DNA of 45,487 nt from contig JAUYBI010000008.1 of NCBI GenBank assembly GCA_030693145.1, positions 1-45,487 of the forward strand, in the 5' to 3' direction. Position 1 is the first letter of the stretch; the number at the start of each line of letters is the position of its first letter. Position numbers and translations under genes: made by a program. This DNA is from Candidatus Omnitrophota bacterium (GTDB taxonomy: Bacteria > Omnitrophota > Gorgyraeia > Gygaellales > Profunditerraquicolaceae). Under the pieces are notes generated by a model. That model was not told where the DNA came from, did not search any database, and saw only the letters and a program-made list of their open reading frames with translations. Below, in pieces: positions 1-45,487 of this stretch.

Positions 1-600
1 TTTTTCTGCAGGTCATTATGCAGGCCTAAATCCCCGGCCTTAATTATCTCTTGCATAAACTGCTCGTAGTTCGCCTGGCCCAATAAACCCAAAATTATAT
101 TTTTCTCTTCTTGCATAAATTCCTGCAAGGGCATCTCCTTATTTATATAGAGCGCATAACTGCTAAAGGAATAGTCCTTGGCGGAAAAAACCAAATTGAT
201 TTTTTGCGGATTAAGATGAATATAAGCGGTAAGCTTTAAAAGATAGGGGTCCTTTTCCACCAGGGCGGTTTTGAATCTATCCCTAAAGAGGTGCCCTTTT
301 CTGCCGTATTTTCCGTTAAAGTATTTAGTATAGGAAGAGTTAAGCCCATGCATAATCTCGGAGATGCCCCCTTTGAGGCTTTCCTGCTCCTGATCCGGCA
401 GTTCTAATAAAAGATGAAAATGGTTCGGCAGAAGCACATAGGCATATAACCTGAATTTATACTGTTCTTTGTATTTCTTGATTAATTCAAAATACGCGTT
501 GTAATCCGCCTCTTCCTTAAATATATCCTGATTATAAATGCAGCGGCTGGTTATGTAATAGAGCGCGTCTTCTAATGAAATTCTTGGCGGCCTTGGCATT
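1..600 (-). CDS. REP-associated tyrosine (Y1/HUH) transposase, RAYT/TnpA_REP family, truncated by window edge
   Basis: Minus-strand translation starts MPRPPRISLEDALYYITSRCIYNQDIF and contains PNHFHLLLELP (HUH motif) and YGRKGHLFRDRFK, typical of the family. Not in the ORF track because it runs off the window. Confidence 0.93.
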
Positions 601-670
601 TTTCTCACCTTCTTTACTGTTTATACCTGGCACTTCTCATTTGTGCCTGACACTTTTTTCTAACCTTACA

Positions 671-698
671 AAAAAACCAGCCTTTTTTCCTGGCTGGT
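671..698 (-). terminator. Intrinsic terminator / expression platform after the riboswitch
   Basis: Minus strand ACCAGCC-AGGAAAAAA-GGCTGGT followed by TTTTTTT. Confidence 0.85.
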
Positions 699-723
699 AT
701 TAGTTAGCTGCTTAAACCTTTTA

Positions 724-808
724 TTTCTAGCAACCTGCCAATCCTTAAACCTGGGATGCACGGCTTTGCGTCCCCCGATTTCTCGAGGTTTGCCCTTCGA
801 AACTTTTT
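724..808 (-). promoter_or_regulatory. Cyclic di-GMP-I (GEMM-I) riboswitch aptamer
   Basis: Minus strand GTTTCGAAGGGCAAACCTCGAGAAATCGGGGGACGCAAAGCC...GGCAGGTTGCTAGAAAT. Matches the GEMM-I hallmarks AGGGCAAACC and GGGACGCAAAGCC, and a P1-like GTTTC/GAAAT closes it. Confidence 0.9.
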
Positions 809-822
809 CTCTTGTTGACTAA

Positions 823-852
823 AATATAACATATTTAAAGGCGCTTTGTCAA
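823..852 (-). promoter_or_regulatory. Sigma70-type promoter for the riboswitch/RAYT transcript
   Basis: Minus strand TTGACA-N18-TATATT just upstream of the aptamer. Confidence 0.7.
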
Positions 853-910
853 TAGTGCTATTTTTTGGACATTATATTAAACTCTGCTGACTTTTATTAA
901 TTATCAAATA

Positions 911-1010
911 CAGTAGGGTGGGTTTAAACCCACCCTACTGTTGTGAATAAACTACAGGGAAGGTTTAAACCTCCCCTACTATTGAAAGTCAATAAGGTTT
1001 GTTACGCTGC
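911..1010. repeat. GTTTAAAC-centred palindromic repeat, copy 1 (two adjacent palindromes plus conserved flank)
   Basis: CAGTAGGGTGGGTTTAAACCCACCCTACTG, then CAGGGAAGGTTTAAACCTCCCCTACTATTG, then AAAGTCAATAAGGTTTGTTACGCTG. Confidence 0.85.
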
Positions 1011-1046
1011 CGCAAATCCGGATAAACCCGGCCGGTTAAACTTAGC

Positions 1047-2528
1047 CTAAATCTTAATATTAGCCTTAATTATCTTCTGTTCTTTTACAGGTTTATCCTC
1101 CTTGTTCACAGCCACGGAATTAATTTTATTCACTACCTCCAAGCCAGAGGTAACTTCCCCAAAAATAGTGTGCCTGCCATTAAGCCCGGGCGCAGGTTTG
1201 ACTGTAATAAAAAACTGGCTGCCATTGGTGTCCAGGCCGGAATTAGCCATGGCTAAAACCCCGGGCTTATCAAATTTGGCCTTTTCGCTGATCTCATCAC
1301 TAAAAGGCTTTTTCCAGATTGACTCTCCGGCAGTTCCTGTCGCCGTAGGGTCTCCCCCCTGGATCATAAAATCCTTAATCACCCGGTGAAAAGTAATACC
1401 GTTATAATAGCCTTTTTCTACCAGGCCAATAAAATTTTCACAAGCCAGCGGCGCTATCTCCGGGAATAATTTAACTTTAATCTGACCCTGGTTAGTCATA
1501 ATTATAATCTCTGATTTTTTCTTAATTTCCACTAACTTTGCGGCATCTTCTTTCTCTTTAACAAAATCCTTTAAGTTGGCCCGCTTAAAAAGGCCGTCTA
1601 AATAATCCTGGGAAATTTTCCGTTTTCTGCCGGCCGTTAACATTTTCCGGTAGTATTCTTGTTTCGCCGCGTCAAATTCTTTTAAATCCGCCTTCTTTAC
1701 ATAGAGCAGGCGGAAAACTACATCCCCATAATAATTCTTGGCCGCGATAAAATCTCCGGGTTTTGCGTTTAAAATACGGTAAGCATCATCCTTAGGAATC
1801 TGCCAAAGGTCAATTAAGGCCTCTAGTGACATCACGTTAATCCAGGAAGCGCCCTGCTGGCCCAGCGGCTTCTTCTGGAGGAAAGTATCATACCAAACCT
1901 TAGGATCCTGCTTAACCCGGCGCGCAAAATCCTGAGCTTCTTTTTGCTGCTCTTTACCGAATAAAATATACTCGCTCTCAAAAGAATTATAGCCGTTAAG
2001 AAATTTATTTTTGGCCTCTTGGTCAGTAACCTTAACTTCGGGGTCAAGCTTGACCTTAAGCAGTTTATTCACCATCAATAGTTCTTCGATACGGGTTTCA
2101 AAGGCCGCCGGGGTTTCGTTAAAATTTGTTAATGCCCAAACACGATATTTATCTGTCCCATATTCGACGTCTTTTTCCGCCAGTAAACGTTTGACTTCCG
2201 CCTCTACCTCCTCTTTAGGTATCTGTATACCAGTATCCCGGGCTTCTTTGACAAAAACCAGGTTCTGCCAGGCTTCCTGACGGGTCTCCTCATCCGTGCG
2301 CTCGGTTTTAGCTCCCGAACGCGTAAAAAGCAGCGCGGTCTTATAATAATTAAGGAAGGCTGAGCGGCTAACCGGCTTATCAAACGCCTCTCCTACAGTT
2401 TCAAATTTAATGATATCTTCAAATTTATAAGCCCAGGCAGAGGATGTTACCAGAGAAGCCAAAAGAATAGCGGTTAAAACTATTAAACGCGGATGCAAAT
2501 ATTTTTGGGTTATTTTCGTTAGATTCAT
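1047..2528 (-). CDS. SurA-like N-terminal/parvulin-like region fused to cyclophilin-type peptidyl-prolyl isomerase, exported
   Basis: Signal-like N-terminus. C-terminal cyclophilin motifs FHRVIKDFMIQGGDPTATGTAG and NSGLDTNGSQFFITVKPAPGLNGRHTIFGEV. Confidence 0.9.
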   Translation of the reverse strand: MNLTKITQKYLHPRLIVLTAILLASLVTSSAWAYKFEDIIKFETVGEAFDKPVSRSAFLNYYKTALLFTRSGAKTERTDEETRQEAWQNLVFVKEARDTGIQIPKEEVEAEVKRLLAEKDVEYGTDKYRVWALTNFNETPAAFETRIEELLMVNKLLKVKLDPEVKVTDQEAKNKFLNGYNSFESEYILFGKEQQKEAQDFARRVKQDPKVWYDTFLQKKPLGQQGASWINVMSLEALIDLWQIPKDDAYRILNAKPGDFIAAKNYYGDVVFRLLYVKKADLKEFDAAKQEYYRKMLTAGRKRKISQDYLDGLFKRANLKDFVKEKEDAAKLVEIKKKSEIIIMTNQGQIKVKLFPEIAPLACENFIGLVEKGYYNGITFHRVIKDFMIQGGDPTATGTAGESIWKKPFSDEISEKAKFDKPGVLAMANSGLDTNGSQFFITVKPAPGLNGRHTIFGEVTSGLEVVNKINSVAVNKEDKPVKEQKIIKANIKI

Positions 2529-3056
2529 TTATTTTTTAGTATTTACAATCGTAAATTTAACCGGTTCAGAAACTAACTGCTCTTGAAATGTATCCAAACC
2601 GATTTCTGCGCCAAAAACATTTTGATAAACTGCCGTCACCGTGTAAGTTCCCGGTTCAGTAATTTCAAAAAATCCTTTTAAATTCCGGGGATACTCGGAT
2701 TTTACCTCTTTATCCGGCTCCAGCAATTTAAAGTATTCGGTCTTCGGATACCCGGTTTCGTAAAAATGCACACAGGGCAGCTTAACTCCCGATGGAGAGA
2801 TCAAATCAAAATAAACTTCCTTTTGATTCTTCGCAGCCTCCCGGGAGCTGATATAAAACCTCTGGTTAACCATCATCGGGCTGGCCCCTAGATTTTTTAG
2901 GCTAAGAATCACGTTAATCGGCTCACTGGCCGAGTATTCGGCCTTTTCTAATATCAGGTTAAATTTAACCTGACTACCGGCGCAAAAAACAGCTTTGCCT
3001 GAAACTAACACCAAAACAACTATAAGCATGGCTACCTTGAACCGGCGCAAAAACAT
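2529..3056 (-). CDS. Secreted protein with Ig/BsuPI-like beta fold (hypothetical)
   Basis: Signal peptide; FNLILEKAEYSASEPINVILSLKNLG...GTYTVTAVYQN pattern. The MFLRRF start is preferred over the upstream Met. Confidence 0.55.
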   Translation of the reverse strand: MFLRRFKVAMLIVVLVLVSGKAVFCAGSQVKFNLILEKAEYSASEPINVILSLKNLGASPMMVNQRFYISSREAAKNQKEVYFDLISPSGVKLPCVHFYETGYPKTEYFKLLEPDKEVKSEYPRNLKGFFEITEPGTYTVTAVYQNVFGAEIGLDTFQEQLVSEPVKFTIVNTKK

Positions 3057-3089
3057 GTTTTCCCTGGTCATTTAAAATTCCCCGATGAA

Positions 3090-3647
3090 TTACTCTGCCA
3101 TAGCAGATGGAGACAGCTCGACTGCAGCCGGAGACGGCTCTGCTGTCATTTTAATCGAATTTAAGCTATGGAAATTAAAGTCCGAAACTTTATCTTTATT
3201 ATCCCGGATACTTACTACTCCCCGCATTATTCCGTCAGCACCAATATCGCCGCGCCAAAAAGCCGTGCCGCTCTTCTCTGAAGTCTGCATCGTTTCCCAA
3301 GTATAGGTTTCATTATCCTCTAACAGGCGCATAGAGAAATTGGTGGAGGCAAACCCCTTGGCTATCATATTTTTGGTGCTTACTTTACTATCCAGGAAAC
3401 TTAAAACGTCTTTTTCCGCTTTACCCTTACCGGACATCGGCTTGGCCTCAATATCCCACTGCGTACTATTAAGCTCTGCTTTTCTCTTGACGAGCATCTC
3501 TTGTATTTTACCAGCTTGTTTTTTAGAAACCGCCTGAGGCGCCGCTGCCTTTTCCGGTTGCCCTTTAGCCGGCCGCTCCGCAAAAACAGAACTTGAATTT
3601 GTAACTAAAAATCCTAAAACCAGTAACACCATAACCAGTTTATTCAT
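3090..3647 (-). CDS. Hypothetical exported protein
   Basis: Start taken at MNKLVMVLLVLGFLVTNSSSVFA (signal peptide). Confidence 0.6.
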   Translation of the reverse strand: MNKLVMVLLVLGFLVTNSSSVFAERPAKGQPEKAAAPQAVSKKQAGKIQEMLVKRKAELNSTQWDIEAKPMSGKGKAEKDVLSFLDSKVSTKNMIAKGFASTNFSMRLLEDNETYTWETMQTSEKSGTAFWRGDIGADGIMRGVVSIRDNKDKVSDFNFHSLNSIKMTAEPSPAAVELSPSAMAE

Positions 3648-3696
3648 CTTATCCTCCCGTGTTGTTGCTCCCGCCTTATTACATTCCCTTTCTCTT

Positions 3697-4740
3697 TTAT
3701 TGCACCCGCCCTTTACCGTCATAAGCCTCCCAGGTAAGCAAGTATTTCTTCACCCAATCCATATCTTTATCGTCACCTTTAGCCAGCCCTAAATAATACC
3801 GGAAATGCTTAGCGGCCTTTTGGCGATTCACTAAATATTCCGCATAAATGTAGCCTAAGTTAAATTGAGCGTAAGCATTATTGGGGTCTATCTCGATCAC
3901 CTTTTCGAATTCTACCGCCGCGCGGTCATACTGTTTATTCTTGGTGTAAAAGATACCCAAATTGTAATGCATTTGAGCGGTTTCCGCAATCAATAATTTA
4001 TTTTGCCGGGCAAGTTCGGTAAATTTCTTGGGAGTATTTTGCATCTCCTCCCACATCCTCTTATTTTTCTTCATCGCTTCAGCCAAACCCTGCTGGCAAT
4101 CTTTTAATTGTAATTTCAACGAGATATTCTCCGAATCTAACTTGCTCTTTTGCTGACGGAGCTGGTCAAACTCATCCTCTTTACGTTTCGCGCTATTTTG
4201 GATAGCGGCCTTTTCTTTTTGCAGATCTCCGATGTTTCTATTTAATTCTTTGATCCTCACGGTTGTTTCTGCTTTTTCACAGGCGGCTTTAAGCGTATCC
4301 CATTTGGCAATTAGTTTTTTTTGGGCTGCCAGGAGCCTGCTAATTTCATCCTTCTGGTTAAGATTAGAATCCTGAAGTTGGCTTTTTTCTTTAGCCAGCG
4401 CGGCCAAGTCATTATTGGCTTTCTCCAAAGAAACAGCTAATTCATTAGCCCTGCTTCTTTCTTGTAACAAAGTTTTAATTTGGACCATAAGATTCTCACG
4501 GTCAATTTTAATCGCTTCGTTTTCCTTAAACAACTGGGCGTTTTTGTCTTTCAAGGCGGATTCTTCCTGGCTTAATTTTTGATAACCCGGGCTAATTTCT
4601 TCTAACCTCCCGGATAAATCCTGTAATTTCCTGGATAAATTTTTCGATTTATTAGCAAAAAACATAAGACCGATACCGGCTATTAAAATCAAACCTCCCG
4701 CAACTATTGTCTTTAGCTTTAACTTATTCATTGCTTGCAT
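3697..4740 (-). CDS. Membrane-anchored coiled-coil protein with C-terminal TPR repeats
   Basis: N-terminal TM helix, long heptad region, TPR-like YNLGIFYTKNKQYDRAAVEFEKVIEIDPNNAYAQFNLGYIYAEY. Confidence 0.8.
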   Translation of the reverse strand: MQAMNKLKLKTIVAGGLILIAGIGLMFFANKSKNLSRKLQDLSGRLEEISPGYQKLSQEESALKDKNAQLFKENEAIKIDRENLMVQIKTLLQERSRANELAVSLEKANNDLAALAKEKSQLQDSNLNQKDEISRLLAAQKKLIAKWDTLKAACEKAETTVRIKELNRNIGDLQKEKAAIQNSAKRKEDEFDQLRQQKSKLDSENISLKLQLKDCQQGLAEAMKKNKRMWEEMQNTPKKFTELARQNKLLIAETAQMHYNLGIFYTKNKQYDRAAVEFEKVIEIDPNNAYAQFNLGYIYAEYLVNRQKAAKHFRYYLGLAKGDDKDMDWVKKYLLTWEAYDGKGRVQ

Positions 4741-6655
4741 CTCCTTTAAATGTCGGCTTATATTCCTCTTCTTCTTTAAAACGGATATATTCGCGATAGG
4801 ACCTTACTTCTTCTTCCGGCGCGCCTTTAGGCTCTATCTTCTTTTCCGGAAGATCCTGAACCTTAAAATCCGGCTTTTCAGTAAAAGGCGCGTAGGTGTT
4901 ATATTCTTTGTTAGGCTCGTCCATAAATATGGGCTCACGCTTATCTCCGGTAGTTAAAATATCTCCGGTGACGATATGCGGCGTGATCATTACTAAAAGC
5001 TCGGTTTTCTCAGTCTTTTTTACCTGTTGCTTGAAAAAGAAACTTAATACCGGAATTTTACTTAAAAACGGAAACTGCTCTACGGAAGAAGTTTTATCCT
5101 CTCTGCGCAGGCCTCCGATAATAATCGTTGTGCCATCCTTAACCATAACCGTGGTTTCGGCAACAGAAGTATCAATAATCGGGATTTTGTTACCGCTGGG
5201 AGTAACCAGAAAAGAAACCACGCTGGATATCTCCGGCTTTATTTTCATGGTGACATACCCCTCATCATTTATCGTCGGCGTTACGGACAGCTGAATACCG
5301 ACATCCACAAAAGTTACCTCTTCGGAAACAGTGGAAGTACTTTGACCGGTAGTGGTGGTAGAAGTAATATACGCCTGGCGTTCACCCACATGGATCTTAG
5401 CTTCCTGGTTATTGATAACCGAGATCTTCGGATTAGAAAGAATCTGCGTGCTTCCCAAAGTTTGCACATACTTGAGTAAAACATCCAAATCGCGCTTAGA
5501 GTCCATTATGCCGACATGCATTATTCCCGGCCCGGTTTTTTGGCCGGCGGAAGTATTCAGGGTATTGCCGCTGAAAGGATACGCGCCGATCTGGTTATTC
5601 ATAGTCGTGGTTAAATACTTGTTGCGGGTCTGAAAAGTATTGGTGGCATCTGTTTCTACGGGCTTGATCACGCTAAAGGGATTGGCTCCGGCATAAGCCA
5701 TCCCGTATCTAGTCGCTGCTCCGAATAGGCCTTCCCATTCAGCCCCGGTATCCAATTGATCGGATAATTTAACTTTAATGATTGTACTGTCAATCAATAC
5801 CTGCTTTGTCTTTTGATCAAGGCTGGCAATCATTTTTTCAATACCCACCATTCTCTCAGGTAATGTCTGGATGATCACCTGATTCGAACGTTCATCGGCT
5901 TTAATTGTACCGACTTTTTTTGCGTCTAATTGCGCCTTTAACTGTTCCTCGATATCTTTGGCTTTAGCGTATTTTAACTGGAATACTCGCACCAAGTTCT
6001 TTTGTTCCAGCGTAGCTAATGCCTTTTCGATTTGGGCGATCTTCTCCGGCGTATCCATAATTAAAGCCGTGCCGGAATCAGGCTCAACCAAGACCCTGCC
6101 GATTTCACTCTTTAAAGCATCCAACATAGTAAATACCTGCTCAGGTATAGCATATTTAATTCTAAAAACTTTAACTTCCCGAATATCCGCAAATTTTTTC
6201 CCGAAAAGAGCCTTATATTCTTCACCGGTCATAATGTTATATATTTCACCCTCTTTGGCATAGGCCAGTCCATTTGAACGCAACATGATATCAAAAACGT
6301 CTTTAGCCGATACATTCAACACCATAAGCGTAACCCTGCCGGAAACATCTTTGGTGGAAATCATATTTATGCCTGTTTTCAATGATAAAAACTTTAAGGC
6401 GTCGGTAACTTCAATATTCCGTAAATCCAGGGAAATTCTCCCGTTTATTCCCCCTACTGTGGGTTCAATTACCCTTTCAGGCAACGCTCCCGTCGTTAAT
6501 ACCGGAGGCTGGGACAGGACTGCCGGAGCCGATTCCGCAGGTAAAGACGCGGCTGTCTGGGCTAACACAGCCGGATGATCCTCTGCCTGAACCTTATAAA
6601 GCAGAGAAGAACAAACGATGATAACAAAAATAGATATTCTTGGAGTAGCTTTCAC
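4724..6655 (-). CDS. Type II/IV secretion secretin (GspD/PilQ-like)
   Basis: STN-like ISLDLRNIEVTDALKFLSLKTGINM; N-domain repeats; secretin core VGIQLSVTPTINDEGYVTMKIKPEISS and VKDGTTIIIGGL. Confidence 0.93.
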   Translation of the reverse strand: MKATPRISIFVIIVCSSLLYKVQAEDHPAVLAQTAASLPAESAPAVLSQPPVLTTGALPERVIEPTVGGINGRISLDLRNIEVTDALKFLSLKTGINMISTKDVSGRVTLMVLNVSAKDVFDIMLRSNGLAYAKEGEIYNIMTGEEYKALFGKKFADIREVKVFRIKYAIPEQVFTMLDALKSEIGRVLVEPDSGTALIMDTPEKIAQIEKALATLEQKNLVRVFQLKYAKAKDIEEQLKAQLDAKKVGTIKADERSNQVIIQTLPERMVGIEKMIASLDQKTKQVLIDSTIIKVKLSDQLDTGAEWEGLFGAATRYGMAYAGANPFSVIKPVETDATNTFQTRNKYLTTTMNNQIGAYPFSGNTLNTSAGQKTGPGIMHVGIMDSKRDLDVLLKYVQTLGSTQILSNPKISVINNQEAKIHVGERQAYITSTTTTGQSTSTVSEEVTFVDVGIQLSVTPTINDEGYVTMKIKPEISSVVSFLVTPSGNKIPIIDTSVAETTVMVKDGTTIIIGGLRREDKTSSVEQFPFLSKIPVLSFFFKQQVKKTEKTELLVMITPHIVTGDILTTGDKREPIFMDEPNKEYNTYAPFTEKPDFKVQDLPEKKIEPKGAPEEEVRSYREYIRFKEEEEYKPTFKGDASNE

Positions 6656-7320
6656 TTGAGTTCAAACTCCTCCTTGCCTAAACTTAATACAACCTTGTCT
6701 TTAAAAATTGCCTGCACCTTTGCTCCCCCTACCATTTCTCCTCTTTTCACGAAAAATGTCTTAAGCTCCTTAGTATCTTCGATCATGGCATCCGGATCAG
6801 CCGACCAGGAAATTCCAACTAATTTTAAGTTTGCGGAAACATCCAGGCTTCTGGAAGAAGGAGTTAAATCTACAGCTGATTTTTTCAAACCCATGGTAAA
6901 AATGTCTCTTTCCCTAACCTTATCTAAATAATAAGAAACCGCCTTTTTTAATCCCGCCGGCTCCGGAAAACTCGTTTCAATTTTTACTGCCGTCGTATTT
7001 GATTCTAAGCGCGGCGCTTTACCCAAATTAACCAATGCAATAATCAGGTTACCCGAAAAATACAATAAAAGCGGAACTACCAAAAAACCTAAAACTCTAT
7101 TCACAACTTTTACATCTAATTGCTCCAGGCTAAAACCTTTAGACCATTTTTCAAATCTTCCCTTTAAAAAAGAAATTCTTCCCAACCAGGCCCCAAAATT
7201 CAGCCAACTCATACTGTGACGCCTGGATGTCTGAGCGTGCACTCCCAGCGAATTCATCTTGGAGCTCTCAATAATTTTTAAAAGCTGTTTTTCTGGAGTG
7301 AGAGATCTTTCCTGTGCCAT
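6652..7320 (-). CDS. GspC/PilP-like inner-membrane secretion component (putative)
   Basis: Single TM; C-terminal LKLVGISWSADPDAMIEDTKELKTFFVKRGEMVGGAKVQAIFKDKVVLSLGKEEFEL; adjacent to the secretin. Confidence 0.6.
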   Translation of the reverse strand: MAQERSLTPEKQLLKIIESSKMNSLGVHAQTSRRHSMSWLNFGAWLGRISFLKGRFEKWSKGFSLEQLDVKVVNRVLGFLVVPLLLYFSGNLIIALVNLGKAPRLESNTTAVKIETSFPEPAGLKKAVSYYLDKVRERDIFTMGLKKSAVDLTPSSRSLDVSANLKLVGISWSADPDAMIEDTKELKTFFVKRGEMVGGAKVQAIFKDKVVLSLGKEEFELK

Positions 7321-8147
7321 CCGGATGCTATTTCCTCATTAATTATTTCCTGGATTAAAACCGCATCAATCACAAACTTATTTTTAAGCACTAAAGCTTT
7401 TAGGGCCCGATGGCAAAGCATGGTTATCCTTCGGGGGTAGCCCCGGGTATATTCATGCACTTCCCTGATCGCTTCATCCAAGAACAAATGCATGTTTGCC
7501 GAGTAGCCTGCCTGCTTCAGCCTGAATTCAATCATCTCCCTGGTTTCCTCAATGTCCAGAGGATTTAAAGTATATTTAAAGCTAATCCGGTCAAAAAAAT
7601 TAGCAATATCCGTTATTTTGGCATGTAATTCTAACTGGCCCAAAAGGACCAACTGGATAAGCTTAAACTCATTGGTCTCATAATTTAAAAGCACGCGCAA
7701 AACTTCCAAAGAAGATTCATTTAATTTCTGAGCTTCATCAATGATCAAAGTAACCGTCTTGTTCTCGGTCACCCCTTTTTGAAATAAAAATCTTTCCAGG
7801 CCTTCGCGTAAAGCCACAATCTCCACAGGGGTATCATTGCTAATATTAATTTCAAAATTTTTTGCCAAAGAAGTAAGGAACGGTTCTTCGCTTTCAAAAG
7901 AAGGATCCAGGATTATATGAAAAATAAAATCCGGCCTATCTTTTAATTCTTGAATCAATTTCCTGGATAAGGTTGTCTTGCCGGTGCCCACATCCCCCAG
8001 GATAACCGAAAGGCCTCTTTTAAGCCGAAGCTCAATTAAAATATTGGCGAGGGCAGCTTCATGCTCCTTGGATAAATAGAAAAAATCCGGATCCGGGCTG
8101 GTAGAAAATGGCTCTTTTTCAAACCCTAAAACCTTGAAATAACTCAT
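7278..8147 (-). CDS. ExeA/GspA-family AAA ATPase
   Basis: MSYFKVLGFEKEPFSTSPDPDFFYLSKEHEAALANILIELRLKRGLSVILGDVGTGKTTLSRKL; Walker B TLIIDEAQ. Confidence 0.92.
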   Translation of the reverse strand: MSYFKVLGFEKEPFSTSPDPDFFYLSKEHEAALANILIELRLKRGLSVILGDVGTGKTTLSRKLIQELKDRPDFIFHIILDPSFESEEPFLTSLAKNFEINISNDTPVEIVALREGLERFLFQKGVTENKTVTLIIDEAQKLNESSLEVLRVLLNYETNEFKLIQLVLLGQLELHAKITDIANFFDRISFKYTLNPLDIEETREMIEFRLKQAGYSANMHLFLDEAIREVHEYTRGYPRRITMLCHRALKALVLKNKFVIDAVLIQEIINEEIASGWHRKDLSLQKNSF

Positions 8148-8214
8148 GTTTTAATCCTAAATTAAGATACTTTTATCTATTATTATAAATTAAAACCTGT
8201 TCTCAAATGAGAAA

Positions 8215-8487
8215 TCAGGTGGAAACATCTTTTACGATATCTACGTCTTCTTCTAATTTTTTACGGATTAAACTTAAAGAATAACCTTGCTGGGTTAACT
8301 CCCTTATTTTTTTTATCCGGCTCTTAATTATATCTTTAGCGTAATATCTTATATTTGCTTTTTTTATGGCCACCGGCAATAACCCAAAATTAGTATAGTG
8401 ATTTACAATCTGGTAGGAGACATCAAATTCTCTCATAATTTCTTTTGCGGTAATCAAATCTTTTTCTTCAACTCTATTATTGGGCAT
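8215..8487 (-). CDS. MerR-family HTH regulator
   Basis: LITAKEIMREFDVSYQIVNHYTNFGLLPVAIKKANIRYYAKDIIKSRIKKIRELTQQGYSL. Confidence 0.75.
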   Translation of the reverse strand: MPNNRVEEKDLITAKEIMREFDVSYQIVNHYTNFGLLPVAIKKANIRYYAKDIIKSRIKKIRELTQQGYSLSLIRKKLEEDVDIVKDVST

Positions 8488-8666
8488 TTACCACCTTGAT
8501 TATGAGATACCATAACTATGATATGTACTATATATCTATCAAAAATTTCCCCTTTAGTCAAGACAAATTTGTGAATTCAACCCTACGGGTAAATTGCACT
8601 TAAACTAAAAAGCCAGAAGAGTTTAGCTCATAATTAACACGCGAATAATTAGCCTCTAATATTAAC

Positions 8667-8755
8667 AACAGTAGGGTGGGTTTAAACCCTGATTAACAGT
8701 AGGGTGGGTTTAAACCCACCCTACTGTTAATCAGCAAAGTTTGTTACATTGTTGA
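8667..8755. repeat. GTTTAAAC-centred palindromic repeat, copy 2
   Basis: AACAGTAGGGTGGGTTTAAACCCTGATT then full palindrome AACAGTAGGGTGGGTTTAAACCCACCCTACTGTT and flank AATCAGCAAAGTTTGTTACATTG. Confidence 0.85.
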
Positions 8756-8809
8756 AGAAAAGATAAAAATAAGATGGGCTTGGGGTAAGATTTTTCGCTA
8801 AACGGGGAT

Positions 8810-9199
8810 TTACTTTTTAAGATTTTTATGTGTTCTGAGTACCGTTTCCAACAAAGGCAGGCTCTCCTCAAAATCCGCCCCCTTATAAAATACTCCGGAC
8901 ATACCGTACGACTGGGCTTCTTGAATTTTTGGGTCAGCAATGTACGAACTGATAACGATTATCGGCGTAATCGCATCAAAGGTTCTGATATTCTTCAACG
9001 CATCCACCCCGTCCATAATCGGCATTCTTAAATCCATAAAAACAATATCCGCTCCTTTCTGTTTTAACAGTTCAATGGCGCTCTTACCGTCTGAGGCAGT
9101 AATCACCTGATAACCTTTGGACTTAAGCCAATAGACCAGCAGATTTCTAAAATCAGCTTCATCATCAACTACGAGCACTCTAATGCTTGTTTTTTCCAT
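8810..9199 (-). CDS. Response regulator, receiver domain only
   Basis: RVLVVDDEADFRNLLVYWLKSKGYQVITASDGKSAIELLKQKGADIVFMDLRMPIMDG. Confidence 0.93.
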   Translation of the reverse strand: MEKTSIRVLVVDDEADFRNLLVYWLKSKGYQVITASDGKSAIELLKQKGADIVFMDLRMPIMDGVDALKNIRTFDAITPIIVISSYIADPKIQEAQSYGMSGVFYKGADFEESLPLLETVLRTHKNLKK

Positions 9200-9227
9200 G
9201 AGCCGGCCTCCTAATTTATTGTTCTGA

Positions 9228-10649
9228 TTAACTTAAATTTAATAATACAGTAAAACTAAATTTTGCTCCCTGCCCGTCCTGGCTCTCTGCCCAAATTTTA
9301 CCGCCATGCAATTGCACGATTTCTTTGGCAATGGATAAACCGATGCCTGTTCCGGTGACATCTGTAGCCACTCTTTCACCGGTCTGATAAAATTTATCAA
9401 AAATTTTTGATAATTCATCTTTGGCAATTCCCGCTCCGGTATCCTGCACACTAACCACTATTTCCCGATCATTGTGCAATTTAGCCTCCACCGTAATCGT
9501 GCCATTATTCGGAGTAAATTTAATCGCATTGCCAATTAAATTATTTAAAACCTGAATTATTTTATCCGGGTCAATTTTCACCTCTGGTAAATTTACCTGA
9601 GGCTTATTTACAATCGCCACGAATTTCGCATTGGCCCAGGCATTCAACCCTTCGATAGCTTCACTAATAACTTTATCAATCGCGCAGGCGGTTAATTGGA
9701 TATTCATCTTGCCTGCCTCCAGTTTTGAAAGATCCAACAAATCATTGATCAAAAGGCTTAAACGCTTGCAGTTCCTGGAAGCAATCGCAAGAAACTCCTG
9801 CTGATTATCTGAGAGCTCGCTCCCAGTATCACTAAGCAGAAGGGTTATCGCTTTATCAATAGAGACCAAAGGTGTTCGTAATTCATGGGTTACGTTCGCA
9901 ACAAAGCTCGCTTTTAGCCGGTCTATTTCCTTCTGTTTGGTGATATCGCTTAAAATAGAAACCATACCTACGGTCTGGCCATTTTCATTTTCAATGACCG
10001 CGCTGCTGGCCCTGATAGTCTTTGTGGTTTCATTATTCTGGCTTAATAATTCAATCTCTTTACCTTCTTTGTTTTTGGAATCCTTAACCAAAGACAGCAT
10101 CTGTTCTTCCTTCAGGCTCTCACCTACAGGTTTACCGATCTTGTCTTTTCTGGCAACACCCAGGAGCCTTTCCGCAGCGGGATTCATCATCACCACCTTG
10201 CCTTGAGCATCTACCACCAGCAGGCCTTCGGCAACACTGCGGATCACCGCGTCTGTTTGTTTTTTATCACTAAGTACCCGGTTATATTTATCCCAGACTA
10301 TCTCTTCATTTTTACTATTCTTTTCAATAATGCTCTCATATTTTTTACTCACTTCTTTGGTAGTTTGTTCTATTCTCTTATTCAGCTCCTGGCCGAATAT
10401 ATCCGCTACGATCTTGGTAACTTCCTGACAGTTCTGCTGAGAATCTAATACTCCGCTTACCTGCTTAAAAACAGCCTGTTTTATTGATTCATCGTCAACA
10501 AAACTAGGAACCAGGAGCCCTTTGTTTCTTCGAGCATCCTCTTCTCTTAACCTTGCTTCTTCTGATAATTTTGCCCAATGAATCAATAATAACGCAATGA
10601 TTATACTGGCGATAGGCGTTATAATATAGATTAGGGTTAATAGCGGCAT
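9228..10649 (-). CDS. PAS-domain sensor histidine kinase
   Basis: PAS region; HisKA FVANVTHELRTPLVSIDKAI; HATPase DTGAGIAKDELSKIFDKFYQ and GTGIGLSIAKEIVQLHGGKIW. Confidence 0.94.
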   Translation of the reverse strand: MPLLTLIYIITPIASIIIALLLIHWAKLSEEARLREEDARRNKGLLVPSFVDDESIKQAVFKQVSGVLDSQQNCQEVTKIVADIFGQELNKRIEQTTKEVSKKYESIIEKNSKNEEIVWDKYNRVLSDKKQTDAVIRSVAEGLLVVDAQGKVVMMNPAAERLLGVARKDKIGKPVGESLKEEQMLSLVKDSKNKEGKEIELLSQNNETTKTIRASSAVIENENGQTVGMVSILSDITKQKEIDRLKASFVANVTHELRTPLVSIDKAITLLLSDTGSELSDNQQEFLAIASRNCKRLSLLINDLLDLSKLEAGKMNIQLTACAIDKVISEAIEGLNAWANAKFVAIVNKPQVNLPEVKIDPDKIIQVLNNLIGNAIKFTPNNGTITVEAKLHNDREIVVSVQDTGAGIAKDELSKIFDKFYQTGERVATDVTGTGIGLSIAKEIVQLHGGKIWAESQDGQGAKFSFTVLLNLS

Positions 10650-10767
10650 AGGAATAGTAATAGGTTAATGCACAAAATCACTTCTTACTTTGACAGGCTT
10701 TCTTTATATATTATCAATAACCCTGCGTTTGTCTATTGATTTTACTAGACCAGACCAGGCCTGACTT

Positions 10768-10858
10768 TCAACAGTAGGATGGGCTTAAACCCTTTCAACA
10801 GTAGGGTGGGTTTAAACCCACCCTACTGTTGAAAGTCCGCAGGATTTATTATAATGCC
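10768..10858. repeat. GTTTAAAC-centred palindromic repeat, copy 3
   Basis: TCAACAGTAGGATGGGCTTAAACCCTTTCAACAGTAGGGTGGGTTTAAACCCACCCTACTGTTGAAAGTCCGCAGGATTTATTATAATGCC. Confidence 0.87.
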
Positions 10859-10875
10859 TACTAAATAACTTTTAC

Positions 10876-11808
10876 TCAAGGTAATTGTTCAGAGTAAACA
10901 TAAGTATATAATGCGGCCCTGGCGATAAAATTCTTGGAGGCAACAGCGTTGGGATTTGCATGCTTGGTCAACACGCAAATTAAAAAATCCCCTTTACAAC
11001 TAAATACTATTCCCGCATCATGGCAGACACTGCGCTCTAAACCCGTCTTGTGGGCGACGGTGACATCCACCGGTAAATATCTTGGGATCCGGTCGTTAAC
11101 GCGCTGCAATTTTAAAACCCTAAGGCATTTCTCAGAAAGATCCCTGCTGATCAGCTTCCGGCGATAAATCTGCTCCAGGAGCAAAGCTATATCTTCGGCA
11201 GTCGTATAATTTTCAATACCCCGGTCCCTTAAGTTAAAATCGGCAACTCTTCTGGAGAGGTTGGTGTTCTTTAACCCCAGAGAATTAAAAACACTGTTTA
11301 AATAATCAATGCCGACCATACTGGTGAGCATGTTCGTAGCCGTATTATCGCTGTCCTCAACCATCAGCCCGATTAATTCTTCTACAGTAAAAGTAACGCC
11401 GGGCCGGATATCCTTTAATATGCCTGAGCCGGGAAATTTATCACTATTCTTTAGAACAACCTGGCGATCAAGTTTAATCCTGCCTTCTTTAGCGGCAAGA
11501 AAACAGGCGGACATAATCGGCACCTTCGCCAGGCTGGCTGAAGGAAACAACCCGCTTTTATTATAGGAGATCTCCCAATTAAACCGCAGGTCCTTAATTA
11601 CAATTCCCACTTCACCTTTAAAATACCTTATTTCATTAGTTAGTTTCTGCTTAAGTACCTGCCAAGCAGCTTTTCTTTGCTCAAGGACAGCCTGTTGCCT
11701 TTGGGCCTCCCGGAAATGAGTATAATACCGGTAAGCAAAAAGTGGCCCGCAAATTAATAATGCCCCGATAAATATGACGCTGAGTGTTTTCTTGCCTGTT
11801 ATCGCCAT
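10876..11808 (-). CDS. Class A beta-lactamase-like serine hydrolase, membrane anchored
   Basis: SASLAKVPIM (SxxK), EDSDNTA (SDN), AHKTGLERS (KTG). Confidence 0.88.
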   Translation of the reverse strand: MAITGKKTLSVIFIGALLICGPLFAYRYYTHFREAQRQQAVLEQRKAAWQVLKQKLTNEIRYFKGEVGIVIKDLRFNWEISYNKSGLFPSASLAKVPIMSACFLAAKEGRIKLDRQVVLKNSDKFPGSGILKDIRPGVTFTVEELIGLMVEDSDNTATNMLTSMVGIDYLNSVFNSLGLKNTNLSRRVADFNLRDRGIENYTTAEDIALLLEQIYRRKLISRDLSEKCLRVLKLQRVNDRIPRYLPVDVTVAHKTGLERSVCHDAGIVFSCKGDFLICVLTKHANPNAVASKNFIARAALYTYVYSEQLP

Positions 11809-11815
11809 TTACTTT

Positions 11816-12187
11816 TTAAGAATTTTGTTCATCAACCCAAACTAATTTTTCTGTAACCGGAACGCGGATGAAGGTATCCGGCTCCGTAATTGCAATACTG
11901 GATTTCATGGCTGAGGTATCCGGTTGCCTGACGGTAGCAGTTGATTCCGTGGCTGTGGTGCCCGGCTCCCAGCCTTTAGCCGCCATAGATATTTCTGCAG
12001 GATAATATTGAGGCTCTAACTCTTCCGCTTTGAAAAAAACCTGGCGGGGAGCTTCAAAATTTTCCGACAGCTGGTAGCGGTCTTTTCCATCCCACTTTAC
12101 GCCTACAGTTGCGCTTACTGCGGCATTAATTTTCCCCTCTCCGCCGATACTGGTAATTGTCTCCCGATCAAAACGATAGGCAAACAA
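11816..12187 (-). CDS. Hypothetical protein, possibly 5'-truncated
   Basis: Open frame to a plausible TTG start, no signal peptide, no family recognised. Confidence 0.4.
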   Translation of the reverse strand: MFAYRFDRETITSIGGEGKINAAVSATVGVKWDGKDRYQLSENFEAPRQVFFKAEELEPQYYPAEISMAAKGWEPGTTATESTATVRQPDTSAMKSSIAITEPDTFIRVPVTEKLVWVDEQNS

Positions 12188-12265
12188 TGGGACCGTTTCT
12201 ATTTTTACTTATTCAATTTATTCTTACAAAAAAGCTCCGCTCTTTGTGTATCAGGAATTTTAAGA

Positions 12266-12598
12266 TTAATGGTTTCTGCGAGACGCGTAGGTAAAAGGTA
12301 AAAAGTAATTCCGCCAAGAACTTTCAGAGGACATAAACTGGTTTACCCCGAAGAAATAATCAACCATTGCTTCTCTCATACGGGTAATTTCCTTCAAGTG
12401 AGCATAATTTTTTTCATTATCTAATGTCAAATCGATTAATTCTAGAGCTCGTTCAAATGCCTTTTGAGAATAATCCGCATTTTTCTTTATTCGCCAGTTA
12501 AGCGCTCTCTCAACCTCACTGCCAATATTTGCCATTTGCTCTAAGAATGATAGCTGACTCCAGCGGCCTGCAGCTAGGTCTTTATGTTGATAACTCAT
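12266..12598 (-). CDS. Small helical protein co-encoded with DUF5674-like gene
   Basis: LSFLEQMANIGSEVERALNWRIKKNADYSQKAFERALELIDLTLDNEKN...LKEITRMREAMVDYFF; overlaps the upstream gene by 4 nt (ATGA). Confidence 0.65.
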   Translation of the reverse strand: MSYQHKDLAAGRWSQLSFLEQMANIGSEVERALNWRIKKNADYSQKAFERALELIDLTLDNEKNYAHLKEITRMREAMVDYFFGVNQFMSSESSWRNYFLPFTYASRRNH

Positions 12599-12957
12599 CT
12601 TTTAATCCTTTTTACGACTATCGCAATAATCTTCTTGCGCATTTCTTCATTCTCTATGCCGCGGCTTCTATTCCCCTGAGATGGACGCATATTAATCATG
12701 GAATCAAATTCAACAAAATCGTCCCCCTGAATTTCTGGATAAAGATTAATACCCCAAAGGCTTTTTTGTTTTGAGCCATCTTCCAAAAGCAATGCTTCCA
12801 GGTCAGAATGAAGTTCAGCATCAACTGCAATCAACTCTCTCTCAACATCAACAACAACCTTTACTAAATTACCAAAAGTAGCTTCGGCCATCTGCTTAAG
12901 CTCGCCCAACAATAATGTTTCTATTATTATTTTCATGAACCAATTATACCTCAACAA
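12595..12957 (-). CDS. DUF5674-like protein
   Basis: KQMAEATFGNLVKVVVDVERELIAVDAELHSDLEALLLEDGSKQKSLWGINLYPEIQGDDFVEFDSMINMRPSQGNRSRGI. Confidence 0.75.
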   Translation of the reverse strand: MLRYNWFMKIIIETLLLGELKQMAEATFGNLVKVVVDVERELIAVDAELHSDLEALLLEDGSKQKSLWGINLYPEIQGDDFVEFDSMINMRPSQGNRSRGIENEEMRKKIIAIVVKRIKR

Positions 12958-12985
12958 AAAGCCCTCCGCAAGTAATTTACCTGCC

Positions 12986-13057
12986 TTTCAACAGTAGGGG
13001 AGGTTTAAACCTCCCCTACTGTAATTGATAAAAGTCCGTAGGGTTTATTATAATGTC
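12986..13057. repeat. GTTTAAAC-centred palindromic repeat, copy 4
   Basis: TTTCAACAGTAGGGGAGGTTTAAACCTCCCCTACTGTAATTGATAAAAGTCCGTAGGGTTTATTATAATGTC. Confidence 0.85.
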
Positions 13058-13085
13058 ACTTGCAGGCAGGCTTACAGAAGGCTTT

Positions 13086-13354
13086 TCTCCAACCTTACGA
13101 AAATCACAAGGTTGGAGATTTATTTAGGGAAAAAAATTTTCCTGAACTGTTGGGCTTGCGGCTGCCCCCACCCAGCCGCAAGCCTGAACATTTAAAAGAG
13201 GGGCGGGATTTTTATCTTGCTTCGCAAGATTATTTATTTGGTAAATATATTAAGAATGTTTAACGTACCTTTTAAGCATGTTACGCTTGTAACAGATAAG
13301 TTACAAGACACCCCGCGCTTAAAGGAATTGCGCGGGTGTTGTCTTCGTAGACAA
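13086..13354 (+). other. Array of seven consecutive hairpin-forming inverted repeats upstream of an HTH-nucleotidyltransferase gene
   Basis: TCTCCAACCTT/AAGGTTGGAGA; GGAAAA/TTTTCC; GGCTTGCGGCTG/CAGCCGCAAGCC; ATCTTGC/GCAAGAT; CTTGTAAC/GTTACAAG; ACACC-CGCGC/GCGCG-GGTGT; TTGTCT/AGACAA. Confidence 0.75.
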
Positions 13355-13364
13355 GGAGAATGTT

Positions 13365-13958
13365 ATGAAATTTAACGCTTCATTAATAGCTATATTAAAC
13401 TCAAAGACAAAACTAAAAATCGTTAAATTCTTATTAACTCACGAAGCTTCAATGAGCGAAAGAGAAATTGCTTCTATTTTAAAAGTATCTCATATGAGCA
13501 TTAATAGAACGATGCGGGAATTGTCAGAAGTAAACTTTGTCAATTTTGTCACCATTGGCAAAGCCCATTTATGGAAAGTTAACCGCAAAAGTTATGCTTT
13601 TAAAGTGTTGTCTGAATTTATCAAAGGTGTTTCTCGTATAAAAGATCCTTTGGATGACCTAAAAAATATTATTTTAAAGAGTACCCCTAAAGCCTTAGTA
13701 AAAAAAGTGGTTTTATTTGGCTCTGTTGCTAAAGGTGCGGGAAAATTAGACAGCGATATTGATGTTTTTTTCTTAGTCAAGGATAACAAAGACAAAGAAA
13801 AACTTGGTTTTGCCTTGGAGAAATTATCAAATGCTTGCCTCGAAACCTACGGAAATAGACTATCCCCGTATATATTAACTGAACAAGAAACGAAGAAAAA
13901 GGCAAGACAGAAGTTTCTTTCGGAAATAAATAAGGGCATAAAAATATTTCCCTTCTAA
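13365..13958 (+). CDS. wHTH plus MNT-type nucleotidyltransferase domain protein (no HEPN partner next to it)
   Basis: HTH SEREIASILKVSHMSINRTMRELSEVNFV; NTase VVLFGSVAKGAGKLDSDIDVFFLV (GSxxxGxxxxDSDID). SD AAGGAG at 13353. Confidence 0.88.
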   Translation: MKFNASLIAILNSKTKLKIVKFLLTHEASMSEREIASILKVSHMSINRTMRELSEVNFVNFVTIGKAHLWKVNRKSYAFKVLSEFIKGVSRIKDPLDDLKNIILKSTPKALVKKVVLFGSVAKGAGKLDSDIDVFFLVKDNKDKEKLGFALEKLSNACLETYGNRLSPYILTEQETKKKARQKFLSEINKGIKIFPF

Positions 13959-14035
13959 AAGGATCGGAATAACACCAAAATTTAAAACAAATACTTAATA
14001 ATAAAAACTAAACCTGAGAAACTAATGGCCAATAC

Positions 14036-14265
14036 TGAGATAAAGAGATGGGCAGTCGAGATTTATTCGGCTATTTTGCAAGGAAGGGATTGTTTCGTCG
14101 CGCCTTCGGCGCTCCTCACAATGACTATATATAAAATCTTTCCCTAACTCTTTGACACATCGCAACATAAAAATAGCCCTAGATGCTTACTGCATTCAGG
14201 GCTATCGTTATCTCTCATTCTTAATTTTGAGAGATTTATTTGGCTCCCCACTGTGGACTCAGAAC
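14036..14265. repeat. tRNA-Asn-derived direct repeat, copy A (flank plus tRNA 3'-end-like core)
   Basis: GAGATTTATTCGGCTATTTTGCAAGGAAGGGATTG...CTTTGACACATC...TTGAGAGATTTATTTGGCTCCCCACTGTGGACTCAGAAC parallels copy C at the real tRNA-Asn. Confidence 0.85.
14167..14204 (-). terminator. Terminator-like hairpin in repeat copy A
   Basis: TAGCCCT...AGGGCTA flanked by an A-run on + (T-run on -). Confidence 0.65.
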
Positions 14266-14693
14266 ACTACAGGAAGCGCCTCTCTAAGTGCAAGGAAATA
14301 CATATACTTGTGAAGATGTATCGGCGACGCGGCCAAGACACCGCCATCAGTTTATATGACCCTTTGCCCGCCCGGCCACTGCCGCCCCCGCCAGTCTACA
14401 AGAATATTGTAGCCATGGCCGTCCGAGTTCAGGAATATTTGGTAGAAAACCCTCAAAGAACACAAACTGCCGCTGGAAACCATTTCGGCGTCACCCGGGC
14501 CCGAGTATCCCAGCTCATGACGATCCTCGAGAAGATCCCGGCCGACCTCATATCCAGCCTAAAAACCACCGAAGACCAGACCCTCATCAAACGATTCTCC
14601 GGCAAAACCCTGCTACGTATTGCCGGAATAAATGAGCTTTCTGACAGAAAGCTTTACATAAAAAGCATGACCAAATCTTCCAAAGGCGATTAA
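14253..14693 (+). CDS. Small HTH protein with GTG start inside the tRNA-like att core
   Basis: (M)DSEHYRKRLSKCKEIHILVKMYRRRG; HTH NPQRTQTAAGNHFGVTRARVSQLMTILEKIP; C-terminal LIKRFSGKTLLRIAGI. Confidence 0.75.
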   Translation: MDSEHYRKRLSKCKEIHILVKMYRRRGQDTAISLYDPLPARPLPPPPVYKNIVAMAVRVQEYLVENPQRTQTAAGNHFGVTRARVSQLMTILEKIPADLISSLKTTEDQTLIKRFSGKTLLRIAGINELSDRKLYIKSMTKSSKGD

Positions 14694-14881
14694 GCCATTC
14701 GCGAAGTTTCAATCCAACTTTCACAAGAACAGCTAATATCCTGCCAACAATCGCCGCACCACCCAACCCAACCGGACAAACCTGTTTCCACAACAAGGAC
14801 ATGTTGAGGAAGCAGAATATATCGCGCTGATCATAAACCACCAACGGAGCATAGACGACTTAAATAAAACTATTAACCATT

Positions 14882-15706
14882 TCATCCTTTTATCCTGCTA
14901 TATAAAAATGTCGCGATAAAAAAGATAAAATTAACCATAACGATCGTTGCGCCTGATGGAAGATTTAAAACATACGATGCGAATATGCCGATAATAACCG
15001 AGACGACCGCAAACACTCCGGCAAGAGCGATGGTCGCACGGAAACTTTTGACTATCTGCAAAGCGGATATCGCTGGCAAAATGATCAAGCTTGAAACCAG
15101 CATCGTGCCAACAATCTTGATCCCCATGACAACAATAAGCGAAGTCAATAGTATCAAGATTTTGTTGACCATTTTAACCTTAATACCGGACACCTGAGCG
15201 TATTCCTCATCAAAAGTAATGGCAAACAAATCATGATAGAAAAGCGCTATGACCAACACCACCAAAAGAGAAATCACCACTGTCATCCAGACCTCAAGGC
15301 CGCTAACTGAAAGTATATTGCCGAAAAGATAACTGAAGAGGTCCACATTAAAACCGCCAGCAGTACTTGCAATGATCACGCCTAAAGCAATGCCAAATGA
15401 TGAAACCAGCCCAATTGCCGCATCGCCATAAACCCGAGCTTTTTCATTAAGCTTGAGAATAACCAACGACGCTAAACCTACAAGAGGAATTGATACAACC
15501 ATCGGCTGGGCGCGCAAAAGAAGAGCTATCGCTACAGTAGCAAAGCTTACATGGGCGAGACCGTCACCAATAAGCGAAAACCTACGTAAAACAAGAAACA
15601 CCCCTAAAAATGAGCACCCTATTGCCATAAAACATCCAGCGATTATAGCGCGCTGAATAAAGGCGTATTGTAGCGCTTCCTGAATTTGTTGTAAAATATT
15701 GAACAT
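14882..15706 (-). CDS. znuB: Zinc/manganese ABC transporter permease
   Basis: ABC-3 family membrane pattern: FNILQQIQEALQYAFIQRAIIAGCFMAIGCSFLGVFLVLRRFSLIGDGLAHVSFATVAIALLL. Confidence 0.9.
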   Translation of the reverse strand: MFNILQQIQEALQYAFIQRAIIAGCFMAIGCSFLGVFLVLRRFSLIGDGLAHVSFATVAIALLLRAQPMVVSIPLVGLASLVILKLNEKARVYGDAAIGLVSSFGIALGVIIASTAGGFNVDLFSYLFGNILSVSGLEVWMTVVISLLVVLVIALFYHDLFAITFDEEYAQVSGIKVKMVNKILILLTSLIVVMGIKIVGTMLVSSLIILPAISALQIVKSFRATIALAGVFAVVSVIIGIFASYVLNLPSGATIVMVNFIFFIATFLYSRIKG

Positions 15707-15707
15707 A

Positions 15708-16454
15708 TTAATGCCTGTGACAAATAATATGCTGTCCGGCTCCGAAATAGTCGGTCATTTTCGGAGATTTACAAAACTCCTCGAAAGTTCCAAAGAATAT
15801 TATCTGTCTGTCTAAATAAAGTATCTTTGATGCGTATTTACCAATAGAAACAACATCATGAGATACAAAAAAAACGGTTACTTTCCTTTCCTTATTAAGC
15901 TTCTGCAGAGTCGCATAGAACGCCTCTCGCGACTGCGGGTCAAGAGCAACGGTTGGCTCATCAAGAATAAGTATTTCCGGCCTATGCACAAGCGCGCGAG
16001 CCAACAGAACCCGCTGTTGTTGGCCTCCGGAGAGTCTGCCTATTGGACGGTCTTTAAGATTAGTAATTCCGAGAATCTCCATGGCCTCTTCAGCCGCTAT
16101 ATAATCCTTACGAGACAACCGCTTGGGAAATTTCTTGCAACAATACACCCCCGATACAACTATCTCTTTAGCAGTGGCTGGAAAACGCTGATCAAGAAAA
16201 GACATCTTCTGGGGAAGGTACCCCACATGCTTCTCTTTTGTAAAGCAAGAGAACCCCTTCCCCAGAAAATAAACCTGACCTTCATACGGCACTAACCCTA
16301 AAAGTGCTTTTATCAGTGTAGTCTTGCCTGAACCGTTAGGCCCCACGACGCCAACATAGTCGGCGGGGGCCGCCTCAAAACTAACGCCAGAGAGCGCTTC
16401 AATTCCGTTGTATTTAACGGTTAAATTTTTAACTTCAACTATCTTCATTGACAT
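15708..16454 (-). CDS. znuC: Zinc/manganese ABC transporter ATPase
   Basis: VVGPNGSGKTTLIKALLGL; LSGGQQQRVLLARAL; ILILDEPTVALDPQS. Confidence 0.93.
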   Translation of the reverse strand: MSMKIVEVKNLTVKYNGIEALSGVSFEAAPADYVGVVGPNGSGKTTLIKALLGLVPYEGQVYFLGKGFSCFTKEKHVGYLPQKMSFLDQRFPATAKEIVVSGVYCCKKFPKRLSRKDYIAAEEAMEILGITNLKDRPIGRLSGGQQQRVLLARALVHRPEILILDEPTVALDPQSREAFYATLQKLNKERKVTVFFVSHDVVSIGKYASKILYLDRQIIFFGTFEEFCKSPKMTDYFGAGQHIICHRH

Positions 16455-17368
16455 TCAAGGCCGACCCTTAACTTTTTCAGATTGTTTTCCATGATATCGA
16501 TAAAAGTACGCCCTCTGCTTAATTCATCCTTGCTGACGTTATGCGCGCCGTGAAGAAGCTCGAGTTTTGCCCCGGTCTCCTGTGAAATCACGCGGGCAAC
16601 TTTAGGATCAAGCAACTCTTCGAAATAAATGTATTTAATCCCTGACCCCTTTAACTTATTAATAAGCTCCACAATGGCTTTGGGGCTTGGTTCGGCGTTA
16701 GGCGAAAATCCATCATACGGAGAAACGTGCTCCAGCCCGTAACGTTTCGCGAAATAGCCAAAAGCAAAATGCCCGCCGTAAATGATAGTCTTGTGTTTGC
16801 AGGTTGAAAGGGTTTCTTTAAAACGCTTATCAAGGTCAGCCAGTTTTTCGTTATACTCTTTGGCGTTATTTAAATAAAAAACCCTATTTTTTGGATCTTT
16901 CTGAACTAACGCCCGCGCAATGGTATTAACCATAACTTGAGCATTTGCTAAATCTAACCAAATATGCGGGTCTTTGCCGCCGCCGTGATGCTCGGGCTCT
17001 TCATCATGACCTTCTTCCTCTGCGAGTTCAATACCCTTGCTCGCATCAACGACTATAAGATTCTTGTTAGATACACCTTTAAGCATATCCTCTGCCCACG
17101 GTTCCATGAATTTGCCGGTGTAGATAAAGACATCGGCCTTGTTGATTCTTACGATATCCTGGGGTTTTGGTTCAAAAGTATGTGATTCAACTCCAGGGGG
17201 AAGAAGCAGTGAAACATTGACACTGTCTTTCCCAACCTGCTTCGCGAAATCATATGTCGGGAATAATGTCGTTACAATTTCGAGCTTGGCATTAGAAGCC
17301 TGCGCATAAGCCAAAGCTCCTCCCAATAAGAACATAAACAAAAAAGCTGTTACGACTTTTTTCAACAT
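16445..17368 (-). CDS. znuA: Zinc ABC transporter substrate-binding protein
   Basis: TLFPTYDFAKQVGKDSVNVSLLLPPGVESHTFEPKPQDI; His-rich EEEGHDEEPEHHGGGKDPHIWLD. Confidence 0.92.
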   Translation of the reverse strand: MLKKVVTAFLFMFLLGGALAYAQASNAKLEIVTTLFPTYDFAKQVGKDSVNVSLLLPPGVESHTFEPKPQDIVRINKADVFIYTGKFMEPWAEDMLKGVSNKNLIVVDASKGIELAEEEGHDEEPEHHGGGKDPHIWLDLANAQVMVNTIARALVQKDPKNRVFYLNNAKEYNEKLADLDKRFKETLSTCKHKTIIYGGHFAFGYFAKRYGLEHVSPYDGFSPNAEPSPKAIVELINKLKGSGIKYIYFEELLDPKVARVISQETGAKLELLHGAHNVSKDELSRGRTFIDIMENNLKKLRVGLECQ

Positions 17369-17394
17369 ATCGCACCTCTGTTAAAAGATACTTT

Positions 17395-18768
17395 TTAGAA
17401 ATCAACCTGCGCCCTCATACCACCGACAAAGATACCGCTTGTATCATCCGCAACATCTTTGCCGAACGGATTCCAAATATACTGAAAGTCCGGGCTAATA
17501 GATAAATGGTCGTTTACGAATATCCTGTAATAAGCTTCTAAGTGCCCTTCTGGTTTTGCCCTGCGCACAGGATCAAGCGCCTCACCGGCTTTTTTGTAAT
17601 CCTTAGACGGAATAGCTTGGCCTACGGCAAATGCAAGCACATCCTTTTCCCTGCCCCAAGGCTTACCTTCTACTTGGAGACCAGTACTCCATGAATGCAT
17701 TAGTGAATAATTCAAATCGCCTGTTGCCATAATGCCCGGGTTATATACTTTGGGATTCTGCCAGCCGTAGCGGGTAAAGAGCGTTATGATATCGGTAACT
17801 TTCTGGTCAAAGCTTAAACCAAAGCCGTAGGTGGCTTCTTTTGTTTTCTCAGTATCCAGCCACTTGGTGTGATACACATTGTTATTCCAACCAAGAAAAC
17901 GGTAGTTACCTGGGAGACCCAGGAACTTAGTTTTAAAAGTAACCTGTCCGACGTTAAAGAGATTGTCTCCGATCTTCTCCCAATCGCTGTTGCCGTCGAA
18001 AACGCCGTATCCAACCTCTAACCATTCCACCGGCAAGTATGCCAAACGGATACCCGCGGTATTGTCCGGGAATTCAATAGTAGGTGAATTACGGAAAATT
18101 CTGCCTAAGAATTGAGTAGTCTCATCATTGGCGACTTCGTTGTTATCAAAATAGGCGGTCGGGTCAAGCTTTCCAAAAGTCAAAGCAGCTTTATCTTTAA
18201 ACAAAGCCTGCTCATACCAAAGTTCAGTAAGGCGAACATTATTATCATTATCAGCGTCACGGTTAACATTTGAGTAAAGCGTCAGGTCATCTTCAAGGCC
18301 TGCGCCTTTACCTGCCTCAACGTGCAAAAATGCTCTACCGCCAACTTCTTTGAATTCTTTACCTATAGTAATGTCTGCTGAATAGGACGCGTCAGTGCGG
18401 CCCTCTTTCTTTGTCACATCGGTAGCGGCATTATTGGTGTTATTTGTCCCCTGGACTATCATGGTGCCGCCTGCTCCAATCTCTAACCCCTCGGCAATAC
18501 TAATCGGGGATCCTGTTTGACGATGTAAATCGGTATCAAACCTGGCAAGCCTTGATTCATATTCGGCAATCTTTTTGTTCTGGTCTAAAATACATTGCTT
18601 CTGTTCATGTATGCATTTATCATGTTCGCCAAGTTTATTCTCTAGGGCTTCTATGCGCGCCTGCATCCTACGAAGCGTTTCCTGAATATCGCTGTCATCC
18701 GCATAACATAATCCAGAGAAGATAAAAGTAAATAAGGAAACAAAACATAATATTCTTCTAAACCACAT
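17395..18768 (-). CDS. Outer-membrane porin (OprB/carbohydrate-porin-like) with N-terminal coiled coil
   Basis: Signal peptide, coiled coil, beta-rich LEAYYRIFVNDHLSISPDFQYIWNPFG...GMRAQVDF with C-terminal aromatic residue. Confidence 0.75.
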   Translation of the reverse strand: MWFRRILCFVSLFTFIFSGLCYADDSDIQETLRRMQARIEALENKLGEHDKCIHEQKQCILDQNKKIAEYESRLARFDTDLHRQTGSPISIAEGLEIGAGGTMIVQGTNNTNNAATDVTKKEGRTDASYSADITIGKEFKEVGGRAFLHVEAGKGAGLEDDLTLYSNVNRDADNDNNVRLTELWYEQALFKDKAALTFGKLDPTAYFDNNEVANDETTQFLGRIFRNSPTIEFPDNTAGIRLAYLPVEWLEVGYGVFDGNSDWEKIGDNLFNVGQVTFKTKFLGLPGNYRFLGWNNNVYHTKWLDTEKTKEATYGFGLSFDQKVTDIITLFTRYGWQNPKVYNPGIMATGDLNYSLMHSWSTGLQVEGKPWGREKDVLAFAVGQAIPSKDYKKAGEALDPVRRAKPEGHLEAYYRIFVNDHLSISPDFQYIWNPFGKDVADDTSGIFVGGMRAQVDF

Positions 18769-18819
18769 GCCTTCCTCCTTCAATAACTAATATTTTAAGC
18801 GGTTAAACTATTTGGGCGG

Positions 18820-19119
18820 TTAACGATAAAACTGCGGTGGGGCGCGGGAAATGCTGGCAGAAATGATTTCCTTAAATAAAGGTGTGTGTGGCAGCGCAAA
18901 AAGACGCAGAATAACGCGGAATAAAACACTGCCGATTACCGAAAAGAATAGCGCGATTACAACATGGTTAAGCCAAAGACAGATGGGGCATTCATGCCCA
19001 TCATCATTGTCATGATGTAAACTGTACGAAGGCGGATGGAATATCGCGATTCCAAGAAAAATAGCACAAACAACCAGCAATAAAACAGACGCTTTCTTTC
19101 TCATTTGCACTCTGAACAC
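18820..19119 (-). CDS. Small membrane protein with Cys/His motif (DUF2946-like)
   Basis: HHDNDDGHECPICLWLNH followed by TM and terminal SRAPPQ. Confidence 0.5.
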   Translation of the reverse strand: MFRVQMRKKASVLLLVVCAIFLGIAIFHPPSYSLHHDNDDGHECPICLWLNHVVIALFFSVIGSVLFRVILRLFALPHTPLFKEIISASISRAPPQFYR

Positions 19120-19517
19120 AGCCCTTCTATCTGAACCTGATGTGCCTCTACTTTAGCATTAAACTTCTTTTCAATAAATCGTGACACACCTTTGAAATTA
19201 CAAAACTCAACCTCTTCAATCTTACTGCACTTTCGGCAGGTAAAATGATGGTGATGCACATCGGGAAGCGTGCAAAGCGAATAACGCAACTGTCGATCTT
19301 CCGATATCGACTGAACTAAGATGCCGATATCTTTAAGCTCGGACAGTATTCTATATACTGTCGGCAATCCTATTGTCGAAAGCCTCTTTTTTAGCTTCCC
19401 ATAAACATCATAAGGCCCCATACGAGAACCGTTACTGACGAAAATATCAATAACAGCTTTCCGTCTAGGAGTTATCTTTAAACAATTGTCCTTTAAATTC
19501 TGAAGATACGATTCCAT
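19101..19517 (-). CDS. zur: Fur-family metalloregulator, probably Zur
   Basis: LKITPRRKAVIDIFVSNGSRMGPYDVYGKLKKRLSTIGLPTVYRILSELKDIGI...HHHHFTCRKCSKIEEVEFC. MESYLQNL start preferred because the longer ORF start runs across the operator. Confidence 0.88.
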   Translation of the reverse strand: MESYLQNLKDNCLKITPRRKAVIDIFVSNGSRMGPYDVYGKLKKRLSTIGLPTVYRILSELKDIGILVQSISEDRQLRYSLCTLPDVHHHHFTCRKCSKIEEVEFCNFKGVSRFIEKKFNAKVEAHQVQIEGLCSECK

Positions 19518-19527
19518 ATAATCCTCT

Positions 19528-19548
19528 AAATAGAAATCATTTCTATTT
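19528..19548. promoter_or_regulatory. Fur/Zur-type operator
   Basis: AAATAGAAATCATTTCTATTT: perfect 10+1+10 palindrome 11 nt upstream of the preferred zur start. Confidence 0.75.
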
Positions 19549-19626
19549 ATACTACTGTCGTATCTATCTGTCAACATAAATTATTTCTTGAAAGAACTTA
19601 AGAGGCACCGGTTAAAAAGATTCTCC

Positions 19627-20529
19627 CTATGAAATGCTTACTCGCGTTTTCTTCAGAAATTCACTTATCGCAAAAGTAAGTCCAAAAACAATACTAACCC
19701 CAATCATTCCGGCAGTTATCGTAGAAAATGCGGCGTTTCCAATAAACGATGCCTGATAATCAGGTAAAATAGCCGAGATTTCAAATCCTTGAAACTGCGC
19801 AAATGACAATTTGTCTGCTACCCACTCAAGTCCATCAGGAAAACCGCTGGCAAATGGGCTTAACGCCACCGCAACAATAGCTAATGCCCCAGCACCAAAC
19901 GCAAATGTTTGTTCATTTGCTTTCCAATAACGCTCCGAACTCTGCAACACTGTAACCAAAGCAACCGTTAAAAACGCCTCCCCGAAGCCGATTAGCATAT
20001 GCACCGTCAGCATTGCAGGCATGACTTTGTTAAAAGCTACCGCCCCCGACAAAGCTACCTCAATAGAGCAAGCCGCGGCTCCGGCAAGGACAGACAATAA
20101 TGAAGCTATCGCTAATCCCAGTTTTTGATTCAATCCAGCTTTCACAGCTCGATTAAAAACAAAACCCAAGAAACCGGCACCGATCAAAGCCATGTTAAGA
20201 ACATTTGCTCCTAATGCGTTAACTCCGCCGTCTCCAAAAAAGAATGCCTGCACTGCCAAAACGATAGACATTGACAGTACCGCAAAAGGCATTCCCAATA
20301 AACTTACTCCCAGCATAGCCCCAACTAAATGCCCAGAAGTACCATTTTGCACCGGATAATTCAGCATCTGTAAGGCAAAAATAAGAGCCGTCACAGCGGC
20401 AAAACGCGCAGATGAAGGCTTATCTTTACTCTTGCAGGCTACATAAGCCGCGATCCCAACACCAACCGCGCCAACGGCAAGCGTTACAGGACAAACTGCC
20501 CCGTTTAACATTGATGCAGGTATATGCAT
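19627..20529 (-). CDS. cbiM: CbiM-type nickel/cobalt ECF S-component with C-terminal PDGLE domain
   Basis: MHIPASMLNGAVCPVTLAVGAVGVG; QMLNYPVQNGTSGHLVGAMLG; PDGLEWVADK. Confidence 0.88.
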   Translation of the reverse strand: MHIPASMLNGAVCPVTLAVGAVGVGIAAYVACKSKDKPSSARFAAVTALIFALQMLNYPVQNGTSGHLVGAMLGVSLLGMPFAVLSMSIVLAVQAFFFGDGGVNALGANVLNMALIGAGFLGFVFNRAVKAGLNQKLGLAIASLLSVLAGAAACSIEVALSGAVAFNKVMPAMLTVHMLIGFGEAFLTVALVTVLQSSERYWKANEQTFAFGAGALAIVAVALSPFASGFPDGLEWVADKLSFAQFQGFEISAILPDYQASFIGNAAFSTITAGMIGVSIVFGLTFAISEFLKKTRVSIS

Positions 20530-20600
20530 TTTCCCTCCTTTTCCCTTTTGCTATGTTTTTTATATTCGTGCTACGATTAGGCAAAAAAAATAATACGGTT

Positions 20601-21017
20601 TTAGGTCATCCCCTTACCTGTGGTTGACATACTAAGCGTACCGTGTTTCACCCCCTTTATAGCTTTTAAAGTATTTGTCAACTTTTGCACGTCAGGCGGA
20701 TTCCCTTTCACCGCTATTATTTCCAGACAGTTATTGTGATCTAAATGGATATGTTGTGTGGAGATGATTACTTTCTGAAAGCCATGCTGGACATCTGTGA
20801 TCTTATTAAGAAGCTCTCTTTTATGATGGTCATAAATGAGCGTTATCGAGCCAGCGACCTCTTTTCCTTCTCGCCATTCTCTCTTAATTAGCTCCTGCCG
20901 GATTAAATCCCCAAAAGCCTTTGAGCGGTTGGTATAATTTTTTTTCTCAATAAGTTTGTCAAACTTATCTATTAAATCCTTTGGCAGCGAAATCCCAAAC
21001 CTAAATACCTCTGACAT
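20601..21017 (-). CDS. nikR: Nickel-responsive regulator NikR
   Basis: RHH RFGISLPKDLIDKFDKLIEKKNYTNRSKAFGDLIRQEL; TLIYDHHKRELLNKITDVQHGFQKVIISTQHIHLDHNNCLEIIAVKG. Confidence 0.93.
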   Translation of the reverse strand: MSEVFRFGISLPKDLIDKFDKLIEKKNYTNRSKAFGDLIRQELIKREWREGKEVAGSITLIYDHHKRELLNKITDVQHGFQKVIISTQHIHLDHNNCLEIIAVKGNPPDVQKLTNTLKAIKGVKHGTLSMSTTGKGMT

Positions 21018-21029
21018 GCGTTACCTCTC

Positions 21030-21056
21030 GTATTACGTTTCTCAGAATAGTAGCAC
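21030..21056. promoter_or_regulatory. Candidate NikR operator
   Basis: GTATTAC-N13-GTAGCAC inverted repeat just upstream of nikR. Confidence 0.6.
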
Positions 21057-21136
21057 AAGGATATGTAAGTTGTCAAGGCATTTTTATGTTTTTACTAACA
21101 ATGTTTACTAACAATACTTCCAATTTTTCGACACCC

Positions 21137-21826
21137 CTAAAACAATCTCAAAAGATAAATTCCCGAATAATATAGCCCAACGAGAATAAAAATAGCTCCG
21201 GTTATTCTGCGGGTGCAGTATTCGAGTTTCGTTATCTTACGAAACCAATGACTCATCGAAGTAACACCAAGGGCGATCGCAACCGCAAATATAAGTACCG
21301 GAAGTCCTGTTCCCACGCCGTAAATAAACGGCAACAAGGTTCCGGCTTTGTTATTTAGCGCCAAAGGAATAAGGCTTCCAAAAAATAACGCCGCTGAAAC
21401 CGGACAAAACGCCAATGCGAATATGATTCCCAAAAGAAATGCCCCCGGCGCCCCGGACTCAACGAGTTTATTGTGATGTTTCTGGGACAACGTTATGCCG
21501 GGCAATCTCAGCGTGATTACTTCTAATAAAAATAATCCCGTGATTATCAAAAGAGGTCCCAATGCCTTGACCATATACTTCTGCAAAAACTGAGCGACCT
21601 CGGGAACGCTCAAAAGAGAACTGATAATGATCCATCCGAGCGCCGCGTACGTCACCATCCTGCCAATCGTATAGGCAAGCCCTGAAATAAACACCATGAA
21701 CGGATGAGCAATCTTCTTTGAAAGAAACGATACCGCCGCGATATTTGTCGCTAGTGGGCAAGGACTGATAGAAGTCAATATCCCCAGCCACAATGCAGAT
21801 CCTAAACCGATTAATATTTCCATCAC
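21137..21826 (-). CDS. ArsG-family/CcdA-like efflux permease
   Basis: LWLGILTSISPCPLATNIAAVSFL...AFLLGIIFALAFCPVSAALFFGSLIPLA; polytopic. Confidence 0.72.
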   Translation of the reverse strand: MMEILIGLGSALWLGILTSISPCPLATNIAAVSFLSKKIAHPFMVFISGLAYTIGRMVTYAALGWIIISSLLSVPEVAQFLQKYMVKALGPLLIITGLFLLEVITLRLPGITLSQKHHNKLVESGAPGAFLLGIIFALAFCPVSAALFFGSLIPLALNNKAGTLLPFIYGVGTGLPVLIFAVAIALGVTSMSHWFRKITKLEYCTRRITGAIFILVGLYYSGIYLLRLF

Positions 21827-22248
21827 TTCGTTTCCTCTAAAAACGCGTTAACTTCATCAGTAACATACGTAATAAACTTTTGCTTATTGCGGACGAGCTG
21901 CCAGATTTTATCAAGATTCTTATGCCTAACTTCCTTGCCGTCTTTTACGAGCGAAAGAATGAGCGACTTGGTGTAAAGCTGATAATCATTCACGAAATGT
22001 TCGTTGCCTCGTTCTTCCACATTAACCGCTCTGAACTCAAGTTTACCGGAAGTAAGAGCGTCTTTAAAATTCGCCTCAACCGCTTCTCTGGAGTATTTCT
22101 CCATATTGGTACAGGTGTAGCAACGAAACGACCCATAGAAATAATACGCTATGACTTTGGTAGACGATGCGCCCTCTGCGTCAACGGCCAAAGAGCTTGC
22201 GCTAATTGCCGCAACAATCGCCAGAATTGCGAAAAACAGTTTCTTCAA
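21823..22248 (-). CDS. ArsF-family thioredoxin-fold protein, exported
   Basis: AYYFYGSFRCYTCTNMEKYSREAVEANFKDALTSGKLEFRAVNVEERGNEHFVNDYQLYTKSLIL. TTG start (KKLFFAILAIVAA) preceded by GGGAGGG preferred. Confidence 0.72.
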   Translation of the reverse strand: MKKLFFAILAIVAAISASSLAVDAEGASSTKVIAYYFYGSFRCYTCTNMEKYSREAVEANFKDALTSGKLEFRAVNVEERGNEHFVNDYQLYTKSLILSLVKDGKEVRHKNLDKIWQLVRNKQKFITYVTDEVNAFLEETK

Positions 22249-22261
22249 TTTTCCCTCCCTG

Positions 22262-22495
22262 TCATTTCGTAAGAATCTTTTTGATCTCATCCTTACTCAA
22301 TACCTTGCCGGATGAAGCTATTGCGCCGTCCACGGCAAGCGCTGGAGTCATCATAACCTCGTATTCGGTAATCTTATCGATATCCGTTATCTTGCCGATT
22401 TCGGCTTGGATATTTAGCTCTTTGACCGCCGCCTCGGCATTAGCAGTAAGCTGTTTACACTTGGGGCATCCTACCCCTAAAATCTCGATCTTCAT
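22262..22495 (-). CDS. Small thioredoxin-like redox-active disulfide protein
   Basis: MKIEILGVGCPKCKQLTANAEAAVKELNI...VMMTPALAVDG. Confidence 0.9.
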   Translation of the reverse strand: MKIEILGVGCPKCKQLTANAEAAVKELNIQAEIGKITDIDKITEYEVMMTPALAVDGAIASSGKVLSKDEIKKILTK

Positions 22496-22507
22496 CGAAC
22501 AATCCTC

Positions 22508-23680
22508 CTATTTGACCATTGAACCGAATATCATTCCGCTGATCGTCGCCATTATGACAACTAAGCTCACATAAATAATGGTTTTCTTTGTGCCTATAAT
22601 GCTCCGGATAACAAGCATACTGGGTAAACTTAATGCCGGGCCAGCTAAGAGCAAAGCCAACGCAGGCCCCTTACCCATACCAGAACCAATGAGCCCCTGT
22701 AAAATAGGCACCTCTGTAAGCGTGGCAAAATACATGAATGCCGCCACAATAGAAGAAAAGAAATTCGCCCGCAAGGAATTCCCTCCAACCAGCGCCTCTA
22801 CGAACCTTGATGGAATAATGCCTTCGTGCCCAACTCTGCCCAAAAGGAAACCTGATATCAAAACCCCTCCCAACAGAAGCGGCAGTATCTGAAGCGCAAA
22901 TCCCCACGTTTCCTGAGTCCACTCTTTCAATTCATCCTTTTTGAACCACCTAAAAAGCATCACGGCTAAGCTAATGAGTGAAAATCCGGCAATCCACCAT
23001 TTATATTGATAGATCCATGACCATACGCCGCGATCTCCTTCAAGCGGCTTGCCCCAGTTAGCGAAAACAAGAAAAGCGACCATTGATGCAAAATAAAGAA
23101 CGGCCTTGCCTAAAGAGCGTGTTTCTTTTACTTCTCCTATATTGAAATCACCGTTTGCATGACGCGCTCTTTCTTCCTTTAGGAATATAAGATGCATCAA
23201 TAACCCAATAACAACGCTGAAGACAACTGCGCCTATGGCTCTTGCTAATCCTAACTGCCAGCCAAGAATCCTGGCTGTAAGAATTATCGCCAGAACGTTA
23301 ATGGCGGGCCCGGAGTAAAGAAAAGCGATCGCAGGCCCAAGCCCAGCGCCTCTTTTATAGATACCGGAAAACAAAGGTAGTACTGTGCATGAACATACCG
23401 CAAGAATCGTCCCAGACACAGATGCCACGCTATACGAAAGAAACTTATTTGCTTTAGCTCCGAAATATTTCATAACCGACGCCTGGCTGACAAAAACTGA
23501 AATAGCACCGGCTATAAAAAATGCGGGCACAAGACATAAAAGCACATGCTCCTGGGCGTACCATTTAACCAGCGCCAGCGCCTCAAATACCGCATTAGTA
23601 AAACGTAGATTCTCGACCGGTAAATAGAAACATCCCAAGAATATGGCGACGATATAAAGAAATTTCTTCCACTCTTTCAT
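22508..23680 (-). CDS. ArsP-like/DUF318 permease
   Basis: VSGTILAVCSCTVLPLFSGIYKRGAGLGPAIAFLYSGPAINVLAIILTARILG; AFMYFATLTEVPILQGLI. Confidence 0.83.
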   Translation of the reverse strand: MKEWKKFLYIVAIFLGCFYLPVENLRFTNAVFEALALVKWYAQEHVLLCLVPAFFIAGAISVFVSQASVMKYFGAKANKFLSYSVASVSGTILAVCSCTVLPLFSGIYKRGAGLGPAIAFLYSGPAINVLAIILTARILGWQLGLARAIGAVVFSVVIGLLMHLIFLKEERARHANGDFNIGEVKETRSLGKAVLYFASMVAFLVFANWGKPLEGDRGVWSWIYQYKWWIAGFSLISLAVMLFRWFKKDELKEWTQETWGFALQILPLLLGGVLISGFLLGRVGHEGIIPSRFVEALVGGNSLRANFFSSIVAAFMYFATLTEVPILQGLIGSGMGKGPALALLLAGPALSLPSMLVIRSIIGTKKTIIYVSLVVIMATISGMIFGSMVK

Positions 23681-23699
23681 TTTCTGCCCCTGGTATAAT

Positions 23700-24003
23700 C
23701 TTCACCCTAGAGATCCTAGAGCGAATTTGTTAATAATATGTTAAAATATTTTATCTTAACCCGTGTTCTTTTTAAAGTAGGGATGACAGCCTTTCCCTCC
23801 TTATGGAGCCATTGGCGACCATTCAATAAAGACTGCTGCTTCCTGCTTGTTTAACTGGAACCATTTATTTAGGATGATATGGGGTGAGGTTGACGCCTCT
23901 GCCACCATTTATATTCCAGGATATGGTATATGTTAAATAAAGCAAGAAGATCTGTCCTGACTATCTAAAAGAACAATACTACTAACCCTCGAAAGGAGGA
24001 TTT
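23700..24003 (+). ncRNA. Candidate IS110 left-end bridge RNA region (boundaries unknown)
   Basis: About 300 nt noncoding stretch directly 5' of an intact IS110 ORF with local hairpins (e.g. GGTGAGGTTGACGCCTCTGCCACC). Confidence 0.4.
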
Positions 24004-25212
24004 ATGTTTTACCTCGGTATCGATGTCGCTTTAAACACCCACCGACTGGTGATGCTTGATGATCACGGTGAACGAGTATCCAGCGGTATCTCCTTCCAGA
24101 ATAACACCGCTGATTTTGAAAAAGTATTAGTTAAACTCAAAGAACTATCTATTAATCCTGATAACTCTATCGCCGGCCTTGAAGCCACCGGTAACAACTG
24201 GGAGAATCTTTACTGCTTCTTAACCGGCAATAAATTTAAAACTATTCTCTTAAATCCGCATCAAACCAATAAATTCCGCGAAGCCCTGCGCAAAAAGGCT
24301 AAAACCGACGATATCGATGCCTTTGTTATTGCCGGGCTCTTAAGATCCAATGAATTTGCTTCCAGCTATGTGCCAGAAGATAAAATCCAAACCTTAAGAG
24401 AATTAACCAAGCTCAGATACGAATTTATCAAAGACCACAAAAATTACCAAAGACAGGTGTTGGCCCTACTTAACATCATCTTCCCGGAATACAGGAAAAC
24501 TGCCTTAAGGAATCCTTTTACGATAGCCTCTACGGCTATCTTCAAAGCCTTTTCTACGGCAAAACATTTGTCTATTGCCAAGCCTAAGCATATCGAGAAA
24601 ATAGTGCGTTCCATAAAAGGCAATAATTTCAATATCAAAGAAATTGAGAATTTAATCTCAATAGCAAAAACCTCTGTCTATTCCGGACGCTGCCAGGAAT
24701 CACGCGCGCTGACACTTAATATACTACTCACTCAGATTGAAAACTTTAGCAAAGCTATAAAACAGTTAGATGAACAAACCAACCAAATACTTTCGCCTGA
24801 ATCAAGTGATGATATTAATAGCTTTCCAGGAAGCAACCTTTTAACTATACCCGGAGTCGGGCCTAAAACTCTCGCCGCCATTCTCTCCTGCGTGGGAGAA
24901 TCCGGCCAGGCGTTTTCTACCGGCGTTAAACTTATCGGCCATATCGGATTCTTCCCGCAAATCTATGAATCCGGTGAAACCAAACGAGCTAACAGACTGT
25001 GTAATAAAGGCCCTGCTTATTTAAGACAGGCTCTTTATATGGGTTCTGTCGCTTGCGTAAAGCACAATCTTCAGTTACGCAGGCTCTACCATACAAAAGT
25101 ATCTCAGGGCAAAAAACCCAAACAAGCGCTTATTTGCGTGGCTAAAAAGTTAGCGCATTTATGCCTAAGCATCTCTACTTCGCCACCCCCACAAGGACTC
25201 GAACTTTTTTGA
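24004..25212 (+). mobile_element. IS110-family transposase (DEDD), intact ORF
   Basis: LGIDVALNTHRLVMLDDHGERV; GLEATGNNWENLYCFL; KKAKTDDIDAFVIAGLL; LLTIPGVGPKTLAAILSCVG. Confidence 0.95.
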
Positions 25213-25230
25213 ATTAATGCACTCCTATAT

Positions 25231-27642
25231 CTATGTCAAAACATCTACAGCAAAAGAACTCTCATCTTTAATCTCATAGCCCATAGTCTTATAAGCCTTA
25301 AGGCGTTTTTTAAACATCGCTACTGCTACCGATACTTTCTCATCAACATAATCGTATATACGAATGTTGGTTTTCGTATGATATTTACGGTGTAGACGTC
25401 CCGCGTATTGAATAACCTTGCCCTTAAACGCTATCGGCATAGCTATGAAAAGCGTATCAAGCCTGGGATCATCAAACCCCTCGCCAATATACGCGCCAGT
25501 AGCCAATAACGCTTTTGGCGCATCACCTAATGAATTAAGTTTATCAAAAATCTTTCGGCGTTCTTTAATACCGATACCGCCGTATAAAACGCCTAAATTT
25601 TCAATATGGGGGCTAAGCATCTCTTCTAAAATAGCAAGATGCGCTTTGCGTTCGGTAAGAATAAGCGGGAATCTTCCTTCAGCTACCATTTTCTTAACAT
25701 CACTCACGATCATTTCGTTTCGCTTAACATCCGCCACAAGCTTTGGCCAAAGTTCATAAATATTGGATCTCTCATTCCACTCGCAATCAAATGCGGTAAT
25801 CCTCGGCATAACAAAACAATCCGAGAAAACCCGGTTAACTTCTTGATTTTTAATTTGATGGACAATGGGGCCGCATTGCATATGTATAATCGGCTGTTGT
25901 CCATCTCTACGATAAGGAGTCGCGGTAAGTCCCAGGATAAACTTTGCTTTTACTTCCGTCATTACCCGCTCAAACGATACCACGCTGACATGATGACACT
26001 CATCAATTATCACAAACCCGTAATCAGCCACACGGCCATCTACTCTGCTTTTTTCTGACAAACTTTGTATCATTGCTACGTCCAATATACCGGTAGCCTT
26101 ATCTTTACCCCCACTTATCTGGCCGATCTTATTTTCATCTATGCCCAAAAAGACAGATAACTGCTTTCGCCATTGTTCTAAGAGCGGTTTACGATGCACC
26201 AATATAAGAGTGCTAGTTTTACGCTTGGCTATAGCGTAAATCGCCAGGACTGTCTTGACTGTGCCGGGAGGCGCGGATAATACGCCGTTTTCAGAAAATA
26301 GAATCTTCTTAACTGCAGACTTTTGCTCTTTTGCAAGCTTACCATGAAACCGAAACCGCTTCGTTATGCCCAAAACTCTCTTATCTTTAATTTCTGCCTT
26401 AATGCCGTATTCATTTAATACGCAACAGATATCATCAAGACATCCTCTCGGCAATGAGAGATAACCATCCATGATTTCCGAACAGCATATGACTCGCGGG
26501 GTTAACGACGTTAATAACCGCAAACTTTGACGCCGGTAGAATTCAGGATTTTGAAAAGCGGCTAAACGCTTAAGCTGATTCAATAACACCGAAGGCAAAA
26601 TATCGGTCTTTATATAAACTCTGTTCGCAACAGTCATTTCGACGCTTTCCGGTAAATTACCTATGACCGGCAAGTATCGCTTCTTACCAGAAGGCAGACG
26701 CGACCAAGGCGGATCGGTATCCTCTACCGGGCTTATACGCACACCGATAACTTTGCCTTGCGCAGCCGCATTATTCGCCAAATGCTCTGCCTCATCAATA
26801 GGCATCTTTTTAATAGAGCCTAAAAATTTCCATTGATCAGGATACGGCTTGAAATTATCGTCAACAAACAGGCTGTTGCCGAATTTGGCTGCTTCTTTCT
26901 GTAACGGCAAGGCTATTAAGTTACCAAAACCGCCCTTCGGCAGAGTATCTTGATTGGGAAATAAGCGATCGTAGCTCTTCATATCCAACTGGTAATGTTT
27001 AGACATAGTCTCGGTAAGCAAAAATGAACCCAGGCGCCGCACAGTAAATGCCGGAAGCTTATCCTCAAAAAATATCCACGCATGCGCGCCATTTCCAGAA
27101 CGCGAACGCTCTATGAACACAGGAACATTGTTTTCAAAACAAGTTTGTTTAAAAACAGTTATATTATCCTGCCACCCATCTTTGTCAAAATCTACAGCGA
27201 GAAAATAACAAATATCTCCATCCAGCAAAGGATAGATCCCCACAACAAAACTGCCATTTAAATGTCTCAAGATTACGGATTGATCGAAAGGTAATAGTTC
27301 ACGGTTAGGGCATTCAGAACATCTGGTTGTTGCCCGCTGGCAAATCTTAGGCACCCATTCGTTTTTGCAGACAGGGCTATAGCCGGATTTACCTGTTTTT
27401 CTGCTTATCCAATGCTTTGCGTATACGTCCGTTCTTCCGCGAAATAATTTCTTGAATAACTTAACTTTTTCTTCAGAAGAAATTTCTTCTGAAATTGTGA
27501 CGGAGCGTTCGCTTATTGGAGTAGATTTTAACTCACGGAGTAATTGCTGTTTCTGCTGATTAAGGGAGGATATATCTGAATCTAATTTCCGGACAGATTG
27601 AATAATATCGCGGCGCTTTTGGTTGTCATCCTGTGGGTCCAT
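25231..27642 (-). CDS. TOTE-type archaeo-eukaryotic primase fused to SF2 (DECH) helicase
   Basis: YFLAVDFDKDGWQDNITVFKQTCFENNVPVFIERSRSGNGAHAWIFFE primase core; helicase FVIIDECHHV, LGLTATPYRRDG, YAGRLHRKY. Confidence 0.88.
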   Translation of the reverse strand: MDPQDDNQKRRDIIQSVRKLDSDISSLNQQKQQLLRELKSTPISERSVTISEEISSEEKVKLFKKLFRGRTDVYAKHWISRKTGKSGYSPVCKNEWVPKICQRATTRCSECPNRELLPFDQSVILRHLNGSFVVGIYPLLDGDICYFLAVDFDKDGWQDNITVFKQTCFENNVPVFIERSRSGNGAHAWIFFEDKLPAFTVRRLGSFLLTETMSKHYQLDMKSYDRLFPNQDTLPKGGFGNLIALPLQKEAAKFGNSLFVDDNFKPYPDQWKFLGSIKKMPIDEAEHLANNAAAQGKVIGVRISPVEDTDPPWSRLPSGKKRYLPVIGNLPESVEMTVANRVYIKTDILPSVLLNQLKRLAAFQNPEFYRRQSLRLLTSLTPRVICCSEIMDGYLSLPRGCLDDICCVLNEYGIKAEIKDKRVLGITKRFRFHGKLAKEQKSAVKKILFSENGVLSAPPGTVKTVLAIYAIAKRKTSTLILVHRKPLLEQWRKQLSVFLGIDENKIGQISGGKDKATGILDVAMIQSLSEKSRVDGRVADYGFVIIDECHHVSVVSFERVMTEVKAKFILGLTATPYRRDGQQPIIHMQCGPIVHQIKNQEVNRVFSDCFVMPRITAFDCEWNERSNIYELWPKLVADVKRNEMIVSDVKKMVAEGRFPLILTERKAHLAILEEMLSPHIENLGVLYGGIGIKERRKIFDKLNSLGDAPKALLATGAYIGEGFDDPRLDTLFIAMPIAFKGKVIQYAGRLHRKYHTKTNIRIYDYVDEKVSVAVAMFKKRLKAYKTMGYEIKDESSFAVDVLT

Positions 27643-27652
27643 AAATCAATTA

Positions 27653-28087
27653 TTATGTATCCCTAGAGAGGGTTTCTTTGGCTTTATTTATAAACTCTTC
27701 GGCATTATTTATACTTAAAGATGCTCCATCTTTAGAAAACTCGCCTCCATAATTAGCATCTTCCCTTAAGGACATACTGTCTTTTAAAATATGGGAATAA
27801 CGTTTTTCCAGCATGCCTGTTTCTACGAATAAGGCTTCGATGGCAATGTATAACGCGTAATGGCTTCTTTCGCGGTATCCCTTGGAGAATAATAATGCGC
27901 GAGCGGCATGAAATGTCGCGTAATAAGCATTTATTGTTGCGTATTTATAACGTTCGTTCTTAAATCTATCCCTGGCCTCAACAAGATCATCAAAGGCAAC
28001 CTTTAATTCCTTATCAACCAGAGCCCTTGCCTTGGAGAAATGAAAAATCTTTTTCTTTTCAAGCGCTTCCTTAAAATCCTGATTCAT
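27653..28087 (-). CDS. HEPN-domain protein (putative toxin)
   Basis: ARDRFKNERYKYATINAYYATFHAARALLFSKGYRERSHYALYIAIEALF. Confidence 0.85.
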   Translation of the reverse strand: MNQDFKEALEKKKIFHFSKARALVDKELKVAFDDLVEARDRFKNERYKYATINAYYATFHAARALLFSKGYRERSHYALYIAIEALFVETGMLEKRYSHILKDSMSLREDANYGGEFSKDGASLSINNAEEFINKAKETLSRDT

Positions 28088-28628
28088 TTATCGGCTTCTC
28101 CCACAAGATGATCCCCCGATTAACTTCGGCGAAGAATTCCGGGTTACTTTTTTCAAGCTGCATCCATTCGATCTGTTTTTTGATTACCGGTTTAATCTCG
28201 AAGGCTGTATTTGCCTTAAAATTAGATACCGCTTTCAACACTTCATCTCTCTCTTCTGAAATAATAAATAAATCTAAATCACTGTCGGAAGTAAAAGTAC
28301 CGGCCGCATAGCTGCCATATAGGATAGTACGCCTAGAAATGTTATTTAGTTTCTCAACCAAAGGTTCCAAGGTAAGCAAGGTATTCAGGATCTTAAACCG
28401 CTCTAAATATTCATTTGGCAACTTTAAGGTATAAAGATTAGTTTTCCCCTTCTTCTCGGAAATAAGAATATTATTCTTCTCTAGTAATCGCAAAGCATTG
28501 CTTGTAGCTCCAAGGCTTATTTTTAGCTTTCTTGAGATTTCTCTGCTATAAAAAGCCTTATCTTGATTAGCCACAAACAGGCTTAAGACACGTTGCTCTA
28601 CAGTCCTAATAAAAATGTTTTTTAACAT
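28071..28628 (-). CDS. HTH-MNT nucleotidyltransferase (putative antitoxin)
   Basis: wHTH FYSREISRKLKISLGATSNALRLLEKNNIL; NTase RTILYGSYAAGTFTSDSDLDLFII; overlaps the HEPN gene. Confidence 0.87.
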   Translation of the reverse strand: MLKNIFIRTVEQRVLSLFVANQDKAFYSREISRKLKISLGATSNALRLLEKNNILISEKKGKTNLYTLKLPNEYLERFKILNTLLTLEPLVEKLNNISRRTILYGSYAAGTFTSDSDLDLFIISEERDEVLKAVSNFKANTAFEIKPVIKKQIEWMQLEKSNPEFFAEVNRGIILWEKPINESGF

Positions 28629-28721
28629 ATCTGTTATCTCCGTTCATTAAATTGAACACATGTTCATTATAATGAAGTGGCAGCTGAATATCAAGCAAAA
28701 TTTTTCGCTATTAAACAGAAA

Positions 28722-29100
28722 CATCAAAGAAACTCTCTCTCTAATAATTTAGTTAAATCTCTTCAGTATAAATCCACTGATTCCTAGTAAATGACTTAAT
28801 TGAGCTCTTATATTACGCAGAATTTCGCCAAATATCCATTTACTACAAAGCCTTTACTAAGTGGCATTTCAGAGATAGAGAGATAAGCTAGCGAGATTTA
28901 TTTGGCTTACTTTAGCGAACCTTAGGCAGGATTAAAATTGAAGATCAACAACAGTAGGACAACAGAAAAAATAACGCCCTAACTCTTTGACACGTGCAGA
29001 CATAAAAAATACCCTGACTAGTGCTATTAATCAGGGTAATCTTTATCTCTCATCATGAATTTTGAGAGATTTAAATGGCTCCCCACTATGGACTCAGAAC
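28722..29100. repeat. tRNA-Asn-derived direct repeat, copy B
   Basis: CATCAAAGAAACTCTCTC...CATTTACTACAAAGCCTTTACTAAGTGGCATTT...ACTCTTTGACAC...TGGCTCCCCACTATGGACTCAGAAC; shares blocks with copies A and C. Confidence 0.87.
29003..29038 (-). terminator. Terminator-like hairpin in repeat copy B
   Basis: TACCCTGA...TCAGGGTA with T-run on the minus strand. Confidence 0.65.
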
Positions 29101-29315
29101 ACTACAAGAGGCGCCTCTCTAAGTGCAAGGAAATACATATACTTGTGAAGATGTACCGGCTCCGCGGCCGAGGCACTTCCATAGATCAATCACTGCTTAA
29201 ACGATTCTCCGGCAAGTCCCTGCTTCGGATTGCCGCCCTCAGCACCCCGGAACAACGCCAAGCGTATATCGAATCTATCCAAAACGAAATCAACCGCCTA
29301 TTGCCGAAGGATTAA
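29088..29315 (+). CDS. Shortened paralog of the 14253-14693 protein lacking the HTH
   Basis: MDSEHYKRRLSKCKEIHILVKMYRLRGRGTSID joined directly to QSLLKRFSGKSLLRIAAL. ATG at 29088 lies in the tRNA-like core; the tracked ORF starts upstream at 29055. Confidence 0.65.
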   Translation: MDSEHYKRRLSKCKEIHILVKMYRLRGRGTSIDQSLLKRFSGKSLLRIAALSTPEQRQAYIESIQNEINRLLPKD

Positions 29316-29316
29316 T

Positions 29317-30384
29317 TTATTTCAACAACTCCTGCACGGTATAAATGTTATAAAACGCCTCCGGAATAAGCGCTTTGATGCGATTGAGATTGTCAAACGG
29401 CGGCTTTAACATGAGCGGAGCCAAATCAGAAATATGCTTCGGATCCCAACGAGAATCTTTGAGTGTGTGATCCTTTGGGTGTGTTCTCAATAGAGCCGCC
29501 AGAAGCATCGCGCGCGAAGCCGCAATCTTTGCCTCTTCAATCCGGAATCTCGTATTTACAAGATGGCTTGAAATCTTACCAATACCATCCGTCAATATTT
29601 CCGCGTGTTTATCCTTAGGTACGCCTTTTAAGGCAAGGCCGCATATCACGATACTGGTACGAAAAGTATCCTCTATTGCCTGCTCCTCGGTATACTTGCC
29701 GCCACGATAACCAATCTCGGCATCCGCAAGCGCCTTGTAGCTCTTGCGAACCAAAGCAATATCCTCTGCCGCCGTAAAAAGTTCGCCTACATCGAAAAGC
29801 TGTTTGATAATCTGCATGCTGGATTTCGAAGCATAATGAATGCCTATCGTGTTAGGCGCAAAAGCCGTCAGTTTATCTCCCAAAAGGCAATCGATAACCG
29901 GCATGCGCACTTTAATTGGTTTCTCAAGCTCGATAAAAGGCGTCTTGACCAGATTGACCTCGGTCTTGGGATAAAGATTTTTCTCTTCAAGGATATCAAG
30001 AAGCACGTAATCGCGCCTCTTGGATATAGCGGAATTATAAAAGAACTTGAAGTGCATCCTATGCGGCAGGCCCCGTTCGCCGCGGTCATCCTGTTCAAAA
30101 CCTAAGAATGGCGCTTTCCCTCCGATATCGGCCAAGTCCGGTTCATATTTGGCGCGAAGCATATCGGTCACGATATCGATATCTATGGATAACCTGCGAA
30201 ACTCCTTCAAAAGCAGGATTATGCTGGTACCGCCTTTAAAGACGAACGGTATGGAAGATTCGCTTAAGGCGCATAATAAAGCAAGCGCGTGTATCGACTT
30301 CTCCAGCAAAGCCGGATCGACACTGCCCATCTCCTGCTTTTTTCTTACTACCCATTCTTTCGTAAAGCATTGATTTGCAATCAT
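29317..30384 (-). CDS. AbiEii/AbiGii-type nucleotidyltransferase toxin
   Basis: IPFVFKGGTSIILLLKEFRRLSIDIDIVTD; C-terminal FDNLNRIKALIPEAFYNI. Confidence 0.88.
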   Translation of the reverse strand: MIANQCFTKEWVVRKKQEMGSVDPALLEKSIHALALLCALSESSIPFVFKGGTSIILLLKEFRRLSIDIDIVTDMLRAKYEPDLADIGGKAPFLGFEQDDRGERGLPHRMHFKFFYNSAISKRRDYVLLDILEEKNLYPKTEVNLVKTPFIELEKPIKVRMPVIDCLLGDKLTAFAPNTIGIHYASKSSMQIIKQLFDVGELFTAAEDIALVRKSYKALADAEIGYRGGKYTEEQAIEDTFRTSIVICGLALKGVPKDKHAEILTDGIGKISSHLVNTRFRIEEAKIAASRAMLLAALLRTHPKDHTLKDSRWDPKHISDLAPLMLKPPFDNLNRIKALIPEAFYNIYTVQELLK

Positions 30385-30424
30385 AAATACAATTAACTCC
30401 AGCCACTTTTTTATAAAAAGTGGC

Positions 30425-31141
30425 TCAAATGAACTTTATCCGTTCCATCAACCCTTCGGTCTTTAATTTTCGCCTTTTGGCATAGTTAAGCAGGGCCCCG
30501 ACATCGACCCGCCCGGCCGCGAGGACGTTTCCCAGTATCCGGGAATGCTCATCTTCATCCATAAGCTTCAAGTCCGATGCCTCCACCAGAAGATCGACCA
30601 ATATCTTCTCTATATCCGCCACGTGGCCGCTTGAACGTTCCCTGGTAATGGCCGGCCGGATCACCACGGTTTTCTCTCCTATACTGAATTTCCGCGCATC
30701 GTTTCCGCGTGGGTTCAGCCATACATCATAGCCGGAATCTTTCAGGAAATCGTACACTCCGCCCATGGCATCGCGATCCACATAAACGAACGTAACGAAC
30801 CGCGCCAGCATATGGTGGGCAAAAGACTTCAACTGCTCCGTAGACCAGACCGAAAAAGAAAGAAGCGGATATTTCTTCTCCATAGCCGCGATTATCTTCT
30901 TAACTGGCCGTTGATCCAATTCGAAAGACTGCTTGATGAACGAATACCACCCTCTTCCAGCGCCGTATAAAATACCCTCTTTGCCGAAATCGACCAGATA
31001 CTTGTTAAAAGTACCCAAGTGAACCTCGGGAACGAGATTGCGCAAATCCTCCCTACTGAAATATTGCTGATGGTCTTTCAGCTTCTTTTCGATTTCGTTT
31101 TTCAGCAAATCCTTAAAATCTGTGTTATTCATTTTAGTCAA
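30425..31141 (-). CDS. AbiEi-type antitoxin/regulator
   Basis: Upstream partner of AbiEii; YGAGRGWYSF and SVWSTEQLKSFAHHMLARFVTFVYVDRDAMGGVYDFLKDSGYDVWLNP. Confidence 0.75.
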   Translation of the reverse strand: MTKMNNTDFKDLLKNEIEKKLKDHQQYFSREDLRNLVPEVHLGTFNKYLVDFGKEGILYGAGRGWYSFIKQSFELDQRPVKKIIAAMEKKYPLLSFSVWSTEQLKSFAHHMLARFVTFVYVDRDAMGGVYDFLKDSGYDVWLNPRGNDARKFSIGEKTVVIRPAITRERSSGHVADIEKILVDLLVEASDLKLMDEDEHSRILGNVLAAGRVDVGALLNYAKRRKLKTEGLMERIKFI

Positions 31142-31158
31142 TGCAAACCTCCATCCTG

Positions 31159-31500
31159 CTAATCATCAAACGTGCGCGTGTCTTTCTTGAATTTAACCTT
31201 GAGCAAGTAACAACCCTTTTCTTTTTTCACGGACAAAACTTTGATCTCCCCCGTCATATCAGGGTCTTCCATATAACCATACTTACCATCGCATTCAAAA
31301 GTAAAATAAGCAGGGCCGCCGCAGGTGGAACTAGAACGCGAATCGCATTGAGAAATCACAATTCTCTTGAGATTAAGAATGATGTCTTTGCCTTTTAAGT
31401 CTTTTCGTATTTTACTCATGGGTTTCCCTTGTTTTTCCAATAGATATCCGACCGCCTTCAGTATTCGCAAAAGCGGCCGCCGTCTCAATGATTTAGTCAA
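31159..31500 (-). CDS. Hypothetical protein
   Basis: CDSRSSSTCGGPAYFTFECDGKYGYMEDPDMTGEIKVLSVKKEKGCYLLKVKFKK; start uncertain (MSKIRKD also possible). Confidence 0.5.
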   Translation of the reverse strand: MTKSLRRRPLLRILKAVGYLLEKQGKPMSKIRKDLKGKDIILNLKRIVISQCDSRSSSTCGGPAYFTFECDGKYGYMEDPDMTGEIKVLSVKKEKGCYLLKVKFKKDTRTFDD

Positions 31501-31541
31501 TCTCGGACAAAGACTGCTTCCATTCTATTGTTTCCGATTCT

Positions 31542-32123
31542 TTATGCACCATCATCCCTCGTGCTTTTTGATGGGGGTATCTGCAAATCACACTGTTGTA
31601 AAAGTGACAACGTCCTAAGAATCTCATCGTCATAATTGCTGGTTGATATTGCCTTCCTTAGTTCTGGCAAAATCTGATCACGAAAGCTTAGAACGCAAAC
31701 GCGAATACCGTACTTTTTATTATAATCTGAAAGAAACTTCTTTAAACCAATTTCATGTGTCACGGTCCAGGTTACGAATATTCTATGGATTTTTGAAGGC
31801 GCAAATCCCATATGGCGGTAAGTCTGGATAATGCTGTTAAAATATTTTTTTCCTTTCGTGTAATCCGTTTTCCGTCCTTTACGAGAAGCTGGAACACCCC
31901 GAAATTTCTTATCAAAAACCTCGCGCAAATCTTCTACCGAATGCCACCAGCTTTTACAGTGAGTGACGGAACTTTCAACATGGTACTGTTCTTTTGTTTC
32001 AAGGTTATACGCAAGCAAGTCAGCCTGACGATTATTGCCCGATTTAATCTTTGCGTCCGTTATAGTCAAACAACCCTTACAGTAACGGAAATAGCATTCA
32101 ACTATATGTTCGACTGCATTCAT
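31542..32123 (-). CDS. Hypothetical protein, possibly PD-(D/E)XK-like nuclease fold
   Basis: HIVECYFRYCKGCLTITDAKIKSGNNRQADLLAYNLETKEQYHVESSVTH (E...D...ExS pattern). Start MNAVEH, overlapping the upstream stop by ATGA. Confidence 0.5.
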   Translation of the reverse strand: MNAVEHIVECYFRYCKGCLTITDAKIKSGNNRQADLLAYNLETKEQYHVESSVTHCKSWWHSVEDLREVFDKKFRGVPASRKGRKTDYTKGKKYFNSIIQTYRHMGFAPSKIHRIFVTWTVTHEIGLKKFLSDYNKKYGIRVCVLSFRDQILPELRKAISTSNYDDEILRTLSLLQQCDLQIPPSKSTRDDGA

Positions 32124-32254
32124 TTTGCGGGATCCTCCCATTTCTCCACCAACGTCATGGTCTTATTTCGAGGTTCATATTCATCTTCAATCTTCCCGAT
32201 ATCTACCACAACTGGCACTTGAGCTAATATCCCGGTAGAGTGAACCCCTCTGTC
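32120..32254 (-). pseudogene. 5'-truncated ORF translationally coupled to the 31542-32123 gene
   Basis: Open frame SKITDRGVHSTGILAQVPVVVDIGKIEDEYEPRNKTMTLVEKWEDPAK* abutting the IS3 remnant. Confidence 0.5.
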
Positions 32255-32261
32255 TGTAATC

Positions 32262-32401
32262 TTAGATTAGACTAAATTGACAGGGTTCAGGGTTTTGTTC
32301 TTTCTCAAGAAGTTCAGCTTCAAATTCGTTTGGCGGCAAATAATCAAGCGAAGAATGCAGCCGCTTTTGATTATACACCGCATCGATAAAATAAGGAATT
32401 C
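32262..32401 (-). mobile_element. IS3-family transposase OrfB C-terminal remnant
   Basis: IPYFIDAVYNQKRLHSSLDYLPPNEFEAELLEKEQ (YN..R.H..L.Y..P..FE). Confidence 0.85.
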
Positions 32402-32440
32402 TTTTTTGCGTCCTGAAATTTTACGCTAAGTTGGGCAAAG

Positions 32441-32815
32441 CATCAAAGAAACTCTCTCCAAAAAATAAGCTTTATCTCTCCTCTCGTTCCAGTATTTTCC
32501 TAGTAAATGCCAAGAATCCAAACAATTTATCCGCTAAATCTACGCTAAATACCATTTACTACAAAGCCTTTACTAAGCGGCACTTCCGAGATAAAGAGAT
32601 AAGCTAATGAGATTTATTCGGCTATTTTGTAAGGAAGGGATTGCTTCGTCGCGCCTTCGCGCTACTCGCAATGACTATATATAAAATCTTTCCCTAATTC
32701 TTTGACACCTCAAGGCATAAAAAATACCCTGACTAACGCTATTAATCAGGGTAATCTTTATCTCTCCTTATGAATTTAGAGAGATTATATTGGCTCCCCC
32801 TCTAGGACTCGAACC
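32441..32815. repeat. tRNA-Asn-derived direct repeat, copy C (at the functional tRNA)
   Basis: CATCAAAGAAACTCTCTCC...CATTTACTACAAAGCCTTTACTAAGCGGCAC...GAGATTTATTCGGCTATTTTGTAAGG...TGGCTCCCCCTCTAGGACTCGAACC. Confidence 0.87.
32716..32753 (-). terminator. Intrinsic terminator of tRNA-Asn transcript
   Basis: Minus strand TACCCTGATTAATAGCGTTAGTCAGGGTATTTTTTAT. Confidence 0.85.
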
Positions 32816-32866
32816 TAGGACAAAGAGATTAACAGTCTCCTGCTCTACCAACTGAGCTAAGGGGGA
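32791..32866 (-). tRNA. tRNA-Asn (anticodon GTT), CCA encoded
   Basis: TCCCCCTTAGCTCAGTTGGTAGAGCAGGAGACTGTTAATCTCTTTGTCCTAGGTTCGAGTCCTAGAGGGGGAGCCA. Confidence 0.96.
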
Positions 32867-32896
32867 ATAAATCAAATTTGTGCTGGCATTTTAACA

Positions 32897-34822
32897 CTAA
32901 ATAATCTGATTTTCAAGGGCTTTTATCTCGGCGTCCATCTCCGAAAGAAGCTTTTCAATTTCTTTCATCCTGCGGCCATACTCTTTAGCTGTTTCTTCAT
33001 CGCGGTAAAAATGCGGATTGGACAAAGCCCGCGCCTTAGCATAACTTTCCAACTCTAAATCTTCCTTTTTCTTTAAAATTTTATTTATTCTTTCACGGAT
33101 TACGGAATTATTGGCTTTGCGTTTCTTCTCCTGGCTCTTATCTAACTGCTCCTGTTCTTTGGCTTTTTCTTTTACCGCATCGATCTGTTTAGCGGGTTTT
33201 AGCTTGGATTTAACCGCACTCTCTGTATCCGTTAAAGTATCGCGCTTCTGCAGGTAATAATCAAATGTCTCAGGGAATTTCCTGATCCTTCCGGACTTAA
33301 CCTCAAATACATTGTTGGCTACCGAACGTACAAAATAAATATCATGGCTGATAAAGACTATCGTTCCTTCGTAATTCTTAAGCGCCCGTACCAAAGCATC
33401 AACCGCATCCACATCCAGATGCGTGGTCGGCTCATCCAGAAGTAAAAAATTCGGCGGATTAATTAAAAGTTTAGCCAAAATAAGCCGGCTCTTTTCTCCT
33501 CCGGATAATACCTTAACCTTTTTCTGGGCATCATCGCCGCTGAATAAAAATGCGCCTAAAATAGTCCGGACCGATTCTTCCGCCATGTAACCCGGCGCCG
33601 CGCTGTAAGCTTCCTGCAGAACAGTATTTTCAATATTTAAAACATCAGTGCGCGTCTGCGAAAAATACCCGATATCCACATTATGGCCGAGGACCCTATT
33701 ACCGCTATCTATCGGTACAATCCCGGCCAATATTTTCAATAAAGTAGATTTACCCGCGCCGTTTTCTCCGGCTAAAACTGCTTTTTCTCCCTGAACTATT
33801 TCAAAATCCAATCCTTCATAAACCCGGATATCTCCATAAGCTTTAGAGACCTTTTCTAGCTTAATCACCCGATAACCGGAGCGGCGTGTCTGCGGAAAAG
33901 TAAAATTACCAATGCTCTGCCGCGGGTCCGGAGGCAGGACAACTTTTTCCTCATCCATTCTTTCTAAAACCCGGCGCTTGGCGCGTACGGAAGCCGCTTT
34001 ATTCGGCTGGGCGTGGAATCTCGCCACAAACTTTTCCAGCTGCTCTACCTTTTTATCCTGCTCCTTAGATTGTTTAATTAGATGTACGCGCTTCTGCGCT
34101 TTTATCTCTTCATAATGTTCATAATTACCTTGTACTTTAAAAATCGAACCATTTTCCAGAATCAGCGTGTAGTTAGTAACATCGGTTAAAAAAGACCTGT
34201 CGTGAGAAATCATGATAAATGTGCCCCGAAAACCCGCCAGATAATCCTTAAGCCATAAAGCGGCATTCAAATCCAGATAGTTAGTCGGTTCATCCAGAAG
34301 CAAAAGATCGTAATGATAAGTAAGCAGTTTGGCTAAAAGAGCGCGCATCTGCCAGCCGCCGCTCATCTGGGAAATCGGGCGAATAAAATCTCTTTCCTTA
34401 AAACCTAATCCGGAAAGTATTTTTTTAGCTTTATGCTCCAGCTCAAAAAAACCTAAGGTCTCCAGGTCATGTAAAATCTCGCCATAGCGCTTTGATCCGG
34501 CCTGATTAGCCGACTCCAAAGTTTCTTTTTCTTTCTTAAAACGCATAATCCTCTCATCACCCTCGGTTAACTCCGCCAATACCGTACGTTCAGAGGTAAA
34601 ACTTGCCTCTTGAGGAAGATAGCCGATATGCACACCCTTGTTTAACCTTACCTCTCCCGCGGAAGTTTCCATCTCCTGCAAGATCAAAGAAAACAGCGTA
34701 CTCTTACCTGTGCCATTTGGCCCAATCAAACCAATCTTCTCCCCCTGGTTAATATTTAGAGAAACATCCTTAAAAAGAATTTTAGCCCCGTAATTTTTTG
34801 AAAGATTCGTAATGTTAATCAT
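32897..34822 (-). CDS. ABC-F family ATPase
   Basis: Two ABC domains (GLIGPNGTGKSTLF; LAGENGAGKSTLLKIL), LSGGEKSRLILAKLL, no TM, C-terminal coiled coil. Confidence 0.93.
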   Translation of the reverse strand: MINITNLSKNYGAKILFKDVSLNINQGEKIGLIGPNGTGKSTLFSLILQEMETSAGEVRLNKGVHIGYLPQEASFTSERTVLAELTEGDERIMRFKKEKETLESANQAGSKRYGEILHDLETLGFFELEHKAKKILSGLGFKERDFIRPISQMSGGWQMRALLAKLLTYHYDLLLLDEPTNYLDLNAALWLKDYLAGFRGTFIMISHDRSFLTDVTNYTLILENGSIFKVQGNYEHYEEIKAQKRVHLIKQSKEQDKKVEQLEKFVARFHAQPNKAASVRAKRRVLERMDEEKVVLPPDPRQSIGNFTFPQTRRSGYRVIKLEKVSKAYGDIRVYEGLDFEIVQGEKAVLAGENGAGKSTLLKILAGIVPIDSGNRVLGHNVDIGYFSQTRTDVLNIENTVLQEAYSAAPGYMAEESVRTILGAFLFSGDDAQKKVKVLSGGEKSRLILAKLLINPPNFLLLDEPTTHLDVDAVDALVRALKNYEGTIVFISHDIYFVRSVANNVFEVKSGRIRKFPETFDYYLQKRDTLTDTESAVKSKLKPAKQIDAVKEKAKEQEQLDKSQEKKRKANNSVIRERINKILKKKEDLELESYAKARALSNPHFYRDEETAKEYGRRMKEIEKLLSEMDAEIKALENQII

Positions 34823-34828
34823 TTAGGA

Positions 34829-35428
34829 TTAAATTGTGCGGCGAGATTCTAAAGACATGGAAAGAGTGGTCGCGTCGGCATATTCCAAATTCGAACCTAC
34901 GGGTATCCCAAGTCCGATGCGGCTTAAATGCACGCCTAACGGCTTAAGTAATTGCGTCAGATACATAGCAGTAGTTTCTCCTTCGGTATCAGCGTCAGTG
35001 GCAATAATTATTTCTTTAAGCCTGCCCTGTTTTATCCTTTGGATCAGCCCGTCAATCTTTAAGTCGCTCGGGCCCCTTCCTTCCAACGGGGATATTGAAC
35101 CTAAGAGGACATGGTAAACCCCGTGAAAATTCCCCGCTTTTTCGATTGCCGTAACATCGCTGGGTTTCTCCACCACGCAGACCATATCCTTCTGGCGGCT
35201 AGAGTCCTGGCAAATTTTGCAAGTCTCTTCTTCGCTTAAATTATTACAGATGCGGCATGAACGCACGCTCTCTTTTACTTTAGATAAAGCTTCGGATAAA
35301 ATCTTAATCTCCTCATTCGTCGCCCCTAAAACATGCGCGACAATGCGTTCAGCACTGCGCCGGCCAACTCCGGGAAGCTTAATTAAACATCCGATTAATT
35401 TTTCTATAGAAGCCGTATAATTAACCAT
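34829..35428 (-). CDS. recR: Recombination mediator RecR
   Basis: LIGCLIKLPGVGRRSAERIVAHVL; zinc motif CRICNNLSEEETCKIC; Toprim IIATDADTEGETTAMYL. Confidence 0.96.
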   Translation of the reverse strand: MVNYTASIEKLIGCLIKLPGVGRRSAERIVAHVLGATNEEIKILSEALSKVKESVRSCRICNNLSEEETCKICQDSSRQKDMVCVVEKPSDVTAIEKAGNFHGVYHVLLGSISPLEGRGPSDLKIDGLIQRIKQGRLKEIIIATDADTEGETTAMYLTQLLKPLGVHLSRIGLGIPVGSNLEYADATTLSMSLESRRTI

Positions 35429-36978
35429 TAACTCTCTTTAACCACCCTTCCTCCGAACATCTCCAGAGCCGATTTAATAAACGGGTTACTGCGCGCGTCT
35501 GTATCCTGCTGCATCTGTGCAACTAAAATAAAATTCACTCTTAAATCCGCGTTACATAATTCAGAAACGGCTTTCTCCACCATCGCCTTATTTTCTTTTC
35601 TATCCAGAGATTCCTTATGCAAAGAACAGCTCTTGGGAAAAGCGACTGTAATCAAATCACCCTGCACTTTCGTCGGCTCCCCTTCACTGAGATAGGTAGA
35701 CACCGACATTTTAATTTTGGATAAATTATTTACAATACCACTCCAAGCCTCTTTTACGCTTTCTAAGGAAACGGAAACGGCCTGCTCGGGCTGTTCTTTT
35801 TGCTCAGAAGGTAAACTGGTTGTTTTGGGATGAACAGCTCCGGATAAATTGGGCTGGCCCTTGCTCTCGGCAGCCAAACCCCGGCTCTCTAGCCGGTTAT
35901 GCGCCAGCCTGACCAAGCTGATCTCCAGCGGTATGCGCTGAGAATCCAGGCGTTTAGTCATCTCCTGCGTAGCAATCAAAATATTAAAAGCCGTAAAGAT
36001 CTCCTCTAAATTCATCGACTGACTCTGCTTAAATAAACGGTCGCAGATCTCCTGCGGTAAATCCACCAATTTGGCGTCACCTTGAGAAACTTTAGCCACC
36101 ATGAGATTACGGAAATGTTCAATAAGGTTAACCAGAAACACGCCGGGATCTTTGCCATCGTCAACAATTTCATTAAAAAGTTTTAAAGCCGCGCCGGGGT
36201 CTTTTTGAATAATCTGATCCGTAAGCGCGAATAAAACATCCTGCTCCACCATACCTAAAACCGAGATCGCATCTTTTAAGGATATATTTTCCTGGGAAAA
36301 AGATACCAGCTGGTCTAAAACGGATTCCGCATCCCGCAATGAACCATCGCTGCTGCGGGCAACTGCCGCCAGCACTTCTTTATCCACGACGATATTCTCC
36401 TGGCGGACGATTTTCTCAAGTTGAGCGATAATTTCAATTACCGTAATCCTGCGGAAATCCATACGCTGACAGCGGGAGATAATCGTCGGCATTACTTTTT
36501 GCGGGTGAGTAGTGGCAAAAATAAATTTTACGAATGCCGGAGGTTCTTCCAGCGTCTTCAGCAGGGCATTAAAGCCATCCGGGGTTATCTGATGCACCTC
36601 ATCGATAATATAAACTTTATACTTGCCCTGCGTGGGAGAAAATTTTACATTCTCGCGCAAAGCCCTGATCTCATCGATACCGCGGTTAGACGCGCCATCA
36701 ATTTCAATCACATCCAGTGACCGGCCCTGATTGATTTCCAGGCAAGAGGAGCATTTTTGGCAGGGTTTGAGAGTAGGCCCTTCTTTGCAATTAAGCGCTT
36801 TGGCCAGGATACGGGCGGTTGAGGTTTTGCCTACCCCTCTTGGCCCGGCAAAAAGATAGGCATGGGCAAGGCGATCCCTTCCAATGGCATTTTTTAAAGT
36901 ACCGACAATATGGTCCTGTCCAATGATACTTTCAAAATCCTGCGGGCGCCATTTTAGGGCAAAGACGGTATAAGACAT
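35428..36978 (-). CDS. dnaX: DNA polymerase III subunits gamma/tau
   Basis: WRPQDFESIIGQDHIVGTLKNAI; AYLFAGPRGVGKTSTARILAKALNC; Zn motif; VYIIDEVHQITPDGFNALLKTLEEPP. Confidence 0.96.
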   Translation of the reverse strand: MSYTVFALKWRPQDFESIIGQDHIVGTLKNAIGRDRLAHAYLFAGPRGVGKTSTARILAKALNCKEGPTLKPCQKCSSCLEINQGRSLDVIEIDGASNRGIDEIRALRENVKFSPTQGKYKVYIIDEVHQITPDGFNALLKTLEEPPAFVKFIFATTHPQKVMPTIISRCQRMDFRRITVIEIIAQLEKIVRQENIVVDKEVLAAVARSSDGSLRDAESVLDQLVSFSQENISLKDAISVLGMVEQDVLFALTDQIIQKDPGAALKLFNEIVDDGKDPGVFLVNLIEHFRNLMVAKVSQGDAKLVDLPQEICDRLFKQSQSMNLEEIFTAFNILIATQEMTKRLDSQRIPLEISLVRLAHNRLESRGLAAESKGQPNLSGAVHPKTTSLPSEQKEQPEQAVSVSLESVKEAWSGIVNNLSKIKMSVSTYLSEGEPTKVQGDLITVAFPKSCSLHKESLDRKENKAMVEKAVSELCNADLRVNFILVAQMQQDTDARSNPFIKSALEMFGGRVVKES

Positions 36979-36988
36979 AGGGGAAATA

Positions 36989-37222
36989 TTATTTTTTATC
37001 TATCTGAATTTGCTGAACTTTTACGCCTTTTTCTGACAGGTAAGCAAAGGCCCGCTTGATTTCTTCCTCTTGGCCTTCAATTTGCAATATTGCCCAGCCC
37101 GCCTCCATAGAAAAAGAGGCTTCAATAATTTTTAAGTTAACCTCAAACTTCTTACAGAGATCACAAATTATACTCTCATCCTGCAGTGTTCCCGGAAAAG
37201 TTAATCCAATGGACATCTCCAT
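36989..37222 (-). CDS. NIL-domain small protein
   Basis: IGLTFPGTLQDESIICDLCKKFEVNLKIIEASFSMEAGWAILQIEGQEEEIKRAFAYLSEKGVKVQQI. Confidence 0.85.
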   Translation of the reverse strand: MEMSIGLTFPGTLQDESIICDLCKKFEVNLKIIEASFSMEAGWAILQIEGQEEEIKRAFAYLSEKGVKVQQIQIDKK

Positions 37223-37229
37223 CTCTTAC

Positions 37230-37440
37230 TCTCCTTGTCGGAAAATTTTACGGACCCGTCTGCAACCAATTCGCACTGCATCCGAGATCCAAGTAAAGAT
37301 TATTATTCAACCACTTCAACGAACCCCATTATATCAAAAGTTAGCTCAAAAGATAGAAGAATTATACTTGTTAAGAATGTCTTTAAGGGCAATTTCCAGA
37401 AACTTAAAGGTAAACCGAAGAACTGTCATAAGAGCTCTTC
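37230..37440 (+). pseudogene. HTH-bearing gene fragment resembling a recombinase/transposase tail
   Basis: TPLYQKLAQKIEELYLLRMSLRAISRNLKVNRRTVIRALRYR. Confidence 0.4.
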
Positions 37441-37462
37441 GATATCGGAATTACAGTATCGG

Positions 37463-37494
37463 TGTCATTGCGAGGGCGAAGCCCGAAGCAATCT
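37463..37494. repeat. GTCATTGCGAG...GAAGCAATC palindromic repeat (second REP-like family)
   Basis: GTCATTGCGAGGGCGAAGCCCGAAGCAATCT; related copies near 14080-14135 and 32625-32680. Confidence 0.65.
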
Positions 37495-37800
37495 AAAAAA
37501 AAGAGATAACCTATGTTATGGTCTTTCAGCATTCGAAGCGTCTTATACCCCAAAGAAAGATACATCTGGACGCCTGTCAGGATCATCCACGAAACCAACA
37601 AAGCTATTTTGGTAGATAACGGCAGAAAAACTTGGATTCCCAAGTCGCGGATATACGAGATAAGAATAAGAAATAATATCATTGAGATTTACGTTAAGGA
37701 AAGTAGCGTGGGATAATTCTCTTAGATAAATATTGCAAAAAATTCTCTAAGACGCTATAATTGTTCATGGCACAGATGTTGCTTACCTAAAGAGGGTCGC

Positions 37801-39159
37801 ATGCCCCTAGAAGTAAAACTTCAACCAAAATTAACTTATAAGCTACGATTAACTCCCCAGATTAAATTAGCCCTTAATCTTTTACAGTTACCACTTGCAC
37901 AACTCAAAGAATACATTAAAGAGGAAATTGAAAAAAATCCTCTCTTAGAGCCTTCTGAAGATAGTACTTCTTCTAATGGGAAATTAGATGAAATCTTAAA
38001 AAAAATCGAGAACCGTGAAAATAAAGAATCCGAATCTGATATATTGTGGACAGGAGAAGATGGAGATAAAAAACAATATAGAGAAAGCCTTATCAGCGCC
38101 TCTCTTACATTACAGGAACATTTATCAAGACAATTGCATATCTTTTCCAACTCTGAGGATGAACGCAAAATCGGAGAATCAATTATAGGAAATATAAACG
38201 ATAACGGATATCTTGACTGCCCTATAGATGAAATAGCAGAATCTAACAGAACAACAAAATCTCAAGTTGAGAAAGTATTAGCCCTTATTCAGACTTTTGA
38301 CCCTATAGGAGTTGGCGCAAGAGATCTAAGAGAATGTCTTTGGTTGCAACTTAGGGCGAAAAGAGAAGAAAATTCTTTAGCGGGACTTATAGTGGATAAA
38401 TACCTTCCTTTTTTAGAAAAGAAAAGGTATGGATATATTGCTAAAAAACTTAAGCGTTCTGTGGAAGAAATTAAAGACGCCATAAAAGAGATTGCCAAGC
38501 TCCAACCAAGGCCTGGATGCTCCTTTAGCCAAGAAATAACTCAACGCCTAATTCCAGATGCGATATTAAAGAGAAATAAAGATGGATATGAAGTTATACC
38601 TAATGATTGGGAACTGCCTCGCTTTGGCCTTAGCGCTAAATATAAAGAGATGCTAAAGAAAAATGATACGCCTACAGAGGTTAAAGAATATTTGCAAGAA
38701 AGGCTTAATGCTGGACGCTCATTGATAGATGCAGTGAATAAACGCCAAGAGACGATTCAGAAGATAATTGAAGAGATTGTCTATACACAAAAAGATTTCT
38801 TAGATAATGGAGCAACGCATTTTAAACCGCTGACTTTATCCCAAATTGCAGATAGAATAGGTAAACATAAATCTACAGTAAGTAGAGCCATTAGCAACAA
38901 ATATGTTCATACGCCATACGGCATATTTAAATTAAGAGACTTTATAAATTCTGGGGTTAAGCAGGAGAATGGAGAGCTATTTTCTTCTAAGACAATCAAA
39001 ACGAAGATAAGAGCCCTTATAGAAAGTGAAAAAAAGAAAAAACCTTTAAGTGATTTGGAGATATCCAGCTGCCTTAAACAGGAAGGAATATTTGTTAGCC
39101 GCCGCACAATAACTAAATATAGACATCAACTAAAAATCCTACCTTCAAAATCAAGATGA
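37801..39159 (+). CDS. rpoN: RNA polymerase sigma-54 factor
   Basis: LTPQIKLALNLLQLPLAQLKEYIKEEIEKNPLLE; HKSTVSRAISNKYVHTPYGIFKLRDF; RpoN box SRRTITKYRHQL. Confidence 0.96.
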   Translation: MPLEVKLQPKLTYKLRLTPQIKLALNLLQLPLAQLKEYIKEEIEKNPLLEPSEDSTSSNGKLDEILKKIENRENKESESDILWTGEDGDKKQYRESLISASLTLQEHLSRQLHIFSNSEDERKIGESIIGNINDNGYLDCPIDEIAESNRTTKSQVEKVLALIQTFDPIGVGARDLRECLWLQLRAKREENSLAGLIVDKYLPFLEKKRYGYIAKKLKRSVEEIKDAIKEIAKLQPRPGCSFSQEITQRLIPDAILKRNKDGYEVIPNDWELPRFGLSAKYKEMLKKNDTPTEVKEYLQERLNAGRSLIDAVNKRQETIQKIIEEIVYTQKDFLDNGATHFKPLTLSQIADRIGKHKSTVSRAISNKYVHTPYGIFKLRDFINSGVKQENGELFSSKTIKTKIRALIESEKKKKPLSDLEISSCLKQEGIFVSRRTITKYRHQLKILPSKSR

Positions 39160-39171
39160 GAATAAAGTCAA

Positions 39172-39519
39172 CTAATTTTCTTTCTTGACTATTAAACTCA
39201 AAAATAGGCTAATTGCGCTAAAGAGTAAAGAACCAAAAAATGCCGGCCAAAAGCCAGTTATGACAAAATCCTTTACAATCTTCGAAACCAGATAAAAAAG
39301 AAAACCATTTATGAAAAAAGTGAATATTCCCAGCGTGAATATGTTTATAGGCAGAGTAATTAATATTATAAACGGCCGCAAAAATGTATTAATTATCCCT
39401 AAAACCAAAGCAACTACAATAGCAGTGATAGGACTGGCAACCTGTATTCCTCTTACAATATATGTAACTATAAGTATAGCTAAAGAATTAATTATCCATT
39501 TTATTAGAAATCTTCCCAT
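39172..39519 (-). CDS. Phage-holin-like (PF04020-type) membrane protein
   Basis: ALVLGIINTFLRPFIILITLPINIFTLGIFTFFINGFLFYLVSKIV. Confidence 0.88.
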   Translation of the reverse strand: MGRFLIKWIINSLAILIVTYIVRGIQVASPITAIVVALVLGIINTFLRPFIILITLPINIFTLGIFTFFINGFLFYLVSKIVKDFVITGFWPAFFGSLLFSAISLFLSLIVKKEN

Positions 39520-39558
39520 CTTAAAATCCCTACCTTTCTTTTATTCTGTTCTTGACCT

Positions 39559-39948
39559 CTATTCTTTCTTTTTTGAGCTTCCTTTTGATTCAACGGCCTC
39601 ATTAGGCATTTGACAATCGCCTTTTAACAAGGCACCCTCAGCCATAACTAAAATCGGAGTTTCAATATTTCCTATAACTCTCGCGGACGCAGAGAGTTCA
39701 AGCCGTTTGCTACATATAATATCCCCTTCCACTCTTCCCGATATCGTTATACTATCGCCTTTTACTGTTTTAGCTTTTACATTTGCCTTTTCACCGATAA
39801 TTAAAACTCCCCTTACTTCTAAATCACCTTCAAAATCACCGTTTAGTCTTAGATTAACCGGTCCAGTAAATTTAAGATTACCCTGCATACCCGCTTCGAT
39901 ATTAATTGTCTTATCTTCTGTTTGTGGCAAGTCATTTTTCTTAAACAT
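39559..39948 (-). CDS. Bactofilin
   Basis: NIEAGMQGNLKFTGPVNLRLNGDFEGDLEVRGVLIIGEKANVKAKTVKGDSITISGRVEGDI; MFKKND start follows GGAGGAG. Confidence 0.9.
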   Translation of the reverse strand: MFKKNDLPQTEDKTINIEAGMQGNLKFTGPVNLRLNGDFEGDLEVRGVLIIGEKANVKAKTVKGDSITISGRVEGDIICSKRLELSASARVIGNIETPILVMAEGALLKGDCQMPNEAVESKGSSKKKE

Positions 39949-40022
39949 AGATTCTCCTCCAATTTTATAATTATACCATTTTTGTTTTTTTATCATCATA
40001 TAAATCTTCTAGCAATACTTTA

Positions 40023-40277
40023 TCAACTAGACTTAGCTAACTGGCCGTATTCTTGGAGATACTTGCGCGAAATAGAATGGCAATTCGAACAATCCGGATT
40101 CTTGGAATTATAATTTGAGCATAACAACAGGGTGTTTGCTTCAACTAAAATATCTTGGGCGTAGTCTTGTTTTTCTCTGAAGTTTACCTTCTCAAGTTTT
40201 AAAATTATATTTTTTATTATTCCATCTGATTCACGAAAAACTGGGCATTTTATATTATTTTGATTAGATTCTTCCAT
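40023..40277 (-). CDS. Small Cys-rich protein, paralog of 42733-42996
   Basis: CPVFRESDGIIKNI...LLLCSNYNSKNPDCSNCHSI. Confidence 0.65.
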   Translation of the reverse strand: MEESNQNNIKCPVFRESDGIIKNIILKLEKVNFREKQDYAQDILVEANTLLLCSNYNSKNPDCSNCHSISRKYLQEYGQLAKSS

Positions 40278-40284
40278 TTTATAA

Positions 40285-40461
40285 TCACTCTTCCCGAATA
40301 ATTGCGCCTACAGGACAAACCTTTACACATTCGCCACACTCATCGCAATCATTTTTATGTATAAAGAATTTATAATCCTTATCTCGGTCGATCGCCCCTT
40401 GAGCACATACTTCAGCACAACGTTCACATTGATTGCAATTCTTTGTAATTCTATAGGGCAT
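40285..40461 (-). CDS. 2x[4Fe-4S] ferredoxin
   Basis: MPYRITKNCNQCERCAEVCAQGAIDRDKDYKFFIHKNDCDECGECVKVCPVGAIIREE; below the ORF-track length cutoff. Confidence 0.92.
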   Translation of the reverse strand: MPYRITKNCNQCERCAEVCAQGAIDRDKDYKFFIHKNDCDECGECVKVCPVGAIIREE

Positions 40462-40467
40462 AATTTA

Positions 40468-40659
40468 TTATTTAGATACGGGTAAACAATCTTCTCTCCA
40501 GCAGCAACTCATTTGGCCACAGTAATCCTTAGCTGTACTAAAACAAGGAAAATTACCTTCGGCAGTCTGAATGGAGCGAATGAGATCTGTCTTCTTCACC
40601 CCTATCATGGGTTTTATGCCCAAATTCTTTGCTTTTTCTTTCAATTCTTTTAACGCCAT
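40468..40659 (-). CDS. Small Rho_N/SAP-like protein with Cys-rich tail
   Basis: ALKELKEKAKNLGIKPMIGVKKTDLIRSIQTAEGN...CFSTAKDYCGQMSCCWREDCLPV. Confidence 0.7.
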   Translation of the reverse strand: MALKELKEKAKNLGIKPMIGVKKTDLIRSIQTAEGNFPCFSTAKDYCGQMSCCWREDCLPVSK

Positions 40660-40661
40660 CT

Positions 40662-40856
40662 CTACCCCCTCGCTATTTTTGATTCTATATAGCGGCTTAA
40701 GCTCGTTTTGTCTTTGTCTTCCGATGAGACAAAGGAAACACCGTAATGATTAACTGGTGAGTCTGTCTTCTTCCAAATAATTTCTGCCTTGATTTTTAGG
40801 ATAGGAACCTTATCTCCAAAAAAGAATAATCTTAAATTTATTGACTCTTTCTCGTT
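40662..40856 (-). pseudogene. PilZ-like C-terminal half without start codon
   Basis: Open frame ISNEKESINLRLFFFGDKVPILKIKAEIIWKKTDSPVNHYGVSFVSSEDKDKTSLSRYIESKIARG*; no ATG/GTG/TTG upstream in frame. Confidence 0.5.
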
Positions 40857-41068
40857 TGAAATTCAACTACTAGTCTCGATGGAGACTCCAGCCAATAGGA
40901 AGAAAATTTAGCCGGACCAGAAGTTGAAATTATTATTCTTGTTCCTTCATTAACCTCTTTAGTGGCTGAATTTTTGAATTCTCTTATTAAATCCTGCGCT
41001 ATTGACGGTGTAGTCAAAGCTAATATAAAAACTGAAACTACTAAGAATAATTTTAAAATCGGTCTCAT
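40838..41068 (-). CDS. Short exported AMIN-like domain protein
   Basis: Signal peptide, then GTRIIISTSGPAKFSSYWLESPSRLVVEFQ. Confidence 0.6.
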   Translation of the reverse strand: MRPILKLFLVVSVFILALTTPSIAQDLIREFKNSATKEVNEGTRIIISTSGPAKFSSYWLESPSRLVVEFQTRKSQ

Positions 41069-41691
41069 AGTTTTTTCACCACATCACTTTCTTTAAATTC
41101 CACATTCTTCCAGGGGCTCAAAATAGCTGCCGCAGCACTCTTTTCTTCTATTTTTTCTACTTGAACCTTACCGATAAATTTATCATTGCGATAGACCGAC
41201 AAAATATCACCTAATTTTAAATTGTTCCCGCTGCCTAAATCCACTACAACAAATGCATGATCTTTATCAAAAGCTAAAACCTTCCCAATTAGCTCATGTG
41301 TAGTTTTAATCACAATCTTTTCGAGCTCAATTTGCTTGGGTAAAGCGGCAGTTAATTCTTTAACCCTCGCTTCCAAAACCTGTTTTTCTTTAGTAACTGA
41401 AAGCAGTTGCGTTTCCGCTTCTTTTCTGGCGGTTATTTCTTTTTCGAGCTTATCTAAAGAAAGTTTTATTTGTTCATCCTTTGCTACTATTTCTTTCTTA
41501 GCATCCACGAGATTATTTTCGACTACTTTTTTTGCCTCAACGGTCTGCTGCAATTCTGATTCTTTTGCTATCCTTAATGATTTTTCTTTTTCCTTTTGTG
41601 CATACAAAGTAAAACAAATAACTAAAAGAATAATAATACTGGGCCAGAAAACTTTGGGCTTAACTAATGTATTTAAGTTTATCTTTGCCAT
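41065..41691 (-). CDS. Membrane-anchored coiled-coil protein with C-terminal beta domain
   Basis: TM, coiled coil, then GKVLAFDKDHAFVVVDLGSGNNLKLGDILSVYRNDKFIGKVQVEKIEEKSAAAAIL. Confidence 0.7.
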   Translation of the reverse strand: MAKINLNTLVKPKVFWPSIIILLVICFTLYAQKEKEKSLRIAKESELQQTVEAKKVVENNLVDAKKEIVAKDEQIKLSLDKLEKEITARKEAETQLLSVTKEKQVLEARVKELTAALPKQIELEKIVIKTTHELIGKVLAFDKDHAFVVVDLGSGNNLKLGDILSVYRNDKFIGKVQVEKIEEKSAAAAILSPWKNVEFKESDVVKKL

Positions 41692-41705
41692 AGCACCCCT
41701 CTAAT

Positions 41706-42389
41706 TTAATCCTCCCCCTTAGAAACAAGATACCTGCTTAATTCTTCGAATCGTTCCTTATTTTTATGACAAAAGGGCAGTAACCTCTGGTATTCTTTGA
41801 CTATCTGCGCATCTTTTATCTCACTAACACGAATGCTTCTGGAAAGGCGCTTTTTGATATTATGATAGGCACCGATAAAAATAATGCCTGTTTCATCCTG
41901 GCGTAGAGACTCATCTATCCTTTTTGCAATAAATATGTCTCTTTTATCTAAGAGCCTATCTTTAGCTAATTTATATTTTATGAACGCGATTAATTTATGC
42001 ATAATTGATTTAGACTGCATTATAGCCACTAATCTATCGCGCTCCTCTTTGACCAGCTTGAAATCCTCTGTCTTGACCAAAACAGCTCCTCTTTTTAAGA
42101 GCCTGGCGACTAATTCATAATTCCTGCTTCCTGATTTCGCGCTTTCTTCGACTATTCTTTGTCCTACTTCGCCATCCGCGACCATTCCATCCTGATATAT
42201 CTTCATTCCTGATACATCTATGGAATCAAAATAATCCGATATTACATCCCAGAACTTTTCAACTGCCGCTACGTGTTTCTCCCAAATATCTTCTCCCAGA
42301 TCCGCAATACCTCTTTTAGTCACATCTTTCGCTAAAGACCCGAGGTCAGCGCTGGTATGAATAACTGGAACATAAATCAGTGTTCTCAT
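41706..42389 (-). CDS. Conserved-looking hypothetical protein adjacent to gvpA
   Basis: 227 aa: MRTLIYVPVIHTSADLGSLAKDVTKRGI...ETGIIFIGAYHNIKKRL. Confidence 0.6.
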   Translation of the reverse strand: MRTLIYVPVIHTSADLGSLAKDVTKRGIADLGEDIWEKHVAAVEKFWDVISDYFDSIDVSGMKIYQDGMVADGEVGQRIVEESAKSGSRNYELVARLLKRGAVLVKTEDFKLVKEERDRLVAIMQSKSIMHKLIAFIKYKLAKDRLLDKRDIFIAKRIDESLRQDETGIIFIGAYHNIKKRLSRSIRVSEIKDAQIVKEYQRLLPFCHKNKERFEELSRYLVSKGED

Positions 42390-42407
42390 AGGAAAATGTA
42401 GAATAAG

Positions 42408-42713
42408 CTATTTCGCCTTTATCTTTTCTTCCAGGCGATCTAATCGTTTTTTAAGCGCTATATTCTCTTTCTCTATCTCAGTCTCTTTGGCTTTAGTGGA
42501 TAAATAAGAATCCTGCTGCCACCAATTTATGCCCATCTCCATCGCCTTATCAACCGAGGCAACCAATAACCTTATTTTAATATTAAGAAGGTCAACATCT
42601 GCAAGTTGGATTTTTATATCCCCGGCAATCACAATTCCTTTATCCAAAACCCTCTCTAAGATATCTGCAAGGTTAGTAGCCTCAATTGCATGAACCATTT
42701 TTGTTTCAGCCAT
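42408..42713 (-). CDS. Gas vesicle structural protein, GvpA/GvpJ family
   Basis: NLADILERVLDKGIVIAGDIKIQLADVDLLNIKIRLLVASVDKAMEMGINWW. Confidence 0.95.
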   Translation of the reverse strand: MAETKMVHAIEATNLADILERVLDKGIVIAGDIKIQLADVDLLNIKIRLLVASVDKAMEMGINWWQQDSYLSTKAKETEIEKENIALKKRLDRLEEKIKAK

Positions 42714-42732
42714 AGTTTTATCCTCCTTCTTA

Positions 42733-42996
42733 TTATACCAGTTTTTTTGCTTTTATAATCAGAACAACTGTCCTCTTACGTAAGTTCGCAATAAAATGAC
42801 AGTTCTTACAATCTAAACTTTCTTTTTTATAATCCTGGCAGTTGAGAAGTACGTCTACTTCTTTGCGTAGTTCTTCGGCAAAAACCGCTTTCTCCGTTAC
42901 TCCTTTGATTGCATTGATCTTATTTGTAATATCTTTTATTACCGATTCTTGTTTTTGAAATATAGAACAGTTTATCCTTGCGTCTTCCTTATGCAT
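42733..42996 (-). CDS. Small Cys-rich protein, paralog of 40023-40277
   Basis: MHKEDARINCSIFQKQESVIKDI...LLNCQDYKKESLDCKNCHFI; the longer ORF start reads through a palindromic repeat. Confidence 0.65.
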   Translation of the reverse strand: MHKEDARINCSIFQKQESVIKDITNKINAIKGVTEKAVFAEELRKEVDVLLNCQDYKKESLDCKNCHFIANLRKRTVVLIIKAKKLV

Positions 42997-43099
42997 ATCT
43001 TCTCTCCCATGAGATCCCTCGCTTCGCTCGGGATAAATTCGACCATACAACTTACGTCACAGCCTTGCAGAAAGCATGTTCCGTAAGTTGTGGCCTCAT

Positions 43100-43441
43100 T
43101 TACATTAAATCTCCCAAAGGGCCTAAATTTAGGTTTAGCTCTTCATCTTTTAGCCCGAAAATCTCCTTTAGTTCCTGCATCTTATTTTCTAATTTTAAAA
43201 GAGTTTCTCCCATTTGTTCAATTTCTTCCTCACTAAGAGAACCACCTTCTATTCTTCTCATTGCCTGTTTTTCAAGCAGCTTCCTGATTAATTCTACAAG
43301 CGTAAGGACTAATTTTGCCAGCCCCTTCTCTACATTTTTAGGATTAGCATCAATCCTTTTAGGAAGCACATCTTGAACTTTCTCTATCTCTTCGATAAAT
43401 GCCTCTTGTGAGTCTGTCTCGATTGTTCTATTCATAGTCAT
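43100..43441 (-). CDS. gvpK: Gas vesicle protein GvpK
   Basis: RIDANPKNVEKGLAKLVLTLVELIRKLLEKQAMRRIEGGSLSEEEIEQMGETLLKLENKM. Confidence 0.94.
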   Translation of the reverse strand: MTMNRTIETDSQEAFIEEIEKVQDVLPKRIDANPKNVEKGLAKLVLTLVELIRKLLEKQAMRRIEGGSLSEEEIEQMGETLLKLENKMQELKEIFGLKDEELNLNLGPLGDLM

Positions 43442-44250
43442 ACTGAATTCCTCTCTTGAGCAAGGCCTTGTTGTGCAAGTAATCTATTTAACATATCCTC
43501 AGTATTAAAATAATCAACCGACGCAGGTTTTCTAGTCAAAGTAACAAAATTATAACAGGGCCAGGGCCCACTAAACAAGAATTTAAGGTCGCCGGGCGTA
43601 TTCTTTAACTGTTCAAATGCCTGCCTAAATTCATTTTGTCTTTGTTTATCAACCAGATAACTGGCATTTAAAAGGAGATTCTCGGTTTGTAGTCTCTTGA
43701 GTTTCTTTTCGCAAGCGATTTTGTTAAAATAGTCATCCACAACTGCAATACACCTATTGGCTTCCTCTTGGAATTCCTTGTCTATGATATGCTTTTCAAA
43801 CTTTTCTTTTACAAAAGTTTTTGCGGGAGACTCGCTAGATATAGATACATTATGTTTAGTTTTCTGATATGCATCGATTATCCTCTGCTTTATGGTATCT
43901 GCTGACCAGATGACTTTTATGCCGAATTCTGCCTTGTTATGCAGTCTTGCCAAATTGTCTTTAAAATCTTCATAATATAATTCTGCCATAGAGAGTAGAT
44001 TTTCTTTAGTATTAAAAATAGTCGAGAGCCTAATAGGTAAAACCGTAAATTTCGTCATTAACGTTTCGATGACCTCTTCATGTTTTAAAACATCTGCATC
44101 AGTTATCTCTTGCAACTTTTGCCTAAGTTCACTTACCGCCACCCCTATATCGCGATAGGAAACGTTATGGACACCCACTCCTTCTAATCCAAAAATAGTC
44201 TCATCTATTGTATCTTTAGAATCTATTACGCCATAAGTGTAGATTACCAT
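43438..44250 (-). CDS. Gas vesicle protein GvpF/GvpL family
   Basis: VLPIRLSTIFNTKENLL; ENLLLNASYLVDKQRQNEFRQAFEQL; FSGPWPCYNFV. Confidence 0.92.
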   Translation of the reverse strand: MVIYTYGVIDSKDTIDETIFGLEGVGVHNVSYRDIGVAVSELRQKLQEITDADVLKHEEVIETLMTKFTVLPIRLSTIFNTKENLLSMAELYYEDFKDNLARLHNKAEFGIKVIWSADTIKQRIIDAYQKTKHNVSISSESPAKTFVKEKFEKHIIDKEFQEEANRCIAVVDDYFNKIACEKKLKRLQTENLLLNASYLVDKQRQNEFRQAFEQLKNTPGDLKFLFSGPWPCYNFVTLTRKPASVDYFNTEDMLNRLLAQQGLAQERNSV

Positions 44251-44253
44251 TTC

Positions 44254-44505
44254 TTAAGTTGGCTCCTCTTGCGCACCAGCCATAGGAGCACCCCTTAATC
44301 GCTCCATAGTCTCTACTGAGCTAAGCAGGACCTTTAATCCTAAATACACAAGGTCTACATCAGCTACCGAAATAACTATATCCCCTGAGATAACTACGCC
44401 TTTATCTAAAGCCCTATCCAGGATTTCTAAAAGCGTGACCCTTTCTTGCTTACGAAGATCTAAATAACTATTTTTATCCTGCAGGGTTTTAATTTGTCTA
44501 TCCAT
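44254..44505 (-). CDS. Gas vesicle GvpA/GvpJ family protein
   Basis: TLLEILDRALDKGVVISGDIVISVADVDLVYLGLKVLLSSVETM. Confidence 0.93.
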   Translation of the reverse strand: MDRQIKTLQDKNSYLDLRKQERVTLLEILDRALDKGVVISGDIVISVADVDLVYLGLKVLLSSVETMERLRGAPMAGAQEEPT

Positions 44506-44529
44506 TGTATATCTGTTCAGCTATACAAC

Positions 44530-45354
44530 TTACGTTCGCTTCGCTCCGTAAGTAGTGGCTTCGCAGAAATTGTAAGGCGGCCAAGGGCCGGTGCAATCAA
44601 AAAAAAGCCCCTTGTCGATATATTTTGTCTTAAGATTATCTACTATATTAAGAAAATCTCCAACCTTATCTTTATTAATTAAAAAAACTGAATTCAGAAT
44701 CATTTCGTCATTTCTTTCAGTTACTTCTTTGGGTAATAATTTATTGATACAGGCCTGCGTAGACTTCTCTTTTAGCCTATCAAAGCTCACCTGACCATAC
44801 TCATTAAGCTTTTTATTTACGGCTATATTCAGAAACTCTTCTTTTTTCTTTTTTAAAAGATAGGCCTTGCCTGGTGCAGAACCATTGATTTCCTTATCTA
44901 TATTTAATAATTGCTCATCTTCTTGTATAACATTCTCTTTCAACTTCCCCGGATTACAGTAAATTTTAACCCCCCACTCCTCTTTATTTTCTAATTTTTT
45001 TAATATATCTTTGAATCTTTCTAAATGTGCCCCAAGCATTGTCTTTAGATTGCTCTCAGTATTAAATAAAGTTGCAAACTTAAAAGGAATTACGCAGGTA
45101 TTTTTCATAATCCCCTCTATCGCCTTTTCATGGATATTCGCCTTTACTTTAATCCATTCTAAATCAGCTAAATTCCTCTTTAAATTCTCTTCAGCAAATT
45201 CGGACTCCTTGACCTTATTGACAATCGCATATAAACTTTGTTGGTAAATGAAATAAGGTTGAGCCACTAAATTCTCTATTTCTTTTAGTTTTGGCACCTT
45301 ATCAGTAATACAATACAAATAGATAAGGCCTTCTTTGGCTTCCTTTGTATTCAT
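44530..45354 (-). CDS. Gas vesicle protein GvpF/GvpL family, second copy
   Basis: VIPFKFATLFNTESNLKTML; MILNSVFLINKDKVGDFLNIVDNL; FDCTGPWPPYNFCE. Confidence 0.92.
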   Translation of the reverse strand: MNTKEAKEGLIYLYCITDKVPKLKEIENLVAQPYFIYQQSLYAIVNKVKESEFAEENLKRNLADLEWIKVKANIHEKAIEGIMKNTCVIPFKFATLFNTESNLKTMLGAHLERFKDILKKLENKEEWGVKIYCNPGKLKENVIQEDEQLLNIDKEINGSAPGKAYLLKKKKEEFLNIAVNKKLNEYGQVSFDRLKEKSTQACINKLLPKEVTERNDEMILNSVFLINKDKVGDFLNIVDNLKTKYIDKGLFFDCTGPWPPYNFCEATTYGAKRT

Positions 45355-45487
45355 AGTTCGACTCGTTTCACTCGCTTGGTTCGACTCTGCTCACCATGCT
45401 TCGACGAACCATGCTGAGCTTGTCGAAGCACACTATGACCCTGAGCAAACGAAGTGCGTCGAAGGGTCATAGCTTACCTTTTAGCAA

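Follow-up and report, generated by a model that had tools for sequence, protein, structure and literature searches.

The window analyzed here is the first 45 kb (45,487 nucleotides) of contig C28, starting at contig base 1, from a 1.8 Mb MAG whose nearest named relatives are Omnitrophota. On its minus strand, a gene for a SurA_N-like/cyclophilin peptidyl-prolyl isomerase (2528–1047, assigned by Pfam and in conserved synteny) is followed directly by a promoter, a c-di-GMP-I (GEMM-I) riboswitch aptamer, an intrinsic terminator, two palindromes and the start of a Y1_Tnp gene of the RAYT type. A preliminary description made from the letters had proposed the promoter, aptamer, terminator and RAYT start, and we found all four in place. 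The promoter TTGACA-N18-TATATT (852–823) has its −35 element TTGACA at 852–847 and, after an 18-nt spacer, its −10 element TATATT at 828–823. It matches the consensus at 11 of 12 positions, carries a TG ahead of the −10, and ranks first of five promoter-like sites in the region, where shuffled sequences give an expectation of 0.9. The RF01051 covariance model places the aptamer at 804–726 with 56.9 bits against a gathering score of 35 (E = 1.3e-8 for the window). The segment AGCAGCUAACUAAU (712–699) is complementary to the aptamer 3′ strand, with which it could form an alternative hairpin, and is paired in the minimum-energy fold. The terminator, ACCAGCC-AGGAAAAAA-GGCTGGT followed by a T-run, lies at 698–670; its 9-base loop falls outside the loop range of the sequence scan, and the hairpin is backed by its presence in the minimum-energy fold and its conservation in two congeners, G026 and G021. 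The hairpin and T-run also occur in the other leaders of the family that were examined. The ATG of the Y1 gene is at 599–597, downstream of the terminator.

The same cyclophilin gene (82–83% identity) is followed in G026 and G021 by the same leader and then by the RAYT (88–89% identity). The aptamer sequence is almost invariant among the three genomes, the AGCAGCTAACTAATACCAGCC segment, terminator and palindromes are near-unchanged, and AGCAGCUAACUAAU is identical. The −10 TATATT is kept in both congeners, where the −35 reads TTGGTA. By contrast, the three genomes differ in the spacer that precedes the promoter, where the window alone contains a repeat. This palindromic repeat, GTAGGGGAGGTTTAAACCTCCCCTAC (908–980, and again at 12994–13019), has about 100 copies in the genome (99 forward and 103 reverse matches of an 18-mer). 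Copies of it sit upstream of the riboswitch, in a stretch that is common to the genome's second riboswitch locus (L001) and missing from the congeners. At that second locus, a long CTGT tetranucleotide run separates the riboswitch from the following gene (L001:1375–1430).

Ligand and direction of switching

The aptamer resembles other RF01051 c-di-GMP-I riboswitches in its core GGGCAAAC/GACGCAAAGCC and in the intrinsic terminator that follows it, and differs from them in its target, here a domesticated Y1 protein heading a giant-ORF operon. The bases at the positions that we take to be equivalent to Vc2 G20, A47 and C92 are G, A and C, and the first of these agrees with the earlier reading of this aptamer. 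A GGGC to GAGC change in the core is associated with 3′,3′-cGAMP specificity. One related leader (L091:1233–1318) has GAGC at the base equated with G20, where the window keeps G. The c-di-GMP-I-GGC variant (RF03167) was considered for the window and rejected: it scores 52.5, under its cut-off of 59, and the window has A where the RF03167 family has G, so that its GACGCAAA lacks the discriminating G of the consensus GACGCGAA. For many of the related loci the E-values of RF03167 are better than those of RF01051. Across 25 aptamers, comprising the RAYT-linked group and two other riboswitches of the window's genome, standard pairs occupy 94.5% of pair cells, with a covariation score of 0.526 versus 0.223 for shuffled alignments. 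Changes on both sides occur in 16 of the 22 aptamer pairs, far above the shuffled and slid controls. Given the key bases, and because the genome encodes eight GGDEF proteins, c-di-GMP is a plausible ligand.

Family-wide, the 3′ strand of the aptamer pairs with the terminator region at a mean of −15.8 kcal/mol, compared with −11.1 kcal/mol for shuffled platforms. The strand's pairing is also stronger with the terminator of its own leader than with those of other leaders (1 of 20000 permutations), a test inflated by relatedness, as a control segment gives 31 of 20000. This complementarity suggests that c-di-GMP switches the operon off, because the 3′ strand, when held in the aptamer by the ligand, would no longer be available to pair with the terminator. 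The aptamer would thus sense c-di-GMP and control a transcription terminator ahead of the operon, with the ligand-bound form allowing the terminator to fold. In most leaders the terminator fold is already predicted to be more stable than the antiterminator (by 4.6 kcal/mol in the window, 1.3 in G021 and 0.0 in G026), so switching would have to be kinetic. The platform geometry of the window departs from the majority type, and the window's group has a geometry of its own.

Under the opposite polarity, c-di-GMP would block termination and turn the operon on, the behavior to be expected of genes for adhesins and attachment. With the terminator as the default fold of most leaders, the ligand might act by relieving termination, and in the minimum-energy fold of the window it is the aptamer that is disrupted while the terminator stands. 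Furthermore, c-di-GMP usually promotes surface adhesins. Against an ON switch, the pairing of the aptamer 3′ strand with the terminator region throughout the family implies that a ligand-stabilized aptamer should free the terminator. We regard induction by c-di-GMP as possible but doubtful, and favor the OFF switch.

The Y1 protein and its leader palindromes

The RAYT reading frame (599–3, minus strand) runs off at window base 3, because the window begins at contig base 1, and the gene is thus truncated by the contig end. Its product matches PF01797 with 47.5 bits (cut-off 23) and retains the motifs HFH and YIHLNP, so the RAYT hallmarks Y1_Tnp, HUH and Y---NP are all present. The preliminary description had spoken of a transposase under second-messenger control. 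That view has to be given up: the gene is present in single copy and encodes a domesticated Y1 protein anchored in the membrane, in relatives it stands at the head of a giant-ORF operon, and its nature was missed because the contig ends inside it. Full-length proteins have 421–422 residues in the congeners and about 310–440 among relatives, where the Y1 domain is followed by helices, a transmembrane helix at residues ~230–265 and mostly a C-terminal domain with a WETMQ motif; some members or clades have a coiled coil in place of this domain. The same C-terminal domain is found in a secreted-type protein encoded elsewhere in the window (3722–3090, minus strand), which is 42% identical over 106 residues to that of the G026 RAYT protein (E = 2e-23).

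For one member, L120, an AlphaFold model (pLDDT 88.7) has a Y1 fold followed by a long membrane helix and, at the C-terminus, a β-barrel. The best PDB match in a fold search with this model is 4er8 (TMt 0.78), a RAYT bound to a REP hairpin; a PDB sequence search using the protein alignment gave no match. From the cytoplasm outward, the predicted layout runs from a hairpin-binding Y1/HUH domain through a single membrane helix to an outer β-barrel, in place of which some clades have a coiled coil.

Within the protein, selective constraint is strongest on Y1. Its dN/dS is 0.039–0.048, compared with 0.065–0.096 for the neighboring cyclophilin gene and 0.14–0.20 for the C-terminal half, at a dS of about 1.1–1.8 where silent sites are near saturation. 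The set of catalytic HUH, Tyr and Asn residues is complete in 18 of 33 clade members and incomplete in the other 15. A mobile IS200/IS605 element was considered and rejected, as the other RAYTs of the genome are at most 38% identical to this one and the congeners share the locus. Very strong purifying selection on Y1, together with the loss of catalytic residues in many members, indicates at the sequence level that the gene is a domesticated RAYT and not a working mobile element. It shares with the RAYT/TnpA-REP class 2 Y1 HUH proteins the Y1_Tnp domain, HUH and Y---NP motifs, single-copy state, short gene-adjacent palindromes and the best fold match. It differs from them in the transmembrane helix, the outer β-barrel or coiled coil, the riboswitch leader, the lack of a REP population in the genome, and the incomplete catalytic residues in part of the clade. 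A paper on these proteins (PMC6006769) mentions neither membrane nor transmembrane in its text.

Between the terminator and the start codon lie two RAYT-type palindromes (655–624, minus strand), AAGTGTCAGGCAC at 655–643 and AAGTGCCAGGTA at 635–624, both conserved in G026 and G021. In the leaders of the family this interval contains GTGCCAGGCAC-like palindromes, replaced by GTACCACGTAC-like ones in one subclade. The motif density is 8.5 per kb in the 250 nt upstream of riboswitch-linked RAYTs versus 0.077 per kb elsewhere in those loci, a difference of about 100-fold. We rejected a dispersed REP/REPIN population as the source of the leader palindromes, since AAGTGYCWGGYA has only three copies in the genome, two of them inside this leader. 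Their number and placement are more suggestive of an operator than of a REP family. By analogy with the structure of a RAYT on its REP hairpin, the Y1 domain may bind these palindromes in the leader of its own gene, and such binding would provide autoregulation.

Alternatively, Y1 could be vestigial and have no function on nucleic acids, being retained only as the cytoplasmic portion of a membrane protein for assembling or anchoring the surface layer. The incomplete catalytic set in nearly half of the clade is what such a loss of function would leave behind. We consider it unlikely, as a vestige would hardly be the most constrained part of the protein, and 33 of 40 leaders still carry the palindromes, which are also kept where HUH has been lost.

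Linkage across Omnitrophota

Of the 20 best RAYT loci, 17 contain the aptamer according to the Rfam models alone, as do three of seven further loci. We then turned to 80 loci from a second, named collection, comprising 40 long RAYTs (the fusion form) and 40 short ones from Clostridium, Patescibacteria and others. Model R1 finds the aptamer upstream in 37 of 40 long-RAYT loci versus none of the 40 short ones, a count in which the assignment of one locus (L158) was settled by a separate comparison; R1 was partly built from these very loci, so greater weight lies with the Rfam result, which was obtained independently. Among the three exceptions, L149 and L157 have no aptamer and L146 has it after the gene. 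Every long protein with an ORF that covers the region (39 in total) has a transmembrane helix, and none of the 40 short ones does. The long, riboswitch-linked proteins form one clade, and the transmembrane label requires two changes on the tree versus 18.5 when shuffled. The 37 linked loci are one inherited association, not 37 independent events. The only other membrane-type row, L096, lies outside the clade and has no riboswitch.

Three of the bins are named otherwise (Planctomycetales, Ratteibacteria and Lokiarchaeota) and may be mislabeled or contaminated. The bin labeled Lokiarchaeota carries the riboswitch and RAYT unit on MBAA01000064.1 (L158), probably through a binning error.

The preliminary description had also raised the alternative that the RAYT is a mobile element newly inserted between the riboswitch and its real target, which we now regard as highly improbable: RAYTs do descend from IS200-like transposases, and other c-di-GMP-I riboswitches of this genome and its relatives do precede secreted and surface proteins, but two congeners keep aptamer, terminator and RAYT together at the same locus at a dS above 1, the linkage recurs across the phylum, and the RAYT is single-copy with no close relative in the genome. 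Comparison of the loci indicates that the link between riboswitch and RAYT is old and conserved, refuting a chance insertion. Y1 genes were found behind none of the 30 best-scoring riboswitches elsewhere, and the RAYT link is thus specific to one riboswitch sub-population.

The proposed operon and its giant ORFs

Upstream of the RAYT unit lie either genes of a secretin/ExeA-like system, which is the case in the window, or genes of glycan type. Downstream, in 21 neighborhoods, the gene after the RAYT is mostly of secreted type and about 130–165 aa long, and a giant ORF then follows in most. The RAYT stop overlaps the next start by an ATGA-type −4 overlap in 10 of the 21, suggesting that the RAYT is often translationally coupled to the small secreted protein. 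In both congeners and in most of the relatives examined, the giant ORF is found downstream of the RAYT and reads in the same direction. These secreted giants commonly exceed 3,000 aa, and three that were measured further have 4,442, 4,513 and at least 10,008 aa. Two giants that were scanned contain Laminin_G_3, Kelch and Reelin-type domains, with F5/8 type C matches that are weak and below the cut-off. A search of the window's own assembly with the N-terminus of the G021 giant found no giant ORF; as the contig ends inside the RAYT gene, we infer the remainder of the window's operon from the two congeners.

Taken together, we think it likely that this is a c-di-GMP-gated Omnitrophota operon for a giant surface protein, composed of the riboswitch leader, a domesticated membrane-anchored RAYT and a giant secreted ORF. 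Its first gene would supply the membrane-anchored Y1 protein, followed by the small secreted protein and then the giant one. A further-reaching idea is that an inner-membrane-tethered protein binding the hairpins of its own leader couples second-messenger level, envelope state and giant-protein synthesis, possibly by holding the giant mRNA at the membrane so that its product is secreted as it is translated; we consider this speculative and distinctly improbable.

Giant secreted ORFs with adhesion-type domains have been described in the same phylum (Seymour et al. 2023, PMC10066038), where the domains listed for Omnitrophia giant ORFs are of the kind carried by the two giants scanned here and riboswitches are nowhere mentioned. 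In contrast, a subset of such ORFs stands here behind a gene for a membrane-anchored Y1 protein with a conserved c-di-GMP-I leader. A full-text literature search, incomplete in coverage, returned no paper joining Omnitrophota with riboswitch, none joining REP-associated tyrosine transposase with riboswitch, and none joining c-di-GMP riboswitch, transposase and IS200. The riboswitch class and the RAYT family are already known; as far as could be checked, no description exists of the fusion, of its control by a riboswitch or of its position ahead of giant ORFs. The locus would be a case of a transposase-derived domain that has become a stable, membrane-anchored component and is controlled directly by an RNA responding to a second messenger. 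It offers a regulatory handle on a set of Omnitrophota giant surface ORFs and corrects the usual annotation of such genes as transposases.

Relatives carry up to 17 riboswitches per genome. As read from ORF starts, the top-scoring c-di-GMP-I riboswitches among them (L008–L037) precede GH1-like, filamentous-haemagglutinin-like, methyl-accepting and β-helix-like genes.
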